From NCBI RefSeq assembly GCF_003703835.1, contig NZ_RDQR01000011.1, positions 1 through 64,000 on the forward strand: 64,000 nt of DNA, given 5' to 3'. Position 1 is the first letter of the stretch; each line of letters begins with the position of its first letter. The position numbers were made by a program, and so were the translations under genes. The notes under the pieces were generated by a model. It had not been told where the DNA came from and did no database searches. It saw nothing but the letters and a program-made list of their open reading frames with translations. Origin of the DNA: Auritidibacter ignavus. Lineage in GTDB: Bacteria > Actinomycetota > Actinomycetes > Actinomycetales > Micrococcaceae. Below, piece after piece: positions 1 to 64,000 of the stretch.

Positions 1-230
1 TGAAACTCTTGTGGCTAGCGATCTGCACGATCGAGGACAAACGCGCACGCCAACGAGCCAAGGAACGCGGCAAACCCGCCAGCCAGCGCAAAGCCGCCGG
101 CAGACTCGTCGAAGGACAAGTCACCACGAACTGGAAACAGGCACTAGCCCAACTCGCGGCAGCCTACCCCGACCGAATGAACCCATACCTGTAAACCCAA
201 CCCCCGTACACAACAGAATTGACAACCTCC
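1..230. mobile_element. Terminal part of an IS256-like insertion sequence
   Basis: The window opens inside an insertion sequence. Positions 3-194 hold the last codons of a mutator-type transposase. The downstream end, read on the minus strand, begins GAGGTTGTCAATTCTG near position 229, which looks like an IS256-family terminal inverted repeat. Just beyond it (about 231 onward) a type ISP restriction gene resumes on the minus strand. The other terminal repeat and any target duplication lie left of the window, so the exact end is uncertain by a few bases. Confidence 0.5.
3..194 (+). CDS. Transposase C-terminal fragment (mutator/IS256 type), 5' end outside window
   Basis: This is the last 63 codons of a protein whose start is left of the window; the frame is open from base 3. 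The tail contains IEDKRARQRAKE and later TTNWKQALAQLAAAYPDR, ending MNPYL. The W-x-x-A-L-x-x-L-x-x-x-Y/F-x-D/E-R pattern close to the stop is what I recognise from IS256 (mutator) transposase tails. The catalytic DDE residues are not in view. The stop lies about 35 bp inside the putative terminal repeat, normal spacing for such elements. The family call rests on recall, not on a search. Confidence 0.5.
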   Translation, partial: KLLWLAICTIEDKRARQRAKERGKPASQRKAAGRLVEGQVTTNWKQALAQLAAAYPDRMNPYL

Positions 231-1657
231 ATGGGCGTGGCCCCGTGGTCGAAACCAGACTTGGTGCCTTGTTCCTTGCCGGAGCGTTTAGCCAGACCGT
301 TCCACGCACCGATCATCGCCGAGGCCAGCGACAGGTTAATCTCTTGGTCACCGCGGGACAGCGTCCCTGCTACAACGTCCTCGTCAACTGTCATGACCAG
401 CACCCTGTAGTCGGTCAACAGGCCAGCCTCGACCGCCTCGCCAAAACCAAGACGATAGAACTCCGGGCCGAAAATGGCCTCATCATCCATGGACGCAACC
501 TCGGCGAAATGCTCTGCCGCCTTGCCTTTCACGGCGTCGTCAAAAAGCCGTGGGGTTGCGGTCATATACAGGCGTTTAGCGGCCTTGATGTAGGTGGCGT
601 CGTGAACCCGGGTGAAGTTCGAGGCCTCTTCACCAGCCAGGGTGACACCAGTGGTGCGGTGCGCCTCATCACAAATCACCATATCGAAGGCGTCGAGTCC
701 CTGAGCCTGGGCGTCGTGGATAGCCGGCAACGACTGATAGGTGGAAAAAACAACATGCAACCCGCGTCCGCGTCTGCCGGAACTCATGCGCCGCGCGATC
801 TCAGCCCCGTTCGTGGAGACCGGTACCTCCAGATCATAGGACGCAATGTCCTCAGCCTTCTTCGACACCTTCGTATCCGAGCACACCGCCACCGAGCGCA
901 GATCAAGCCGTGCTTGCGCGGTCCATTCCTTCAACGTTTGAGACAACAGCGAGATCGAGGGAACCAGGAACAGTACACGGGCTGCACCGTTACCGGCTTC
1001 TGCGACTTTTTCGGCCAGGCGCAACGCGGTGAACGTCTTCCCGGTACCACAAGCCATAATCAGCTTGCCACGATCACAAGATTTAAAACCCTCCAGGGTT
1101 TCCTCGATCGCGGCCTGCTGGTGCGGGCGCGGGGAAAACGTCTCCTTGCGCGAGAGGTTGACCTGAACCTCTGAACCAGGGAAAGCCACATCCCAGTCAA
1201 TGGGGGAATGCGCAATATCTGCCAGGCCAATGCGACTAGTGGGAATGATCTGTTTTTCCAACGCCTTTTCCGCGTTAGCCGACCACCTATCTGTCGTGGA
1301 GATGACAATCCGGTTAGCAAAGGTCTGCGCGCCGTCTTCGGTGTCAAAACTATGCCCAGAGGCCTCAAAAAAGGAATCGAGATGTCCCTTTTGCAAATAG
1401 GTGGTGGGTTTATAGAACTTGCACTGGATAGCCGCCCACCGGCCGTCCTCTCGCCTGCGAGCGACAAGATCAATCCCGGTATCAGCACGCCCACCGTTAT
1501 AACGCCAATCCACCCAACGGTAGACCTCGTCGTACTCGTTGGCCATCACCGGATCCTCGCGGAAGTAATTAACCATCAACTTCTCGAACGCGGAACCATA
1601 CCTACCCACAGGCTGATTCTCCCGCAACTGATCCAACACCTGAGCAAACGAAGACAT
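164..1657 (-). pseudogene. Type ISP restriction-modification enzyme, N-terminal part, truncated by IS
   Basis: The first roughly 475 residues match the nuclease and helicase part of a single-chain type ISP (LlaGI-like) restriction-modification enzyme, which normally exceeds 1,500 residues. A PD-(D/E)xK nuclease is visible (GIDLV at 61-65, then QCK at 78-80). It is followed by a superfamily 2 translocase with Walker A GTGKT (204-208), DEAH (330-333) and TATPR (366-370). The second helicase half, methyltransferase and target-recognition domains are missing. After ATPM the frame enters the insertion sequence and stops at 164. I chose the ATG at 1657 because GGGGGA lies about 10 bases upstream; a TTG at 1675 is the alternative. 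The rest of the gene may lie beyond the element to the left. The fragment should be inactive as a restriction system. Confidence 0.85.
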
Positions 1658-1678
1658 GAAAACATTATCCCCCAATAG

Positions 1679-1873
1679 TGTGCTCTGTCGCGGTCTGCGT
1701 CACAGACGCGGTTCATTGATTACCGCATCTACACCCTGGTCGGTCTCACGCCGATTGATGGGGCCATCCTTGCCACCGGCGGGAAGATTCAGTTGATTGG
1801 ATCGCATCGGCTGGTTGTGCAGCAGGGGTTCTTCCCGGATTTTATGTTGCGCACATTCATACCGGTGATTTGA
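1679..1873 (+). pseudogene. Possible remnant reading frame, unrecognised
   Basis: A 64-codon open frame fills most of the roughly 300-bp gap between the restriction gene and panD. It begins directly after a stop and has no convincing start codon or ribosome site. The hydrophobic-polar pattern (for example RIYTLVGLTPIDGAIL and LIGSHRLVVQQGFF) resembles a real protein tail more than a chance frame. I do not recognise a family. It may be the 3' end of a gene lost when the region was rearranged, or chance. Confidence 0.2.
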
Positions 1874-1973
1874 ACCGACGGCTAGTGGCACCTCAGTTGG
1901 GTGGGCCAGCATCTATCACGAGGCGTTGTGACCTCGAGCCGACTTGCGGGGTGACTCCTATGGTGCGGTAGGA

Positions 1974-2384
1974 CTACTGCGCCAGTGGCGGGCGCTGGGC
2001 GTTATCGGTGGGTGGCTCAGCCGGGTCGTTACCCAGGCGCAGGATGTTGTTCTGCTCATCGACGTGCACCACGGTGGGTTCGTAGGTGCGGGCTTCTTCG
2101 TCGTCCATTTGCGCGTAGGCAATCAAGATGACGAGGTCCCCGGGGTGGACCAGGTGCGCGGCCGCCCCGTTGATGCCCAGGACCCGAGTGCCTCGCTGTC
2201 CGGCGATAGTGTAGGTCTCCAGGCGAGCGCCATTGGTGATATCGACAATCGAGACCAACTCACCGGGCAGAATTCCGGCAGCATCAAGCAGGTCCTGGTC
2301 GATGGTCACCGAACCAACGTAGTTCAGGTTGGCTTCAGTCACCGTGGCGCGATGGATTTTCGCGTGAAACATGGTACGGAGCAT
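1974..2384 (-). CDS. panD: Aspartate 1-decarboxylase proenzyme
   Basis: PanD decarboxylates L-aspartate to beta-alanine for pantothenate and coenzyme A synthesis in the cytosol. The 136-residue product begins [16 protein letters not shown] and has the self-cleavage site Gly24-Ser25 (YVGSV), where Ser25 becomes the pyruvoyl cofactor. Lys9 and the following HRATVTEA stretch fit the family active site. Length is typical (about 125-140). It reads away from the P-type ATPase gene and has no pan partner beside it. The acidic, proline-rich last 20 residues are a normal variable tail. Confidence 0.97.
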
Positions 2385-2471
2385 GCCTCCTAGTCTAGGG
2401 GGCTTGGGGACAGACCGTGACCTTCAGTGACCGAGCCAACGTCGATGGTCGCCACGTAGCCCGGAAGGGGA

Positions 2472-2489
2472 CCCTCACCACGGTGAGGG
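2472..2489. promoter_or_regulatory. Perfect 8-bp palindrome between panD and the metal ATPase
   Basis: CCCTCACC-AC-GGTGAGGG is a perfect inverted repeat with a 2-bp centre. It lies in the 191-bp divergent gap, 87 bp before the ATPase ATG and 88 bp before the panD ATG. Both flanking genes read away from it, so it is better read as an operator than as a terminator. The binding protein is unknown. A metal-responsive repressor controlling the ATPase is a reasonable guess. Confidence 0.4.
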
Positions 2490-2575
2490 ATAGCAGACTA
2501 CAGCAGGGCTATATACCCATTTAGCCTTGCCTAGGATTGCTGGAAGCTCGACAGCGTCAGCGAGATACTTGAGCC

Positions 2576-4489
2576 ATGAAAAAGATCGCGACTTTCATTC
2601 GGCAGTATCCCATTGTGGCCATTACCTTGGTGTTGCTTGTCGTCGTGCTCGCCTGCGAGTTCTCCGGTGCCACCACTGCGGCGCAGTGGATTGCCACCGG
2701 GTATGTCATTGTCATTATTGCCTTGACCGCCTTCGACACGATTCGCGATATTCTGCGTGGCCACTTTGGCCTCGACATCCTTGCGTTGGTGGCGATGATT
2801 GCCTCCATTGCGGTGGGTGAATATATCGCAGCGATGATTATCGTGCTCATGCTCTCGGGTGGTGAAGCGATTGAAGACTACGCCGCCCAACGAGCGACCA
2901 AAGACCTCGACGCGTTGTTGAAGATGGCGCCAAATACCGCGCACCGGTTGCGCAGCGATGACCCGGACGCCACCGCCGATGACATTGACGTCACCGAGGT
3001 CGCCGAGGGCGATCTATTACTGGTCAAGCCTGCCGAAGTGGTTCCCGTCGACGGTGAGCTGATCAGCGATTATGGCGACTTCGACGAGTCCTCGCTGACC
3101 GGTGAGAGTCTGCCGGTCCAATACGAACGCGGTCACGCGGTGCTGTCGGGTTCCATCAACGGTCAGCGGGCGGTGCGGATCCGTGCCACGGCAGACTCCA
3201 ACTCCTCCCAGTATCAGAAGATTATTGCGCTGGTAGCAGAAGCCGAGCAAGCCAAAGCCCCCACCGTGCGGGTGGCCGACCGGTTTGCGGTCCCGTTCAC
3301 GCTCGTCTCGTTGGCCATCGCCGGTCTGGCTTGGTGGCTGTCGGGCGACCCGGTCCGTTTCGCCGAAGTACTGGTGCTGGCTACCCCGTGCCCGTTGTTA
3401 ATTGCTGCCCCGGTGGCATTCATGGGCGGGATGAGTTCCAGTACCCGCAACGGCATTATCGTCAAAGGTGGAGCCACTCTCGAGGCATTGGCGCGGGCGA
3501 GTTCAGTGGCCTTCGATAAGACCGGTACCCTCTCCTACGGCCAGCCCGAACTGGTTGAGGTGATCCCCGCCGACGGGGTGGATGCCGACGAGTTGCTCAC
3601 CTTGGCGGCCTCAGCTGAGCAGTACTCCTCCCACGTGCTCGCCGAAGGCGTGATCTCTGCAGCTTATGAGCGTGGACTGAGGCTGACCACCACCGAGGAT
3701 GCGAACGAAATTGCGACCAACGGTGTCACTGCGGTCATCGACGGTCGCCATGTGGTGGTGGGTAAGCTGGCTTTCGTTCAAGAGACCGACCCGGAGGCAA
3801 CGCGTGTTCCGTTGGAGCCGGGACAAACCTCGGTGGCGGTGGCGATCGATGGCAGGTTTGCCGGTAGTTTATTGCTCGCTGACTCGCTGCGCGACAACTC
3901 CTCGACCACCGTCCGAGAGTTGCACGACCAAGGCATCGACACGATCGCGATGCTCACCGGCGATAATCAGGACACTGCCACCTCACTGGCTGAACAAGCT
4001 GGCATTGATACGGTCCACGCCGAACTGTTGCCCCACGATAAGGTGGAGATCATCAAGACTCTGCCCAGTCCGGTGATGATGGTCGGCGATGGCGTCAATG
4101 ATGCCCCGGTGCTCACCGCCGCCGATGTCGGAATCGCCATGGGCGCTCGCGGAGCCACCGCTGCCAGCGAGTCCGCCGACGCGGTGATTGTCCGCGACGA
4201 CATCAGCCGGGTGGGCTTGGCGGTGCGCATCGGTAAGCACACCTTCCGGATCGCGCTGGAAGCGATATGGATTGGCATCATCCTCTCGATCGGGCTGATG
4301 CTGGTGGCCGCCTTCGGCTACATCCCCGCTGTGTGGGGCGCGCTAACCCAAGAACTCGTCGACCTGGCCGCTATCCTCTACGCCCTGAGGGCACTGACCG
4401 GTGGGATCAAGGGCAAAAACAAAAACCGGGGCGCGGACCGTCATGACGAGGCCCAGCCCTCCGACGTCACGGAAGTTTCGCGTAGCTGA
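2576..4489 (+). CDS. Heavy-metal-translocating P-type ATPase (P1B)
   Basis: This is a 637-residue membrane pump that moves a transition metal across the cytoplasmic membrane using ATP. Visible motifs are TGES (175-178, actuator domain), TPCP in the transport helix (270-273), the phosphorylation site DKTGT (314-318), then LTGDN and GDGVND of the ATP-binding domain. There is no N-terminal heavy-metal-associated CxxC domain; the protein starts almost directly with helices. The metal-site motif is Thr-Pro-Cys rather than the CPC of copper/zinc pumps or the SPC of cobalt-type pumps, so the substrate cannot be assigned. The His/Asp-containing tail (RGADRHDEAQ) might bind metal. It appears monocistronic. 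Confidence 0.93.
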   Translation: MKKIATFIRQYPIVAITLVLLVVVLACEFSGATTAAQWIATGYVIVIIALTAFDTIRDILRGHFGLDILALVAMIASIAVGEYIAAMIIVLMLSGGEAIEDYAAQRATKDLDALLKMAPNTAHRLRSDDPDATADDIDVTEVAEGDLLLVKPAEVVPVDGELISDYGDFDESSLTGESLPVQYERGHAVLSGSINGQRAVRIRATADSNSSQYQKIIALVAEAEQAKAPTVRVADRFAVPFTLVSLAIAGLAWWLSGDPVRFAEVLVLATPCPLLIAAPVAFMGGMSSSTRNGIIVKGGATLEALARASSVAFDKTGTLSYGQPELVEVIPADGVDADELLTLAASAEQYSSHVLAEGVISAAYERGLRLTTTEDANEIATNGVTAVIDGRHVVVGKLAFVQETDPEATRVPLEPGQTSVAVAIDGRFAGSLLLADSLRDNSSTTVRELHDQGIDTIAMLTGDNQDTATSLAEQAGIDTVHAELLPHDKVEIIKTLPSPVMMVGDGVNDAPVLTAADVGIAMGARGATAASESADAVIVRDDISRVGLAVRIGKHTFRIALEAIWIGIILSIGLMLVAAFGYIPAVWGALTQELVDLAAILYALRALTGGIKGKNKNRGADRHDEAQPSDVTEVSRS

Positions 4490-4526
4490 CGCGTGCTCCC
4501 GGGGCTCTGGGTCCACCTGGCTTTTC

Positions 4527-5783
4527 TTATGGGATGGCGTGGCGACCTGTTTCATGGCGATGTAATTCGCCGGAGGCCAGGCGACCAACATGGCGAGTCA
4601 GAGCCTCGAGCGGTCCACGTCCGGTGACCGCCATCCAGAGGGGGCAGACGATCAGGGCGCCGATGACCATGAACAAAGCGGTGAGGTCCTCTTCAGCTGG
4701 CCCGATCCAGTCTCCGAGGTTGATGTTGCCATAGACGATCAGCGTGACCACCGCATGGGCCGCATAAACGGTCAGGGGCATGGCTCCCATCGCCGATAGC
4801 GGGTAGGTGACCCAACGTACCGGACCGCGACATATCAGCAGGCACGCTCCAAGGACCGTGGCACCGACGCCGAGGCCCAGCATGATTTCCAGACTGCCAC
4901 CGGTGTGTGGGCGGCTCGAGGTTAGACCCAATCTCAGCCATTCCACGGGGTCGACGGGTTCTTCTTCCGGAACAACGTCCCCTGGTTTCCACGACGAAGA
5001 ATCGTCTGTGTCGTAGGGGTAGAAACTCCCGTCCTCGAGGTAGCCGTAGGAGTCTTCGCTGTCGTAAATACTCCCGTAGGAAGAGTAGCTCCCCTCATCC
5101 AGGGAGGTTCCGGCGCCGTCTTCAGTCAGCGAGGCCAGGAAAAAGCCCAGCGCGGCCACCACCAGACCGCCTAGCGCTAGCACCGTAGCCAGTCGGATAC
5201 TGCGCAAATTGGAACGACCAATAGCCATACCGGTCAGGGCTAGTGCGAGCCAGGCGGTGAGCGGGTAGGGGCTGAAGAAGAGAAATGCCAGTGCGCCATC
5301 AAAGGAAGAGAGGGCATTAAGCATCTCCAACAGGACCGGGCCGATGATGGCGAATCCTGCTGCCCAGACCAACAGCCAGCGACGACGCAACCGCATAAAC
5401 GGCATCATGGCAATATAGAGCATTCCGAAAATCGGCAAGATGACCGAGATGGGAGTGCCCAACGCCTCGAGGGCAAGACCGATGCCGAAAATGGTGGCCG
5501 CGCGCCCTAGCAAACGAAGACGCAAGAAAGGCAATGCCTCGATATCGGGACGCCGGGTGCCTCCGGTCATCATCGCCAGCGAGATCCCGGCCAATAGCGC
5601 GAATAACAACGAGGAAAAGCCGTGCACAATTCCCGGCCAGGTCGACGGTTCGGAAATTTCGAGCTCAGGAATTAACGCCATATGGGCGAAAATCATGCCA
5701 ATAATGGCCAGAGCCCGGGCGACGTCGAGGCCCGGAACGCGGGGCGGTGTTATCAGCGTGCGCGCTGAACGAAAGGAAAGCAC
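4527..5783 (-). CDS. DUF418/DUF1624-like polytopic membrane protein
   Basis: This 418-residue integral membrane protein starts RVPGLDVARALAIIGMIFAH, the signature of the DUF418/DUF1624 (acyltransferase-like, HGSNAT-related) group. About ten hydrophobic helices are visible. Such proteins are thought to act on cell-envelope components, but no substrate is known. It is unusual in having a roughly 60-residue insertion (220-282) rich in Asp, Glu, Ser and Tyr between two helices. The start is a GTG with no good ribosome site, so the true N-terminus may lie slightly downstream. It converges with the metal ATPase; no clear terminator is visible in the 37-bp gap. Confidence 0.85.
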   Translation of the reverse strand: MLSFRSARTLITPPRVPGLDVARALAIIGMIFAHMALIPELEISEPSTWPGIVHGFSSLLFALLAGISLAMMTGGTRRPDIEALPFLRLRLLGRAATIFGIGLALEALGTPISVILPIFGMLYIAMMPFMRLRRRWLLVWAAGFAIIGPVLLEMLNALSSFDGALAFLFFSPYPLTAWLALALTGMAIGRSNLRSIRLATVLALGGLVVAALGFFLASLTEDGAGTSLDEGSYSSYGSIYDSEDSYGYLEDGSFYPYDTDDSSSWKPGDVVPEEEPVDPVEWLRLGLTSSRPHTGGSLEIMLGLGVGATVLGACLLICRGPVRWVTYPLSAMGAMPLTVYAAHAVVTLIVYGNINLGDWIGPAEEDLTALFMVIGALIVCPLWMAVTGRGPLEALTRHVGRLASGELHRHETGRHAIP

Positions 5784-5797
5784 AACATGTATTTATC

Positions 5798-5946
5798 TCA
5801 TGCTCTTCTGGAGAGCAAATGCGACACACTGTTGAGACCTTGTTGCAATAGTGGTGGCCGTCGTGTGGGAATCAGCGCGATGATCAACACAAAGACCCAG
5901 GACTCTTTCACTGGTGCCGAGAAAGCACCGAAAATGATGGCGACCT
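5798..5946 (-). pseudogene. Possible membrane-protein remnant
   Basis: In the gap between the DUF418 gene and the hydrolase, one minus-strand frame reads IIFGAFSAPVKESW followed by VFVLIIALIP and a basic tail. That is a plausible transmembrane helix with a positively charged end. It begins just after an in-frame stop and lacks a start codon, so if real it is the broken 3' end of a membrane gene. No family is assigned. Confidence 0.2.
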
Positions 5947-5960
5947 AGAGGATGGGCACC

Positions 5961-6770
5961 TTAGCCTCGTTGCTTGGTCAGGAACGTCAGCATCAGGTTG
6001 GCGAGGACTTCAGGTTGTTCAAAATGGAGGAAGTGAGGGGTGTTACTGCCTTCGAGGAGATGGAATTCCGCGCCGGGGATGGCGTCGGCAACTTTCTTCG
6101 ACTGCCACGGTGGAGTGAGGAGGTCCTGTTCTCCGACTACCACTAGGGTCGGTGTTTTGATCTGGGCCAATCGGTCGAGGGTGTCATGAGCCAAGTCGGC
6201 GTCCCACTGCTCGACGGTGGTTTGGATCTGCACCTCACTCTGCGGCAACCCGCGCAGAACGGGGGCGAGAAATTCCGGGAGATCAGCACGGTCCAACGTT
6301 TCGGGAGAGAAGGCAAGACCGGTGGCGGTGGCGGCAACGTCTAAGTCACCTTGAGCGTACGGGTACCGGAGGGAAGTAATCACTGCGGCTTGGAACCCGT
6401 CGCAGCGACCCCACGTGGAGTAGAGGATCAGGGACTTGACGTGGTCCGGATAGTTGATTGCGAGCTCTTGTGCGACAGCGGAGCCAAGGGACCACCCCAG
6501 AATGTGCGCTTGAGGAATCTGCAGTGCGTCCATCAGGGCCGCCACATCCTGAGCCATTGAGCGGACTGAAATATCACCATCGCCACGGTCAGTCTCGCCG
6601 ATCCCCCGGTTATCGAAGGTGATGACACGGTAATTCTGAGCAAATCGGTCTTCAAACTCGGCCCAGGTACCAATAGCTCCCGAGGTGCCCATGATCAGAA
6701 TCAGAGGTTCGCCCGAGCCTTGCTCTTCGTAGTGAACATTGATGCCGGTCGAGATCTGCACGTGTGGCAT
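5961..6770 (-). CDS. Alpha/beta-fold hydrolase
   Basis: A 269-residue soluble hydrolase. The nucleophile elbow is GWSLGS (Ser in the centre) and the oxyanion region follows the first strand (LILIMGTSGAIGTW). DNRGIGETD is typical of the group containing enol-lactone hydrolases, non-heme peroxidase-like esterases and meta-cleavage hydrolases. The likely acid is in VVGEQDLLTPP and the His in NTPHFLHFE near the C-terminus. GAAAGAAG precedes the ATG. The substrate is not predictable. It stands alone, followed by the AT-rich 5.8-5.95 kb gap, and is downstream of the AbgT gene but separated from it by a terminator. Confidence 0.9.
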   Translation of the reverse strand: MPHVQISTGINVHYEEQGSGEPLILIMGTSGAIGTWAEFEDRFAQNYRVITFDNRGIGETDRGDGDISVRSMAQDVAALMDALQIPQAHILGWSLGSAVAQELAINYPDHVKSLILYSTWGRCDGFQAAVITSLRYPYAQGDLDVAATATGLAFSPETLDRADLPEFLAPVLRGLPQSEVQIQTTVEQWDADLAHDTLDRLAQIKTPTLVVVGEQDLLTPPWQSKKVADAIPGAEFHLLEGSNTPHFLHFEQPEVLANLMLTFLTKQRG

Positions 6771-6924
6771 GTGAGGCTTCTTTCTGGCGTCGAGTCGTTC
6801 TTATCTCTGTGACTGAGACTACCTGGGTTGCACGACCAGAGACCAGGCATACAGCAGACGTAGCGCCCTGTGCTTCTCGCGTTTCACGATAGCCTGGCAA
6901 CTTCGACAGGACACTTCAGACAAA

Positions 6925-6964
6925 GATGCCTAGATACACTCTGCAGGGAGTGCATCTAGGCATC
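6925..6964 (-). terminator. Rho-independent terminator of the AbgT-family gene
   Basis: GATGCCTAGATACACTC is followed after 6 bases by GAGTGCATCTAGGCATC. The 17-bp arms pair with one mismatch. Read on the minus strand the hairpin is followed by TTTGTCTG, a short U-rich tail, which fits termination of the transporter gene ending at 6989. Confidence 0.8.
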
Positions 6965-6988
6965 GGGAGGCGGTCGTGGGCTGTGAAA

Positions 6989-8608
6989 CTAGGGTGATTC
7001 GTAGAAGACCGGAGCGTTGGGTCCTAGTGGCAAGTCGAGTCCCATCCAACCGATGGTCATCAACGTCCAGACGGCCCAGAATGCTAGCGAGTAGGGCAAC
7101 ATTACCGAGACCAATGAGCCGATGCCGATCTTCTTGTCGTAGCGTTGGGCCACCACGATGATCAGCGCAAAGTAGGTCATCAGCGGACTGAGGATGTTGG
7201 TGGCTGAATCCGAAACGCGGTAGGCGGCCTGGGTGAACTCCGGGGAGATGCCCAGCTGCATCATGATGGGCACCATGATGGGTGCCAGCATCGCCCATTT
7301 TGCGGAGGCCGAACCGATGAATAGGTTTACCAGGCCGGTGAAGAGCATGAAGAGCAACACCAGAGGAATTCCGGTGAGGTTGATCGAGTCTAGCGCTTCG
7401 GCGCAGAGGACCGAGAGAATCAGACCCAGGTTGGTTTGTTCAAAGTAGGCGATGAACTGACCTGCGGTGAAAGACAAGACCAGGAACATGGCCATCCCGG
7501 AAATGTATTTGGAGATGTGGTTCACGGCATCGGTGTCGTTTTTCACCACATTGGTCACGATGCCGTAGACCAGGCCGGGAATGAAGAAGACAACGACGAG
7601 AATAATGGCCAGCGAGCTCATGAACGGCGACTGGATAACAGCACCGTCTTCACCACGCATCGGAGCATTCGGCGGAACAATGAGCAGAAGCAACAACCCA
7701 ATGGTGATCACCAGCGAAATGCCGGCCCAGATCAGGCCCTTTTTCTGCAACGGGGTGACCTTCAGCTGTTCCTCATCCTCGCCCTCGATGGCCCCTTCAC
7801 CGGTCCACTTACCCAGCCGGGGTTCCACGATGAACTGGCTGACCAGCGTACCGACGATGGCCAGGATAAAGGTCGAAGCGATGATGAACCAGTAGTTCAT
7901 CGCCAGGTTCATCTGGTCGGCGTAGGCAGGGTCGATGGTGGCGGCGGCTTCAATGGTGAGCTCGCCGAGCACCACGTCTGTTCCGGAGAGCAGAAGGTTA
8001 GCACTAAACCCTGCCGAGACGCCGGCGAAGGCGGCAGCAATTCCGGCCAGCGGGTGTCGTCCGAGGGCGACGAACAGGATGGCTGCCAGGGGAGGTAGTA
8101 CCACGTAGCCGGCGTCGGAAGCTACCGAGGACATCACACCGGCAAAGACAATGGCGAAGGTGACCAGCGTGCGGGGGATGGAGAGGATAAAACCACGTAG
8201 TGCGGTACCGATCAGTCCGGTGGATTCGGCCATACCGATACCGATCATGGTAGCGAGCACCACGCCGAGTGGGGCGAAGTTGATGAAGTTATCGACCGCT
8301 GACGAGAAGATCCACTCAACACCTTCGGCGGAAAGCAGGTTGAACACTTCCACCGTTTCGCCTTCAACTGGATCTTCGACACTCAGCCCGGCCTGGGAGA
8401 GAACCCATGACAGCAGGATGACCAGCAGGGCCAAAATCCCGAAGAGAGTGACGGGGTGCGGAAGCTTATTGCCACCCCACTCGATGACGTCCAAGAAGCG
8501 TTGGAAAAAGCCCTTCCGCTTTCCACTTTCCAAGGTTTTTGACGGGGCATCATCGGTGACGGTGTTGTCGGTCGTTGCTGCTCCCGAGTCGTTGTGGTGG
8601 ATGCTCAT
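6989..8608 (-). CDS. AbgT-family transporter
   Basis: A 539-residue inner-membrane transporter of the AbgT family (p-aminobenzoyl-glutamate importers, also implicated in sulfonamide and aromatic acid export). Evidence is the N-terminal VIEWGGNKLPHPVTLFGIL, multiple long hydrophobic helices, and the conserved regions SDAGYVVLPPLAAILF and GSASAKWAMLAPIMVP. The mature core is preceded by a roughly 30-residue polar cytoplasmic leader. A ribosome site AGAGGA precedes the ATG. No aminoacyl hydrolase (AbgA/B) is adjacent, so transport of another carboxylated aromatic or small peptide-like molecule is possible; the neighbouring aromatic pathway is suggestive only. Confidence 0.93.
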   Translation of the reverse strand: MSIHHNDSGAATTDNTVTDDAPSKTLESGKRKGFFQRFLDVIEWGGNKLPHPVTLFGILALLVILLSWVLSQAGLSVEDPVEGETVEVFNLLSAEGVEWIFSSAVDNFINFAPLGVVLATMIGIGMAESTGLIGTALRGFILSIPRTLVTFAIVFAGVMSSVASDAGYVVLPPLAAILFVALGRHPLAGIAAAFAGVSAGFSANLLLSGTDVVLGELTIEAAATIDPAYADQMNLAMNYWFIIASTFILAIVGTLVSQFIVEPRLGKWTGEGAIEGEDEEQLKVTPLQKKGLIWAGISLVITIGLLLLLIVPPNAPMRGEDGAVIQSPFMSSLAIILVVVFFIPGLVYGIVTNVVKNDTDAVNHISKYISGMAMFLVLSFTAGQFIAYFEQTNLGLILSVLCAEALDSINLTGIPLVLLFMLFTGLVNLFIGSASAKWAMLAPIMVPIMMQLGISPEFTQAAYRVSDSATNILSPLMTYFALIIVVAQRYDKKIGIGSLVSVMLPYSLAFWAVWTLMTIGWMGLDLPLGPNAPVFYESP

Positions 8609-8729
8609 AGAGGTCCTCTAGTAACGGTTATGTGATGAGATAGCCAGCGAGCTGGTGGTGTAGCACGCCGGAATGGTCTTATTTTTCCTGTGGGGAGAAA
8701 TAAGACCTTTGAGGTGAGGTAAATCATAG

Positions 8730-8993
8730 CTAACGTTTTGGGGTGATTTCAAAAACGTCACTCTTAAAATCGGTGTAGTTAGCCATCCGCAGGGCCTCTT
8801 CTTCACCGTCGACCTTGAGAATGCCAATAGCGTCTTCGAAGATCCGGCGGGTAGCGATGCCCGTGCCTGGGTGGAGAAACCCGACCTGCACCCCGAACGC
8901 GAGGCAGCTCCCGTTACCACAGCGGTCTAGTCGGACTTGTTGACATCCTTCACGACAGGATGGCGGGCCGGTCACCTCGATTGATGAAGGCAC
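8730..8993 (-). pseudogene. Aldehyde dehydrogenase remnant
   Basis: The minus-strand frame here carries RRIFEDAIGILKVDGEEE followed by ALRMANYTDF. It lines up with the ALDH segment 'IFQEEIFGPVVAI...DTEEEALQLANNTKYG' as seen in HpaE of this window. Only this stretch (about 8766-8897) resembles ALDH. The catalytic Cys and C-terminal half are missing and no gene start is present, so it is a decayed fragment. It lies between the hydroxylase gene end and the transporter start, in an otherwise gene-free 420-bp gap. Confidence 0.4.
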
Positions 8994-9002
8994 CGGCCCG
9001 CC
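8962..9002 (-). terminator. Hairpin downstream of the flavin hydroxylase gene
   Basis: GGCGGGCCGGT pairs with ACCGGCCCGCC across a 19-base loop. It sits 28 bp past the stop of the flavin monooxygenase gene. There is no strong T-run on the minus strand, so it could be a weak or factor-assisted terminator. Confidence 0.5.
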
Positions 9003-9029
9003 AGTGTCTTTGCCACGCTTGTAGCACGC

Positions 9030-10919
9030 CTAGTTGGTGGTCAACACCGCATCGAAGTAGGCGGCAATACCGTCCACATCATCCAGTGGTAACACAGCGG
9101 CCACATACTGGTCCGGACGGACAATCACAACCACACCGTCGCGAGAAAGTTCACGAGCCTCAAAGATGTCCTCGTCCGGTATAGTGGCGTAAATCTTCTC
9201 CCAGTACTCCAGGCCGAACTTCCCGACCTTGGGGCGGAAGATGGCTGGGGCATCCACGCAGTCGAAGCTCGCGGTGTCTTGCTGGTAGATGACATTCGGC
9301 TCAATCTGAGCGTCGATGTCGTCGCCTTCGCGACGGTATTTCACGAACGGTGAGTCCGCGGAGGTCTCCAACCACTCGGCCAACTTTGAGAGCTTGGAAT
9401 CGTGCTCGCCACAGGCCGGGCGGTCCGCAAAGGCGTACAGTCGCCAGCGACCATCCGCCACCGCCTGGTGGCCGATGTGCAAGGGGTTGGCGTCGCAGAC
9501 GCGCATGGCCTTAGCCGACTTGAAACGCTTACCCACGGGGAACCCGGCGGCCAACTCCTGGTGCTCGGTGCCGCCGGTGACCATGGAGGGACGGTATTCA
9601 GTCAAGAAGCCGGCCGGGAACTCGGCGGTCTTGACGTAGAAGTCCTCCAGGTATGTCGGATCTGGCAACTCTTCGGTCGGGGTGGCCATCAGGGTCGACC
9701 ATTCCTTATCGAAGTCGATGAGGTTCTTGGCCACCTCTTGGCGCTCATCCGAGTAGGTGTGCAACAGGGTCTCGGGGCTGCGCCCCGACAGCACCTGGCC
9801 CAGCTTCCAAGAGATATTGAAACCGTCCTGCATTGACACGTTCATACCCTGACCGGCCTTGGCCGAGTGCGTGTGACAGGCATCGCCGGTGATGAACACG
9901 CGCGGGGTCAACCGGTCGCGGTCTTCGGTGTCGACATCGTCGAAGTGATCGGTCAACCGGTGTCCTACCTCGTAAACCGAGTTCCAGGCCACCGACTTCA
10001 CATCCAGGGTGTAGGGGGTGATGATGTCGTTGGCCTTGCGGATGATCTCCTCAATCGGGGTGTCGCGCACCTTGTGGTCATCATCTAGAGGCACTTCACC
10101 CAAGTCCACGTACATGCGGAACAGGTGTCCACCCTCGCGAGGGATGTGCAGAATCTGGCCGTGCTTGGAGTTGATGGCGCACTTGGTGCGGATATCCGGA
10201 AAGTCGGTGTTAGCCAGCACGTCCATGACACCCCAGGCGTGGTTGGCGACATCGCCACTCATCACCCGCCCGATGGAATCGCGGACGCGAGAGTGGGCGC
10301 CATCGCAACCCACGACGTACTTGGCACGCACGGTGCGTTGTTCGCCCTTCCGGGGGCCGGCTACGTACTCCACCTGGACCTCGACCGGGTAGTCCTGCTC
10401 GCGGTCCACACTCAGTCCGAGGAACTTAATCCCATAATCCGGGGTAATCCGACCCGGGGCCCGCCGTGCAGCTTCGGCGTAGCCATCCAATACGCGTGCC
10501 TGGTTGACGATCAGGTGTGGGAACTCGGAGATGCCGGAAGGGTCATCGGGAGTCCGGGCGGTACGAATGATGTTCTCGGGGTTGGTGGGGTCCGGCTTCC
10601 AAAAACACATCTCGGTGAGCCAGAAGGCCTCGTCGATAATTTCGCTAGCGAAGCCAAAGGCTTGGAAGGTCTCCACCGAGCGGGCCTGAATACCGTCGGC
10701 CTGGCCGATCTCCAGACGTCCCTCACGGCGTTCAATAATGCGTGTATTGACTTCGGGGTAGTAGGACAGCTGAGCGGCGGCCAGCATACCGGCCGGACCG
10801 GTTCCGACAATCAGAACGTCCATTTCGTCGGGGAGTTCGTCGCTGCGATTGAGGCCGTAGCCAGCAGCAGGACGAATTCGGGGGTCTTCGGAGACATAGC
10901 CGTGTTCGTGGAAATGCAT
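9030..10919 (-). CDS. Class A flavin-dependent aromatic hydroxylase (phenol 2-monooxygenase / 3-hydroxybenzoate 4-monooxygenase type)
   Basis: A 629-residue NAD(P)H- and FAD-dependent monooxygenase that adds an ortho hydroxyl to a phenolic ring. The FAD fold is shown by GTGPAG (39-44), the DG motif in GCDGAHS (204-210) and the GD motif in TGDACHTHSAKAGQG (344-358), followed by a thioredoxin-like C-terminal domain. Length matches the phenol hydroxylase/MobA group (about 600-660). The start at 10919 is set by AAGGAG nine bases upstream; a longer frame to 10988 has no such site. Expected job here: making a catechol, possibly 3,4-dihydroxyphenylacetate from a monohydroxyphenylacetate, since no HpaBC-type hydroxylase is present. 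The true substrate is inferred from context only. Transcribed divergently from an IclR regulator. Confidence 0.92.
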   Translation of the reverse strand: MHFHEHGYVSEDPRIRPAAGYGLNRSDELPDEMDVLIVGTGPAGMLAAAQLSYYPEVNTRIIERREGRLEIGQADGIQARSVETFQAFGFASEIIDEAFWLTEMCFWKPDPTNPENIIRTARTPDDPSGISEFPHLIVNQARVLDGYAEAARRAPGRITPDYGIKFLGLSVDREQDYPVEVQVEYVAGPRKGEQRTVRAKYVVGCDGAHSRVRDSIGRVMSGDVANHAWGVMDVLANTDFPDIRTKCAINSKHGQILHIPREGGHLFRMYVDLGEVPLDDDHKVRDTPIEEIIRKANDIITPYTLDVKSVAWNSVYEVGHRLTDHFDDVDTEDRDRLTPRVFITGDACHTHSAKAGQGMNVSMQDGFNISWKLGQVLSGRSPETLLHTYSDERQEVAKNLIDFDKEWSTLMATPTEELPDPTYLEDFYVKTAEFPAGFLTEYRPSMVTGGTEHQELAAGFPVGKRFKSAKAMRVCDANPLHIGHQAVADGRWRLYAFADRPACGEHDSKLSKLAEWLETSADSPFVKYRREGDDIDAQIEPNVIYQQDTASFDCVDAPAIFRPKVGKFGLEYWEKIYATIPDEDIFEARELSRDGVVVIVRPDQYVAAVLPLDDVDGIAAYFDAVLTTN

Positions 10920-10970
10920 CGGTGGTTCACTCCTTGTCGGAAAAGACAGAGTAGATCGTGCCGTAGAGCG

Positions 10971-11006
10971 TGTTCTATAATCGAACACTAAACTCTATTA
11001 TCGAAT
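10971..11006. promoter_or_regulatory. Probable IclR-type operator: two repeats 20 bp apart
   Basis: In the divergent gap between the hydroxylase and the IclR gene, TGTTCTATAATCGAACA (10971-10987) is palindromic (TGTTC/GAACA). A degenerate copy, CTCTATTATCGAAT (10993-11006), matches 11 of 14 positions exactly 20 bp further on. Two sites spaced by two helical turns are a usual arrangement for IclR-family regulators, which bind as paired dimers. Confidence 0.5.
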
Positions 11007-11058
11007 TTATGAGTCAGATCATAGAGGAAATATGAGCTGGCTTACAAGGAGGTGTGTC

Positions 11059-11784
11059 GTGGCAGACCCGGTTACTCGGTCCGCAGGATCACAAACCCTC
11101 AGTCGCGGTCTTCGAGTACTGGAAGTGCTCGCTAATTCCCCGTCTGCGATGAGCATCGACCAGGTCGCTCACGCTTTGGGGCTACACCGCTCGGTGTGTT
11201 ACCGGCTGGTGCGCACCCTGGAAGACCACGGGCTGGTGGTGCGTGATCAGCTGGGGAAACTCGCGCTAGGTGTACGACTCGTGGCCTTGGGCGCCTCGGT
11301 CGAGCGAGATATGCGTGCCACTGCCCTGCCCTTATTGACCCTGGCCGCTCAACGGTTAGCCATGACCTGCTTTCTGGCCATCGAAGACCGCGGGGAATGC
11401 TTGACGGTCACCAGCGTGGAACCTCCCCACCAAGAAACCGTCATCGCCCAGCGCCCCGGCGCGCGCCATCCCATCCAGGACGGGGCCACCGGAAGAGCGA
11501 TCTTGGCGATCATGGATGAGGCTTCTTGGCCAGAGGGCATCAGCGACGAGGTGCGAGCCAATGTCCACGAGATCAGGCGGTGCGGTTGGGCGGAGTCCTA
11601 CAGCCAGGTCATCCCCGGACTGTACGGCGTCGCGATCCCAGTGCGCTTCGAGGACGGCCGGCTGGGATCGGTTGGAGCATTGAGCCTTTTCCACGCCACG
11701 GGCGAGCATCTCAACCGTGTCTTGGAAGGCCTGCGCACAGTTGAGACCGGGCTTGTCGAAGCTGGCGTGGGTACCTTAAGGTAG
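11059..11784 (+). CDS. IclR-family transcriptional regulator
   Basis: A 241-residue regulator with an N-terminal winged helix (QTLSRGLRVLEVLANSPS..., then recognition helix HRSVCYRLVRTLEDHGLV) and a C-terminal ligand-binding domain ending in GALSLF. It is divergent from the flavin hydroxylase and probably controls that gene, responding to its aromatic substrate. The GTG at 11059 is chosen because AAGGAGG lies just upstream; the frame is open further 5' but without a ribosome site. A second IclR gene (54226) controls an unrelated module. Confidence 0.93.
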   Translation: MADPVTRSAGSQTLSRGLRVLEVLANSPSAMSIDQVAHALGLHRSVCYRLVRTLEDHGLVVRDQLGKLALGVRLVALGASVERDMRATALPLLTLAAQRLAMTCFLAIEDRGECLTVTSVEPPHQETVIAQRPGARHPIQDGATGRAILAIMDEASWPEGISDEVRANVHEIRRCGWAESYSQVIPGLYGVAIPVRFEDGRLGSVGALSLFHATGEHLNRVLEGLRTVETGLVEAGVGTLR

Positions 11785-11874
11785 GGGTGTCGAAGGTCAT
11801 AGTGGGCTGAACCAACTGTGATGCCTTCTCGGCCTGGCGTTTGAAAAAGAAACGCTAACTCTTCGGTGAAGAGC

Positions 11875-11909
11875 CAGACATATATGGAATCGATCGACAT
11901 ATCTGTCTG
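11875..11909. promoter_or_regulatory. Imperfect inverted repeat upstream of the ThDP enzyme
   Basis: CAGACATATATGG and CATATCTGTCTG flank the palindrome CGATCG in the 140-bp leader of the ThDP-enzyme gene. The outer arms pair imperfectly (CAGACA with TGTCTG). It lies directly before the ribosome site and could be an operator overlapping the 5' untranslated region. No regulator is assigned. Confidence 0.3.
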
Positions 11910-11924
11910 TTGGGAGCGTTTCAT

Positions 11925-13571
11925 ATGCCAACTGTTGCTGCTGTTCTTGCCGATGCCCTGCACCGCCACGCCTCCGCCTTCTTTGGACTGATGGGCAATG
12001 GCAATGCCTATTTCATTGACGCGCTACATCAGCTCGGCACCGACATCGTGCCGGTCCGCCACGAAGTCGCCACGGTAGCCTCCGCCGATGCCTACTACCG
12101 GGTGTGCCAAGAACTCGCGGTGGCCACCACGACCTATGGGCCGGGCTTTACCAATACGCTGACCGCGCTCGCTGAAGCCTCGCTGGCGCAGATCCCGCTG
12201 ATCCTGGTGGTCGGAGACCAGCCCACTCCGGGGCGTCGCCCCTGGGATATCGACCAAGTTGCCACAGCGGCCTCCATGGACGTGCCGACACTGACCGTTG
12301 AGCCCTCCAACGCCGGCACCGTAGCCATCTCTGCTGTCGAACAAGCCGTGTCGCTACAACGCCCCGTGGTCCTCGCGATTCCCAATGACTTGGCCACCGC
12401 TGAGGTCAGCGCCGATGGTGCCGTCATCCCTGAGCTCACCCCTAAGGCGCCGAGCCCGGTAGTTGATACCGAGACCATCCACAACATGGCCACTGCCTTG
12501 CGGGAGGCTTCCCAGCCACTCATTCTGGGTGGTCGCGGTGCCCGTCACTGTGCTGTGGCCTTGCGTGAACTGGCCGGCCTGCTCGGCGCCGATGTGGCTA
12601 CCTCCGCACCCGGGCGCGGGCTGTTCTACACCGATGGCACCGACGGATTCACCGATTTGGGCGTGTGCGGAGGATTCGCCGCCCCGGGCTCCGCCCAGCG
12701 CATACGTGAAGCCGATGTTGTCCTGGTAGTCGGAGCCGGGCTGAACCAATTCACCATGGCCTTTGGTGAAGCCTTCGGCCCCGAGGCGCACGTCATCCAG
12801 ATTGACAGCGAACCACAGGCCACCCACGCCCGCGTCAACCAGTTCCTCAGCGCTGATTCCGCTACCGCCGTCCCCGCGCTACTGGATGCGTATAAAGCCA
12901 CCACCTCTGCGACCGAGTCGCGGGCGAAGACTGACAACACCGAAGACACCGCTCGCGAGCTCCGCGCCTATGAGACCGGCACCGAATTCGGCCCCGCCGG
13001 TGGGCTCGACCCCCGCGCGCTGAGCACCCGGTTGAACGAGCTGCTGCCACCAGACCGGATCTACATCACCGATGGTGGCCACTTCATCGGCTGGCCTAAT
13101 ATGTTCTTCGACGTGTCCGAGATCGACCACATGATCTTGCTGGGCACAGCCTTCCAAACTATTGGGCTGGGTTTCTCCGCCTCTGTCGGAGTTGCTCACG
13201 CTGCCCCGGAGAAAACCACTGTGCTGGTCACCGGTGACGGGGGTGGCATGATGGCCTTCGCTGACGCTGAATCCCTGATCCGTACTGCCAAGAGCGCCGT
13301 GGTCATCGTCTTCAACGACGCCGCCTATGGGGCTGAGGTCTTCCAATACGGCAGTAAGGGATTGGCCGAAGAACCCATGCGCGTCGGCGAGATCGACTTC
13401 GCCGGGCTGGCCACCAGCCTGGGCGCTCGCGCCTCCGTGATCCGCAGTTTCAACGATTTGAAGGACTTCACCCAGTGGGTTGCCGACGGCGCACACGGCA
13501 CCTTCGTATTGGACTGTCGCGTCGACGGGAGCATCGTCGCCCCGTATATGCAAGAGATCGCTGGGATTTAA
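11925..13571 (+). CDS. Thiamine-diphosphate-dependent enzyme (acetolactate synthase / benzoylformate decarboxylase-like)
   Basis: A 548-residue ThDP enzyme with the three usual domains. The N-terminal pyrimidine-binding domain includes the catalytic Glu in VRHEVATVASADAYYR and GPGFTNTLTALAEAS. A central domain follows, then a C-terminal PP-binding domain with GDGGG...N (GDGGGMMAFADAES then FNDAAYG). Such enzymes decarboxylate or condense 2-oxo acids. A benzoylformate-decarboxylase-like role on an aromatic 2-oxo acid would suit the aromatic cluster, but acetolactate-synthase-like catalysis cannot be excluded; no small regulatory subunit (ilvN) is adjacent. The ATG at 11925 follows GGGAG by about 8 bases. 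It stands between an IclR regulator and a TRAP transporter, with its own leader. Confidence 0.88.
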   Translation: MPTVAAVLADALHRHASAFFGLMGNGNAYFIDALHQLGTDIVPVRHEVATVASADAYYRVCQELAVATTTYGPGFTNTLTALAEASLAQIPLILVVGDQPTPGRRPWDIDQVATAASMDVPTLTVEPSNAGTVAISAVEQAVSLQRPVVLAIPNDLATAEVSADGAVIPELTPKAPSPVVDTETIHNMATALREASQPLILGGRGARHCAVALRELAGLLGADVATSAPGRGLFYTDGTDGFTDLGVCGGFAAPGSAQRIREADVVLVVGAGLNQFTMAFGEAFGPEAHVIQIDSEPQATHARVNQFLSADSATAVPALLDAYKATTSATESRAKTDNTEDTARELRAYETGTEFGPAGGLDPRALSTRLNELLPPDRIYITDGGHFIGWPNMFFDVSEIDHMILLGTAFQTIGLGFSASVGVAHAAPEKTTVLVTGDGGGMMAFADAESLIRTAKSAVVIVFNDAAYGAEVFQYGSKGLAEEPMRVGEIDFAGLATSLGARASVIRSFNDLKDFTQWVADGAHGTFVLDCRVDGSIVAPYMQEIAGI

Positions 13572-13612
13572 CGCTGTATACCGCCCTGCCACTGTGAATG
13601 ATGTCATGTGGT

Positions 13613-13644
13613 CTATATGACATGAGATCTCAAATCGTATATAG
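13613..13644. promoter_or_regulatory. Operator-like palindrome before the TRAP operon
   Basis: CTATATGACATGAGATCTC runs into AAATCGTATATAG. The halves CTATAT...GAGA and TCTC...ATATAG pair around GAGATCTC with a 2-bp asymmetry. The right half contains AAATCGTATAT (13632-13642), which recurs inverted before the hpa operon (16947-16957). The GntR regulator encoded in that operon is the obvious candidate binder. The element is about 93 bp upstream of the TRAP start codon. Confidence 0.5.
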
Positions 13645-13736
13645 TCTGAGCTCGGCGGGTATGACCTAGACCACTACGCAGCGGTCGAAGCGCCCTCTCG
13701 CATCACACTCCCACCCTGAGAAAGTAGCAGTGGACC

Positions 13737-14324
13737 ATGGAGAAACTAATACGCATTGCGGTTCGTTTTCTCGCAGTGCTCTCAGCAATCGCAGTCGTCG
13801 TGATGGTCATCGCCATCGCCATCGATGTCTTTGCACGCAATATCACTGGTGCATCGTTACCGGGCATGATCGAAATCGCCGAAACAGCCATGGTGACCGC
13901 CGTAGCCTTCGGTCTGGCCTGGGCCGGACTGAACGGCGAACACGTCGCGGTTTCCCTGGTGACCGACCGTTTTGGCCCCGGATTGACCAGAGCTACCAAT
14001 GTCTTCGTCTGGGCCCTGGTGACTCTCTACACCGGCTGGCTCTCCTATGCCAACATCATGCGCGCCATCGATTCCTTCATCTTCCGTGAAACCCGCTTTG
14101 GCATCGTGCAGTGGCCGATGTACCCGATGCGCTGGATCCTGGCGATCGGCCTGCTCTCTTTGTTGTTGGTAGCCGTCCTTAACCTGGTGCGCACATTGCG
14201 TGGCCAAGAACCCACCGGCCACGCCGATGAGGTCCAAGCCGCTCTGGCCGACCAGCCGGATGTCGTCTCCAAAACATCCGCCAGCATCGCAACGTCTACC
14301 GCCGAAGGAGGCCGTGCATCATGA
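13737..14324 (+). CDS. TRAP transporter small membrane subunit (DctQ-like)
   Basis: A 195-residue protein with four hydrophobic helices and the DctQ-family pattern (FARNITGASLPGMIEIAE, later WAGLNGEHVAVSL). It pairs with the large permease to import a carboxylate using an ion gradient. The stop overlaps the ATG of the next gene by four bases (ATGA), so the two are translationally coupled. The tail after the fourth helix is a roughly 40-residue hydrophilic cytoplasmic extension. Confidence 0.93.
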   Translation: MEKLIRIAVRFLAVLSAIAVVVMVIAIAIDVFARNITGASLPGMIEIAETAMVTAVAFGLAWAGLNGEHVAVSLVTDRFGPGLTRATNVFVWALVTLYTGWLSYANIMRAIDSFIFRETRFGIVQWPMYPMRWILAIGLLSLLLVAVLNLVRTLRGQEPTGHADEVQAALADQPDVVSKTSASIATSTAEGGRAS

Positions 14325-15694
14325 GTCTCGGCGCTGTCGTGATCCTCGTGCTGGTGCTGATGCTGGCACTGCTACTGCTCCGAGTCCCCGTGGCCGTCTC
14401 CTTGGGTCTGGCCGGTGCCATCGGCCTGGTGCTTTTGCATGGATTTAACCATGCCACCCTGGAACTCGGTGCTGACCCGTTCTCCCAGATCGCATCCTTC
14501 TCATTGACCATCGTGCCGATGTTCGTGCTCATGGGCATGTTCGCAGTACGAGCCCATGTGGCCGAATACGTCTTCGCCATCGCCGACCGCGTGTTGAGCC
14601 GTTTTCCCGGCGGGCTTGGTGTCGCCACTGTGGTCGCCTCGGCCGGTTTCTCTGCAGTCTCCGGTTCCTCGATCGGTACCGCGGCCACGATGGCGCGCCT
14701 AGCCGTGGGAGAAATGCGGAAATCCGGGTACCCGGCTCACATGGCCACCGCCTTGGTTGCGGTCGCCGGAACCCTGGGATCGATGATTCCGCCCTCGACT
14801 TTCCTCGTCCTTTACGCCATCCTCTCTCAGCAATCGGTAGGAGAAATGCTGGCCGCCGGTATTGTCCCCGGCGCGCTCTCTGCGTTGGCCTATGCCATCT
14901 GGATCGGCTTTGCCGGCTGGCAGCTCCGCCGTCGTGGCCAGGTTGTCGCAGACGCAGACAACGTCCAAGATGCCCTGAGCCAAGCCAAAGCCATCCAGGC
15001 GGAAAACCGTCGCCACGCCCCGTTGTCCTCTCTGCCGTGGCGCGGTCTGGGCTACATTCTTCTGCTGTTCGCCATCGTGCTGGGCGGGATGTACTCCGGG
15101 ATCTTCACCGCCACCGAGTCCGCTGCATTCGGCGCGATTGCCGCGGTGCTGATTCTGATCTGGGAATTGCGTAAACAAGGCGCCAAGGGCATTTGGCAGG
15201 GTATTAAAGGCGCCCTGGAATCCACGGCGGGGACCACCGCGATGGTCTTCTTTATCATCATCGGTTCCGGAATCCTCTCAGCCTTCTTCGTCTCCGCTGG
15301 CGTGCCGGGAATGGTCACCGCCGCAGTGAGTAGCTGGAGCCTGTCACCGACCTGGATCATGCTGATTCTACTGTTGTGCCTGGTACCGATGGGGATGGTG
15401 CTGGAATCGTTGTCCCTGCTGATGATCTCGGTTCCGCTGATCCTGCCGGTCGCCCTAGAATTCGGCTTCGACCCAATCTGGTTGGGCATTCTGATCGTGA
15501 AATTCATCGAAATTGGCATGGTTACTCCGCCGGTGGGCATCAACGCCTTCGTCGTCTCTGGCGCCACCGGCGTGAAATCCGAGACCGTCTTCCGCGGTAT
15601 CATTCCGTTCTTTGTTATCGACATGATCTTGATCCTGATCTTCTTCTTCACCCCGGATCTGATCCTGTTTTTGCCCGGATTAGTACAGAACTAG
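14321..15694 (+). CDS. TRAP transporter large membrane subunit (DctM-like)
   Basis: A 457-residue transport channel with about twelve helices. Typical DctM sequences are GSSIGTAATMARLAVGEM, GSMIPPSTFLVLYA and near the end IGMVTPPVGINAFV. A charged cytoplasmic loop of about 45 residues (after LRRRGQ) separates the two halves. It is coupled to dctQ upstream and followed by the binding-protein gene 36 bp later. The co-location with aromatic-acid genes suggests an aromatic carboxylate substrate such as a hydroxyphenylacetate. Confidence 0.96.
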   Translation: MSLGAVVILVLVLMLALLLLRVPVAVSLGLAGAIGLVLLHGFNHATLELGADPFSQIASFSLTIVPMFVLMGMFAVRAHVAEYVFAIADRVLSRFPGGLGVATVVASAGFSAVSGSSIGTAATMARLAVGEMRKSGYPAHMATALVAVAGTLGSMIPPSTFLVLYAILSQQSVGEMLAAGIVPGALSALAYAIWIGFAGWQLRRRGQVVADADNVQDALSQAKAIQAENRRHAPLSSLPWRGLGYILLLFAIVLGGMYSGIFTATESAAFGAIAAVLILIWELRKQGAKGIWQGIKGALESTAGTTAMVFFIIIGSGILSAFFVSAGVPGMVTAAVSSWSLSPTWIMLILLLCLVPMGMVLESLSLLMISVPLILPVALEFGFDPIWLGILIVKFIEIGMVTPPVGINAFVVSGATGVKSETVFRGIIPFFVIDMILILIFFFTPDLILFLPGLVQN

Positions 15695-15730
15695 CCCTGG
15701 GTGAGCCCTGGCGCAGAAAGAAGTGAACTC

Positions 15731-16915
15731 ATGAGTTGGACGACAAAAACTGCCCGTCGCGCACGAACCTCGACCCGTGGCTTGCTGGCGGTCGCCGGTA
15801 TCGTGGCTGGCTCGCTGACGTTGACTGCCTGTGAAGAAGGCGTGGTCGACTGGGAACGAGCAGATCAGACCGATGCCGAATACATCTTCACCCAAGCCAA
15901 CGGCGCCAGCGTGGGGACCCAGCACGAGCTGGTTGCCGAAGCCTATATGGACGCGGTCGAAGAAGCTTCCGATGGGCGTATCGCCTTTGAACGCACCCCC
16001 TTCCAAGCCATCTGCGATATGGCCGATGTCGCAGACTGTATACGCGACGGCCGTGCCGACTTCGGACTAACCGTCACCGATTACACCCCACACCTGCTAC
16101 CCACCACCTCGGTACTATCCATCTCGTTCAAAACCGATGACATTCAAGCAGCTACCCAGGCGCTTTACGAACTCCACCGCGAGTACGAGCCAGCCAAAGA
16201 GGTTATGGAGAAGGCTAACCTGGAACACGTTTCAACGTGGCCGGTAGGCGCGTTGCTCATCGGGGCGAAGACCCCGATTGATGGGTTTGAAGATCTCGAT
16301 GGGCTTCAGGCTCGCGCAGCCGGTCCGGTCACTCAGCGCTCGCTGGAAGATGCCGGGATGAATGTCAGCGCCATCACCGCCGGAGAAACCTATGAGGCAC
16401 TACAGCGCGGAGTAATTGACTCGGTGGCCTCCTCGCTGGACTTCGGCGTGAACTTTGCCATCACCGAACAACTTCCTTATTGGGTCGACCCTGGTTTTGA
16501 CCAATACACCGCCTACGGCATGTGGTGGAATAAAGACTCCTACGAGTCCTTGCCTGAGGACCTGCAGGCCACCGTGGATGACGTAACGAAGGAATTCAAT
16601 GAGGGCAAGACCATTGACGTTGCCAACGGTGAGCTGGAAAATATCTGTGATGAGATGCTCGACTCCCCGGACGTGGAAGATTTCGACACTTGGTCCGATG
16701 AGGAAACTCAGAAATGGAAAGACATCGCTGCCGAGGGGGCCGAGGAAACCTGGTTGGATGTGATGGACTCGTTGGATTTCGAGAACGCGGAAGAATACCT
16801 GCGGGTCTACAACGAGAAGTACGAGTCCCTGAAATCTCCGGAAAACCCAGACGATGCCGGTATCGCCTGCGCTCAGCGCTGGCAAGAACGTCACGGCGAT
16901 GCAGCAAATAAGTGA
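15731..16915 (+). CDS. TRAP transporter solute-binding lipoprotein (DctP-like)
   Basis: A 394-residue extracellular binding protein. The N-terminus has twin arginines (TARRARTSTRG), a hydrophobic segment and a lipobox LTAC, so it should be lipid-anchored outside the membrane. The body has DctP features: RVEVY-like strands replaced by RIAFERTPFQ, and the ligand Arg region LQARAAGPVTQRSLEDAG. The ATG at 15731 follows AGAAAGAAG; an in-frame GTG at 15701 is less likely. A long acidic C-terminal part (EDFDTWSDEETQKW) is noticeable. It completes the dctQ-M-P operon, delivering substrate to the two membrane subunits. Confidence 0.94.
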   Translation: MSWTTKTARRARTSTRGLLAVAGIVAGSLTLTACEEGVVDWERADQTDAEYIFTQANGASVGTQHELVAEAYMDAVEEASDGRIAFERTPFQAICDMADVADCIRDGRADFGLTVTDYTPHLLPTTSVLSISFKTDDIQAATQALYELHREYEPAKEVMEKANLEHVSTWPVGALLIGAKTPIDGFEDLDGLQARAAGPVTQRSLEDAGMNVSAITAGETYEALQRGVIDSVASSLDFGVNFAITEQLPYWVDPGFDQYTAYGMWWNKDSYESLPEDLQATVDDVTKEFNEGKTIDVANGELENICDEMLDSPDVEDFDTWSDEETQKWKDIAAEGAEETWLDVMDSLDFENAEEYLRVYNEKYESLKSPENPDDAGIACAQRWQERHGDAANK

Positions 16916-16946
16916 TTGTGACACCCTGACCCCATCGCATAGAATG

Positions 16947-16957
16947 ATATACGATTT
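16947..16957. promoter_or_regulatory. Copy of the TRAP-promoter motif before the hpa operon
   Basis: ATATACGATTT is the exact reverse complement of AAATCGTATAT at 13632-13642. It sits 36 bp before the start codon of the first gene of the hpa operon, within GATATACGATTTCG. Two 11-base matches in two related promoters suggest one shared regulator; GntR (18486) is encoded as the second gene of this operon. Confidence 0.5.
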
Positions 16958-16992
16958 CGAATACTCTCAGATCTGCTGAGCAGGAGGCCTGC

Positions 16993-18486
16993 ATGCCGAA
17001 CCCTCTCCACGACGTTCCCGTCACCCCGGGCAAGATTATTGCGGTGCACGTGGCCTTTGAGTCTCGCGCCGCCCAGCGCGGTCGGCGCCCGGCCACCCCG
17101 TCTTATTTCCTTAAGCCCACGAGCTCCTTATCGGGCTCCGGTGCCGACGTAGCACGCCCCGCCGGGACCGAGTTGATGGCTTTTGAGGGCGAAATCGCCC
17201 TGATCATCGGGGAACCGGCCCGCCGGGTCTGCCTCGAAGACGCCTGGAAGCATGTGGCTGGGGTGACCGCCGCAAACGACCTGGGCATCTACGACTACCG
17301 CCCGGCAGATAAGGGCTCTAACCTCCGCTCCAAGGGCCGGGACGGTTACACGCCCCTGGGCCCGACCGTGATTGACGCCCAAAGCATTGATCCGACCGCA
17401 CTCCGGTTGCGCACCTGGGTCAACGGTGAGCTGGTCCAGGAGGATGGCACCTCCGAGGACCAGCTGATCTTCCCGCTGGCTCAGTTCGTGGCCGACCTGT
17501 CGCAGCACATGACCCTGGAAACCGGTGACGTGATCCTGACCGGTACCCCGGCCGGCTCGTCAGTGGTGGCCCCCGGCGACACCGTGGAGGTCGAGGTCGA
17601 TGCCCCCACCGCCACGGGCGCACCCACCTCGGGTCGGCTGATCACCCACATTACGGAGGGCCCCGGCGACTTCGACCCGGCGCTTGGGATGTTGCCGGCT
17701 GTCGATGAAAAGCAAGCCGAAGACGCTTGGGGATCCCGTGAAGCCGCCGGTCTGCCACCGGTTGCAGATCCCACCGCGGCGCTCCCTGATGAGTTGCGGA
17801 CCAAGCTGAAGGTAGCGCCCACCGCCGGACTATCGGCCCAATTGCGTTCCCGCGGTCTGAACAACGTCGTCATCGAAGGCGTGAAGCCCCAAACCGCGGG
17901 CACCAAGATGGTCGGGGTGGCCAAGACCCTGCGTTTTGTGCCCAACCGTGAGGACCTCTTCGGCAGCCACGGCGGTGGCTACAACGCCCAAAAACAGTGC
18001 TTTGATGCCGTCCGACCGGGCGAAGTCATTGTCATTGAAGCTCGCGGTGAAGCCGGCTCTGGCACCCTGGGCGATATTCTCGCCCTCCGCGCCCAGTACA
18101 ACGGAGCCGCCGGTGTGGTCACCGACGGGGGAGTCCGCGACTACGCCGAGGTTCAGCGTATCGGCCTACCGGTCTTCACCCAGACCGCGCACCCGGCCGT
18201 GTTGGGGCGTAAGCACGTGCCCTGGGAGGTCGATGTGGCCGTTAGTTGTGGCAACGCCACGGTGCTCCCCGGCGACGTGATCGTTGGTGACGACGACGGG
18301 GTGCTTGTGATCCCGCGCGATCTCGCCGACGAAGTTGTCGAGGCCGCTCTGGCCAAAGAGCACCAGGATGAGTGGGTGGCCAACCAGGTTCGAGCCGGCG
18401 CACCGATCAAGGGCACCTTCCCGCCCACTGGCGAACAGAAAGAGGCCTATGAGCGCTACGTCGCCGAAAGCGGGGAACAGAACTGA
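16993..18486 (+). CDS. Fusion of fumarylacetoacetate-hydrolase-family and RraA-family domains (hpa pathway)
   Basis: A 497-residue two-domain enzyme. Residues 1-240 are a fumarylacetoacetate-hydrolase (FAH) domain of the HpaG type (GEIALIIGEPARRV, SKGRDGYTPLGPTVID, LTGTPAGSSVVAPGD). Residues 280-480 are an RraA-family domain (GSHGGGYNAQ, EARGEAGSGTLGDILA, TDGGVRDY, GDDDGVLVIP). RraA relatives include aldolases and decarboxylases of 4-carboxy-4-hydroxy-2-oxoadipate and oxaloacetate. In the classic pathway HpaG has two FAH halves doing decarboxylation and isomerisation of the ring-cleavage acid. Here one half seems replaced by the RraA domain, which could take the decarboxylation. AGGAGG precedes the ATG. 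Overlaps the GntR start (ATGA). The role split is inference. Confidence 0.9.
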   Translation: MPNPLHDVPVTPGKIIAVHVAFESRAAQRGRRPATPSYFLKPTSSLSGSGADVARPAGTELMAFEGEIALIIGEPARRVCLEDAWKHVAGVTAANDLGIYDYRPADKGSNLRSKGRDGYTPLGPTVIDAQSIDPTALRLRTWVNGELVQEDGTSEDQLIFPLAQFVADLSQHMTLETGDVILTGTPAGSSVVAPGDTVEVEVDAPTATGAPTSGRLITHITEGPGDFDPALGMLPAVDEKQAEDAWGSREAAGLPPVADPTAALPDELRTKLKVAPTAGLSAQLRSRGLNNVVIEGVKPQTAGTKMVGVAKTLRFVPNREDLFGSHGGGYNAQKQCFDAVRPGEVIVIEARGEAGSGTLGDILALRAQYNGAAGVVTDGGVRDYAEVQRIGLPVFTQTAHPAVLGRKHVPWEVDVAVSCGNATVLPGDVIVGDDDGVLVIPRDLADEVVEAALAKEHQDEWVANQVRAGAPIKGTFPPTGEQKEAYERYVAESGEQN

Positions 18487-19184
18487 TGACCCCACCGACC
18501 ACAACCGAGACCGAGCAATTGTCCAAAGCCCAGATTGCTTACCGGTGGATTCGGCAACGGATCTTCACCCAAGAATTCAGCCCCGGCTACCGGCTGGTGC
18601 TGGCCACCATCGGTGATGCCCTGAATATGTCGGTGGTACCGGTGCGGGAGGCCATCCGCCAGTTGGAAGCCGAAGGACTGGTGACCTATCAGCGCAATGT
18701 GGGCGCACACGTGTCGATGGTGGATGAATCCCAGTACATCAACTCGATGCAGACCGTGGGCATTCTCGAAGGGGCCGCAACCGCCGCGGCTGCCCCGCAT
18801 GTGAGCGCAGATGATCTGGCCGAAGCCCGGGCGCTGAATGCGCAGATGCAGCGCTCGCTGTCACATTTCGACCCGGCCAGCTTCACCAAAACCAACCAGG
18901 CCTTCCACCAGGTGCTCTTCGCTCGGTGCCCGAACCAGCGACTGACCGATCTGGTCTATGCCGAATGGGACCGGCTGAACCACCTGCGGGAATCCACCTT
19001 CTCCTTCGTACCCGGACGCGCCACCGAATCGGTGGCCGAACACGCCCACATTCTGGACCTCATTGCCGGCCATGCGTCCGCGATCGAGATTGAACAAGCC
19101 GCCCGAGACCACCGCAACGCCACGCTGACCAGCTACCTGAACAGCCCCGAACACCAGAACCGATCGACCCTAGGAGAGTACTGA
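18486..19184 (+). CDS. GntR-family (FCD-type) transcriptional regulator
   Basis: A 232-residue regulator. The winged helix is at about 12-80 (IAYRWIRQRIFTQEFSPG, then VPVREAIRQLEAEGLV). An all-helical FCD ligand domain follows, with metal-binding-type His residues (AFHQVLF, AEHAHILDLI, RDHRNA). Its ATG overlaps the stop of the fusion gene and it ends two bases before hpaE, so it is coexpressed with the pathway it probably represses. FCD-domain regulators commonly bind carboxylic acid intermediates. The 11-bp motif before this operon and before the TRAP operon is its likely target. Confidence 0.93.
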   Translation: MTPPTTTETEQLSKAQIAYRWIRQRIFTQEFSPGYRLVLATIGDALNMSVVPVREAIRQLEAEGLVTYQRNVGAHVSMVDESQYINSMQTVGILEGAATAAAAPHVSADDLAEARALNAQMQRSLSHFDPASFTKTNQAFHQVLFARCPNQRLTDLVYAEWDRLNHLRESTFSFVPGRATESVAEHAHILDLIAGHASAIEIEQAARDHRNATLTSYLNSPEHQNRSTLGEY

Positions 19185-19186
19185 CT

Positions 19187-20695
19187 GTGACTGCCACCTC
19201 CCAACGCCCCGCCAACCTGCCCGATCAGATCCGTCACTACATCGGTGGCGAGTTCGTTGATTCCCTCGACGGCGACACGTTCGAGGTGCTCGACCCGGTC
19301 ACCAACGAGACCTACATTAAGGCTTCCTCCGGGAAGAAAGCAGATATCGACCGTGCCGTGGCTACCGCCAAGGACGCTTTCACCAACGGCCCCTGGCCGA
19401 CTATGCTGCCACGCGAACGCTCCCGCGTGTTACACAAGATCGCCGATGTGGTCGAATCCCGCGGTGACGAGCTGGCCGCCATGGAATGTTTCGACACCGG
19501 TCTACCGATTACCCAGGCTCTGGGCCAGGCCCGTCGTGCCGCCGAGAACTTCCGGTTCTTCGCCGACCTAATTGTCGCCCAGCACGATAACGCCTTCAAG
19601 GTGCCGGGCCGCCAGGCCAACTACGTCAACCGCAAGCCGATCGGTGTGGCCGGGCTGATCACCCCGTGGAATACCCCGTTCATGCTGGAATCCTGGAAGC
19701 TCGGCCCGGCCATTGCCACCGGGAATACCGTGGTGCTCAAGCCGGCCGAATTCACCCCGCTGTCAGCGTCGCTGTGGCCGGGCATCTTTGAAGAGGCCGG
19801 ACTACCGACCGGTGTGTTCAACATGGTCCAGGGTTTCGGTGAAGAAGGTTTCGCCGGTGACTCGCTGGTCAAGCATCCCGACGTTCCGCTGATCTCCTTC
19901 ACTGGTGAATCGAAGACCGGTGAGATCATCTACGCCAACGCCGCCCCCTATCTGAAGGGTCTGTCCATGGAGCTGGGCGGTAAATCCCCGGCCGTGGTCT
20001 TCGACGATGCCGATCTGCAGACCGCAATTGACGCGACCATTTTCGGGGTGTTCTCCCTGAACGGTGAACGCTGCACGGCCGGCTCCCGCATCCTGGTGCA
20101 GCGCGGGATCTACGATGAGTTCGTTCAGCGCTACGCCGCCCAGGCCAAGCGGGTCACGGTGGGTGTGCCCTCAGAGAAGACCACCGAGGTCGGCGCCCTG
20201 GTCCACCCCGAGCACTTCGAGAAAGTCATGTCCTATGTGGAGATCGGCAAGAACGAAGCCAACCTGGTCGCCGGTGGCTCCCGTCCCGAGCAGTTCCCCG
20301 ACGGCAATTTCGTTCAGCCCACCGTTTTCGCCGATGTCTCCCCGGACGCCCGGATCTTCCAGGAAGAAATCTTCGGCCCCGTGGTGGCCATTACGCCCTT
20401 CGACACCGAAGAAGAAGCCCTTCAGCTGGCCAATAACACCAAGTACGGTCTGGCCGCCTACATCTGGACCAACGATCTGAAGCGCGCCCACAATTTTGCC
20501 CAACACGTTGAGGCCGGCATGGTGTGGTTGAACTCTAATAACGTCCGCGACCTGCGTACCCCCTTTGGCGGGGTCAAGGCCTCCGGCCTGGGCCAAGAGG
20601 GCGGTTACCGCTCCATCGACTTCTACACCGACCAGCAGGCCGTGCACATCAACCTCGGCGAAGTCCACAACCCGGTCTTCGGCAAGCAGGACTAA
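19187..20695 (+). CDS. hpaE: 5-carboxymethyl-2-hydroxymuconate semialdehyde dehydrogenase
   Basis: A 502-residue aldehyde dehydrogenase that oxidises the ring-cleavage semialdehyde to 5-carboxymethyl-2-hydroxymuconate with NAD+. Catalytic residues are Glu262 (MELGGKSP) and Cys296 (NGERCTAGS); the cofactor region is visible at TPWNTPFMLESWKLGPA. The family assignment is supported by the neighbouring dioxygenase. The GTG start follows GGAGAG. Tandem with gntR upstream (2 bp) and hpaD downstream (49 bp). Confidence 0.95.
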   Translation: MTATSQRPANLPDQIRHYIGGEFVDSLDGDTFEVLDPVTNETYIKASSGKKADIDRAVATAKDAFTNGPWPTMLPRERSRVLHKIADVVESRGDELAAMECFDTGLPITQALGQARRAAENFRFFADLIVAQHDNAFKVPGRQANYVNRKPIGVAGLITPWNTPFMLESWKLGPAIATGNTVVLKPAEFTPLSASLWPGIFEEAGLPTGVFNMVQGFGEEGFAGDSLVKHPDVPLISFTGESKTGEIIYANAAPYLKGLSMELGGKSPAVVFDDADLQTAIDATIFGVFSLNGERCTAGSRILVQRGIYDEFVQRYAAQAKRVTVGVPSEKTTEVGALVHPEHFEKVMSYVEIGKNEANLVAGGSRPEQFPDGNFVQPTVFADVSPDARIFQEEIFGPVVAITPFDTEEEALQLANNTKYGLAAYIWTNDLKRAHNFAQHVEAGMVWLNSNNVRDLRTPFGGVKASGLGQEGGYRSIDFYTDQQAVHINLGEVHNPVFGKQD

Positions 20696-20744
20696 GTGCA
20701 CCCCAGGCCGCTGACCCGTCGTGAGCACAGAAAGAACAGAGACC

Positions 20745-21905
20745 ATGACTGATATGAAGGATCGCACGCTGACCTCCTCGGGATTCTACGTCTCCCAGGA
20801 GACCCCGATTCAGACCGATAACCCCATCCCCAGCCCGAGCGTGGAAGCACCCGATGTATTGCGGTGCGCCTCGATGGAACTGGTCGTCACCGACCTGGCC
20901 GCCTCTCGCGAGTTCTACGTGGACGTGCTCGGTTTGGTGGTCACCGATGAAGATGAGCACACCATCTACCTACGGTCGATGGAAGAGTTCATCCACCACA
21001 ACCTGATCCTGCGCGCCGGCCAGGTGCCCGCGGTGGCGGCATTTTCCTACCGCGTGCGCACCCCGGAGGACCTCGACAAAGCCGTGGCCTTCTACGAAGA
21101 ACTCGGCTGCCGGGTCGAACGCAAAAAGGACGGGTTCGTCAAGGGCCTGGGTGACTCGGTGCGCGTGGAAGACCCACTGGGCTTCCCCTATGAGTTCTTC
21201 CACGAGGTCGAGCACGTCGAGCGTCTGGCCTGGCGCTACGACCTCTACAGCCCCGGGGCCCTGGTGCGTCTGGACCACTTCAACCAGATCACCCCCGATG
21301 TCCCCCGGGCAGCCCGCTACATGCAGGATCTAGGCTTCCGCGTCACCGAGGATATTCAGGACGAACACGGCGTGGTCTATGCCGCCTGGATGCGACGCAA
21401 ACCCACCGTGCACGACACCGCCATGACCGGCGGTGACGGCCCGCGGATGCACCACGTGGCCTTTTCCACCCACGAGAAGCACAACATTCTGGCCATCTGC
21501 GACAAGATGGGGGCCTTACGCATCTCCGACCGCATTGAGCGTGGCCCGGGACGGCACGGTGTCTCCAATGCCTTCTACCTCTACCTGCGTGACCCGGATG
21601 GCCACCGCGTGGAGATCTACACCCAGGACTACTACACCGGCGACCCGGACAACCCGGTGGTCACCTGGGATGTGCACGACAACCAGCGACGTGACTTCTG
21701 GGGCAACCCGGTTGTACCCTCCTGGTACACCGACGGTTCCCTGGTCCTGGACTTGGACGGCAATCCGCAGCCGTTGACCAGCCGAGAAGAAGACTCCGAA
21801 ATGGAGGTCACCATCGGCGCCGACGGCTTCTCCTATACCCGCGAATCCGGTGAAGAAATGCCCGACTGGAAGAAAGGCGAATATAAGCTGGGCAACCAGC
21901 TCTAG
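20745..21905 (+). CDS. hpaD: Homoprotocatechuate 2,3-dioxygenase (extradiol)
   Basis: A 386-residue ring-cleaving enzyme of the type I extradiol (vicinal oxygen chelate) family that opens 3,4-dihydroxyphenylacetate. The metal ligands fit exactly: His178 (RLDHFNQ), His237 (MHHVAF) and Glu290 (HRVEIYTQDYY). They are shifted by 23 from His155/His214/Glu267 of the Brevibacterium fuscum enzyme, which this sequence resembles closely throughout (e.g. GPGRHGVSNAFYLY). The extra N-terminal 23 residues are polar. ATG at 20745 is preferred; an in-frame GTG at 20721 would add 8 residues. The metal could be Fe or Mn. This gene fixes the identity of the operon. Confidence 0.97.
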   Translation: MTDMKDRTLTSSGFYVSQETPIQTDNPIPSPSVEAPDVLRCASMELVVTDLAASREFYVDVLGLVVTDEDEHTIYLRSMEEFIHHNLILRAGQVPAVAAFSYRVRTPEDLDKAVAFYEELGCRVERKKDGFVKGLGDSVRVEDPLGFPYEFFHEVEHVERLAWRYDLYSPGALVRLDHFNQITPDVPRAARYMQDLGFRVTEDIQDEHGVVYAAWMRRKPTVHDTAMTGGDGPRMHHVAFSTHEKHNILAICDKMGALRISDRIERGPGRHGVSNAFYLYLRDPDGHRVEIYTQDYYTGDPDNPVVTWDVHDNQRRDFWGNPVVPSWYTDGSLVLDLDGNPQPLTSREEDSEMEVTIGADGFSYTRESGEEMPDWKKGEYKLGNQL

Positions 21906-21944
21906 ACTGAAAGACAGTCCCCCCACGCTGGAAGGAATCATCGT

Positions 21945-23354
21945 ATGAGCACCACCGAGAATTTCTCCACCGTTCTGGCCGAGTTGCGCGACCAGCTACC
22001 TGCCGATGCGGTGGTGGACGATCCCCGGGCGTTGAGTGTGTATCAATACGATCGTTCCGGACATCTCAGCGACACTGTGCCCTCAGCTGCGGTCTTCCCC
22101 CGCACCGTCGAGGAGGTTCAGCACATCGCACGGGTGTGCTTCCACCATCGGATCCCGATGGTGCCTCGTGGCGCGGGGACCGGGCTGGCCGGCTCGGCCA
22201 TCGGCAGCAGTGGCGAGATCATGGTCTGCACCGACCGGATGAACCAGATCCTGCAACTGCAACCCGAAAACCGTTTGGTCACCGTCCAGCCGGGCATCCT
22301 CAACGGAGAACTCAACACCTACCTGGCCACCCAGGGCTTCTGGTGGCCACCGGACCCGGCCTCCAAAGACATCTCCACCGTGGGTGGCAATATCTCCATG
22401 AATGCCGGAGGGTTGCTCTGCGCCAAATATGGGGTCACCCGTGAAGCGGTGCTGTCGCTGCAGGTCGTGCTCGCCGACGGGTCACTGATCACCGTCGGAC
22501 ACCAGACCGTCAAAGGCGTCACCGGCTACGACTTGTGCGCGCTGCTGATCGGATCCGAAGGCACCCTGGGCATCATCGTCGAGGCCACCCTGAAAATCCG
22601 GCCCCTCACCCCGGGTAGCACCGTGACTCTCGGCGCCTCGTTCCCGACCGTGACCGATGCGGCAGAGGCCGCCTCAGCGGTCACCCGCCACGGCCACACC
22701 CCGGCGATGATGGAGCTACTCGATGACCTCACCGTGGCGTTGGTGACAGAACACACCGGCGAAAACTTCGGCTCCGGCAACTCCTTCCTGCTAATCCAAA
22801 CCGACGGGCCGGCTGCCGCAACCGAAGCCGAAGAGATTGGGGCGATCCTCACCGACCACCAGGCCGAGCTGACCATCACCAACGACCCGGAAGAATCCCA
22901 GCGCCTGGTCGGTATCCGTCGCAGTGTCTTCCCCTCTCTGGAGGCCAAAGGACAGCTACTGGTCGAAGATATTGCCGTGCCCCGGTCCACAATGGCCGAA
23001 GCCTTCGCCCGAATTCGCGACCTCGAACAATCCTCCGGGATCAAAATCCCCACCGCCTGCCACGCCGGAGACGGCAACCTGCACCCGGTATTTGTCGTCG
23101 AAGGTCAAGACCACGGCCAGAACCGCGAGGTGCCCGAGGCCATCTGGGACGTAGCCGGACAGGTCTTTACCATGGCCCTGGAATTGGGTGGCACCCTCAC
23201 CGGTGAACACGGGGTGGGCGTGCTGAAATCCCGGTGGCTGCCCGACGAGCTGGGTGACGTGCAGTACCGGCTGCAACAGAACATCAAAGCCGCCTTCGAC
23301 CCCCACAACCTGATGAACCCGGGTAAAGTCTTTCGCCCGGCACCCACCGCCTAA
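21945..23354 (+). CDS. FAD-binding oxidase, GlcD/D-lactate dehydrogenase type, inside the hpa operon
   Basis: A 469-residue flavoprotein of the VAO/PCMH (FAD_binding_4 plus FAD-oxidase C) family, which oxidises 2-hydroxy acids such as glycolate, D-lactate or D-2-hydroxyglutarate. The FAD domain has VPRGAGTGLAGSAIG and PPDPASKDISTVGGN; the C-terminal domain ends GNLHPVF and GTLTGEHGVG. It lies between hpaD and hpaH with a clean AAGGA site, yet the standard pathway has no 2-hydroxyacid oxidation. It might oxidise an entering substrate (a mandelate or hydroxyphenyllactate type) or recycle a side product. A paralogue at 55068 sits with malate synthase and is the better glycolate oxidase candidate. 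Confidence 0.92.
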   Translation: MSTTENFSTVLAELRDQLPADAVVDDPRALSVYQYDRSGHLSDTVPSAAVFPRTVEEVQHIARVCFHHRIPMVPRGAGTGLAGSAIGSSGEIMVCTDRMNQILQLQPENRLVTVQPGILNGELNTYLATQGFWWPPDPASKDISTVGGNISMNAGGLLCAKYGVTREAVLSLQVVLADGSLITVGHQTVKGVTGYDLCALLIGSEGTLGIIVEATLKIRPLTPGSTVTLGASFPTVTDAAEAASAVTRHGHTPAMMELLDDLTVALVTEHTGENFGSGNSFLLIQTDGPAAATEAEEIGAILTDHQAELTITNDPEESQRLVGIRRSVFPSLEAKGQLLVEDIAVPRSTMAEAFARIRDLEQSSGIKIPTACHAGDGNLHPVFVVEGQDHGQNREVPEAIWDVAGQVFTMALELGGTLTGEHGVGVLKSRWLPDELGDVQYRLQQNIKAAFDPHNLMNPGKVFRPAPTA

Positions 23355-23363
23355 GGACAGCCC

Positions 23364-24149
23364 ATGTTGGATCACCAGACCCACACTGCGATCGCCGATG
23401 AACTCCACCGGGCCAACCGAGACCGCACCCCGGTCCCGCTCCTGACCGCCCGATACCCGGACATGGTGATTGAAGACTCCTACGCCATTCAAAAAATCTG
23501 GGCCGAACGCCAGGTCGAAGCCGGCCGCCACCCGGTCGGACACAAGATCGGGCTGACCTCCAAGGCCATGCAGGACGCCACCGGCATCGACGAGCCCGAC
23601 TACGGGGTGATCTTCGATGACCAGGTCTTCGACTCCGGCCATGTCTACCAGTGGGAGAACTACACCCACCCGCGCATTGAAATGGAATTGGCCTTCGTGC
23701 TCCACCAGGACCTCGAAGGCCCCGGCGTGACCCTCTTTGATGTGCTACGGGCCACCGAATACGTGGTGCCGGCTCTGGAAGTGCTCGACTCTCGGATCGA
23801 GATGCAGGGCCGTACGATTATCGACACCATCTCCGATAACGCCGCACTGGGTTCGATGGTCATCGGCGGCCGGCCGGTCTCCCCGGATGCGGTGGACCTA
23901 CGCTGGGTGGCCGGTGCGCTGTGGCGTAACCAAGAGATTATTGAAACCGGGGTCTCCTCGGGAGTGTTGAACCACCCCGGCAATGGCGTGCACTGGCTGG
24001 CCAATCGGATCGCCGGTCATGGCGACCACCTGGTTGCCGGAGAAATCGTTCTCGCCGGGTCCTTCACCCGTCCGATGTGGGTCTACCAGAACGACACGGT
24101 CTATGCCGATTACGGTGCATTGGGAGTCGTGACATGTCACTTCGCGTAA
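23364..24149 (+). CDS. hpaH: 2-oxo-hepta-3-ene-1,7-dioate hydratase
   Basis: A 261-residue FAH-superfamily hydratase that adds water to 2-oxohept-3-ene-1,7-dioate in the homoprotocatechuate pathway. Diagnostic segments are HKIGLTSKAMQDATGIDEPDYG, the acidic metal site in RIEMELAFVL, and GNGVHWLANRI near the C-terminus. Length is normal (about 260-267). Nine bases separate it from the flavoprotein gene, and its last 16 bases overlap the hpaI start, so it is translationally coupled to the aldolase that uses its product. Confidence 0.95.
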   Translation: MLDHQTHTAIADELHRANRDRTPVPLLTARYPDMVIEDSYAIQKIWAERQVEAGRHPVGHKIGLTSKAMQDATGIDEPDYGVIFDDQVFDSGHVYQWENYTHPRIEMELAFVLHQDLEGPGVTLFDVLRATEYVVPALEVLDSRIEMQGRTIIDTISDNAALGSMVIGGRPVSPDAVDLRWVAGALWRNQEIIETGVSSGVLNHPGNGVHWLANRIAGHGDHLVAGEIVLAGSFTRPMWVYQNDTVYADYGALGVVTCHFA

Positions 24150-24991
24150 AACAACTCCTCGCCCAAGACCCTGCCACCAGTGGCCTATTGCCCGGGGCGC
24201 TACCCAGCCTGCGGGATCTGTTCCCCGCCCAGAGCGGCAAACCCGACCAGCACGGCCTCATCGTCGGGATCTTCGTCTCTTCCGGTGACGCCGGGGTTGC
24301 CGAAATCTGTGCCGGGGCCGGATTCGATTACCTGCTCATCGACGGCGAGCACTCTCCGCTGAGTCTAGAATCCATCCAGTCCCAGCTGCGCGCCATCGCC
24401 GGTTACCCGGTGCTCTCGGTGGTTCGGGTGCCGCATAACGACCCGGTGTTGATCAAGCAATACCTGGATCTGGGCGTGCAATCACTGATTGTGCCCATGG
24501 TCGACACCCCCGACCAAGCCCGGGCGGCTGCTTCGGCGGTGGCCTACCCGCCGGACGGGGTCCGCGGCCTCGGCTCGGCCCTGGCCCGCTCAGGTCGCTG
24601 GTCCAGGATCCCCGACTACTTGGCGCGGGCCCGCCACACCCTGACCCTGTTGGTCCAGATCGAATCCCACACCGCGGTCAACCACGCCGCTGAGATTCTG
24701 GCCACCGACGGTGTTGACGGAGTCTTCATCGGCCCCTCGGATCTCTCCGCCTCGATGGGGCTGCTGGGCCGCCAAACCCACCCGGACGTGGTTGCCGCCG
24801 TCAAGCACGTCATGGCCGAAGCGAATGCGGTCGGCAAGATCGTGGGGGTCAACGCGTTCCACGCCGATCAGGCTCGCGACTACGTGGCCGCCGGGGCCGA
24901 CTTCGTCAACGTCTCCGCCGATGTGGCGATCCTGGCCCGCGGAACCGAGAAGCTGGTGGCAGAGTGGGGGATCGAACAGGAAGCGCCGTGA
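24134..24991 (+). CDS. hpaI: 4-hydroxy-2-oxo-heptane-1,7-dioate aldolase
   Basis: A 285-residue class II (metal-dependent) pyruvate aldolase of the HpcH/HpaI family that splits the last pathway intermediate into pyruvate and succinate semialdehyde. Visible are the metal site IDGEHSP, the catalytic-region Arg in YPPDGVRGLGSALARSG, QIES and the second metal Asp in VFIGPSDLSASMG. The ATG at 24134 overlaps hpaH; it leaves a roughly 35-residue N-terminal extension before the family core (GIFVSSGDAGVAEI). The stop overlaps the start of the AraC regulator. Confidence 0.95.
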   Translation: MSLRVKQLLAQDPATSGLLPGALPSLRDLFPAQSGKPDQHGLIVGIFVSSGDAGVAEICAGAGFDYLLIDGEHSPLSLESIQSQLRAIAGYPVLSVVRVPHNDPVLIKQYLDLGVQSLIVPMVDTPDQARAAASAVAYPPDGVRGLGSALARSGRWSRIPDYLARARHTLTLLVQIESHTAVNHAAEILATDGVDGVFIGPSDLSASMGLLGRQTHPDVVAAVKHVMAEANAVGKIVGVNAFHADQARDYVAAGADFVNVSADVAILARGTEKLVAEWGIEQEAP

Positions 24992-25965
24992 CTGTCGCAC
25001 CTGATCACCGGTTCGGCGCCTGTCAGCATCCGGGGCCACACAAGCACTTGAGCCTGGCCCAGTGGACCGAGGCCATCTCCCACAGCTTCCACAACCTGAC
25101 CATCACCGCAGACGACCCGCAGGCGTTTCGGGCCGGGCGCCGGCAGGCGCTACTGGGAGAGATCCTGCTGGTGGATATGGCCACCGACGCCCACCGGGTG
25201 TGCCAGCCGCACGTTGTGCCCGAGAACACCCAACCGGCCATGTGTAAGCTTTCGTTGCAGATCGAGGGACAATCCCAGCTGACCCAGGACTGCCGGACCA
25301 CAGTGCTGGCCCCCGGGGATTTGGCCCTGTACGTCACCCACCGGCCCTACGAGCTGGTCTTCAACCGGCCCCAGCGCTCGCTGGTGATGCAGTTCCCCCA
25401 AGAGTATCTGCACCTGGTGCAAGAACAAGTCTCTCTGGTCACCGCCACACCGGTCAGTCGCGAACACGGACTGGGTCGGGTGGTGGTGCCACTATTTGAA
25501 AACCTGGTGAACAACTTGCAGATCCTGCATACCCCCAGCGCGCTGTCGCTGGTGCGTTCATCCTTGCAGATGCTGGTCACCATCCTGTTGGAGGCGTCCA
25601 AGGCCCAAGGACGTGACACCAGTGAGAATCCGCTGTTTCATCTCGCGACCGCCTATATCGAAGACCACCTGGGCGATGCGGAGCTGGGGCCACAACGCAT
25701 TGCCGAGCACTTCTACGTCTCCGTCCGCCAGCTCTATGCCCGCTTCGCCGAGCACGGCACCACGGTCAGCACCATGATTCGCGACCTGCGGTTGCACCGG
25801 ATCCGCGACGATCTCGCCGATCCGGTGCATGCCTCCGAGACCGTGCAACAGATCAGTACCCGCTACGGGATTCACGACGCCTCGCAGGTCTCCAAGCTGT
25901 TCAAACAGGCCTTTGGCGAATCGCCCTCGGCCTACCGGGCCCGGGTTAAGAACCCAGGTGCGTGA
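24988..25965 (+). CDS. AraC-family transcriptional regulator
   Basis: A 325-residue regulator. The N-terminal cupin-like sensing half (about 45-200, including LAPGDLALYVTHRPYELVF) is followed by a C-terminal double helix-turn-helix (GPQRIAEHFYVSVRQLYARF and then QQISTRYGIHDASQVSKLFKQAFGESPSAYR). It is the last gene of the hpa operon; its GTG overlaps the hpaI stop (GTGA). It probably activates this or the neighbouring amine-oxidase operon in response to an aromatic acid or amine. Its last 20 bases overlap the convergent amine oxidase gene. Confidence 0.93.
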   Translation: MTVAPDHRFGACQHPGPHKHLSLAQWTEAISHSFHNLTITADDPQAFRAGRRQALLGEILLVDMATDAHRVCQPHVVPENTQPAMCKLSLQIEGQSQLTQDCRTTVLAPGDLALYVTHRPYELVFNRPQRSLVMQFPQEYLHLVQEQVSLVTATPVSREHGLGRVVVPLFENLVNNLQILHTPSALSLVRSSLQMLVTILLEASKAQGRDTSENPLFHLATAYIEDHLGDAELGPQRIAEHFYVSVRQLYARFAEHGTTVSTMIRDLRLHRIRDDLADPVHASETVQQISTRYGIHDASQVSKLFKQAFGESPSAYRARVKNPGA

Positions 25966-27280
25966 TCAGCTTCCGGGCGGTGGTCAGTCCCGACTCCAGG
26001 GCCCCGTCCACGCACACCCCGCGCCAGCCACGAGCAAACTCAGAGCCGGCAAAGACCACCGGGGGCTCGAGCCGTTCGAAGTGGTGCCAGGCATCGGTGA
26101 ACTGCCCGGTGCGTAACGTGCCCCAGGCTTGGCCCGACCATGGGTCGTTCTGCCAGTCGTGACCGGTAGACTCCACCACCTCGAGGTCATCCCGCCAGTA
26201 GTCGAGAATCCGCTGGGCATCAGCGGTGGACTCCAGATCCACGGCCGAGGCCTCCGGGCCGAAGCCGACCAGGATGGTATCGCCTTCGGGGGTGAAGTAT
26301 TCCGAGCGGATACAGGCCATCGGCGCCGGGTAGGGCGCATAGGCCAGTAGCTTGTGCCGGTCCTTGACCTTGAACCAGATTTTCGCCCCCGAGGTGTTCC
26401 ACCCCTGCTCGATGGTCGCGGTGATCGTCTCGGGTAGCTCAGGGGTGAAACGGATGGTGCGCAACGCACCCGCCGGGACGGTGACGATCACCGCGCTGGC
26501 CTCGCGCACCTCACCGGTGGCCAGCGTTACCCGGGCGCTGTGCCCGTCGTGGTCGACGGCAGTGACCGGGGTATTGAGGCGAATCGGGCAGTTCAGCTCG
26601 GCCGCCATCGGCTCGTAGAGGGCCTTCATTCCATTGACCAGTTTGTACTTCAGGGTGATGTCATCCAACAGACGAAGCCGGTGATCCGAGAGCGCGACCC
26701 AGTGTTTGGCCATCAGCGCCGACCCGGTGTGGGGCGAGCCCACGTACCCGGCCGACCAGTAGGCATCGACCAGATCGATTTGCTCCTGAGTGAAAGTTCC
26801 GCTGGCTCGCACCGCGTCCAACACCGAGGCTTGGTCGTCGGCCAGGAACTGCTCGCGCAACGATGCGGGCCCGTCGAACTGCTCGGAGAGGATCCAGAGG
26901 GGGTCATAGGGGTGAGGGAAGTACTGCTCCGAGCGGGCAAAGATCTCGGCCATCAGGGGCTGAATCGTCCGATCCAGATCCTGTAGGGTGCCCTGATGCG
27001 TGGTGTCTTGCGAATTCCAGTACACCTGCTCGGGTTCCGGGGAGGCGACGAGCGGTTGTTGGTAGCGGGTGATTTCCTGCCAAACATGAGTTTGGAACCA
27101 GTGCACCCACGTCGCGCCGAGCTCAATCGCGCGCCCCATGCGCTCATCGGTCCAGGCTCGTCCACCGACCCGGTCGCGGGCCTCGACGATCTCGCACGAG
27201 ATCCCGGCGGACTCTAATTCGCGGGCGGCACGCAATCCGGCGAAACCGGCCCCAATAATCACAACGTGTGGTTCAGTCAT
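25946..27280 (-). CDS. Flavin-containing amine oxidase
   Basis: A 444-residue FAD enzyme that oxidatively deaminates amines to aldehydes plus ammonia and peroxide. The FAD-binding beta-alpha-beta unit is at the N-terminus (VVIIGAGFAGLRAARELESAG, then DRVGGRAWT). The C-terminal FAD motif is in EFARGWRGVCVDGALESG, and a Trp-rich substrate region lies in between. The start is the ATG at 27280 after AAGGA. Its upstream neighbour is an APC permease whose stop overlaps this start, so the two form one operon. Phenylethylamine, tyramine or dopamine are attractive substrates since the aldehyde and acid products would feed the adjacent homoprotocatechuate pathway. Substrate is inferred. Confidence 0.93.
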   Translation of the reverse strand: MTEPHVVIIGAGFAGLRAARELESAGISCEIVEARDRVGGRAWTDERMGRAIELGATWVHWFQTHVWQEITRYQQPLVASPEPEQVYWNSQDTTHQGTLQDLDRTIQPLMAEIFARSEQYFPHPYDPLWILSEQFDGPASLREQFLADDQASVLDAVRASGTFTQEQIDLVDAYWSAGYVGSPHTGSALMAKHWVALSDHRLRLLDDITLKYKLVNGMKALYEPMAAELNCPIRLNTPVTAVDHDGHSARVTLATGEVREASAVIVTVPAGALRTIRFTPELPETITATIEQGWNTSGAKIWFKVKDRHKLLAYAPYPAPMACIRSEYFTPEGDTILVGFGPEASAVDLESTADAQRILDYWRDDLEVVESTGHDWQNDPWSGQAWGTLRTGQFTDAWHHFERLEPPVVFAGSEFARGWRGVCVDGALESGLTTARKLITHLGS

Positions 27281-28742
27281 GGTGTTCCTTTCCGACGGTG
27301 ACAAGTTCGGCTGGTGCGCCCGGCACGTCCTCGGGTTCGCGACGTCGTAGCACCTCGCCCCAGAGCAACCCGAGCACTCCGGAGCCGAGAATGATGCCGG
27401 GCATGATGAAGATCAGCGAGGAGCCCTCCTCAGCGTCGATCATCACATCGAAATTGGCCAAGATCAGGATGAACACCACCGCCAGCCCGAGGGCCGCTAG
27501 GGCCGGGGCGATGATGCGCACCCAGAGCCCGTAGCCGTGGGGGTGGCGGATAAACCAGGCCATGATCGCCACGGAGGTGACCGCTAAGAGGAAGACGAGC
27601 CCGAAAGCTGCGGCATTGGTCAGCCAGGTGAATAGCGTGATGACCGGAAACAGCGGGCCGAGTTCGTGGCCGGTGCCGGCGATGGCGAAGCCGATCACGA
27701 CCACCACGGCCAGGACTGACTGGGTGAGAGATCCGGCCAGCGGGGCGCCGGTGCCGGTGGTGGCTGCCAGCTGACGAGGTAGTACCCCGGAGCGGCCGAG
27801 GGAGAAAAAGTAGCGGGCGGCGGCATTATGAAAGGCCAACAGTACGGCAATCAGGCTGGTGACGAACAGGATCGAGGCGAATTGGCCCAGCACGGGGCTG
27901 GTCTCGCTGAGCCACACGAAGACCAGATCGGGGCCGAGCTCGGCAGAACGCTCGACCACCTGCGAGGGGCCAATACCAATACCGAAGGCCCACGCGGAGA
28001 ACGCGTAGAAGATCGCGATGGTGATCAGTGCAATGTAGGTGGCTCGGGCCACGGTGCGACGGGGGTCGGTGACCTCTTCGGAGTAGATCGCACCAGACTC
28101 AAAGCCCATAAAGGCCGCAATCCCAAAGGCCAACAGCACGCCGATACCGGGGGCAAAGAACTGATCGGGCGCAAAGGCATCAGCGGCGGCTCCCTCAGGT
28201 GCCACCGCAAGTGCCAGCACATCGACGATGATCACGACCAGGAACTCCAACGCGACGACCACGCCCAGCACCTTGGCGGATAGATCGATGGAGTTGATGC
28301 CCAGAATTGCGACCAGAGCCCAACAGAGCAGGGCCATCAGCCACCAGGACACCTCCAGGCCGGTGAGTTCTTGTAGCAGATTGGAGGAAGCAAACCCTAC
28401 CAGACCGTAGAGCCCGATTTGCATCATGTTGTAGGAGACCAGGGCCAGAATGGCGGATGCAATACCTTGGCGGAGCCCCAGCCCGGCTGAGACATAGGCA
28501 TAAAACGCTCCGGCATTGTGCAGGTGCCGGCTCATCGCGGCGAATCCCACCGCAAAGACGACCAGCAGCAATCCGAGCACGATATAGGTTTGTGGCACAC
28601 CCAGCATGCCGGAGACCGCGTAGTTAGTTGGGATCCCGCCAGCCATCACCGTCAGTGGGGCGGAGGCGGCAATGATCACCAAGACCAGGGACACGGTACC
28701 GATCCGTCGGGGCGCGGGGGTGGTGTGGGTCGTGGTTGTCAT
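27273..28742 (-). CDS. APC-family amino acid/amine permease
   Basis: A 489-residue membrane importer with about 12 helices and APC features: the N-terminal GTVSLVLVIIAASAPLTVMAG and the central FGIAAFMGFESGAIYSEEV. It probably brings in the amine used by the oxidase encoded immediately downstream; the two genes overlap by 8 bases. AAGGA precedes the ATG at 28742. It is divergent from an aldehyde dehydrogenase gene across a 175-bp promoter region. Confidence 0.93.
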   Translation of the reverse strand: MTTTTHTTPAPRRIGTVSLVLVIIAASAPLTVMAGGIPTNYAVSGMLGVPQTYIVLGLLLVVFAVGFAAMSRHLHNAGAFYAYVSAGLGLRQGIASAILALVSYNMMQIGLYGLVGFASSNLLQELTGLEVSWWLMALLCWALVAILGINSIDLSAKVLGVVVALEFLVVIIVDVLALAVAPEGAAADAFAPDQFFAPGIGVLLAFGIAAFMGFESGAIYSEEVTDPRRTVARATYIALITIAIFYAFSAWAFGIGIGPSQVVERSAELGPDLVFVWLSETSPVLGQFASILFVTSLIAVLLAFHNAAARYFFSLGRSGVLPRQLAATTGTGAPLAGSLTQSVLAVVVVIGFAIAGTGHELGPLFPVITLFTWLTNAAAFGLVFLLAVTSVAIMAWFIRHPHGYGLWVRIIAPALAALGLAVVFILILANFDVMIDAEEGSSLIFIMPGIILGSGVLGLLWGEVLRRREPEDVPGAPAELVTVGKEHHD

Positions 28743-28776
28743 GATCTGTCCTTCACTGGAAACTAGGTCTCTCTAG

Positions 28777-28792
28777 TGTGAGCCAGATCACT
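28777..28792. promoter_or_regulatory. CRP/GlxR-like site, amine-oxidase/ALDH divergent promoter
   Basis: TGTGAGCCAGATCACT fits the CRP-family pattern GTGA-N6-TCAC, the actinobacterial GlxR consensus being TGTGANNTANNTCACA. It lies 35 bp upstream of the permease ATG and about 125 bp before the ALDH start, so it could link both transcripts to carbon status. Confidence 0.5.
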
Positions 28793-28917
28793 TGAAGTGT
28801 CTTGTCGATTCCTGCACAACGCTTGGACGCCAGTGCAATGCAGTATTGAGTGTGACTTACGTCCCACTTGCCGGGGTTAGGGTGTGGAGTAACAACACTC
28901 TGATGAAGGGACAAGAG

Positions 28918-30333
28918 ATGACTGCCGATCTCACCACATATCAAGGATTGCTAGAAGCTGTCACCGTCGATGGTGGCGTGGAGGTTAAAGACCCGGCCAC
29001 CGCCGAGGTGATCGGCTCGACCGGACAGGCGAGCGTCGATGACGTTGACGCCGCGGTACAGCGCGCCAAGCGGGCTCAGCCAGCATGGGCTGCGCTGGGT
29101 CGTGACAAGCGGTCCGAATATCTCAACCGTGTCGCCGATGCGGTCGAAGCCAGCGCTGAGGCGCTGGCCGAATTGCTCAGCCGTGAGGTGGGCAAGCCGT
29201 TGAACGGTCCGAACGCTCGTTTCGAAGTGGGGGCGGTTGCGGGATGGCTCCGTGCCACCGCGTCCTTCGAACTCAATGACGAGGTGCTCGTGGACGATGA
29301 GTCCGGCACCGCAGTGCTGAGCTATCGACCCGTCGGTGTGGTGGGTGCGGTGGGCCCCTGGAACTGGCCGATGATGATCTCCACCTGGCAGTTCGGCGCC
29401 GCACTCAAAATGGGCAACACTGTGGTTCTCAAGCCCTCCGAATACACTCCGTTATCCGTCCAGGCATTGGTGGCCGTGGTCAACCAGGTCCTACCTGAGG
29501 CGGTGCTCCAGGTGGTGGCCGGGGGCAGCGAGATCGGTGCGGCACTGACCGGCCACCAGGACGTGGACAAGGTGATGTTTACCGGTTCGACCCGCACCGG
29601 CCAGGCCATTATGCGCTCGGCCGCGACGGACCTGAAGCGCCTGACCCTGGAGCTGGGCGGTAATGACGCCGGCATCATGTTGGACGACGCCGATCCGAAG
29701 GCGCTGGCTGAAGAATTGTTCTGGGGTGCCTTCATTAACACCGGACAGACGTGTGCGGCCATGAAGCGGCTCTATGTTCCTGAGGCCTTGTACGACCAGG
29801 TTGTCGACGAGCTAGCCCAACAAGCCAGCAACGCTGCTATGGGCGTGGGTCTGGAGGAGCATAACGTGCTGGGCCCATTGCAGAACCAACAGCAGTACGA
29901 CATCGTCGCTGATCTGGTCAACAAAGCCCGCGAGGGCGGTGCCCGGATGGTGACCGGCGGGAACCCCGATCCCGACCAGGCGGGGTACTTCTATCCCGCA
30001 ACTATTGTGGCCGATATCGATCAGTCCAATCCGCTGGTACAAGAAGAACAGTTCGGCCCGGTGTTGCCGATCATCCGCTACACGGACCTAGATCAGGCCA
30101 TTGCGTGGGCTAATGAGCTCAACGTCGGTCTGGGTTCCTCGGTCTGGAGTAGTGATCGACAGCGGGCACTGACGGTTGCCGATCGGCTTCAGGCCGGTAC
30201 CACCTGGATCAATCAGCACGGTGCGATAGATCCGCGGGTGCCATTCGGTGGCATTAAGAAATCTGGATTCGGCCTCGAGTTTGGGGTGGAAGGCCTCAAG
30301 CACGTCGCGGTGCCAAAGGTTACGAAATACTAA
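28918..30333 (+). CDS. Aldehyde dehydrogenase (NAD(P)+)
   Basis: A 471-residue ALDH-superfamily enzyme. The cofactor region VGPWNWPMMISTWQFGAAL, catalytic Glu in LTLELGGNDAG and catalytic Cys in NTGQTCAAMKRL are all present. The start at 28918 follows AAGGGACAAGAG closely. Divergent from the amine permease/oxidase operon, so its likely job is oxidising the aldehyde from that oxidase (e.g. 4-hydroxyphenylacetaldehyde) to the acid. Succinate semialdehyde from HpaI is the other logical substrate. Confidence 0.92.
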   Translation: MTADLTTYQGLLEAVTVDGGVEVKDPATAEVIGSTGQASVDDVDAAVQRAKRAQPAWAALGRDKRSEYLNRVADAVEASAEALAELLSREVGKPLNGPNARFEVGAVAGWLRATASFELNDEVLVDDESGTAVLSYRPVGVVGAVGPWNWPMMISTWQFGAALKMGNTVVLKPSEYTPLSVQALVAVVNQVLPEAVLQVVAGGSEIGAALTGHQDVDKVMFTGSTRTGQAIMRSAATDLKRLTLELGGNDAGIMLDDADPKALAEELFWGAFINTGQTCAAMKRLYVPEALYDQVVDELAQQASNAAMGVGLEEHNVLGPLQNQQQYDIVADLVNKAREGGARMVTGGNPDPDQAGYFYPATIVADIDQSNPLVQEEQFGPVLPIIRYTDLDQAIAWANELNVGLGSSVWSSDRQRALTVADRLQAGTTWINQHGAIDPRVPFGGIKKSGFGLEFGVEGLKHVAVPKVTKY

Positions 30334-30409
30334 ATCTGTGGCCCTCTGACGCCGGGCCGCGATCATCGATCTCCCCAGGTCCCGGCCCTGTTTGCTGTAT
30401 GTTTACTGA

Positions 30410-30442
30410 ATCGTTATAAACCTTGAAAAAGAGATTAACGAT
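30410..30442. promoter_or_regulatory. Inverted repeat upstream of the alkaline phosphatase gene
   Basis: ATCGTTA (30410-30416) and TAACGAT (30436-30442) are perfect complements separated by 19 bases. They lie in an AT-rich stretch about 90 bp before the ATG, overlapping the probable promoter. It could be an operator for a dimeric regulator. I do not recognise it as a PHO box. Confidence 0.4.
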
Positions 30443-30532
30443 ATATCTTTGTGGCCTTCGTAGCGTGGAGCGCAGTGCCGAATGCTGTTCGGTACCGTTT
30501 TTCTCAACCACGACGAAGAGGACTCGTTAATA

Positions 30533-32302
30533 ATGCGTATTTTCCGCTCCACGTGCGGCCGCATCGCCTTGGGTGCTGCTGCAACGGTGGCAACCGCATC
30601 GCTGGTAGCCCCCTCCGCCACGGCGCAAGAAACCGCTAACGCCCCCGAGGCTGCCCAGGCCCCGAAGAACATCATCCTGCTCATCGGTGATGGTATGGGT
30701 TATAACCACGTCGACTCCGCCAGCTTGTTTGAAAATGGTGAGTCGAACTGGCAGATCTCGGTTGATCCCGAGAACGATCAGCAACAACACCAGTCAGACT
30801 ACGGTGACAACCCCCAGCAGTCGTACGAAGAGTTCGACCTGCAGATTGGCATGTCCCACCACTCGCTGGATTCACCGGTCTACGATCCCGAAGCCGCCTG
30901 GGCTGACTTTGACTGGGTGAAGAACAACCCGACCGACTCCGCTGCCTCCGGTACCGCTCTGGCGTCCGGTCACAAGACCCACAACGGCTCCCTGGGCGTT
31001 GATGCTGACGGCGAACCAGTCGAGAACTTCGCTGAGTACGCTGCTGAGAAGGGTCTGGCCACCGGTGTGGTCTCCTCGGTTCCCTTCGGCCACGCCACCC
31101 CGGCCTCCTGGGGTGCACACGTTGCCGATCGTGGTGAAAACCACGCCATCGCCGAGCAGATGATCAACGGTGAGCTGGACGTCATCATCGGTGCCGGTCA
31201 CCCGCTCTACGATGTGGACGGTCAGGAGCGCGAGGCCAACTGGAAGTGGCTGACCGAGGAACAGTACACCGACCTGCAGGAGGGCAACACCGACTTCACC
31301 TTCCTGGAGACCACCGCTGAGCTGAAGGACGTGGCCAACGGTAACAACGTTCCGGAGTCCCTGTTCGGCCTGGTGCCGGTGGCAGAAACCCTGCAGTTTG
31401 ACCGCACCGCCCTGGCTGAGGCTGAGCCTCGTCGTGACAACGGCCGTGTGGACGGCGTTCCCCTGGAAGAGGGTCAGTCCCCGCTGCCCGGTGAAATCGC
31501 TAAGAACGACGTGCCGACCCTGGCTGAACTGACCGACGCTGCCCTGAACGTTCTGGAGCAGAACGACGAGGGCTTCTTCACCATGATCGAGGGTGGCGCT
31601 ATTGACTGGGCCGGTCACGCTAACGCCACCACCGGTAACCTCGAAGAGCAGATCGAATTCAACGACGCTGTGGATACCGTCGTGAACTGGGTTGAGGAAA
31701 ACTCCAGCTGGGATGAGACCCTGGTGATGGTGACCGCTGACCACGAGACCGGCTTCCTCTCCGGCCCCGGTGCAGGTACCGCCTGGACTCAGATCACCGG
31801 TGAAGCTGGCCAGCTTCCCGTTGACGGCTGGTACTCCGGTGACCACACTCAGGCTCTGGTGCCGTTCTTCGCTCAGGGTGCTGGCGCTGACTCCGTGCTG
31901 AACTACGTTCAGGGTGAAGACCCGGTTCGCGGTCAGTACATCGACAACACCGATGTGGCTAAGCTCAGCTTCGACCTGCTCTCCGGCGAAGCCGCCCCCG
32001 GTCCCGGTGCTGGCGACGATGACGAAGAAGCCCCTGGCTCCGATGACGACGACGCTCAGACCCCCGGGTCTGACGACGAAGACGGCACCGCCGGTTCCGA
32101 TGAGGACGAAGAGGGCACCGCTGGCGCCGGTACCGAAGACGGCGTTGCCGGCTCCGGCGACGATGTTGCCGCTGGTGACTCCGAGCAGTCCGGTAGCCTG
32201 GCTGACACAGGTACCAGCGTGGCCATCATTGCCCTGCTGATTGCTGGTGCTTTGCTGGTTGCTGGTGTGACCCTGATGGTGCTGCGGAAGAAGACCGCCT
32301 AA
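30533..32302 (+). CDS. Wall-anchored alkaline phosphatase (PhoA type) with LADTG sortase signal
   Basis: A 589-residue secreted phosphomonoesterase. A signal peptide covers residues 1-31 (cleavage after SATA). Catalytic residues are in GDGMG (Asp53 metal ligand), the nucleophile Ser136 in PTDSAASG, and ADHETG and GDHTQAL metal His sites further on. After the catalytic domain comes a roughly 60-residue acidic low-complexity stalk of Asp, Glu, Gly and Ser. The C-terminus is LADTG (556-560), a hydrophobic helix and RKKTA: a sortase E-type wall anchor. The enzyme should release phosphate from esters on the cell surface. ATG 30533 follows GAAGAGGA. The upstream inverted repeat may control it. Confidence 0.95.
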   Translation: MRIFRSTCGRIALGAAATVATASLVAPSATAQETANAPEAAQAPKNIILLIGDGMGYNHVDSASLFENGESNWQISVDPENDQQQHQSDYGDNPQQSYEEFDLQIGMSHHSLDSPVYDPEAAWADFDWVKNNPTDSAASGTALASGHKTHNGSLGVDADGEPVENFAEYAAEKGLATGVVSSVPFGHATPASWGAHVADRGENHAIAEQMINGELDVIIGAGHPLYDVDGQEREANWKWLTEEQYTDLQEGNTDFTFLETTAELKDVANGNNVPESLFGLVPVAETLQFDRTALAEAEPRRDNGRVDGVPLEEGQSPLPGEIAKNDVPTLAELTDAALNVLEQNDEGFFTMIEGGAIDWAGHANATTGNLEEQIEFNDAVDTVVNWVEENSSWDETLVMVTADHETGFLSGPGAGTAWTQITGEAGQLPVDGWYSGDHTQALVPFFAQGAGADSVLNYVQGEDPVRGQYIDNTDVAKLSFDLLSGEAAPGPGAGDDDEEAPGSDDDDAQTPGSDDEDGTAGSDEDEEGTAGAGTEDGVAGSGDDVAAGDSEQSGSLADTGTSVAIIALLIAGALLVAGVTLMVLRKKTA

Positions 32303-32325
32303 GCGTCACAAGCTCACCAACCTTT

Positions 32326-32354
32326 CAGGGGCCTACCCGCCAGGTAGGCCCCTG
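32326..32354. terminator. Bidirectional-type terminator hairpin
   Basis: CAGGGGCCTACC and GGTAGGCCCCTG form perfect 12-bp arms with a 5-base loop, placed between the convergent phosphatase and CoA-transferase genes. A clear T-run is missing on either side, but the stem is strong and the position fits. Confidence 0.7.
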
Positions 32355-32375
32355 AGTCGTGTTGATGGTGAGTGA

Positions 32376-33221
32376 TTAATGATCGGTGCTAACCACCGGT
32401 TCAAACGGCAGATCGTGCTCGCGAGCAAAAGCCACCCACTCGGCGTTGGTGCGTGAGGCGAACTGAGTGGCCAACTCTTCGGCTGTTGATCCCAAGAGCT
32501 CGGCGGTGCGTTGGGCGAAATGTGGTTCCAGACTCGCCACCGCCAACACACCGTCAGCGGTGTCATACATCCGATAGAACGGATTGCCACCTCCCAACGG
32601 TGCGCCCGGGGTGGTCATCCCGTAGCGGGCCGGAGCGGCTGCCCACTCGGCAGCCTGGTCCAGCACCACCCGTTGCACCGTGCCCTCGGTGATCTCCGGA
32701 TGATTTCGCAACAAGTTCAGGCCAGCTAAAGCCGCCGTCGCGCCGCGTTCGCCACCGAGTAAATCGCCACCCAGAATCTGTGGCATGGCTGGTGGTACGA
32801 GCGAGCCGTGCCGGGCCTGATAGGTGAGATCATGGCCGGGCTCATTCTCTCGGTCACCGTCGAAACCCACGATCTCCACGTGCACCAGATTAAACTGTCG
32901 TACCACCTGGTCCAAGCCCAATTTGGCCACGGCAGCCGGCCGAATCGAGGTGATCAACACCTGCGCGGTGGCCGCGATCTCGAGCAGCTGACCCCGGCCC
33001 GCGTCGGTCTTCAGATCAGCTTGGACGATCTGCATCCCCGCGGTGAGCTCGGCGTAGTAGTCGGGAACGAACTGGCGCAACGGATCACCGGCTGGATTCT
33101 CCAGTTTAATGACGGTTGCGCCCAGGTCTCGGAGTCGAGCTGCCGCCAAGGGCCCAGGCAGATTGATGGCTGTGGAGACAACCGTGATGTTGTCGAGTGG
33201 CTTGAGTGAGGTCTGTGTCAC
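32376..33221 (-). CDS. CaiB/BaiF (family III) CoA-transferase-like protein, short
   Basis: A 281-residue family III CoA-transferase homologue, a group that moves CoA between carboxylic acids. The N-terminal Rossmann part (NLPGPLAAARLRDLGATVIKLENPAGDPLR) and the Asp-nucleophile region (GHDLTYQARHGSL) are present. The protein is shorter than the usual 360-430 residues and ends at VVSTDH, so the C-terminal part of the fold is reduced. The GTG at 33221 is the chosen start; the site is weak. The next gene is a divergent zinc alcohol dehydrogenase. No acyl-CoA neighbour tells the substrate. Confidence 0.8.
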   Translation of the reverse strand: MTQTSLKPLDNITVVSTAINLPGPLAAARLRDLGATVIKLENPAGDPLRQFVPDYYAELTAGMQIVQADLKTDAGRGQLLEIAATAQVLITSIRPAAVAKLGLDQVVRQFNLVHVEIVGFDGDRENEPGHDLTYQARHGSLVPPAMPQILGGDLLGGERGATAALAGLNLLRNHPEITEGTVQRVVLDQAAEWAAAPARYGMTTPGAPLGGGNPFYRMYDTADGVLAVASLEPHFAQRTAELLGSTAEELATQFASRTNAEWVAFAREHDLPFEPVVSTDH

Positions 33222-33334
33222 ACTCAGTACTCTAATGGATCTGAGCGTCACCGAAAATGGCTGTCCGCGGACTCTTGTCGCCGGTGGTTCGCTCTGCTTG
33301 ACTGAGGGCACAACCACTATTGAGGAGGCAGTTC

Positions 33335-34444
33335 GTGCAGATCACCGGTGCAGTTTTGGAAGAGATTGGTCGGGACCGGCCCTATGGCGAGTCCCAACCC
33401 ATTGTGGTGCAAGAACTCGAGCTGTCCGAGCCCGGAGGGTCTGAACTATTGGTGCGTATGGAAGCAGCCGGGGTCTGCCACTCTGATCTATCCGTGGTCA
33501 ATGGGTCTCGCGTCCGACCGGTGCCGATGCTCTTAGGCCACGAGGCTGCCGGCATCGTGGAGAAAGTCGGAGACGAGGTGACCGATATCGAGGTCGGTCA
33601 GCGCGTGGTGATGACTTTCCTGCCCCGGTGCGGAGAGTGCAAGAACTGTCAGACTGACGGAAAATTGCCCTGTTCGGTAGGGTCAGCAACCAATAATGAC
33701 GGAACCCTCATCTCCGGACAGCGCCATCTCTCGCGCGATGGTCAGACGGTCGAGCACCATCTAGGTGTCTCCGGATTTGCCACCCACGCCGTGGTGGACC
33801 GCCGCTCAGTCGTACCGGTGGGTGATGACGTTCCGGCCGAAATCGCAGCGGTCTTTGGATGCGCCGTGCTGACCGGTGGTGGCGCCCTGCTCAACGCTGT
33901 TGCCCCCGAGGCCGGCGAGTCGGTGATGATCGTCGGGCTGGGCGGGGTCGGCATGGCAGCACTGTTGACTGCAGTAGCCGAAGGAATTGACCGCATTATC
34001 GCTGTCGATATGTCCGAAGAAAAGCTCGAGCAGGCCCGCCAGCTGGGCGCCCACGAGACCTACACTTCCGAAGAAGTCAAAGACCAAGGCATCACCGCAG
34101 ACCATACCCTGGAATGCGCCGGTCACCCCAGCGCCTTCGAACTCGCATTCTCTGCCACCAACCCCGGCGGTCGGACGGTGACCGCAGGGCTCCCCTCCCC
34201 GGATGCCACCTCCACCATCACCCCGCTGACTTTGACCAGCGAAGTACGTACCGTGATGGGCTCCTACCTGGGATCTTCGGTGCCATCCCGAGACATTCCG
34301 CGGTTCGAAAAGCTGTGGCGGGAGGGAAAACTTCCCGTTGAAAAGCTCATCACCCGCCATATTCGCCTTGACGAGATCAATGATGCGATGGATCAGCTCG
34401 CTGACGGAGCTGCGGTGCGTCAGATCATCGATTTCTCAGGCTGA
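33335..34444 (+). CDS. Zinc-dependent alcohol dehydrogenase (class III-like)
   Basis: A 369-residue medium-chain dehydrogenase. Catalytic zinc ligands are in GVCHSD and GHEAAG, structural zinc Cys residues in CGECKNCQTDGKLPC, and the NAD(H) fold is GLGGVGMAALLTAVAEG. The sequence resembles class III/NDMA- or mycothiol-type dehydrogenases of actinobacteria. The GTG at 33335 follows GAGGAGG. It stands alone between a divergent CoA transferase and the surface-protein genes. The alcohol or aldehyde used is not predictable. Confidence 0.93.
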   Translation: MQITGAVLEEIGRDRPYGESQPIVVQELELSEPGGSELLVRMEAAGVCHSDLSVVNGSRVRPVPMLLGHEAAGIVEKVGDEVTDIEVGQRVVMTFLPRCGECKNCQTDGKLPCSVGSATNNDGTLISGQRHLSRDGQTVEHHLGVSGFATHAVVDRRSVVPVGDDVPAEIAAVFGCAVLTGGGALLNAVAPEAGESVMIVGLGGVGMAALLTAVAEGIDRIIAVDMSEEKLEQARQLGAHETYTSEEVKDQGITADHTLECAGHPSAFELAFSATNPGGRTVTAGLPSPDATSTITPLTLTSEVRTVMGSYLGSSVPSRDIPRFEKLWREGKLPVEKLITRHIRLDEINDAMDQLADGAAVRQIIDFSG

Positions 34445-34591
34445 CTTGCCGGCTCAGAAGGGTAGTAATTAACCTCACAGGTGTTCGGTGGTGCGTCGTG
34501 TATATTCAGTAGCCACGCGCGCACTTACTCGCTAGTATATAAACGATCATCGCTCATCACCCCTGGTCAGGGGCTTATCGAAGGAACGCCT

Positions 34592-37500
34592 GTGCCCATC
34601 CGCTTACGCCTGCGCTTCAGCGCGATATTTTTGACTGCCCTTGCCCTGGTTGCCGGGCTGGTTCTTCCCTCGGCCCTCCCGGCTGAGGCTGAGACCGGTC
34701 AGACTAAGGCCTATGAATTTACCGGAAACTGGATTGACCAGCCGGAGGCTTTGGAGTCCGGGGTTGGGGTTGTCGGGGCCCAGTGGCGACTCGATATCAA
34801 CGACTCGGCCGCTGCTCCGGGTAATGCCAATGTTGATGGCAACGTTCTTGAAGTGACCCTGGAGAACGCGGTGTTTACCGATACGCCGGAGACCTGCGAG
34901 TCAGCGGAGTTGTCGGAGGATCGCCGCTCCGTGACGTGTGATCTGGGTGAACGCGCTCAGGGTACCGCCGAGGTTGCTTTCACCGGTGTGCTGGCTGATG
35001 GCCCGGCCGGTTCCTTTGTGACTGCGACCGGTACGTTCCGGGGCCACGAGGTCAAGCTCCCCGAGATCCCGATTATCAAAAACTTCGGTATGACCGCAAA
35101 ATTCGATGGTGGTCACCCACAGTCGCTGATTGCCACCAATACCAGGTATCAGAACATCAACTTCCCCTTCTCGATCTCTCACGCTCAGCAGACCGCCAAC
35201 GGCCCGGACTCGGTGACCTACAGGCTAGACATTCGCTACGTCGACCAGAATGGGAGAATGGTCGCTACTGTCGATCCTCGCCAGACGAGCTGTTCGGCCA
35301 ATGACCGTATCCAGTCCGGTTACCCGTTCTCGGATGGTCAGCACGCCGAAAACCAGTCCACGCATTTTCCCGACTGCACCCTGAGAAAAACCGGGGACAC
35401 CACCTTCGAGCTCACCCTCAGCGACCTGAACTACGACAACGGGCCTCGTTTGGACTCCAACGGTCAGCCTCTCCCGGTCGGTTGGGATGTGATCGCCGCC
35501 GGTAATATTCACCTTCAGGTGCCATATAACCAGCAGGCACGGGGCGGTACGGTGCGGCTCAAAGCAGAGCCCCAGACCTACACCTCGGTTGAGGGAGAAA
35601 CCTACGAGGACACCTTAGATAATAAGACCAACGCCATTCCGGTCGTGCGCGGTGCGTTTACCGGAGGGTGGGTTCTCGGTGCCCAGCGCCCCAACGCTTA
35701 CCCAGGCTCTCCCTGGACAAATACGTACCGCGTACCAGCCGGCGCTACCGTGACCTCGGTCGCGGCCACCACGCCAACCACGAGCCAGAATTCAAAAGCG
35801 CACAATTGGGTCTGCACGACTTTCGACACTGAGTATGTAGAGTTTCAAGACGCACGTGTGTCATTGAAACGGGAGGCGCAACCTACCTATATTTATGATG
35901 ACTCGTACGAGGGAGATATTTGGTACTACACCGGTGACATGGTTGACGCCTGGACCGGGGAGCCGGTAGATCCCAATTTCTTCAACTGTGGTACCGAGGC
36001 CAAGAGGAGCGATCCTGCTCACGGCAACCCGCCAGGCTGGTCAACTGAGAAGCCCGATGACCTCTCCACGGTCAAGGCCGTGAAGGTTGAACTTCGCCCA
36101 GAACTCTTGGCCGAAACAACACACGAGAGATCAGTGGTCTACCTGGTTTCGGAGCTAAAGCTGAAACCGAGTGCGAAGCCCGGTCAAGACGTTTATACCT
36201 GGGCTTACTCTCTGGAACAAGGTCGTAACGAGTGGCGAGCCGATCGGATCCAGAACAATCTTGATTATTATGACCGCTCGATGAATCCTGATCTCGCAGA
36301 GCCACACAACACCTTGACGCCGGAGGGCTGGCGCTACCCGTACTCCGGGCCAGGACGTGATGCTCTTCTGGTCGTCGGGTCGTTCCCGTTGGTGGAGAAC
36401 CTCATTGAGAATACCGAATACAAACCAGGTGACGCTGCGAAGTACACGGTGCGTTATGGTTTGGAATCCAACTTGGCTGAACCGGACACTGACCAGGTCG
36501 TGGTGAAAAACACCTTGGCGAAGGGCATGGAATACGTCCCCGGGACCGCGCAAGCGAGGACTGGAGCTGCGGTGGGCGAGCCGGAGGTGAGTACGAATGA
36601 CGATGGCCAGCAGGTACTGACCTGGACCATCGATAACGTGCTACCCAACGACGAACTGGGTGAGATAGTCTTTGAGGCCACGGTGCCTGACGATGCCGAA
36701 CCGGGTGCGGTTTTCGTGAATAAAGCCACAGCCACGTCCCAGGAAGTCACGGTTGACGATAGCGTGCAGTTCGTGGTCCCGCGCTCTGGACACACCTCGA
36801 TTGTGAAGGACACCGAGCAGGCCACCTTGGACCTGCCGAAGGCTGATGACCCGGATCAGGACGTCACCGCCTGGTGGGATGTAAAGGTCACTTCCGAAGA
36901 CCCGAACACCTCCTCGTTTGTGGACGTCATCGACTCATTGCCGTATGACGGTGATGGTAGGGGGACCTCAACCGATGCCCAGTTGAAGTTGGCTTCGGTA
37001 GACGCTCCCCAGGGTGCGACTGTTTACTACACGACGGTTGATCCCGCTGAGCTGGACGAAGATCCGGGAGCTGAGGTCAACGGTGGTGCTGGTACTCCGT
37101 CGGATATTTGGTCCACTGAGTTTACTGAGGATGCCACGGCTGTGCGTGTGATTACCGGTGAGCTGGCACCTGGAAAGACGCTGTCCTTCCGGGTCAACCT
37201 TTCGGTGATCGGTGGTAAGAATGGCGATATTCTGGTGAATAAAGCAGTTGGACGTGCCGAGAGTACCCAGTTGCGGATGCGTACGTCCTCGCCTGTGACG
37301 TTCATTGGTGCTGAGGAGCCCTCGCCGTCGCCAAGTGAGCCGACTGAGCCGTCGCCAAGTGAGCCTTCTCCTACGGAGCCCACTCCTACGGAACCGTCTG
37401 AGCCGTCTCCGAGTGAGCCTTCGCCTACGGAGCCGACTCCGTCTGAGCCGACGCCTACTGAGCCGACTCCGTCTGAGCCGACGCCGTCTGAGCCGACGCC

Positions 37501-37717
37501 TACTGAGCCCAGCGACTCGACCTCGACGCCGGGCGGGTCAGAATCTACAGTTCCTGGTCAGCCTGGTTCGTCGCCAGACCAGCCGGGCGGTGGCTCTGAT
37601 GAGGATGGTGATTTGGCCAGCACTGGTAGTGCAGCGCTGAGTATTGTTATGGGTGCTGTGGCGTTGATTGGTCTGGGCCTTGTGCTTACGGTCGTTCGAC
37701 GGCAACGTCATAGCTAA
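34592..37717 (+). CDS. Large surface protein with DUF11-like repeats and LASTG anchor
   Basis: A 1,041-residue secreted protein. The N-terminal signal peptide ends about residue 33 (ALPAEA). The first roughly 550 residues are an adhesin-like region (YEFTGNWIDQPEALESG..., rich in Thr, Val, Asn, few Cys) that I do not recognise. It is followed by DUF11-like isopeptide-type domains (YKPGDAAKYTVRYGLES and VTAWWDVKVTSEDPN). A stalk of Ser-Pro-Glu/Thr-Pro repeats (about 37,317-37,510) then precedes LASTG (1008-1012), a hydrophobic helix and RRQRHS. This is a class E sortase wall anchor. The GTG at 34592 follows GAAGGAA. It probably acts in adhesion or as a pilus-like backbone; no pilin partners or sortase are in the window. 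Confidence 0.9.
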   Translation: MPIRLRLRFSAIFLTALALVAGLVLPSALPAEAETGQTKAYEFTGNWIDQPEALESGVGVVGAQWRLDINDSAAAPGNANVDGNVLEVTLENAVFTDTPETCESAELSEDRRSVTCDLGERAQGTAEVAFTGVLADGPAGSFVTATGTFRGHEVKLPEIPIIKNFGMTAKFDGGHPQSLIATNTRYQNINFPFSISHAQQTANGPDSVTYRLDIRYVDQNGRMVATVDPRQTSCSANDRIQSGYPFSDGQHAENQSTHFPDCTLRKTGDTTFELTLSDLNYDNGPRLDSNGQPLPVGWDVIAAGNIHLQVPYNQQARGGTVRLKAEPQTYTSVEGETYEDTLDNKTNAIPVVRGAFTGGWVLGAQRPNAYPGSPWTNTYRVPAGATVTSVAATTPTTSQNSKAHNWVCTTFDTEYVEFQDARVSLKREAQPTYIYDDSYEGDIWYYTGDMVDAWTGEPVDPNFFNCGTEAKRSDPAHGNPPGWSTEKPDDLSTVKAVKVELRPELLAETTHERSVVYLVSELKLKPSAKPGQDVYTWAYSLEQGRNEWRADRIQNNLDYYDRSMNPDLAEPHNTLTPEGWRYPYSGPGRDALLVVGSFPLVENLIENTEYKPGDAAKYTVRYGLESNLAEPDTDQVVVKNTLAKGMEYVPGTAQARTGAAVGEPEVSTNDDGQQVLTWTIDNVLPNDELGEIVFEATVPDDAEPGAVFVNKATATSQEVTVDDSVQFVVPRSGHTSIVKDTEQATLDLPKADDPDQDVTAWWDVKVTSEDPNTSSFVDVIDSLPYDGDGRGTSTDAQLKLASVDAPQGATVYYTTVDPAELDEDPGAEVNGGAGTPSDIWSTEFTEDATAVRVITGELAPGKTLSFRVNLSVIGGKNGDILVNKAVGRAESTQLRMRTSSPVTFIGAEEPSPSPSEPTEPSPSEPSPTEPTPTEPSEPSPSEPSPTEPTPSEPTPTEPTPSEPTPSEPTPTEPSDSTSTPGGSESTVPGQPGSSPDQPGGGSDEDGDLASTGSAALSIVMGAVALIGLGLVLTVVRRQRHS
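37317..37513 (+). repeat. Ser/Pro/Glu/Thr stalk repeats of the large surface protein
   Basis: In-frame tandem copies of the short units SEPTEP, SEPSPTEP and TPSEP, with silent changes between copies. This is a wall-spanning stalk between the folded part and the LASTG anchor. The unit is degenerate, so length variation is likely between strains. Confidence 0.7.
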
Positions 37718-38086
37718 CTAGCTGACTGACTGGTTAGTCGCACGGCGGCGAACTCCACCGCGGGTTCGTCGCCGTTCTGCGTTTCAGCACGCTATTCCAG
37801 CTACTTGCCTCTCGCATTCTCCGCAACGGTCAACGAGCTGACAACAGGAGGCGTCGGTAAGACCGGCTCTACGTGTTGTTTCAGCTGGTGGCGTCGCCTG
37901 GTGTCAAATACGTATATGGTGTCTAACACTAGTGTTCAGTGTTTTTTCAGCCTCTACTCAAAGTGCATTCAAATTAAATCCGGAGTTCACACAGAGTTCG
38001 ATCCTGCTATCCATAATCGAATCGGTGCGTTTCTATTGCGCGCTTTCTTATGCTCGTAGACCTGTTAACTCACACTTTGAATTGAG
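37718..38086. other. Intergenic region between two surface-protein genes
   Basis: A 369-bp gap. Its first part holds a terminator-like hairpin (37742-37775). The rest is AT-rich compared with the neighbours and should hold the promoter of the phosphatase gene at 38087. A small open frame (37805-38059) has no ribosome site or plausible protein composition and is not called. Confidence 0.6.
37742..37775 (+). terminator. Hairpin after the large surface protein gene
   Basis: ACGGCGGCGAAC and GTTCGTCGCCGT pair with one mismatch around a 10-base loop, 25 bp after the stop. It resembles the hairpin at 41007-41042 after the next surface gene. Confidence 0.6.
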
Positions 38087-40981
38087 ATGAGAGCTTTGAA
38101 GAAACTGTTTTCCTTCCGCGCGGTCGGTGGATTGTTGACGCTGGCTTTGGTTGGGGGCGGTATCGCCACAGCTGTTGTTCCAGCTGTTGGGGCCCCTGAA
38201 GATCAACTTATTACTAGTGGAACGACTGAATGGCGTTATCTTGATGACGGCACTGATCCTGCTGATGGTCTGCCTGGTCGCACCGATTGGACTCTGGCTG
38301 AGTTTGATGACAGTCAGTGGAAGACCGGCGCCGGGAGTTTTGGTGCGAAGAAAGGCGAGAAAGCAGAGCTGTCTGGTGGGTATACTCCGGATAACCTGCT
38401 GAACCAGTACAAAGAGGGTACCGGAGAGAACCATGAAGCGTTTTTCTTCCGTACCACCATCGATGTTGACGCTGCTGAGCTGGAAGGCGATAAGCAGCTG
38501 GCCGGTGAAGTGATCTACGATGACGCGGCAACTGTCTTCGTTAACGGAGAAAAAGTTGCTGGTTTCGACGATGCTGGCATTCAGTATGCGGCTGATGGCG
38601 AAGGACGCAACCTGGTTTATGGTGGCTCTAACGCTGGTGCTCCGAAGACCGGCCAGATCGAGGTCGATGCAGATATCCTCAAGCCCGGGGAGAACACTAT
38701 TGCGGTTCAATTGCACCAGGGGCGGGCCGCCAGCTCTGATATTTACTTGGATATGACCAAGCTGAGCCTCACTGGTGGGGGCCAGGACTCACCGAATCAG
38801 GCCAAGCATTCCTTGCTCCTGGGCGTCGGCTCCGACCCCAGTGAGCGCTACATCTCCTGGTTCACCGCCACTGGTGTTCATGAAGTCGTGCAGATCGCAG
38901 CTGGTGAGCACGCTGAGATGCCGAGTGAGGCCCAGACAGTTCAGGCAGTCACGCGCGGGACGAGTGCTGTTGAGGGTGAAGATTTTGTTCACGCTACCCT
39001 GACCGGTCTGACCCCGGGTGTTTATTCCTATCGTGTTGGTTCCGAGGAAGGTGGCTGGACTGATATTGAGCAGTTCCGCGTCTACGAGGACACCTTGGAG
39101 CACCAGTTCACCTTCATGGGCGACGCTCAGATCGGAGCGTCTGGCAATATTGAAAGGGATGGCATTGGTTGGCAGACCACCTTGGATGCTGCCAACGAAA
39201 TGTTCCCCGAGGCCCAATTCATGTACTCGGCCGGTGACCAGGTGCAGACCTACGCTGGGGATTCGGCCGAGTACCGGTCTTATCTGGCTCCGAAGCAGAT
39301 GCGTACTCAGGTTTCTGCGCAGACTCTGGGTAACCACGACTTCAACCGCAACCAGATTCAGAAGCTCTACGGTGAGCACTTCCACCAGCCCAACCTGTGG
39401 GAAGGCGACCCGACCGAGGGCACCTACTGGTTCAAGTACAACGGCGTATTGCATCTGAACATCAGCACCGAATATCCGCTGAATGATGGTAGCTACGATG
39501 CCTTGCGGGCTTATCTGCAGAATGTCATTGCTGAAGAGTCTCACGACACTCACTGGACCGTGCTGACCTTCCACCGCTCGATCTACTCCTCCGGAGCTAC
39601 CCACTCGCAGACGATCACCACCCGGCGCCTCCGTGAAGGCATCTCCCCGATCGTCAAGGACCTTGATATCGACCTGGTGCTGGCTGGTCATGACCACAGC
39701 TACACCCGTACTCACCTGATGGACGGTACCACCCCGATCGTCCCCGAGGACGCCGAGGCTAACGCTGAGACGTTCGCAGCGACCCCCGTCAATGACCCGA
39801 ACGTCGACCACGACGTTGTCTACCCTCAAGATGGTCAGGTGCTGTACATCACCGCGAACTCGTCCTCCGGTTCAAAGTACTACAGCCTTGTACCGTCTAG
39901 CTGGACCCCGTGGAAGCACACCAATAACCAGAACTACACTCCACAGTTCACCAACGTGGACGTCAAGGAGTGCTCGCTGACCATGACCACGCTCACTAAC
40001 ACGGGTGAGCAGGTCGATAAGGTCGAGCTGGTCAAGGACAAACTGGCTCCGGAGATAGTTCATCCCGGTGACACCTCGATTCAGGTCGGGGCTGACTTCG
40101 ATCCGCTGGCCGGCGTTGAGGTTTCCGACGGTTGCGATGCCGTTGCCGTTGAAGACGTCACCGTCACCGGTGAAGTCGATACCGCCGTACCCGGAGAATA
40201 CGAGCTGACCTACACCCTTGTGGATGCTTCCGGGAACGAACGGGCCGTGACTCGTACCGTGACCGTAATTGAAGGTCAAGCCCCAGGCGAAGACCCGACT
40301 GAGGTTCCGACTGAGGTTCCGACGGATGGTCCGACTGAGGTTCCCACGGAGGATCCAACTGAGGTTCCGACGGACGAGCCAAGTGAGGAGCCGACGGAAG
40401 GTACCCAGGAGCCTACTGAGGGTGCAACTGAGGAGCCGACGGAAGGTACCCAGGAGCCTACTGAGGGTGCAACTGAGGAGCCGACGGAAGGTACCCAGGA
40501 GCCTACTGAGGGTGCAACTGAGGAGCCGACGGAAGGTACCCAGGAGCCTACTGAGGGTGCAACTGAGGAGCCGACGGAAGGTACCCAGGAGCCTACTGAG
40601 GGTGCAACTGAGGAGCCGACGGAAGGTACCCAGGAGCCTACTGAGGGTGCAACTGAGGAGCCGACGGAAGGTACCCAGGAGCCTACTGAGGGCGCAACTG
40701 AGGAGCCGACGGAAGGTAGCACCCAGGAGCCCACTGAGGGTGCAACTGAGGAGCCGACCGACGACACTAGTCAGAAGGCCAGCGAGGATGCTTCTGCGAC
40801 AGAGTCGACAGAGCCTGAGTCCAGCGAAGCTGGTCAGGACGCCGAGCAACCCGGTCAGCAAGACCGTGATGGTGATCTGGCCAGCACCGGTACGATGGCC
40901 TTGGCTATCGGCGTGGCAGCTGCTGTGCTGATTGCTCTGGGTCTACTGCTGACCATCACCCGACGGAAGCGTCACAGCTAA
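38087..40981 (+). CDS. Purple-acid-phosphatase-like metallophosphoesterase with repeat stalk and LASTG anchor
   Basis: A 964-residue secreted enzyme. The signal peptide ends about residue 37 (PAVGA). A galactose-binding-like domain (about 40-220) precedes a PAP N-terminal domain (HSLLLGVGSDPSERYISWFT). Then comes the dinuclear metallophosphatase core: GDAQIG, GDQVQ, GNHDFN, FHRS and GHDHSYTR. A Cry22/DUF5011-type Ig-like domain follows (about 660-730), then about eight EEPTEGTQEPTEGAT units and LASTG (931-935) with a hydrophobic helix and RRKRHS. It should hydrolyse phosphate esters at the wall. ATG 38087 has a weak site; the signal peptide supports it. It is flanked by two other anchored phosphate-related proteins. 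Confidence 0.93.
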   Translation: MRALKKLFSFRAVGGLLTLALVGGGIATAVVPAVGAPEDQLITSGTTEWRYLDDGTDPADGLPGRTDWTLAEFDDSQWKTGAGSFGAKKGEKAELSGGYTPDNLLNQYKEGTGENHEAFFFRTTIDVDAAELEGDKQLAGEVIYDDAATVFVNGEKVAGFDDAGIQYAADGEGRNLVYGGSNAGAPKTGQIEVDADILKPGENTIAVQLHQGRAASSDIYLDMTKLSLTGGGQDSPNQAKHSLLLGVGSDPSERYISWFTATGVHEVVQIAAGEHAEMPSEAQTVQAVTRGTSAVEGEDFVHATLTGLTPGVYSYRVGSEEGGWTDIEQFRVYEDTLEHQFTFMGDAQIGASGNIERDGIGWQTTLDAANEMFPEAQFMYSAGDQVQTYAGDSAEYRSYLAPKQMRTQVSAQTLGNHDFNRNQIQKLYGEHFHQPNLWEGDPTEGTYWFKYNGVLHLNISTEYPLNDGSYDALRAYLQNVIAEESHDTHWTVLTFHRSIYSSGATHSQTITTRRLREGISPIVKDLDIDLVLAGHDHSYTRTHLMDGTTPIVPEDAEANAETFAATPVNDPNVDHDVVYPQDGQVLYITANSSSGSKYYSLVPSSWTPWKHTNNQNYTPQFTNVDVKECSLTMTTLTNTGEQVDKVELVKDKLAPEIVHPGDTSIQVGADFDPLAGVEVSDGCDAVAVEDVTVTGEVDTAVPGEYELTYTLVDASGNERAVTRTVTVIEGQAPGEDPTEVPTEVPTDGPTEVPTEDPTEVPTDEPSEEPTEGTQEPTEGATEEPTEGTQEPTEGATEEPTEGTQEPTEGATEEPTEGTQEPTEGATEEPTEGTQEPTEGATEEPTEGTQEPTEGATEEPTEGTQEPTEGATEEPTEGSTQEPTEGATEEPTDDTSQKASEDASATESTEPESSEAGQDAEQPGQQDRDGDLASTGTMALAIGVAAAVLIALGLLLTITRRKRHS
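40385..40747 (+). repeat. Eight tandem copies of a 45-bp repeat in the phosphatase stalk
   Basis: The unit encodes EEPTEGTQEPTEGAT. Seven copies are 45 bp; the eighth is 48 bp because of an extra codon (GSTQ). Copies are nearly identical in nucleotide sequence, including silent positions (gagccgacggaaggtaccc recurs), so the array is recent and prone to slippage. Confidence 0.95.
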
Positions 40982-41006
40982 GAGTTGACCGACATAACCA
41001 CAACAG

Positions 41007-41042
41007 TTCGGTGGCGAACTCACTGACGGGTTCGCCACCGAA
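41007..41042 (+). terminator. Hairpin after the PAP-like gene
   Basis: TTCGGTGGCGAAC and GTTCGCCACCGAA form perfect 13-bp arms around a 10-base loop, 26 bp after the stop, followed by TTGCGTTCC. It has the same form as 37742-37775. Confidence 0.75.
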
Positions 41043-41153
41043 TTGCGTTCCGGTGGAGGTTTCGACGGTGTTAATCTTGGGGTCACCGGCGGTTCTCGTG
41101 TATCTGCTCTACTACTGGTGGTCACTTCATCACTCATGAGAGGAAATCTGCCG

Positions 41154-44100
41154 ATGTTCTCTGCGCGCAAGCGTGTCCTGGCGACCATCTTGCTGGCGCC
41201 TCTGACCGGTGCCGGCTTGGTGCTAGCTCCCTTCACAGCCACCGCTGAAACTCTTGAACAACCATCCGCCGAGGTGGCCCAGTCCGAGGTCACGGTGGTG
41301 ATTAATGAAGTCGTGTCGAAGGGTGGAGACCCTGGCGACTGGGTGGAGTTCTACAACTACGGTACTGAGGATGTCGATCTGTCGGGCTACGTTCTGAAAG
41401 ACGATGACGACAGCCACTCCTATGTCTTCCCGGAGAACACGGTGATTCCGGCTGGGGGATACCTGGTCATCGACGAGAAAACCGCTGATAACCCAGGATT
41501 TGATTTCGGGCTCGGCGGAAAAGATCAGGTACGCCTGTTCGCACCCGATGGCACCACCCTGGTGGATTCGGTGTCCTGGGATACCCACGCCAATGGTAGC
41601 TATAGTCGCAACGCTGACGGTGACGTGGTCGAAACCGCCAACCCCACCAAGGGCGCTGCTAACGACTTCGGTTCCGAGGATACCGCTCCTGGAAACGACC
41701 GGTCTGTGGTGATCAACGAAGTCGTTTACGACGACATCGAAGGTTACGAAGACTCCATCGAGCTCTACAACACGTCCGAGACCGAGGTGGACCTGACCGG
41801 CTACAGTGTCCACGACGACAAAGATCGTCCCGGCGAAGGTGACTTGAAAGGTTCCTTGGCCCCCGGCGAGTTCCTGGTGCTCACCAAAGACAAGGACTTT
41901 TCCTTCGGTCTGGGGAAGGGCGACTCGGTTTCCCTCCGTGATGCGTCTGACGCCGAAATTGATCGCCTCGACTACGAGGCCACCAGCCCGATTGCTAACT
42001 TCTCTCGGTGCCCGGACGGCACTGGCGAGTTCCAGCACGGTACCAAGACCACGCTGGGTGCACCCAATAATTGCGAACCAGTTGCCGAGATTCCGACCCC
42101 AGGCGAGCTGGTGCTCAACGAGATTGATTCCTCCCCGGCTGACTGGCTGGAATTCTTGAATCCCGGTGATGAAGAGATCGACATTTCCGGTGTGGAAATT
42201 CGAGACAACTCCGATGACCACCGCTTCCGCTTCCCGCAGGACACCACGTTGGGCGCGGGTGAATACCTGATCGTCGACAGCAAGACCACCGGTGAGGTCT
42301 ACAACGATACTGCCGATATCTGGGAAGAGGGCACCTTTGAGGCAGCGATCGGTATTGGATCCGGAGACAGCATCCGCGTCTACGATGCCGAGACAGGTGA
42401 ACTGACGACCGAATACAGCTGGAGTAACCACCCGGCCATTGATGGCGATGAACAAGCTGCCACCTGGGCACGGTGCCCCAATGCGACCGGACCCTTCGGG
42501 CTGGGTTATGCCACCCCGGGTGAAGCCAACAAATGCGCTCAGCCGGCCGTGGTGATCAACGAAATTGAATCCAATGGTGACGCCACCGACTGGGTGGAGG
42601 TCAGCAACGTCTCCGAGTCCGAGGTCAACATCTCCGGCTGGACGCTGATGGATAACGACCCCATCGGTCACGCCAACGACACCACGCCACTGCCCGAGGG
42701 CACCACGCTGGCTCCCGGTGAGCTGTTCGTCTTCGACCAGGGTGAGCACTTCGACTTCGGCCTGGGCTCCGACGACACCGCAACCATCCGCGATGCCGCC
42801 GGCAACACCGTCGACGAGCACTCTTGGACCCAGCACGCCGAGGGCGTACTGGCCCGTTGCGATGGTGAACTGATCGACGTCCCGGTTTCCACCAAGGGTC
42901 AGCCCAACGCCTGCGGTAACCCCGTGGTGCTCAACGAAGTTGAATCCTCCGACGCCGATGGTGGCGAAGACTGGATCGAACTCTACAACCCCACGGCTGA
43001 GAAGCTGGATGTCTCCGGCCTGGGCGTGATGGACGACAAAGAGCGTGACTACACCATCGCCGAGGGCACCATTATCGAGCCCGAGAGCTACCTGGTGATC
43101 GACAACCTGGACTTCGGTCTCGGTGGCGATGACGAGGTGCGCATCTTTGACGGCGAGCGGTTGATTCAGTCGACCAGCTGGAGCTCTCACGCTGAGCAGA
43201 CCTGGGGTCGCTGCCCGGATGCTACCGGTGAATTCGCCAACACTCAGAAGCCCACCCCCGGCGCGGTCAACCAGTGCCACGGCATCCCGAATGTCATTGA
43301 ATGGCCCGGCGACCCGAATCCGCGTGTGATTGATGAGGAACCGATGTTCTTGACCGACTCCTCCGGTCTGGATTTTGCTGATGGTCACCTGTGGGCCGTA
43401 GATAACGGCACCGGCATCTTCTGGAAGCTGGTTGCCCACCAGGACGGCTCCGTGGAATACGCCGAAGGATGGGAAAACGGCAAGCGTGCCCGGTTTATCC
43501 AGGATGCTGACAACCCGGAGGCCGCTGGCCCAGATGCGGAAGGCATCACCGTTGACGGCGACGGCATGGTTTACATTGCCTCCGAGCGTGACAATAGCGA
43601 TAAAGGGACCAACTACAACACCATCCTGCAGGTTGATCCCAACGAGCCCGGCCCCGATGTGGTCGCCAGTGCTCAGTGGGATCTGACCGACCTGTTGCCC
43701 AGTGTCAATGCCAACCTGGGCATTGAAGCTGTCGAATGGATCTCCAACGACGCTGTGAAGGACAAGATCGTTGATCTCTCCCAGGCTGAAGACGGATCGG
43801 TGCTCTACGATCCGGCAAACCACCCGAACGCTATCGCCAACGGGCTGTTCTTCACCGCTTTGGAGAACGACGGCAAGCTGTATGCTTTCGTTCTGGAACC
43901 GGAAGGCAAGGCTACTTTGGTGACGGTCATTGATCCTCAGATCGGTGGCGCGATGGGACTGCACTACGACGTGGATACCGATACGCTGTGGGTTGCTGCT
44001 GATGACGGATACCAAGGCACTCACGCCAAGGTGACCTTCAATGGCACCGACACTCCGGAGGTGGTTCACGTCCAGCGTCCGGCTGGTATGGAGAACCTCA

Positions 44101-44657
44101 ACAACGAGGGCTTCGCCATCTCCACCATGGACTACTGCGTTGACGGTGAACGTCCGGTCTGGTGGTTCGCCGATGGGTTCGAGTCCGGTTCATTGCGCGC
44201 TGGCACCCTGAAGTGCGGTGCCCCGGATGACGAACCAACTGAGGAGCCGACGGACGAACCGACTGAGAACCCGACCGGTGGTCCGACGGACGAACCGACG
44301 GAAGAACCAACTGAGGAGCCGACGGACGAACCGACTGAGAACCCGACCGGTGGTCCGACGGACGATCCGACTGAGGAGCCGACGGACGAACCGACTGAGA
44401 ACCCGACCGGTGGTCCGACGGACGATCCAACTGAAGAGCCGACGGACGAACCGACTGAGTCTGACCAGCCCGGTCAAAAGCAACCGGAGGGCGACGACAG
44501 CGTCCCGGCCGCAGGCCAGGATGGAGAGGACGGTAGCTCTCAGGATGGTCTGGCTGCGACCGGTGCGGTGGGTATTCCGCTCGGGGTTGTCGGTATCGTC
44601 TTGCTCCTGCTGGGCGCATTCATGGCGATTCGACAGAACCGCCGGATGCTGAACTAA
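41154..44657 (+). CDS. Secreted protein with five lamin-tail domains, phytase-like region and LAATG anchor
   Basis: A 1,167-residue wall protein. The signal peptide runs to about residue 31 (FTATA). Five lamin-tail (LTD) domains follow, recognisable by VVINEVVSKGG, VVINEVVYDD, LVLNEIDSSP, VVINEIESNG and VVLNEVESSD, each followed by DW(V/I/L)E(F/L/V). From about residue 710 a beta-propeller-like region (SSGLDFADGHLWAVDNG, EGITVDGDGMVYIASERDN) resembles the phytase-like esterase/SdiA-regulated family. Then come PTDEPTENPTGG repeats and LAATG (1133-1137) plus a helix and basic tail. LTD domains in bacterial secreted nucleases and phosphatases suggest binding to a polymer or wall. AGAGGA precedes the ATG. 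The end overlaps the convergent gene by 4 bases. Confidence 0.92.
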   Translation: MFSARKRVLATILLAPLTGAGLVLAPFTATAETLEQPSAEVAQSEVTVVINEVVSKGGDPGDWVEFYNYGTEDVDLSGYVLKDDDDSHSYVFPENTVIPAGGYLVIDEKTADNPGFDFGLGGKDQVRLFAPDGTTLVDSVSWDTHANGSYSRNADGDVVETANPTKGAANDFGSEDTAPGNDRSVVINEVVYDDIEGYEDSIELYNTSETEVDLTGYSVHDDKDRPGEGDLKGSLAPGEFLVLTKDKDFSFGLGKGDSVSLRDASDAEIDRLDYEATSPIANFSRCPDGTGEFQHGTKTTLGAPNNCEPVAEIPTPGELVLNEIDSSPADWLEFLNPGDEEIDISGVEIRDNSDDHRFRFPQDTTLGAGEYLIVDSKTTGEVYNDTADIWEEGTFEAAIGIGSGDSIRVYDAETGELTTEYSWSNHPAIDGDEQAATWARCPNATGPFGLGYATPGEANKCAQPAVVINEIESNGDATDWVEVSNVSESEVNISGWTLMDNDPIGHANDTTPLPEGTTLAPGELFVFDQGEHFDFGLGSDDTATIRDAAGNTVDEHSWTQHAEGVLARCDGELIDVPVSTKGQPNACGNPVVLNEVESSDADGGEDWIELYNPTAEKLDVSGLGVMDDKERDYTIAEGTIIEPESYLVIDNLDFGLGGDDEVRIFDGERLIQSTSWSSHAEQTWGRCPDATGEFANTQKPTPGAVNQCHGIPNVIEWPGDPNPRVIDEEPMFLTDSSGLDFADGHLWAVDNGTGIFWKLVAHQDGSVEYAEGWENGKRARFIQDADNPEAAGPDAEGITVDGDGMVYIASERDNSDKGTNYNTILQVDPNEPGPDVVASAQWDLTDLLPSVNANLGIEAVEWISNDAVKDKIVDLSQAEDGSVLYDPANHPNAIANGLFFTALENDGKLYAFVLEPEGKATLVTVIDPQIGGAMGLHYDVDTDTLWVAADDGYQGTHAKVTFNGTDTPEVVHVQRPAGMENLNNEGFAISTMDYCVDGERPVWWFADGFESGSLRAGTLKCGAPDDEPTEEPTDEPTENPTGGPTDEPTEEPTEEPTDEPTENPTGGPTDDPTEEPTDEPTENPTGGPTDDPTEEPTDEPTESDQPGQKQPEGDDSVPAAGQDGEDGSSQDGLAATGAVGIPLGVVGIVLLLLGAFMAIRQNRRMLN
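44230..44459 (+). repeat. PTDEPTENPTGG stalk repeats
   Basis: Three to four copies of a roughly 57-60-bp unit encoding PTEEPTDEPTENPTGGPTD(E/D), nearly identical in nucleotides, between the catalytic-type region and the LAATG anchor. Confidence 0.9.
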
Positions 44658-45982
44658 CTCTCCCAGCGCTGCTGCTCGCGCGCGTGGGTCTCAAGGTAGG
44701 CACCTGGAGAAAACTTCTCGTCGTAGAAGTCAGTATCCAGGTGCTGAGCCTGGAGATAGTTCATAATCCACACTGACGGAACCGTGCCGGGGAATTTCCC
44801 GAAGGTCTCGTCGATATATTCGGCCTGGATCGAGATCAACTCGATAAACTCCTCGTCGAACGGTGCTGCTGCTGAACGCACGCGTGGCGTGTCCTTCCAG
44901 GGCCCCGGTGTGTCCGGGTGGAATGGTCCGCCGACCCCAAACTTCCGCTCCGCCAGAGCATGCACGGCCTGAGTCATCGAGCCGAAATGCGGGCGGGTGA
45001 AGGACTCGAATACACCCTCACGTCCGGTGGGGTTCGGGATCGCCCAGCGCTCATCCTGGTCGTAGCGGAAGCTCAGTCCCGGCACCTCTGCTTCACCGGA
45101 TGCACCCAGCACCGAGAGCCGGTCGATCCCGTCAAAGCTCCACCCGCCGAGTCCGATGGCCCCCAATGCCAGATGTCCAACATAACTGGATGTCATCAGC
45201 TCGGCACTGGCTTCAGCCAGTGAGTACTGCTCGACGAAGCTCAGCGGTTGTGGGTCGTCGAAGTGGTCCAGCCGGTGCTCGAATTTCTCCAATCCGGGAA
45301 TCGGACGATCGTTGATGTCGTCGAAGAGCACGTATCCGTTCTGGGAGAAGAAGGCGATGTTCAGTAGCGTCTGTTGGGCTAAGTCCGCGACCGGAATCAC
45401 CAACAGTGAGCCCGGCCAGTTGCCAATCCAGGTGTTATGCCCCTCGAAATAGGGTTGTTTGCGAGGTAAATACAGTCGCTCGTCGTTGAGCTTGACCGCC
45501 CGAGCTAACACCGCGTTGAGTGTCGCTTCGACCTGGTCGGTCTCGGCGGGGCTCGCGCCTTCCCAGCTGTGCTCCAGCGGCTGATCGCGGGTGGGCAGAT
45601 AGTAGGTGCCGGAGTCATCGGTGAAGAAGAACTGGGTGGTGTGAAACCCGGCTGCTGAGGGGAAAGTTCGGCCGATAGCCGAGCCACTGTAGTTGGGAAA
45701 CTGGGGCTGGTAGCCGGGGTGTCGAGTAATGCCGAAGTGCCAACCGGTTTGACCGGTTACGGTGGCTAAAACCAACGCCCGTTGGAGATTGGTCAGGGGA
45801 CGAGACGCCTGCGAGGAGGTGTAGGCTAATACCCCGTCCGGGATCTCACCGCCGACCGGAAACCGCCGAGATCGGCGACCGATGATCGCCTCATACAGCG
45901 GGAACTCCGCAAGTTCGGCCAGAGCCGTGCGTTCGTGATCGGATAAGGAAATCGACTGCAGGCCATTATCAAAAACCGTCAT
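44654..45982 (-). CDS. Protein of unknown function, nitroreductase-like N-terminal motif
   Basis: A 442-residue soluble protein. The N-terminus (YEAIIGRRSRRFPVGGEIP) resembles the FMN-binding start of nitroreductase-type proteins, where 'I-x-x-R-R-S-x-R' contacts the phosphate. The rest (TGQTGWHFGITRHPG, PGSLLVIPVADLAQ, GGWSFDGIDRL) is not one I can assign. It contains no signal peptide or membrane segment. AAAGGAG precedes the ATG, confirming expression. It overlaps the lamin-tail gene by four bases tail to tail and is followed by nothing that reveals its role. Treat function as unknown; the FMN idea is inference. Confidence 0.8.
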   Translation of the reverse strand: MTVFDNGLQSISLSDHERTALAELAEFPLYEAIIGRRSRRFPVGGEIPDGVLAYTSSQASRPLTNLQRALVLATVTGQTGWHFGITRHPGYQPQFPNYSGSAIGRTFPSAAGFHTTQFFFTDDSGTYYLPTRDQPLEHSWEGASPAETDQVEATLNAVLARAVKLNDERLYLPRKQPYFEGHNTWIGNWPGSLLVIPVADLAQQTLLNIAFFSQNGYVLFDDINDRPIPGLEKFEHRLDHFDDPQPLSFVEQYSLAEASAELMTSSYVGHLALGAIGLGGWSFDGIDRLSVLGASGEAEVPGLSFRYDQDERWAIPNPTGREGVFESFTRPHFGSMTQAVHALAERKFGVGGPFHPDTPGPWKDTPRVRSAAAPFDEEFIELISIQAEYIDETFGKFPGTVPSVWIMNYLQAQHLDTDFYDEKFSPGAYLETHAREQQRWES

Positions 45983-46074
45983 GGTGCTCCTTTGAGTGTG
46001 TCAGCAGGTCCGGTCAGTGATGCCTGTATCGTAACGACGGATACACCATGGCAGAAGGGTGTTGTCACGAACTG

Positions 46075-47217
46075 TCACATCGCCCTGGTGTGTTCACCGC
46101 CGATCTGCACCACGCCACGACCTCGAATCTTCCGGTTCGCCAGGTCCTGATACGCCTGATCGATCTGGTCAAAGCGGTAACGGTTGGTGATCAGTTTCGA
46201 GAACTCAAGTGCGCCGGTAGCCGCCAGCTCGATGACCTTCGGCATCGTCTGGGCCGGAGGAGCGCCGAAGCAGCCACGAATCTGGATCTTGCGACGGACC
46301 AGCTTGGTGATTTCGACCTCCAAGAGATGACCGGCCGGGGCAATACCTGCTAACACCACGCGACCGCCGTCATCCACCAGATCCACGGCCTGCTTGGTGG
46401 TGGCGGTCGAACCCAGCGCCTCAAACACCACCGTGGCGCCGTGTCCCAGCAACTGGGCCACCACGGTGGCTGGATCAGCTACGGTGGAATTGATAGTCGC
46501 AGTGGCACCCAGCTGTCGAGCGAGAGCAAGCTTCTCGTCGTCAATATCCACAGCAATGATGTTGGTCGCCCCGGCCACCCGGGCAAGATGAATAATGCTC
46601 AAACCGATCCCACCGGCAGCAACCACTACCACGTCATCGCCGGGTCCCACCTCGCCGACGTGGTAGACCGCACCGTAGCCGGTGAAGATGCTGCACCCGA
46701 GGATCGCGGCGTCGGGAAGTGACACCTCATCCGGGAGCGGGAAGACCGCATTGACCGGCACCACCGCGCGGTCGGCATGACCCGACATGGAATACATGGC
46801 CACCTGAGAGCCGTCGGGGCGGTGGAGCCGGGTGGTCCCATCCAGGAGGCGACCGTTGAGTCGGTTCTGTGTGAAGAACACCTCGCAGAGTTCGGAGATG
46901 CCGCGCTCGCAGTGTCGGCACCGGCCACACGGCATGATGAAGCTACAGGCGACCCGGTCCCCAGGTTTCACGCGAGTCACCCGGTCTCCCACCTGCAGGA
47001 CCACCCCGGAAATCTCGTGTCCTAACACCGCCGGGCGAGGGAATGCCACCTCGTCTTTGAGCACGTGCAAATCGGTATGGCAAACACCGCAAGCGGCCAC
47101 CTCGACCAGCACCTCATCAGCTCGGGGTGCATCCAGTGACAGCACTTCGGGATGCAAACGAGGTTCACGGTCCTGGAGGACGAAAGTTCGTGCAGATGCC
47201 GGTGGGGTAGCGGTCAT
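46075..47217 (-). CDS. Zinc-dependent alcohol dehydrogenase
   Basis: A 380-residue medium-chain dehydrogenase. Zinc ligands are visible in GVCHTDLH, GHEISG and CGRCRHCERGISELC; the NAD-binding motif is AAGGIGLSIIHLARVAG. It resembles class III/aryl-type dehydrogenases and is paralogous to the one at 33335, but with different spacing in the structural zinc loop. It lies 27 bp after mmsB on the same strand, so an alcohol in the same 3-hydroxyacid degradation module is a reasonable substrate. GGAG precedes the ATG. Confidence 0.94.
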   Translation of the reverse strand: MTATPPASARTFVLQDREPRLHPEVLSLDAPRADEVLVEVAACGVCHTDLHVLKDEVAFPRPAVLGHEISGVVLQVGDRVTRVKPGDRVACSFIMPCGRCRHCERGISELCEVFFTQNRLNGRLLDGTTRLHRPDGSQVAMYSMSGHADRAVVPVNAVFPLPDEVSLPDAAILGCSIFTGYGAVYHVGEVGPGDDVVVVAAGGIGLSIIHLARVAGATNIIAVDIDDEKLALARQLGATATINSTVADPATVVAQLLGHGATVVFEALGSTATTKQAVDLVDDGGRVVLAGIAPAGHLLEVEITKLVRRKIQIRGCFGAPPAQTMPKVIELAATGALEFSKLITNRYRFDQIDQAYQDLANRKIRGRGVVQIGGEHTRAM

Positions 47218-47244
47218 GGCAATCTCCGTGTTGGTAGAAGCGAT

Positions 47245-48156
47245 TTAATCGTTGTATCCGTGGACGCGTCCATGTTGCTGGACATATTTGACAATGAGCG
47301 TGCAGTCTTTAAACCCGAGACCTTCGTCGACGAGACGTTTCAGTTGTGATTGAGCAAGTTCGGCTCCGGGCAGATTTAGGCCAGCGTGCTCTCCGGCTTG
47401 CAGAGCCAGGGTCACATCTTTGAGCGACAAATTCGCCGCAAAACCGGCCTCAAAATTGTTATTAGCGGCAGATGTTTCAACTACGCCAGGAACGGGATAC
47501 CAAGTCTGTTGTGTCCAAGACATTCCAGATGAAGCCGAAATAATATCCCAGAAAACCTTAGCGTCCAGACCAAGAGCTTCAGCCAATTGAGATCCCTCTG
47601 AATTGGCTATTAGGTTGATATGAACCATCATGTTGTTTACGAGTTTGGTCGCAATGCCCTTTGTTCCCGTACCGGCCAAAAAGACGTTATTCGCCATTGG
47701 TTCAACGAGCCTTTGAGCCCTTCTTGCCACGGACAGATCTCCGCCAATCATGAAAGTCAGGGTTCCGGCCGCTGCGCCGGAAATGCCACCAGAAACAGGT
47801 GCATCAACGAAGCTAAAACCTCTTTGTCCGGATTCGCGGTGGCAAAACCGAGAGGTGCCAATATCAACAGTCGAGGAGTCTATAAGGATCGCGTTTTGTG
47901 GCGCGTGCGCCCAGATACCGTCTTTGCTTGCGAAAACACGGCGCACGTGTTCCCCGTTCGGCAACATGGTAAAGACCGCGTCCGCATCTTTAACCGCCTC
48001 GGGGAGGGATTCCACGGCTCGAACGCCATGCCGGCTCGCTTGGTCCCGAGCGACCTTATTGATGTCGAATCCGTAAACTATATGGTTTGCCTCGACCAGC
48101 TTCTGTGCCATTCGGGATCCCATGTTTCCGAGCCCGACCCATGCGTACGTAACCAT
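47245..48156 (-). CDS. mmsB: 3-hydroxyisobutyrate dehydrogenase-type beta-hydroxyacid dehydrogenase
   Basis: A 303-residue NAD(P)+ oxidoreductase. The N-terminal Rossmann motif VGLGNMGSRMAQKL, the substrate-binding DAPVSGGISGAAAGTLTFM, and the catalytic Lys region (GTKGIATKLVNNMMV) are all present. This is the standard 3-hydroxyisobutyrate/beta-hydroxyacid dehydrogenase architecture and length. It produces methylmalonate semialdehyde in valine breakdown, for which mmsA lies nearby. A ribosome site CAGGAGG precedes the ATG. The sequence is AT-richer than the surrounding genes. Confidence 0.93.
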   Translation of the reverse strand: MVTYAWVGLGNMGSRMAQKLVEANHIVYGFDINKVARDQASRHGVRAVESLPEAVKDADAVFTMLPNGEHVRRVFASKDGIWAHAPQNAILIDSSTVDIGTSRFCHRESGQRGFSFVDAPVSGGISGAAAGTLTFMIGGDLSVARRAQRLVEPMANNVFLAGTGTKGIATKLVNNMMVHINLIANSEGSQLAEALGLDAKVFWDIISASSGMSWTQQTWYPVPGVVETSAANNNFEAGFAANLSLKDVTLALQAGEHAGLNLPGAELAQSQLKRLVDEGLGFKDCTLIVKYVQQHGRVHGYND

Positions 48157-48172
48157 CCAAGCCTCCTGATAG

Positions 48173-48188
48173 AGTGGTATAGATCACT
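48173..48188. promoter_or_regulatory. CRP/GlxR-like site before mmsB (one mismatch)
   Basis: AGTGGTATAGATCACT fits GTGA-N6-TCAC with one mismatch (GTGG) and is itself nearly palindromic. It lies 17 bp before the mmsB start codon in the mmsB-LysR divergent gap. Confidence 0.35.
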
Positions 48189-48323
48189 TTATGGTGCATG
48201 CTTGCCGAGCTCAATGCGCACACGGAGTCAAGTAATGCAACCGTGCTGTGCAGTGAATCACAATAGGGGATTTGGTAAGGAAACCCAAGGAAGTATCGTT
48301 GCAAATCTACTGAGTATGACTTT

Positions 48324-49223
48324 ATGGATTGGGAAAAGCTCTATTCGCACTTACCGTCGCTTATGACCTTTTTGAGCGTGTCACGAAACGGGACGTATTC
48401 TGCAGCGGCAGAGCAACTGGGGATCAATCACGCAACGGTTTCTAGGCGTATTGCAGGCTTAGAGGCAATTCTTGGCACCCGGCTACTTGTCAGCGGCGAA
48501 GATGGCTGGCATCCTACAGAAGAGGGCCTGCGGGTACGCAGGGTTGCCGAAGAGATTGAAGCTTCGCTAGCGAACTTAGCGCAGTCTGACCAAGCAGGGG
48601 CCGTTTCTGGCACGATCAGGGTAGGCGCCCCGGATGCGTTCGCAGTGGTGGCGTTAACGCCAGCGTTGGCGCAATTAAGAACTCGGCATCCAGCGCTTTC
48701 AGTAGAGGTGTTTAGCTCGACTAGGAATCCCACACAAAATAGTGCGGCGCTGGATTTAGAAATTGTCGTGGGCGAACCTCGAAAAGTACATGGAGAAAAG
48801 ATCCCGCTACTGGAATATGGGTTCTCTCTCTATGCTTCAGGTCGCTACCTCGCGAACTATGGCACACCGCGCACTATTAGAGATCTTGAAAAGCATAGGC
48901 TCAACTACTACACGGAGTCCGGGATCGTGGTGAGAGCGCTCTTGGACGCCAAAGCCATCCTTCCTGCAATGAAGACGGGGATTGCGTCAAATAATGTATT
49001 TGTGCACCTGGAAGCTACTCGTCACGGCACAGGCATCGGTCTCTTGCCAGACTTTTTAGGCTCCCAAGACCAGCTTCTCATTCCAGTCTTAGAAGGAGAA
49101 TATCGCTTCCCTGTAGAGTATTGGGCGATAATTCGCGATGGCGCTCTGCGTAGGCCGGCGGTAACTGCTACTTGCGCCGTTGTTAGGAATGTGTGTCAGT
49201 CTTTTTCCGCTGGCTGGCGCTAA
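48324..49223 (+). CDS. LysR-family transcriptional regulator
   Basis: A 299-residue regulator. The N-terminal winged helix (LMTFLSVSRNGTYSAAAEQLGINHATVSRRIAG) is followed by a periplasmic-binding-like effector domain (about 90-290). It sits between mmsB (divergent) and mmsA (convergent), so it most likely regulates these valine/3-hydroxyisobutyrate genes. Sampled stretches are about 50% GC, lower than the rest of the window. Confidence 0.92.
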   Translation: MDWEKLYSHLPSLMTFLSVSRNGTYSAAAEQLGINHATVSRRIAGLEAILGTRLLVSGEDGWHPTEEGLRVRRVAEEIEASLANLAQSDQAGAVSGTIRVGAPDAFAVVALTPALAQLRTRHPALSVEVFSSTRNPTQNSAALDLEIVVGEPRKVHGEKIPLLEYGFSLYASGRYLANYGTPRTIRDLEKHRLNYYTESGIVVRALLDAKAILPAMKTGIASNNVFVHLEATRHGTGIGLLPDFLGSQDQLLIPVLEGEYRFPVEYWAIIRDGALRRPAVTATCAVVRNVCQSFSAGWR

Positions 49224-49255
49224 GCGTGCGAAACGCGGCCCGTTATCGGGTGGCG

Positions 49256-50749
49256 CTACTCATTCTTTGGGAACCCGAGATTGATGCCCCCGTGTGATGG
49301 GTCTGGCCAGCGGGTGGTGATGACCTTCCCGCGGGTGAAGAAGTGAATCCCTTCTGTGCCGTGTGCATGTGTGTCGCCGAACAAAGAGTTCTTCCAACCT
49401 CCAAAAGAGTAGTACGCTATTGGCACCGGAATAGGTACGTTGATGCCAATCATTCCTACTTGGACCTCGTTTTCGAATTTTCGAGCTACTCCACCGTCAT
49501 GGGTGAAAATAGCCGTTCCGTTTCCGTAAGGATTGGCATTAATCAGTTCTATAGCTTCTTTATAGGATTCGACGCGAACGACCGATAGTACAGGACCAAA
49601 GATCTCCTCGGTATAAATGGACATCTCGGGTGTCACGTGATCAAAGAGCGTCGGGCCTAGAAAGAAGCCTGCGCCCTCGGAATCGAAGTCTCCCTGTCGA
49701 CCATCTACGACAATCGTTGCCCCTTCTCTTTCGCCGGCGTCGATATATCCCGAGACTTTATCGCGGTGGGCAGAAGTTACTAACGGCCCCATATCAGTAC
49801 CGCGGTTTCCATCACCAGTGCGAAGTGCCTGAGCGCGTTTAGCGATCTTGTCGACGAGCTCCTCGGCAATGTCTCCAACGGCTAAGAGGACAGAAATCGC
49901 CATACAGCGTTCACCTGCAGATCCGAAGCCGGCATTAATAGCATTGTCTGCAGCGAGATCAAGGTCAGCGTCGGGTAGCACAACCATGTGGTTTTTGGCG
50001 CCACCGAGAGCTTGAACCCGTTTACCGTGCGCGGTTGCCGTTTTGTACACGTACTGGGCAATTGGCGTTGAGCCAACAAACGAAACCGATTCTATATCCT
50101 CGTGCGTCAGTAAACGATCGACAGCATCCTTTCCGCCGTGTACGACGTTGAATACACCGTCTGGTAGTCCGGCCTCTTTCCATAGTTCAGCTTCCCAATT
50201 AACGGCGCTTGGATCCTTCTCGGAAGGCTTGATGACTACGGTGTTACCCGTGGCAATAGCGATAGGAAAGAACCACATCGGAACCATTGCTGGGAAGTTG
50301 AAGGGTGAGATGATGGCAACGGGTCCTAAAGGTTGCCGTTTGGAATGTACATCGACACGGGTAGAGGCATTTTCGGTGTAGCTACCTTTGAGGAGGTGGG
50401 GGATGCCACAAGCGAACTCCACAACTTCCAGCCCGCGCATTACTTCACCGAGTGCATCGTCTAGAACTTTGCCGTGTTCGGCAGTAATGATTGACGCCAA
50501 TTCCTCTTTGCGTTGATTGAGAAGTTCGCGGTACTTGAACACGATGCCAACGCGTTTACTCAGAGAGGTATCTCGCCAGTTCGGGAATGCCCTTTTAGCG
50601 GCATTGACCGCTTGGTCTACTGTTTGGCTACCGCCCATTATGACTTCACCGCTGACTGCGCCAGTTGCCGGGTTTGTGACCGGCGAGGTTTCTTGCTCCA
50701 CGCCGTTTGTGTACTCGTTATTAATCCAGTGCTGAATGATGCGTTTCAT
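49256..50749 (-). CDS. mmsA: Methylmalonate-semialdehyde dehydrogenase (CoA-acylating)
   Basis: A 497-residue ALDH-superfamily enzyme converting methylmalonate semialdehyde (or malonate semialdehyde) to propionyl-CoA or acetyl-CoA with NAD+ and CoA. It begins with IQHWINNEYTNG, typical of MmsA, and has the catalytic Cys in GSAGERCMAISVL and the C-terminal RGKVITTRWPDP. The ATG at 50749 follows AAGGAG; the frame extends further 5' without support. Pairs with mmsB across the LysR gene, and with the permease 44 bp upstream on the same strand. Confidence 0.95.
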   Translation of the reverse strand: MKRIIQHWINNEYTNGVEQETSPVTNPATGAVSGEVIMGGSQTVDQAVNAAKRAFPNWRDTSLSKRVGIVFKYRELLNQRKEELASIITAEHGKVLDDALGEVMRGLEVVEFACGIPHLLKGSYTENASTRVDVHSKRQPLGPVAIISPFNFPAMVPMWFFPIAIATGNTVVIKPSEKDPSAVNWEAELWKEAGLPDGVFNVVHGGKDAVDRLLTHEDIESVSFVGSTPIAQYVYKTATAHGKRVQALGGAKNHMVVLPDADLDLAADNAINAGFGSAGERCMAISVLLAVGDIAEELVDKIAKRAQALRTGDGNRGTDMGPLVTSAHRDKVSGYIDAGEREGATIVVDGRQGDFDSEGAGFFLGPTLFDHVTPEMSIYTEEIFGPVLSVVRVESYKEAIELINANPYGNGTAIFTHDGGVARKFENEVQVGMIGINVPIPVPIAYYSFGGWKNSLFGDTHAHGTEGIHFFTRGKVITTRWPDPSHGGINLGFPKNE

Positions 50750-50793
50750 GCTTGCTCCTTTATCTCGTGTTTGGGGTGTGTTGTGCGACCGTA

Positions 50794-52296
50794 TTAAAGG
50801 ATCATTGCGAACGGGATCATGATCGCTGTGACGACGACGGGGATTAGCAAGGTAATGACACAAACGTCTTTATAAGACTCTTTATGAGACATACCGCAGA
50901 CCAGCAGAAGCGTAATGACTGCACCGTTGTGGGGCATAGAGTCCAAGCCACCAGATGCCATTGAGGTGATGCGGTGAAGTGCTTCCATAGAGATGCCCTG
51001 TTCTTCTGCCATTTCGGCAAAATCAGGTCCGAAGGCATTGAGCGCAATGGTCATACCTCCAGAAGCGGATCCTGTCACACCTGAGATGACTGAGGTGGAT
51101 ACAGCAGAAGTGATAAGAGCGTTGCTGCTGACCCCGAAGATTCCGTCACGAATAATGGTGAACGCACCTAGGGACGCGATTACGGCACCGTATCCAACCT
51201 CAGAAGCGGTATTGAAAATCGGTTGGAGCGAGTTCTTGGCTCCATCGATAAGTGACGCCCAGAGGTTTCTAATGCGACGAATATTGAAGAGCAAGACGCT
51301 GAGGATCGCCGCAAGTAGCGCTAGAAGGACGGCCCAGGTGGCGGAACGATCGGCAAGCGTGATCCCCCCAAACTTTTCATCTTCAAGCACTGACCAGTCC
51401 AATGCGGGGAAGACGAACATGGTGCATCCGAAGTTGACGATAAAAACCAAGAGGAAGGGGATAAATGGCACAATGTTATTTGGTGGAACAAGCGTCCGTG
51501 GTGCTTTGCCTTCTGCGTCTGGAGAATCTTCGGAGGCACGTGGTGGGCTGGCAACGTTTCGAACACCTTCCCGCGTTTCTTCTTGGTCTGACTCGGGCTG
51601 ACTCAAGCCGAGGTCAGCTCCTCGCCCGAACTTAGACTCCAAAATTGTCGTATCGCCGAAGCTTTCACCCTTTCGGACAAGTGCCCGGGATCTGTACTCG
51701 AGCCAGACCATACCCAGCACAAACATCAATATTCCGGCCACAATCCCGATTAAAGGTGCGGCGAATGTACTGGTACCGAAGAACTGGCCAGGAATAATAT
51801 TCTGGATCTGCGGAGCACCTGGAATTGCGGTCATTGTGAATGTCAGTATCCCTAGAGCGATGGTGCTGGGTACCAGGCGACGCGGTAGATTCGCTGCTTT
51901 AAACAGTTCGCGAGCGAGAGGAAACATGACAAAGGCAGCGACAAATACGCTGATACCGCCGTAGGTCATCAGCGCTGACGTGAGTACGGTGGCGAAGACT
52001 GCGCGCTTGGGTCCCAACCATTTCGTGATGACTTGCGCTAGTGCCGTTGCGTAACCAGAGGCGAGCATAAGCGCGCCAAAGATGGCCCCTGTGAGGAAAA
52101 TAAGGAAATAGTTGCTGATGAAACCTGCAACGCCCGGCATGAATATCTCTGTGAAAGTTGGTAGTAGCGGGACTCCCGAGAGCAACATCGCAACAAATGC
52201 AGAGATAGGTGCCGCCACAATAACAGGGACGCCTCGGTAAGCTAACGTGATCAGTAAGATCAACGACGCGATAATGCCAATGAGCCCTATGGCCAT
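50794..52296 (-). CDS. GntP-family permease
   Basis: A 500-residue membrane importer of the gluconate:H+ symporter/GntP superfamily with about 12 helices (early PVIVAAPISAFVAMLLSGVPL and the central GGISVFVAAFVMFPLA). A polar cytoplasmic loop of about 60 residues (RKGESFGDTTILESKFG...) divides two halves. Its 3' neighbour is mmsA on the same strand, so 3-hydroxyisobutyrate, 3-hydroxybutyrate or a related hydroxyacid is a better guess than gluconate. GAAGGG precedes the ATG. Confidence 0.92.
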   Translation of the reverse strand: MAIGLIGIIASLILLITLAYRGVPVIVAAPISAFVAMLLSGVPLLPTFTEIFMPGVAGFISNYFLIFLTGAIFGALMLASGYATALAQVITKWLGPKRAVFATVLTSALMTYGGISVFVAAFVMFPLARELFKAANLPRRLVPSTIALGILTFTMTAIPGAPQIQNIIPGQFFGTSTFAAPLIGIVAGILMFVLGMVWLEYRSRALVRKGESFGDTTILESKFGRGADLGLSQPESDQEETREGVRNVASPPRASEDSPDAEGKAPRTLVPPNNIVPFIPFLLVFIVNFGCTMFVFPALDWSVLEDEKFGGITLADRSATWAVLLALLAAILSVLLFNIRRIRNLWASLIDGAKNSLQPIFNTASEVGYGAVIASLGAFTIIRDGIFGVSSNALITSAVSTSVISGVTGSASGGMTIALNAFGPDFAEMAEEQGISMEALHRITSMASGGLDSMPHNGAVITLLLVCGMSHKESYKDVCVITLLIPVVVTAIMIPFAMIL

Positions 52297-52461
52297 TTTT
52301 TGCCCTTCGTGTGAATGTGAACAATGGTGTACGAGCCGATGCTCTTCACGAATCGACGGTATTGTGTTTCATGTCACATTACGGTGGCCGTGGTGTTGGC
52401 TCAATGTCCTGGGGGTGGAAGATTTTTAGGGCCGGCTGTGCGTGCGTGCACGGGTGCCGTG

Positions 52462-52486
52462 GCGAGGGCTCTTGAGCTCGCTTTTT
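52462..52486 (+). terminator. Orphan terminator-like hairpin with T-run
   Basis: GCGAGGGCTC and GAGCTCGC pair around TT with a two-base bulge, followed directly by TTTTT. It lies on the plus strand with no plus-strand gene upstream (the GntP gene reads away). It may end a small RNA starting in 52300-52460, or be the remnant of a lost gene. Confidence 0.4.
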
Positions 52487-52942
52487 AAGAAGGTGTGTTT
52501 TCCCTCAATCGCTCTCTATGGTCGGGTAGCCGTCCTTGAGTTCTTGCGACTTCAGCGGTGGCAGATTCCTTTTGAATAGGCCCTCCCGGGGTTTGAGGAT
52601 CTTGCAATGTGGCCACTCCTTATGGGCCACGCAAGTATCTATCGCTTCTATTGTGTTTCGTTGGTGAAGTTTGGGGGAGTGCGTGCTGGAGCTGAATCTT
52701 TCACCAACATGACGAGATCCACGCAGGTATCTCAAAAATCAACAGTCTTAGCAAAGAGCGGAACTCGCGAGGTCGGTTTGAGCTGTCAAAACGCACCTCA
52801 GACCGAGAATCTGCGGAGTTTTCGCTCGCTGTGGCCGAGTCGCAGAATTTCCCATTCGGCTCTGACATGCACATTTACGCATATGTTTATAAGAGGCTCT
52901 GGAAAGTCCCGCGCTGACCGGGTTTCCCTAGCTTAACACAGT

Positions 52943-52958
52943 AGTGAGGTAGATCACG
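52943..52958. promoter_or_regulatory. CRP/GlxR-like site before the butanediol-type dehydrogenase
   Basis: AGTGAGGTAGATCACG matches GTGA-N6-TCAC exactly, with the TA centre of the GlxR pattern. It lies 100 bp before the start of the dehydrogenase gene. Confidence 0.55.
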
Positions 52959-53057
52959 TTACCGGCGGTTACCCCCGTATGACTTACCGGACGGGCGTCA
53001 GTACGCTGAAAGCGAGTCCACGTCACAACTCACAAATACGACAAAGGGAGCAAAGTG

Positions 53058-54134
53058 ATGAAGGCAGTACTGTACTACGGCAAAGAAGATCTACGCAACG
53101 AAGAAATCGATGAGCCAGAGCTGGTTCCCGGTACCGTGAAAATTGCCCCGGCATACAACGGTATCTGCGGCTCGGACTTGAGCTTGTACTTCAACGGTCC
53201 GGTACCGCCGGCACCGACCGCAGACGAAAAGCACCCCCTGACCGGAGACACCCTGCCGATCGTCTTCGGCCACGAATTTTCCGGCGTCGTTACCGAGGTT
53301 GCTGACGATGTGGAAGGCATCAGCCCCGGCGATCACGTTGCTGTTGAACCGGTCATCGTCTGTGGCGAATGCTTCCCCTGCCAGTCTGGGCAGTACAACC
53401 TGTGCACTAAGGCCGGTTGCCACGGTATCTCCGGTAACGGCGGTGGCTTGGCTGAACAGCTCGTCGTGGACAAGCAGTGGGTTCACCCGGTCGGTGACCT
53501 GCCCCTGGACCAGGCTGCGCTGATCGAGCCGCTGTCTGTAGCGTTGCACGCTGTGAAGAAGTCCGGCGTGGAGTCCGGTCAGACCGCGGTGGTTGGCGGT
53601 ATGGGCCCGGTGGGCCAGCTGGTCGCCGCCGTGCTGAAGGCGCGTGGCGTACATGTGATCGCCTCCGAGGTGTCGGCCAAGCGGAAGGAATTCGCCAAGA
53701 AGGCCGGCTACGTCGACGCCGTGATCGATCCGACCGAAGAGGACCTTGTCGACTACGTCAAGGACAAGACCGACAACGCCGGTGCCGCCGTGGCCTTCGA
53801 CTGCGCCGGTGCTCAGGTGGTCTTCGAACAAATGCTGGACTCCCTGGGCGCAGGCGGCCATCTCGAGGTCGTCGCTGTGCACACCAAGGCCGTTGACCTG
53901 GATATCACCAACAAGCTGACCCTCTCGGAGCACTCGGTGGGTGCTTCTTTCGGATACGCCGGTGACCACGAAGAAGCTATTGAGCTCGTGAAGTCCGGCA
54001 AGGTGAACCTCGAGCAGTTCATCTCCTCAGTGATCAAGCCCGAAGATATCGTGGAAAAGGGTTTCAACCAGTTGCGTGACCACGCTGATGAGGAAGTGAA
54101 GATCCTCGTCGAGGTCAACGCTCAGGACAAGTAA
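53058..54134 (+). CDS. (R,R)-butanediol dehydrogenase-like zinc dehydrogenase
   Basis: A 358-residue medium-chain dehydrogenase. Zinc ligands in GICGSDLS and GHEFSG, structural Cys in CGECFPCQSGQYNLC, and the NAD fold GGMGPVGQLVAAVLKARG place it in the butanediol/sorbitol dehydrogenase branch. It would interconvert acetoin and 2,3-butanediol or oxidise another vicinal diol. The ATG at 53058 (not the GTG at 53055) is set by GGGAGCAAAGTG. Probably monocistronic, under the GlxR-like site upstream. Confidence 0.93.
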   Translation: MKAVLYYGKEDLRNEEIDEPELVPGTVKIAPAYNGICGSDLSLYFNGPVPPAPTADEKHPLTGDTLPIVFGHEFSGVVTEVADDVEGISPGDHVAVEPVIVCGECFPCQSGQYNLCTKAGCHGISGNGGGLAEQLVVDKQWVHPVGDLPLDQAALIEPLSVALHAVKKSGVESGQTAVVGGMGPVGQLVAAVLKARGVHVIASEVSAKRKEFAKKAGYVDAVIDPTEEDLVDYVKDKTDNAGAAVAFDCAGAQVVFEQMLDSLGAGGHLEVVAVHTKAVDLDITNKLTLSEHSVGASFGYAGDHEEAIELVKSGKVNLEQFISSVIKPEDIVEKGFNQLRDHADEEVKILVEVNAQDK

Positions 54135-54225
54135 GACTGCGTTCTCGCTCACATCGCGCTCCCTTCCGGTAGAGTTTCCGCAATATGGACTTATAGTTCC
54201 GCGGACTGACTGGAAGGGAGCGCGA

Positions 54226-54972
54226 ATGGTTAACGGCGTCCAATCGGTGGAGCGGGCTTTCCTCCTTCTGGAGCACATTGCCGGTGCCGGCGGTGAGATC
54301 TCGCTGTCCGAGCTAGCCGAGCAGACCGCACTCCCGCTGCCGACGATTCATCGGCTGTTGAAGACCCTGGCCCACAGTGGCTACGTTCGGCACTTGCCGA
54401 ATAAGCACTATGGGCTGGGACCGCGCCTGATCCGGCTCGGTGACCTCGCTTCACAACAGTTGGGGTCCTGGGCGCGACCCTACCTCGCCGAAGTCACCAA
54501 TGCCGTTCAGGAATCCACCAATATGGCCGTGCTGGACGGCGATATGGCGACCTATGTCGCCCAGGTTCCCTCCGCTCAAAGCATGCGCATGTTCACCGAA
54601 ATCGGTCGGCGCGTCCACACCAATTGCTCCGGTGTTGGAAAAGCCATGCTCTCTCAGCTACCAGACGAGCAGATCGAACAATTGGTCGTCCGTGCGGGGA
54701 TCCACCAGCCCACCGGACGGGGTCCTGCCACAGTCGCCGAACTGCTCGACGAAATTCGCGCCGTCCGCGCTCGCGGATACGCCACCGACGACGAAGAACA
54801 AGAACTCGGCGTGCGCTGTTTTGCCGTCCCCGTCCCGGACTTGCCGACCCCGGCGGCCATTTCTGTCTCGGGTCCGGTGACCCGGGTGGATGCTGCGTTC
54901 AAAGAACGAGCCGTGCCCTTACTCCAACGAGTCGCCTGGCGCATCGCACGTGTCGCCGCAACGCGTGGCTAA
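54226..54972 (+). CDS. IclR-family transcriptional regulator (glycolate module)
   Basis: A 248-residue IclR regulator. The N-terminal winged helix is QSVERAFLLLEHIAGAGGE then LPTIHRLLKTLAHSGYV. A C-terminal effector domain contains CSGVGKAMLSQLPDEQIE and ends in AISVSGP. AAGGGAG precedes the ATG. Followed 95 bp later by a glycolate-oxidase-type gene and malate synthase, so it likely senses glyoxylate or glycolate, as AllR/GclR-type members do. A GAAA-N5-TTTC element in the gap (54986-54998) could be its operator. Confidence 0.93.
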   Translation: MVNGVQSVERAFLLLEHIAGAGGEISLSELAEQTALPLPTIHRLLKTLAHSGYVRHLPNKHYGLGPRLIRLGDLASQQLGSWARPYLAEVTNAVQESTNMAVLDGDMATYVAQVPSAQSMRMFTEIGRRVHTNCSGVGKAMLSQLPDEQIEQLVVRAGIHQPTGRGPATVAELLDEIRAVRARGYATDDEEQELGVRCFAVPVPDLPTPAAISVSGPVTRVDAAFKERAVPLLQRVAWRIARVAATRG

Positions 54973-54985
54973 TATCCACGATACG

Positions 54986-54998
54986 GAAAAGAACTTTC
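54986..54998. promoter_or_regulatory. GAAA-N5-TTTC palindrome before the glycolate oxidase gene
   Basis: GAAAAGAACTTTC is a short inverted repeat in the 95-bp gap between the IclR gene and the FAD oxidase gene. Spacing to the start codon (about 70 bp) fits an operator near the promoter. The TGGAAA-type core resembles IclR-family targets. Confidence 0.35.
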
Positions 54999-55067
54999 AC
55001 AAATACGCGAGGTGGGCTAGAGTACATTTCGTCACACCTGCCCGTGAACTCCATCTCAGGGGGACCG

Positions 55068-56456
55068 ATGGAACGTCTTGCGCTTGAAGAGCTCCAGCAG
55101 CAACTCCCTGCTGACGTGCTGGTGACCAATCCCGCCACCATCGAGTCGTACCGCTGGGACCGGGCGAATGACCCTGAGGCCGGTACCCCTCTGGTTGTGG
55201 TGCGTCCGACCAGCACCGAGCAGGTCCAACAGATCGTGACCATCGCCGCCAAGTACCGCATTGCCCTGGTACCCCGGGGTGCCGGAACCAGCCTGTCGGG
55301 TGGTTCTACCGCCGTGGACAACGGTATTGTGCTCTCGCTGGAACGGATGAATTCCATCGAGGTTCACCCGCAGACACGTTCGGTCACCGCCGGCCCCGGG
55401 GCGCTGAATGCCGAGGTCAAGGTCGCCGCGGCAGAACACGGCTTGTGGTACCCACCAGATCCCTCCTCCTTCGAAATCTGCTCCATTGGTGGCAATGTGG
55501 CTACCAATGCCGGAGGCTTGTGCTGTGTGAAATACGGGGTCACCACCGATTACGTGTTGGGGATGACCGTGGTGCTCGCCGATGGCAAGATCATCACGCT
55601 CGGTGGCCCCTGCATCAAAGATGTGGCCGGGCTGTCGTTGACCAAGCTGTTCGTGGGGTCGGAAGGCACCCTCGGCGTGATCACCGAAGTCCACCTGCGC
55701 CTGATCCCGCGCCAAAAACAACCCACCACGATGGTGGCCACCTTCCCGTCGCTGGAGTCGGCGACCCAGGCGGTGCAACAGATCACCCGGACAATGCGCC
55801 CCTCAATGCTGGAATTCATGGATCACGCCACCATCCAGGCCGTCAACGCCGCCACCGGCATGGGACTGGACGATCAGGCTGCAGCGTTGCTGATTGCCCA
55901 ATCCGATGAATCGACTGCCTCGGCGGTGGAAGAAATCCAGCGGATGGAAGCGATCTGTACCGAGCAGGGTGCCACCGAGGCCTTCTGCACCGATGATCCT
56001 GAGGAAGGCGAGGCTTTTGTCACCGCCCGCCGAGTCGCGATCCCCTCTATTGAACGGATGGGTGCGGTGTTGCTAGAAGACGTCGGCGTGCCTCTGCCGA
56101 AACTTAGCGAGTTGGTGGTGGGGATCAACCAGATCGCGACCCGGCACCAGGTGAGCATCCCGACCATGGCTCACGCCGGGGACGGCAATACTCACCCGTT
56201 GGTGGTTTTGGATCCCACCGATCCGGAGCAACAGGCCCGAGCGCACCAGGCCTACGGAGAGATTATGGACCTGGCTATCGGTTTGGGCGGGACCATCACC
56301 GGCGAACACGGAGTGGGTCGGCTGAAGCGACCCTGGTTGCAGGACTATCTTGGCGAGGACATCATGGAACTCAACCAACGCATTAAGGACGCCCTGGACC
56401 CGCTGGGCATTATGAACCCCGGCGCCATCTTTGACGCGACAGATAAGGAGAACTGA
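55068..56456 (+). CDS. Glycolate oxidase-type FAD-linked oxidase (GlcD-like)
   Basis: A 462-residue FAD flavoprotein of the GlcD/D-lactate dehydrogenase group. The FAD domain shows [19 protein letters not shown] and [16 protein letters not shown], and the C-terminal domain has [11 protein letters not shown] and [10 protein letters not shown]. It is followed after two bases by malate synthase, which consumes glyoxylate, so glycolate oxidation to glyoxylate is the best supported role. The GlcE and GlcF partners are not adjacent. The ATG at 55068 follows GGGGA; the longer frame from 54624 overlaps the IclR gene and is not used. Confidence 0.9.
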
Positions 56457-56458
56457 CC

Positions 56459-58636
56459 GTGACTCAACCGAACTACGCCGAACGTGCTGGACTGCAGGTG
56501 GCCGATGAGTTGCTGGAGTTCGTGGAAACCCACGCGCTACCGGCTGCTGAGCAGGATGCCGAGAGCTTCTGGTCCGGGGTGGCTGAGATCTTCGCCGATT
56601 TGACCCCGAAGAACCAGGCGCTGTTAGCCACCCGTGATGAGCTACAGCAGCAGCTGGACACCTACTACCGCGAGCACAACGGCGTCGGCGACGCTGCGAG
56701 GTATCGCGCATTTTTGGAAGAGATCGGCTACCTGTTGCCGGCCCCCGAGGAGGTCAAGGCCACCACGACCAACCTGGATGTGGAGATCACCCACCAGGCC
56801 GGCCCGCAGTTGGTGGTCCCGGTGAGCAACGCCCGCTTTGCCATCAACGCCGCCAATGCCCGGTGGGGTTCGCTCTACGATGCCTACTACGGCACCGATG
56901 CGATCGATCAGTCCGATGGGAAAGAACCGGTGGGAGACTACAACCCGGTTCGCGGTGCTGCGGTGATCGCTAAGGGTCGCGAACTGCTGGATCTCGCAGC
57001 CCCGTTGACCGCTGGCTCTCACGCTGACTCCACCGGCTACCGGGTGGTTGAGGGCGCCCTGAAGGTCACGTTGTCGAACGGGACCGAGACTGAGCTGGCT
57101 GATCCAGAGGGCTTCATCGGCTACACCGGATCCCCCGAACAGCCCGAGACGGTGTTGTTGCGCCATAACGGCCTGCACCTGGAGATCGACTTTGACACCT
57201 CGGGCACCATTGGCTCCACCGATGGTGCCGGGATCCAGGACATCATGCTGGAATCGGCCGTGACCTCGATCATCGACCTGGAAGACTCGGTGGCTGCGGT
57301 AGACGCCGAAGATAAAACCCTGTGCTACTCCAACTGGTCCGGGCTGGTCAACGGCACGCTGAGTGAAGAGGTGACCAAAAACGGCAGGACCTTCACTCGC
57401 GTGCTGGCAGATGACCGCCACTACACCGCCGCCAATGGCACCGATACCATCTCGCTGAAGGGCCGATCGCTCTTGTTGGTGCGCAACGTGGGCCATCTGA
57501 TGACCACCGATGCGGTGCTGGATGCCGAGGGCAATGAGGTGCCCGAGGGTATTTTGGACGCGATTATCACCTCGCTGGTGGCCGTGCCGAACCTGCGCTC
57601 CGGGAAAGGGAACTCTTCGACCGGATCGTTATATATCGTCAAACCGAAGATGCACGGTCCGACCGAAGTTGCTTTCGCCGTGGAGACCCTGGGCCGGGTC
57701 GAGCAGCTGCTCGGATTGCCCGCAACCAGCCTGAAGATCGGCATTATGGACGAGGAGCGTCGCACTTCGGTCAACCTGGCTGCCGCGATCAACGAAGCCA
57801 GCGATCGGGTATTCTTCATCAACACCGGATTCCTGGACCGCACCGGAGATGAAATCCACACCTCGATGCACGCCGGTGCCGTGGTGCGCAAGGCAGATAT
57901 GAAGGCTCAGCCCTTCCTGAAGGCCTACGAAAACTCCAACGTCGACATTGGCTTGGCGGCCGGCTTCCGCGGTACTGCCCAAATTGGTAAGGGCATGTGG
58001 GCCAAGCCGGATTTGATGGCCGATATGCTCGAGGAGAAGATCGGTCACGTCCGCTCCGGGGCCACCGCCGCCTGGGTGCCCTCACCGACCGCGGCCACAT
58101 TACATGCCCTGCACTACCATCTGGAAGATGCCTTCCAGGTCCAGTCCGAGATCGCTCAGCGTCAGGCCCAGTCCCTCGAGCCGTTGCTCCAGCCCCCACT
58201 GGGTGAGCCCGAGAAGCTCAGCGATGAGCAGCGCCTGGCCGAGGTGGACGAAAACGTCCAATCCATCTTGGGCTATGTGGTGCGCTGGATCGACCAGGGC
58301 GTGGGTTGCTCGAAGGTACCCGATATTCACGACGTGGCTCTGATGGAAGACCGCGCCACCCTGCGGATTTCCTCTCAGCTACTGGCCAACTGGCTCGAAC
58401 ACGGCGTCATCACTCAGGAGAAGGTGGATGAATCTCTGGCTCGCCTGTCTGCTGTGGTCGATGAACAAAACGCTGGCGACCCGAACTACGAGGTGTTGAT
58501 GCCCAACGGTCAGGGCGGAATCGCCTTCCAGGCCGCTCGTGCGCTGATCGTTGAGGGGGCCGCCCAGCCCAACGGCTACACCGAACCGTTGTTGCACCGC
58601 TACCGTCGGGCCAAGAAGCAGGAACAGCGCGGCTAA
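56459..58636 (+). CDS. glcB: Malate synthase G
   Basis: A 725-residue cytosolic enzyme condensing glyoxylate and acetyl-CoA to malate. The length and motifs are those of the G isoform: [56 protein letters not shown] and [19 protein letters not shown]. The GTG at 56459 follows AAGGAG and is two bases after the oxidase stop, so the pair is translated together. With the oxidase it makes a glycolate-to-malate route. Ends before a terminator hairpin at 58650-58680. Confidence 0.96.
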
Positions 58637-58649
58637 TTCTCACACGCAA

Positions 58650-58680
58650 TCGGCACCGTTCTGAATCGGGACGGTGCCGA
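58650..58680. terminator. Terminator after glcB
   Basis: TCGGCACCGT and ACGGTGCCGA form perfect 10-bp arms around 11 bases, 13 bp after the glcB stop and just before the convergent esterase end, so it can serve both transcripts. Confidence 0.7.
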
Positions 58681-58684
58681 GGCG

Positions 58685-59701
58685 TTAAAGGTCGCGCATG
58701 AACCTGACGGCGTGGTGCATTGCCTCACGTGCGCCACGCCAGACGCCCAAGGAATTGACGAAGGGGTGCAAGAGTCCGGAATTCACCCGCAGTGTGGTCT
58801 CCACTCCGGCCTCACGTAGAGCCTGAGCATAGGCGAGACCTTCGTCGCGCAGTGGATCAAATCCGGCCACTGACACGTAGGCCGGTGCGGTGCGTGCCAG
58901 CAACTCAGGTGGCGCCAACAATGGAGAAACGCGCCAGTCGGTGGCCAACTCCAGTTCAGAACCCAGATAGTGGTTGCGATACCATCGCATGTGCTTGCGC
59001 GTGAGGAAGTACCCGCGTGCGAATTCGTCGTATGAGACCGTATCCAGCCGGCTCAGGTTAGTTACCGGCACAAAGAGCATCTGTGCCACTGGCTGTGAGC
59101 TACCTGAATCCGCTCTGAGCAAAGATACCGCCGCACTTAGGTGCCCACCGGCCGAATCGCCGGCAATGATCACCTTATGCGGATCCACCCCGGGAACCTG
59201 GCCTTCCAGGACGGCATCCAGGGCGTCGTTCACGGCCAACAGCGCCGTCGGATGAGGGTGTTCCGGGGCGAGCGGGTACTCCAGGCTAATCACGATGACC
59301 TCGGCACGATGGCACAAGAACCGGGCGGTCGAATCGTGACTGCGCGTCGATCCCAGGGTCCAGCCACCCCCATGAGCGTAGAGCACAGCGGGACGAGGGA
59401 TCTGAGCTCCAATCGGATAGTAGACCCGCGCGAGTACTCCGCCCACATACTGGGTGGTGACAGCTAAAACGGCCGGACTTCCTGGGTTGCCGGCGGCCGC
59501 TTCCTTCTCGATCTCGCTGCGGGCCTGATCTACCGGGAGATCGGAGAAGTCTTTCGTGGCGAGGTTGAGAACTGCCAGAGAAAGACGAACATCGGAGTCC
59601 ATCCGGTCCCCCGAGCGATTCGTCAGAGCAGGGACAACTCGGTCCAGTACAGTATCAGGGATCCGGTCGAGGGCTCGAGCCGCCAGCGTGAGGCTAGACA
59701 T
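58685..59701 (-). CDS. HSL-family alpha/beta hydrolase (esterase/lipase)
   Basis: A 338-residue esterase of the hormone-sensitive-lipase family. The oxyanion-hole motif HGGGWTLG, the nucleophile elbow GDSAGG and the catalytic Asp/His regions (AGFDPLRDEG, NSGLLHPFVN) are visible. No signal peptide, so intracellular. The start lies two bases after the stop of the upstream gene, suggesting an operon with the baeRF-like gene. Substrate unknown; short-chain esters are usual. Confidence 0.93.
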   Translation of the reverse strand: MSSLTLAARALDRIPDTVLDRVVPALTNRSGDRMDSDVRLSLAVLNLATKDFSDLPVDQARSEIEKEAAAGNPGSPAVLAVTTQYVGGVLARVYYPIGAQIPRPAVLYAHGGGWTLGSTRSHDSTARFLCHRAEVIVISLEYPLAPEHPHPTALLAVNDALDAVLEGQVPGVDPHKVIIAGDSAGGHLSAAVSLLRADSGSSQPVAQMLFVPVTNLSRLDTVSYDEFARGYFLTRKHMRWYRNHYLGSELELATDWRVSPLLAPPELLARTAPAYVSVAGFDPLRDEGLAYAQALREAGVETTLRVNSGLLHPFVNSLGVWRGAREAMHHAVRFMRDL

Positions 59702-59703
59702 GG

Positions 59704-60753
59704 TTAATACCGCATCAAGGCAGCAACATTCTCGACGCGACCATCGGAAATGATGATGACCCGACCAGAGTTCAACAGCGTATGCAGAATGGCGGTGTTC
59801 ACCTGACCGGTGCCATCTGAGGCGGACAGTGCGGGGTTGATAAAGAGTCGGTCCACCCGGCCTTCGACCGCTCCATCGCGGATCACATCGGGTTGGGTCT
59901 CGCCCAAGCCGGTGCCAGCCACATTGGCGAAGCGCTCATACTCGGCATCATCGGCGGCAGCGAATCGCGGGCGGATGATCTGCTCCCAGACCTCATCGCG
60001 CAACTCAGCACCGGATTTAGTCTCCGGGTTACCGGCCAAGAATTCCTCGGTCACTACCGGATACGACGAATAGCCTCGGACCTCTGGGACGAGTTCGGAC
60101 ACGGAGGCTACCACCAGTGGCTGCGAGCGCGCCCGGCCGAGTTCATCACCCAGCGAGGCCCCCACATCGTGTAAGAACTTTTGCTGTTCGACTTCGAAAT
60201 TGCTGTTCCCATTGCCGCGCACGCCCGGGGTATAACCGGAACTACGATCATCCGACTCCCATTCTTCACGGGATTCCGGAACGTGGTTGAGCTCCAGCTC
60301 GGTGACGGTATCTTTGGTGGCATCAAAAAGCCGCACTTTATTTTGAGCCAGAGCCAGAATGTAAAACGCTGAGGACTCGGTGAGGGCCTCGGCAATCGGT
60401 CGCAACACGAAGTGCTGATTGACGTGAACGTATTCGGTGACCGGAACACCGAGCCGGTAGGCCCGCCAAAAACCATCGGCAGCAAAGAGTGCCAGGGTCT
60501 CAGACTGGTCACGCACAAAACCCGGGTCGGAGACTAGCTCCTCCAGCGGCGCCACGATCTGGTTAATGGCGTCGGGGTCGGAAGCCTGCTTTTTCGCCTC
60601 ATTCAGCGCGGATTTAATCCGGGTCGCCGTCTCCGAGGAGCTGTGGTGGATCGGATTGGTGGGAAGGAATATCGAGACCTTCAACCCCTCGGCGGTAGCC
60701 ATGGCTTTCAGGTCTTCTGCGGTGATCTGATCAAACTGTCCGTGTAGTCCCAT
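59704..60753 (-). CDS. baeRF-type (bacterial archaeo-eukaryotic release factor-like) protein
   Basis: A 349-residue soluble protein. The pattern VSIFLPTNPIHHSSSETATRIK and HFVLRPIAEALTESSAFYIL, followed by LALAQNKVRLFDAT and a C-terminal domain ending in GRVENVAALMRY, matches the baeRF families of bacterial eRF1-like proteins. Their role is unclear; ribosome rescue or stress-linked translation control has been proposed. It heads an operon with the esterase. An IS481 element is inserted 34 bp before its start, so its promoter may have been changed. Confidence 0.75.
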   Translation of the reverse strand: MGLHGQFDQITAEDLKAMATAEGLKVSIFLPTNPIHHSSSETATRIKSALNEAKKQASDPDAINQIVAPLEELVSDPGFVRDQSETLALFAADGFWRAYRLGVPVTEYVHVNQHFVLRPIAEALTESSAFYILALAQNKVRLFDATKDTVTELELNHVPESREEWESDDRSSGYTPGVRGNGNSNFEVEQQKFLHDVGASLGDELGRARSQPLVVASVSELVPEVRGYSSYPVVTEEFLAGNPETKSGAELRDEVWEQIIRPRFAAADDAEYERFANVAGTGLGETQPDVIRDGAVEGRVDRLFINPALSASDGTGQVNTAILHTLLNSGRVIIISDGRVENVAALMRY

Positions 60754-60786
60754 GAGTTCACACTACCGAGGAGACCGAAGTCACGT

Positions 60787-61788
60787 CTAGGTGTACTTCC
60801 CCGTGAGGTTGTGAACGCGGTCTGCTGGTGAGAGTCCCCCGATGGCGGTGTGGGCTCGGTGGTGATTGTAGTCATGTAAGAACGCTGCGTACGAGTTTTC
60901 GCGAGCACTGTCACTGGCATACGGTCTCGCGTAGGCCCATTCGTTCATCAGCGTCCGGTTGAACCGCTCGACTTTCCCATTCGTCTGCGGACGGCGAGGC
61001 CTCGTCCGCTTGTGCCTGACCCCATCTCCGAGGGCTTGCTGGGAGTCCGCGGACCGGTAACAAGCCCCGTTGTCCGTCATGACTGCTTCGATCGCGACAC
61101 TGATACTGGTGAAGAACCTGTTCGCCCGCTTCCAGAAGCCTGCTGCGGTGTGTTTCTTCTCGTCATTGAGGATCTCGGAGTAGACCAGCCGGGAGTAGTC
61201 ATCGACGGCGTGATGCAGGTACCGATACCCCCGCGACGAAGGCTGCCCGGCACGCGCGGCTTTGCCCCGTGAGGACTGGACCTTCCGGTCCTGGCCCGAT
61301 CCGCGGCCATGAGCCCGCCATCCGCCACCGTTAGGGATGCGGCCAAGCTTCTTGACATCAACGTGGACCAGCTGGCCGGGCTGCTCGGCTTCGTAGCGAC
61401 AGGGTGCGGGCCGGCGGACCGGCAGGCCGGTGGCCTGATCGATGCATTCCAGGTTAGGCATCCGGTAGCGGGCCAGGACCTGCCCGACGGTCGAGCGTGG
61501 CACGCGCAGGTGGTAGCCGATCCGGTGCGGCCCCCATCGGCGGTTGAACCGCAGCGCGATGATGCGTCGCTCGGTACGTGCGCTGAGCCTGTTCGGGCTG
61601 TGGTGCGGACGGCTCGAGCGGTCAGCCAAACCGGTCCCTGCCCGGTGCCGGCTCACCCAGCGAGACACCGTTGCCGGGGACACCTGGAAGCGTTCAGCAA
61701 CGCGTCGCTGGGGCCAGCCGTGATCGACAACAAGAGAGACGAGCCGGCGCCTACCCTCAATGGTCATCGGGGCGTTACGGTGTGTCAT
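60787..61788 (-). CDS. IS481-family transposase
   Basis: A 333-residue transposase. The N-terminal HTH region (WPQRRVAERFQVSPATVSRW) is followed by a DDE catalytic core: VDVKKLG (first Asp), MTDNGACY (second Asp) and KVERFNRTL (Glu). Length is normal for IS481. The reading frame ends GGG AAG TAC ACC TAG; that TAG is part of the CTAG at the left end, so the stop codon is supplied by the flanking target sequence. Full length and uninterrupted, so it may be active. Confidence 0.95.
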   Translation of the reverse strand: MTHRNAPMTIEGRRRLVSLVVDHGWPQRRVAERFQVSPATVSRWVSRHRAGTGLADRSSRPHHSPNRLSARTERRIIALRFNRRWGPHRIGYHLRVPRSTVGQVLARYRMPNLECIDQATGLPVRRPAPCRYEAEQPGQLVHVDVKKLGRIPNGGGWRAHGRGSGQDRKVQSSRGKAARAGQPSSRGYRYLHHAVDDYSRLVYSEILNDEKKHTAAGFWKRANRFFTSISVAIEAVMTDNGACYRSADSQQALGDGVRHKRTRPRRPQTNGKVERFNRTLMNEWAYARPYASDSARENSYAAFLHDYNHHRAHTAIGGLSPADRVHNLTGKYT

Positions 61789-61890
61789 GGAAGACCTCCG
61801 GGTCAGGGTGCGTGTCGTTACCCACCTCGATACCGGGGGTCGTCTCTGACCTCAAATCCCGTTCACAACCTCCCGAGGAACTACATCTAG
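60787..61890 (-). mobile_element. Complete IS481-family insertion sequence with CTAG flanks
   Basis: The terminal inverted repeats are clear: GTGTACTTCCCCGTGAGG at the left and, reversed, ATGTAGTTCCTCGGGAGG at the right, both continuing GTTGTGAACG. CTAG occurs immediately outside both ends and is likely the target duplication, though a 5-bp TCTAG reading is also possible. About 1.1 kb, typical for IS481. It sits between baeRF and the HTH gene and appears intact. Confidence 0.9.
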
Positions 61891-61978
61891 CCGTGATCAC
61901 CCAGACCCGCGAAATCTCCCCTGGAGTTGTACGCGACACCGAGAAGAAGCTGGCTTGCCTGCCGAAAGGATGGAACCT

Positions 61979-62365
61979 ATGAGCGCCTACACCACCATAG
62001 CCCGCCGCTGGTCCGGAGGTTGGGAAATCCACGTCACCGACCTCGGTGTCACCCAGGCCCGCACCCTCGCCGCCGCAGAACAGCAAGCTGCCGACTACAT
62101 CGAGACCCTCACCGGGGAAGCACCCGTGGCAGTGACCGTCACTCCTGACCTCGGGGAGCTCGGAAGCAAGGTCGTCCAGGCTCGCAAACTCTCTCAGGAT
62201 GCAGCCGAAGCGCAAGCCCGAGCCGCCTCAGAGATCCGAGGCGCCGTAGCCGAGCTGCGCTCCCAGGGACTATCTGTGACTGATATCGCCGCCATCCTGG
62301 GAGTCTCACGCGGTCGAGTCTCCCAGCTCACCACTGGCCCGCACGAGGAAAAGGCCGCGGCCTGA
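61979..62365 (+). CDS. Small HTH protein with HicB-like N-terminus
   Basis: A 128-residue protein. Residues 1-55 (YTTIARRWSGGWEIHVTDLG) resemble the HicB fold. A helical linker follows, then a C-terminal helix-turn-helix (SVTDIAAILGVSRGRVSQLT). AAAGGA precedes the ATG. Similar proteins are common in actinobacteria and are often annotated as toxin-antitoxin antitoxins, but no HicA toxin (dsRNA-binding, about 60 residues) is adjacent here. DNA binding is probable; the partner is unknown. Confidence 0.85.
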   Translation: MSAYTTIARRWSGGWEIHVTDLGVTQARTLAAAEQQAADYIETLTGEAPVAVTVTPDLGELGSKVVQARKLSQDAAEAQARAASEIRGAVAELRSQGLSVTDIAAILGVSRGRVSQLTTGPHEEKAAA

Positions 62366-62481
62366 CCCAGCCCAGCCGCTGAAACGCCCCCAGCCCCTTT
62401 GCAGCGGACACGCGACCGGCGGTCATTAGCATCACGGGCATCAGGCAGGGCTGAGTCGGTCACCCGGAGGAAATATTACGG

Positions 62482-62715
62482 ATGGACTACGAGCTGAGGC
62501 AAAGGAGAGCAATGAGCGGCTTGAACTTCGGAGTGTTGCTGGTCATGGCTGCACCGCTGTTCGTTGCGCTGACGTATAACGCGAACCTTGCCGAGCATTC
62601 TGTGGTGCTGTGGGTTCTGGCGTTGGTGACGATGGGGACGGGACTTCTCTTGGTCTACCAAGCAAGGGGCGAAGAGCCCTCTTCTGGCGAGGAGGACACC
62701 TCAACAGGACTCTGA
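62482..62715 (+). CDS. Small two-helix membrane protein
   Basis: A 77-residue protein with two hydrophobic helices (LNFGVLLVMAAPLFVALTYN and VVLWVLALVTMGTGLLLVYQ) and an acidic tail (EEPSSGEEDTSTGL). Two starts are possible: ATG 62482 after GGAGGAA, or ATG 62512 after AAAGGAG, giving 67 residues. No family recognised. It follows the HTH gene by 116 bp. Confidence 0.65.
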   Translation: MDYELRQRRAMSGLNFGVLLVMAAPLFVALTYNANLAEHSVVLWVLALVTMGTGLLLVYQARGEEPSSGEEDTSTGL

Positions 62716-62717
62716 GG

Positions 62718-62738
62718 CCCTCATCTCGCTTATGAGGG
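62718..62738 (+). terminator. Short hairpin after the small membrane protein gene
   Basis: CCCTCAT and ATGAGGG pair around CTCGCTT two bases after the stop codon. Small, with no T-run; weak support. Confidence 0.4.
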
Positions 62739-62752
62739 TCGCCAGGTACAGC

Positions 62753-62799
62753 AAGAAGGTGGGGTGGAGTGAGCGATGCTCACCGCACCCCACCTTCTT
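62753..62799. terminator. Long bidirectional terminator
   Basis: AAGAAGGTGGGGTG and CACCCCACCTTCTT are perfect 14-bp arms. The inner GTGAGC-GAT-GCTCAC extends the stem. The A-rich and T-rich ends on each side suit termination of both the plus-strand membrane gene and the minus-strand gene ending at 62812. Confidence 0.85.
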
Positions 62800-62811
62800 G
62801 ACTCAAAGGGG

Positions 62812-63102
62812 TCAGGACGCGGCTTCAAGCTTCCGCTCGAGCTTCCTCTTCTTACGGTGCAGCTTGTAGTAGCTCCGCGCCCCAGCAGTAGTTGCCTTGC
62901 CCTGCTCTTCCAGGGAGGGCAACCCCTGCTCGGTCAGTTCTCTGTTGATCTCCGCCGGATCGACCTGCTCGGCCTTACGGCGCTCGACCAGTTCCTGGGC
63001 TTGCTTCAGCTGCTCAGCAGCCAGCGGGTGCTCGGAGATCTGTTGTGTTACCTCGTGAAGTTCCTTGCGAATCTCGTTGGGGTTCTTGTATGAGCCGAAC
63101 AT
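62812..63102 (-). CDS. Small charged helical protein, unknown function
   Basis: A 96-residue protein of Lys, Arg, Glu and Gln with helical heptad-like spacing (ELHEVTQQISEHPLAAEQLK, then YYKLHRKKRKLERKL). No signal peptide or membrane segment. It starts one base after the stop of the secreted-protein gene upstream and so is cotranslated with it. No family recognised. Confidence 0.75.
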   Translation of the reverse strand: MFGSYKNPNEIRKELHEVTQQISEHPLAAEQLKQAQELVERRKAEQVDPAEINRELTEQGLPSLEEQGKATTAGARSYYKLHRKKRKLERKLEAAS

Positions 63103-63103
63103 C

Positions 63104-63490
63104 TTATCGCCCCATCACGCAGCGGACGGCGGCAAAGCCGAAGGCCTGCAGTATGTCTGTGGTGCTGCCCAGCTCAGCCATGCGGGTGATCTGAGTGCTG
63201 TTCAGCCCAATGCCAGTCAGGCAATGGCGCGCGGCGTAGACGATTGCGGCCGGAATCTCGGCATCAGCAATCTCCTCAGCCTCTTCGTCAGAGAGCGGAG
63301 ACTCCTCAGACGCTGCCTCGGCGTCGTCCAGAGTGATCTCGTAGGCGGTTTTCACCTCGCTGACTGATTCAACAGCTGCCAAGTCCACGGACTGCTCTTC
63401 GACTTCCGAAGCGTTAGCTCCAGGCGCTACTAACCCAACGGTCAGCGCCGCAGCCGCCAGGGCGGAAGCTCCCATCTTGATGATTCGCAT
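63104..63490 (-). CDS. Small secreted protein with two cysteines
   Basis: A 128-residue precursor. The signal peptide (MRIIKMGASALAAAALTVGL...GANA) is cut near residue 27. An acidic stretch of about 55 residues follows (ASEESPLSDEEAEEIADAE), then a roughly 45-residue C-terminal part with two Cys (ARHCLTGIGLN, AAVRCVMGR). The layout, acidic pro-region plus compact cysteine-containing end, resembles a processed small peptide or an inhibitor, but no known family is recognised. Cotranscribed with the helical protein at 62812. Confidence 0.8.
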   Translation of the reverse strand: MRIIKMGASALAAAALTVGLVAPGANASEVEEQSVDLAAVESVSEVKTAYEITLDDAEAASEESPLSDEEAEEIADAEIPAAIVYAARHCLTGIGLNSTQITRMAELGSTTDILQAFGFAAVRCVMGR

Positions 63491-63723
63491 CAGTACTTAC
63501 CCTCCATACTTCGCTCTGTTCGGGGAAACAGGAACAGGCCGAAGAAAGTACTCGCTTTTGGCCCGCGTGTCCCACCTCACTACATTCCTTAGGTTGAGGT
63601 CAACCCCTACTACACAAAAGCTCAGTGCCTGTGTGAGTATCTTGAGTACAGTCCGACCGGAACGCTGCCTCGTCGATGGTTGATGGCCGCCATCAGTAAA
63701 TGAGAACGCCTTGGAGAAGTCGT

Positions 63724-64000
63724 ATGAATTTGAAGAGAATCCCACTAACCGTCCTCGGCGTTGCCTACGCGGTGGTTGTCTGGCTGTCTGCCGCAAGTGC
63801 AGACAGCGTGGAAGACAATGGGCGGGAAATCGTCGGAGGCGAAGCGGAAGCAGAAGTATCTGAAGACTTCGCTGATGACATCGAGAGGCTTGCTGAGCGC
63901 AGTGAGACTGACCCTGAGCAGGTTCATGCCTCCTATGCCGGCCAAGAACAGTTCCTCACAGTCTTGACGTTGGCTTACGAGACCCATCCCGACCTGTTCT
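63724..64000 (+). CDS. Secreted protein, 5' part only
   Basis: A reading frame starting at the ATG at 63724 and running off the window. The first 27 residues form a signal peptide (IPLTVLGVAYAVVVWLSAAS-ADS), followed by an acidic part (GGEAEAEVSEDFADDIERL) and FLTVLTLAYETHPDLF. The pattern recalls the propeptide of secreted S1 proteases of actinobacteria, but the protease domain would lie outside the window, so the family is only a guess. It is divergent from the small secreted protein gene across 233 bp. Confidence 0.65.
   Translation, partial: MNLKRIPLTVLGVAYAVVVWLSAASADSVEDNGREIVGGEAEAEVSEDFADDIERLAERSETDPEQVHASYAGQEQFLTVLTLAYETHPDLF

Follow-up and report, generated by a model that had tools for sequence, protein, structure and literature searches.

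The window (the whole stretch of 64,000 nucleotides of Auritidibacter ignavus DNA analyzed here) carries a gene whose product joins a fumarylacetoacetate hydrolase (FAH) domain to an RraA-like domain, followed on its 3' side by genes in the order GntR - hpaE - hpaD - FAD oxidase - hpaH - hpaI (Table 1). The preliminary description had read the gene as an FAH-RraA fusion, and this is borne out by both Pfam domains and by a full-length match to the NCBIfam model NF009399/PRK12764 (797.5 bits, cut-off 444, residues 7 to 490). Since the whole protein fits this model, it can be regarded as one conserved protein and not as two frames joined by chance. The same architecture at 33 other loci (2 of them cut by a contig end, and a few with frames that overrun the usual length) also rules out a chance join or a sequencing artefact. 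An AlphaFold model built with 11 sequences supported the two folds (mean pLDDT of 77.7, pTM of 0.59), but its confidence was too low within parts of each half, and from one half to the other, for packing or channeling to be judged. The NF009399/PRK12764 label, “fumarylacetoacetate hydrolase family protein,” names neither a reaction nor a pathway, and some members are annotated as “Dimethylmenaquinone methyltransferase.” The architecture itself is therefore already in the databases, without a stated function.

The downstream genes point to the degradation of homoprotocatechuate, a breakdown product of tyrosine and amines. The true start of the hpaI-like gene probably lies inside the open reading frame, whose match begins at residue 62. 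On the other side of the fusion, a phenol-hydroxylase-type monooxygenase is the likely ring hydroxylase feeding the pathway; a similar gene is found in 12 of the 33 other fusion loci.

Table 1. Features of the fusion gene and its neighborhood (positions in the window)
Feature	Position	Strand	Evidence or remark
FAD phenol-hydroxylase-type monooxygenase	9030..10988	-	PRK08294, 1004.5 bits
AGGAGG, likely Shine-Dalgarno sequence of the fusion	16982..16987	+	Ends 5 bases before the ATG
FAH-RraA fusion, NF009399/PRK12764 family	16993..18486	+	497 aa, ATG start
FAH (FAA_hydrolase) domain, residues 17-203	17041..17601	+	PF01557, 167.9 bits (cut-off 23.9)
Arg25, in the position of the catalytic dyad His (His-Glu pair of FAH)	17065..17067	+	R in 33/33 fusion rows with a letter
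Glu65-x-Glu67, FAH metal ligands	17185..17193	+	33/33 rows with letters
Asp96, third FAH metal ligand	17278..17280	+	34/34 rows
Lys114, conserved FAH active-site lysine	17332..17334	+	34/34 rows
RraA-like domain, residues 277-439	17821..18309	+	PF03737, 115.5 bits (cut-off 24.5)
Gly360-Asp361, aligned with Gly101-Asp102 of HMG/CHA aldolase (3noj)	18070..18075	+	34/34 rows
Arg382-Asp383, aligned with Arg123-Asp124 of HMG/CHA aldolase	18136..18141	+	34/34 rows
GntR/FCD regulator	18486..19184	+	Start shares one base with the fusion stop
hpaE, CHMS dehydrogenase	19187..20695	+	TIGR02299, 649.6 bits (cut-off 638.35), passes
hpaD, homoprotocatechuate 2,3-dioxygenase (glyoxalase/VOC type)	20721..21905	+	TIGR02295, 429.5 bits (cut-off 321.4), passes; PF00903
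hpaH-like hydratase	23364..24149	+	TIGR02312, 335.9 bits, just under cut-off 351.5
hpaI-like aldolase	24077..24991	+	TIGR02311, 284.0 bits, under cut-off 368.8; PF03328

The A. ignavus genome (2.59 Mb in 53 contigs, completeness of 100) contains three FAH genes, namely, the fusion, one gene on contig C1, and one on contig C10. It also has two RraA-like genes, the other one being a frame of 169 aa. The preliminary description had noted that a second FAH half and the small isomerase HpaF were both missing. In line with this, the FAH search gave no second FAH on the contig of the fusion, and Pfam found a single FAH stretch in the protein. PF02962 (HpaF/CHMI) matched neither the fusion protein nor anything else in the genome, in a search whose controls were likewise silent. 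Applied to annotated HpaF, PF02962 gave 154 to 170 bits in four of five reference records, and the fifth, from a Deinococcus plasmid, had no match. Separate genes for the same step elsewhere in the genome, which the preliminary description had also considered, were not found at family strength (TIGR02303 for HpaG-C, PF02962 for HpaF). The fusion itself scored below the cut-off of every HpaG model (TIGR02303, 159.6 bits [276.4]; TIGR02305, 115.4 [228.65]; NF011750, 136.5 [811]).

The preliminary description had raised the question of how often the fusion occurs beside hpaD. We analyzed a class sample of 296 genomes and a phylum sample of 376, taking genomes as units irrespective of kinship. In the class sample, the fusion passed its cut-off in 20 genomes of 7 families, and HpaD (TIGR02295) passed in 20, which were the identical genomes. 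None of the 296 had a protein over the HpaG-C cut-off (TIGR02303), although 2 of the 14 named controls were positive in the same search. At E ≤ 0.001, CHMI/HpaF was matched in 20 class genomes; one of them (G208) also carries the fusion, and its match had only 39.9 bits. In the phylum sample, HpaD passed in 13 genomes, 8 of them with the fusion, and all 8 fusion genomes (7 of which also belong to the class sample) were HpaD positive. Central decarboxylation and isomerization in the class Actinomycetes appear to use a protein other than the textbook HpaG.

The gene context was studied in 33 fusion loci, of which two come from one genome and three run into the end of a contig. Downstream of the fusion, HpaE is present in 30 and HpaD in 29, the latter being missing at the three contig-end loci and at one further locus (L045). 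The downstream module consists of HpaH and HpaI in 18 loci and of a DapA-type HpaI in 12, never of both, so that an aldolase accompanies the fusion at each of the 30 untruncated loci. Two DapA-type members were scanned and gave 355 and 358 bits with TIGR02313, under its cut-off of 396.7. Since the fusion is kept with either module, it probably acts before them. The cluster is plasmid borne in Rhodococcus sp. NBC_00297 and in Paenarthrobacter aurescens TC1, where hpaD is absent from the feature table yet encoded in the DNA.

The FAH genes on C1 and C10 could suggest that one of their products performs the HpaG step and that the fusion stands outside the main route, for instance, to detoxify a side tautomer or tri-acid. 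The FAH family includes an oxaloacetate tautomerase. It has been described as a metabolite repair enzyme (PMC10825186), which would fit such a side role. Nevertheless, the C1 and C10 proteins fall in lone-FAH clades of the FAH tree, apart from HpaG, no class genome has a protein of HpaG-C strength, and one locus after another has the fusion next to hpaE/hpaD, making this reading very improbable.

The five remaining HpaD genomes of the phylum sample are informative on what takes the place of the fusion. Four of them (G325, G349, G370, and G397) carry a canonical FAH in the order DapA - FAH - HpaE - HpaB - HpaD, with GntR in front in three, and their loci gave no RraA or HpaF hit at E 0.001. These genomes, 93 to 97% complete, had no HpaF match genome-wide. 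Further FAH genes are found elsewhere in G325, G349, and G397; in G370, the cluster FAH, which is in pieces, was the only one found. The cluster of a Deinococcus plasmid also has one FAH and neither RraA nor HpaF, and in Deinococcus radiodurans HpaF adjoins the single FAH. FAH-RraA appears to occupy the place of the canonical single FAH in otherwise alike clusters, i.e., to replace it.

Because single-FAH clusters without RraA or HpaF exist, the lack of a second FAH and of HpaF does not alone call for an RraA domain. This weakens the earlier argument that the RraA half fills the gap left by these two. We also rejected the narrower idea that RraA is there as a substitute for an absent HpaF: the four canonical-FAH genomes without a cluster RraA gave no HpaF match either. 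RraA goes with a different FAH lineage, in which the dyad His is an Arg, and not with the bare absence of HpaF. The existence of canonical single-FAH clusters devoid of RraA is, in addition, a point against assigning a decarboxylase to the RraA half.

The fifth genome, G395, has an RraA of the fusion family without its partner: the gene lies beside DapA and HpaD, its product scores 342 bits with the fusion model (model residues 267 to 498), and no FAH was hit within the 18-kb stretch. In the RraA tree, this protein clusters (98/77) with three fusions that are among the deepest, which suggests that it may have arisen from a fusion by loss of the FAH half. The tree was built without L004, L108, fus_L087, and fus_L039, and the position of L115 and L116, two lone RraA that share a long branch, is uncertain in it. 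An alpha/beta-hydrolase (DLH) gene lies beside the lone RraA, which has neither HpaE nor FAH as an immediate neighbor, and its substrate may therefore differ. Elsewhere, the G395 genome encodes an FAH of the R25 type, in a stretch that also has ADC-family and dehydrogenase genes, which is another observation that speaks against a decarboxylating RraA half.

The maximum likelihood tree of FAH domains (64 rows, midpoint root, with fus_L087 left out and Pb_HpaG1 as a long branch) placed 33 fusion FAH halves in one clade (100/98). Its sister is a group of 10 lone FAH (100/98), and the N-type HpaG, the C-type HpaG, and the Deinococcus FAH fall outside. The lineage is marked by Arg25. This position is His in 3/3 HpaG-C/G2, 2/2 Deinococcus, and 13/13 other FAH rows, the exceptions being the HpaG-N rows (Gln or Ala) and one FAH row added later (Ser). 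The equivalent His-Glu pair of FAHD1 is described as its catalytic dyad (PMC8398924). At the position of the dyad Glu, 23 of 33 fusion rows have Gln and 10 have Glu. His19, Arg25, Arg103 (Lys in 2 fusions), and Asp106 are common to the fusions and the lone sister FAH. The closest solved chains to the FAH half are Escherichia coli HpcE (131.3 bits for the C-domain, 74.6 for the N-domain) and Thermus HpcE (1wzo); the C-domain of HpcE is the half assigned as decarboxylase, a resemblance that does not favor decarboxylation by RraA.

Among six loci of the lone sister FAH, none had an RraA, four had an ADC-family gene, and five had an HpaE-like dehydrogenase together with a LigB-type dioxygenase, which looks like a second, meta-cleavage-like ring-cleavage operon. 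We dropped the possibility that the ADC gene beside this FAH reveals a pattern of FAH plus separate decarboxylase, since proteins of the acetoacetate-decarboxylase (ADC) family may also be aldolase-dehydratases. The presence of Arg25 in a lone FAH whose operon is free of RraA also tells against a decarboxylase in the RraA half.

The RraA half fits the subfamily PRK08245, which names no function (230.1 bits, cut-off 208). It is under the cut-offs of the HMG/CHA aldolase models (PRK09262, 93.5 versus 179; TIGR02798, 87.7 versus 304.5) and of the RNase E activity regulator RraA (PRK09372, 52.1 versus 136). Its solved relatives are 5x15 (RraAS2) and 3noj (HMG/CHA aldolase). In the latter enzyme, Arg123 is reported to stabilize the enolate and Asp124 to be a metal ligand, with oxaloacetate decarboxylation as a further activity and the exchange of pyruvate methyl protons as a tautomerase-like half reaction (PMC5065237). 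FlDet, another member of the RraA family, is described as a dehydratase/decarboxylase (PMC8563752). A loss of catalytic residues from the RraA half, considered in the preliminary description, was not found, as the GD and RD motifs are present in 34/34 rows. Both active sites look usable, with no substitution at the FAH metal ligands and lysine or at the RraA GD/RD residues in 34 rows.

This conservation bears on the idea that catalysis lies entirely with the FAH half, the RraA half being an oligomerization or stabilizing part. RraA proteins can form hexamers (PMC5738090), and other clusters operate with one canonical FAH. However, metal and arginine residues identical in 34/34 rows make a mere scaffold improbable. 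The RraA half might alternatively be a second pyruvate aldolase, cleaving 4-hydroxy-2-oxoheptanedioate to pyruvate and succinic semialdehyde, while the FAH half alone would perform the HpaG step. Aldol cleavage is the chemistry of HMG/CHA aldolase, the best-studied member of the fold (PMC5065237), and single-FAH clusters do exist. The one lone actinobacterial relative that was scanned (L118, a PRK08245 member with 267 bits) adjoins a gene resembling L-fuconolactonase, a match below the model cut-off. Against this, HpaI or DapA-type HpaI is encoded at all 30 uncut loci, and RraA is kept with either, so that a stand-in aldolase is unlikely and a second aldolase has little probability.

We conclude that the fusion is very probably the non-orthologous HpaG of the actinobacterial homoprotocatechuate pathway. 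The preliminary description had proposed a new form of HpaG: the HpaG position in the hpa cluster and its recurrence by hpaE/hpaD agree with this, but the architecture is not new, being that of NF009399. The present analysis contributes the strict co-occurrence with HpaD across the class sample, evidence for a replacement of the canonical FAH, the Arg25 lineage of the FAH half, and the intact residues of the RraA half.

The catalytic steps and their allotment to the halves, as we infer them, would be as follows. The fusion would convert the tri-acid product of HpaE (CHM/OPET) into the di-acid, the substrate for hydration and cleavage downstream. The RraA half would bind a divalent metal through Asp383 and partners and grip the 2-oxo-acid end of OPET, and Arg382 would stabilize the dienolate left after the departure of CO2. 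The OPET step would be a vinylogous form of the oxaloacetate decarboxylation by RraA-fold aldolases. The FAH half, with its metal site and lysine and an Arg for the dyad His, would do the enol/keto proton shift before or after the loss of CO2 (CHM to OPET and/or HHDD to OHED). Linked in one chain, both sites would replace the OPETD-HHDDI pairing of the classical HpaG.

At the pathway position of HpaG, the fusion would provide a pair of metal-dependent sites for 2-oxo acids within a single polypeptide. Since OPET is a vinylogous oxaloacetate, either site could, on chemical grounds, release CO2, and the FAH half could itself decarboxylate because its metal ligands and lysine are kept. We somewhat prefer the RraA half as decarboxylase and the FAH half as isomerase, at slightly less than an even chance, because the FAH half is without the dyad His and carries an RraA along, and because, next to the HpaD gene of G395, it is RraA that has been retained. 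The reverse allotment, which is unlikely, would have the FAH half decarboxylate OPET (as the C-domain of HpcE) and the RraA half act as a tautomerase or isomerase in place of the metal-less N-type HpaG domain and/or HpaF. It agrees with the higher scores of the FAH half against HpaG-C than HpaG-N and against the C-domain than the N-domain of HpcE, with the intact FAH metal site and lysine, with the partner that OPETD needs for efficient decarboxylation (PMC12718150), and with the proton exchange by HMG/CHA aldolase (PMC5065237). It is harder to reconcile with a FAH half that lies outside the clade of HpaG-C, HpaG2, and the Deinococcus FAH and lacks the dyad His they keep, and with the C-C cleavage for which the cited RraA-fold enzymes are known.

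A more specific version of our preferred allotment can be entertained only tentatively. The RraA half may be a new decarboxylase of OPET, a vinylogous beta-keto acid, and the fused Arg25 FAH a dedicated tautomerase, the pair having displaced a single-FAH ancestor in Actinomycetes without any need for HpaF. If true, two unrelated metal sites in one chain would carry an unstable tri-acid through tautomerization, CO2 loss, and isomerization. As a natural variant in which one HpaG domain is swapped for another fold, the fusion allows the two activities to be separated.

This separation is of interest given what is described for the classical HpaG. There, two FAH units are needed: when the metal-containing C-type unit (OPETD) is in complex with the N-type unit (HHDDI), activity is 60-fold higher than with OPETD alone and 12-fold higher than with HHDDI alone, and OPETD depends on its partner protein for efficient decarboxylation. 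CHMI speeds the process, and CHM is converted to OPET also without enzyme, at a very low rate. The assignment of the C-domain of HpcE as decarboxylase is based on structure alone, and the sharing of decarboxylation and isomerization between the FAH domains of HpaG is described as ambiguous (all in PMC12718150).

In the open-licence PMC literature, we found no paper recognizable as describing an FAH-RraA protein. Actinobacteria are reported to degrade 4-hydroxyphenylacetate, tyrosine, and aromatic amines via the meta-cleavage of homoprotocatechuate, as seen from the growth of Arthrobacter sp. Rue61a (PMC3534580) and the gene cluster of Corynebacterium aurimucosum (PMC2830990). The hpaGLEDHI cluster of C. 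aurimucosum has the gene order of the window (hpaG, regulator, E, D, H, and I), suggesting that its hpaG is an FAH-RraA fusion. Where the 2010 report names this hpaG as OPET decarboxylase, it does not mention RraA (PMC2830990). The same report places an “hpaF” (cauri_0890) elsewhere in that genome, an observation that does not favor our best explanation.

Among known systems, the fusion resembles HpaG/HpcE in its place beside hpaE and hpaD, in its two-domain chain including an FAH with an ExE...D metal site, and in its presumed step, CHM/OPET to OHED. It differs in that HpaG/HpcE (TIGR02305 plus TIGR02303; NF011750) has two FAH domains, while the fusion has one, of another lineage and with Arg for the dyad His, joined to RraA, an unrelated fold. 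The single FAH of Deinococcus and of the G325, G349, G370, and G397 clusters, a kind with a solved relative in Thermus HpcE (1wzo), is likewise the one FAH of its hpaE/hpaD cluster, some of these clusters being free of HpaF, but has the canonical dyad His and no RraA in the cluster. HMG/CHA aldolase (3noj, the reference for the GD/RD residues), RraAS2 (5x15), and FlDet have the fold of the RraA half, and NF009399/PRK12764 is the full-length family to which the fusion of the window belongs. Many homoprotocatechuate-degrading actinobacteria carry this fusion where other bacteria have HpaG, and the step probably runs on a different, putative chemistry in them.

The fusion encoded in the window showed 71 to 77% identity to its counterparts in Corynebacterium, Kocuria, and Rothia (L036, L037, L038, L043, and L047) and only 56 to 58% to those from two genomes of its own family (L068 and L069). 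Since it is closer to the fusions of these other genera than to those of the two genomes of its own family, sequence identity suggests that the hpa cluster was moved by horizontal transfer.

The fusion hpa cluster was also found in plasmids, and the plasmid of L107 (P. aurescens TC1 pTC2) was typed as conjugative. The fusion of pTC2 is annotated as "putative Dimethylmenaquinone methyltransferase," a name that is probably a carry-over from the old annotation of RraA.

One fusion genome encodes a second HpaD (L152), which scored 330.8 bits, over the cut-off of the HpaD model, with no RraA match beside it. In locus L144, a fusion-family RraA was found alone, with no FAH match within the locus; the neighboring 604-aa protein carries a dienelactone-hydrolase domain at its C-terminal end, and sugar ABC transporter genes lie upstream of the group. 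The lone R25-type FAH, carrying an arginine at the place of the dyad histidine, forms an operon of variable membership with an HpaE-like aldehyde dehydrogenase and a LigB-type dioxygenase (L122 to L125, L127, L173, and L174). An ADC-family gene is often present as well, and so is an APC permease. RraA, HpaH, and HpaI had no match in this operon, nor had LigB in L173 or L174. It looks like a ring-cleavage pathway.

Features in the window and in the compared loci
Feature	Position	Strand	Context
Fusion	window 16993-18486	+	
GlcD-like FAD-linked oxidase	window 21945-23354		between hpaD and hpaH
TPP-dependent enzyme	window 11910-13571		
FAD phenol hydroxylase, PRK08294-type	window 9030-10988	-	
Fusion of pTC2	L107:9013-10425		
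Lone fusion-family RraA, 241 aa	within L144:3350-7891		between 604-aa protein and DapA-HpaD
Second HpaD (L152)	G117:C1:595213-596091		

The GlcD-like oxidase of the window had no match in the 33 other fusion loci (E 0.0001). This oxidase, the TPP-dependent enzyme, and a TRAP-type transporter that was assigned by reading may together supply the homoprotocatechuate route with a 2-hydroxy or 2-oxo acid. Genes similar to the phenol hydroxylase were present in 12 of these 33 loci, and this enzyme perhaps stands in for HpaBC.
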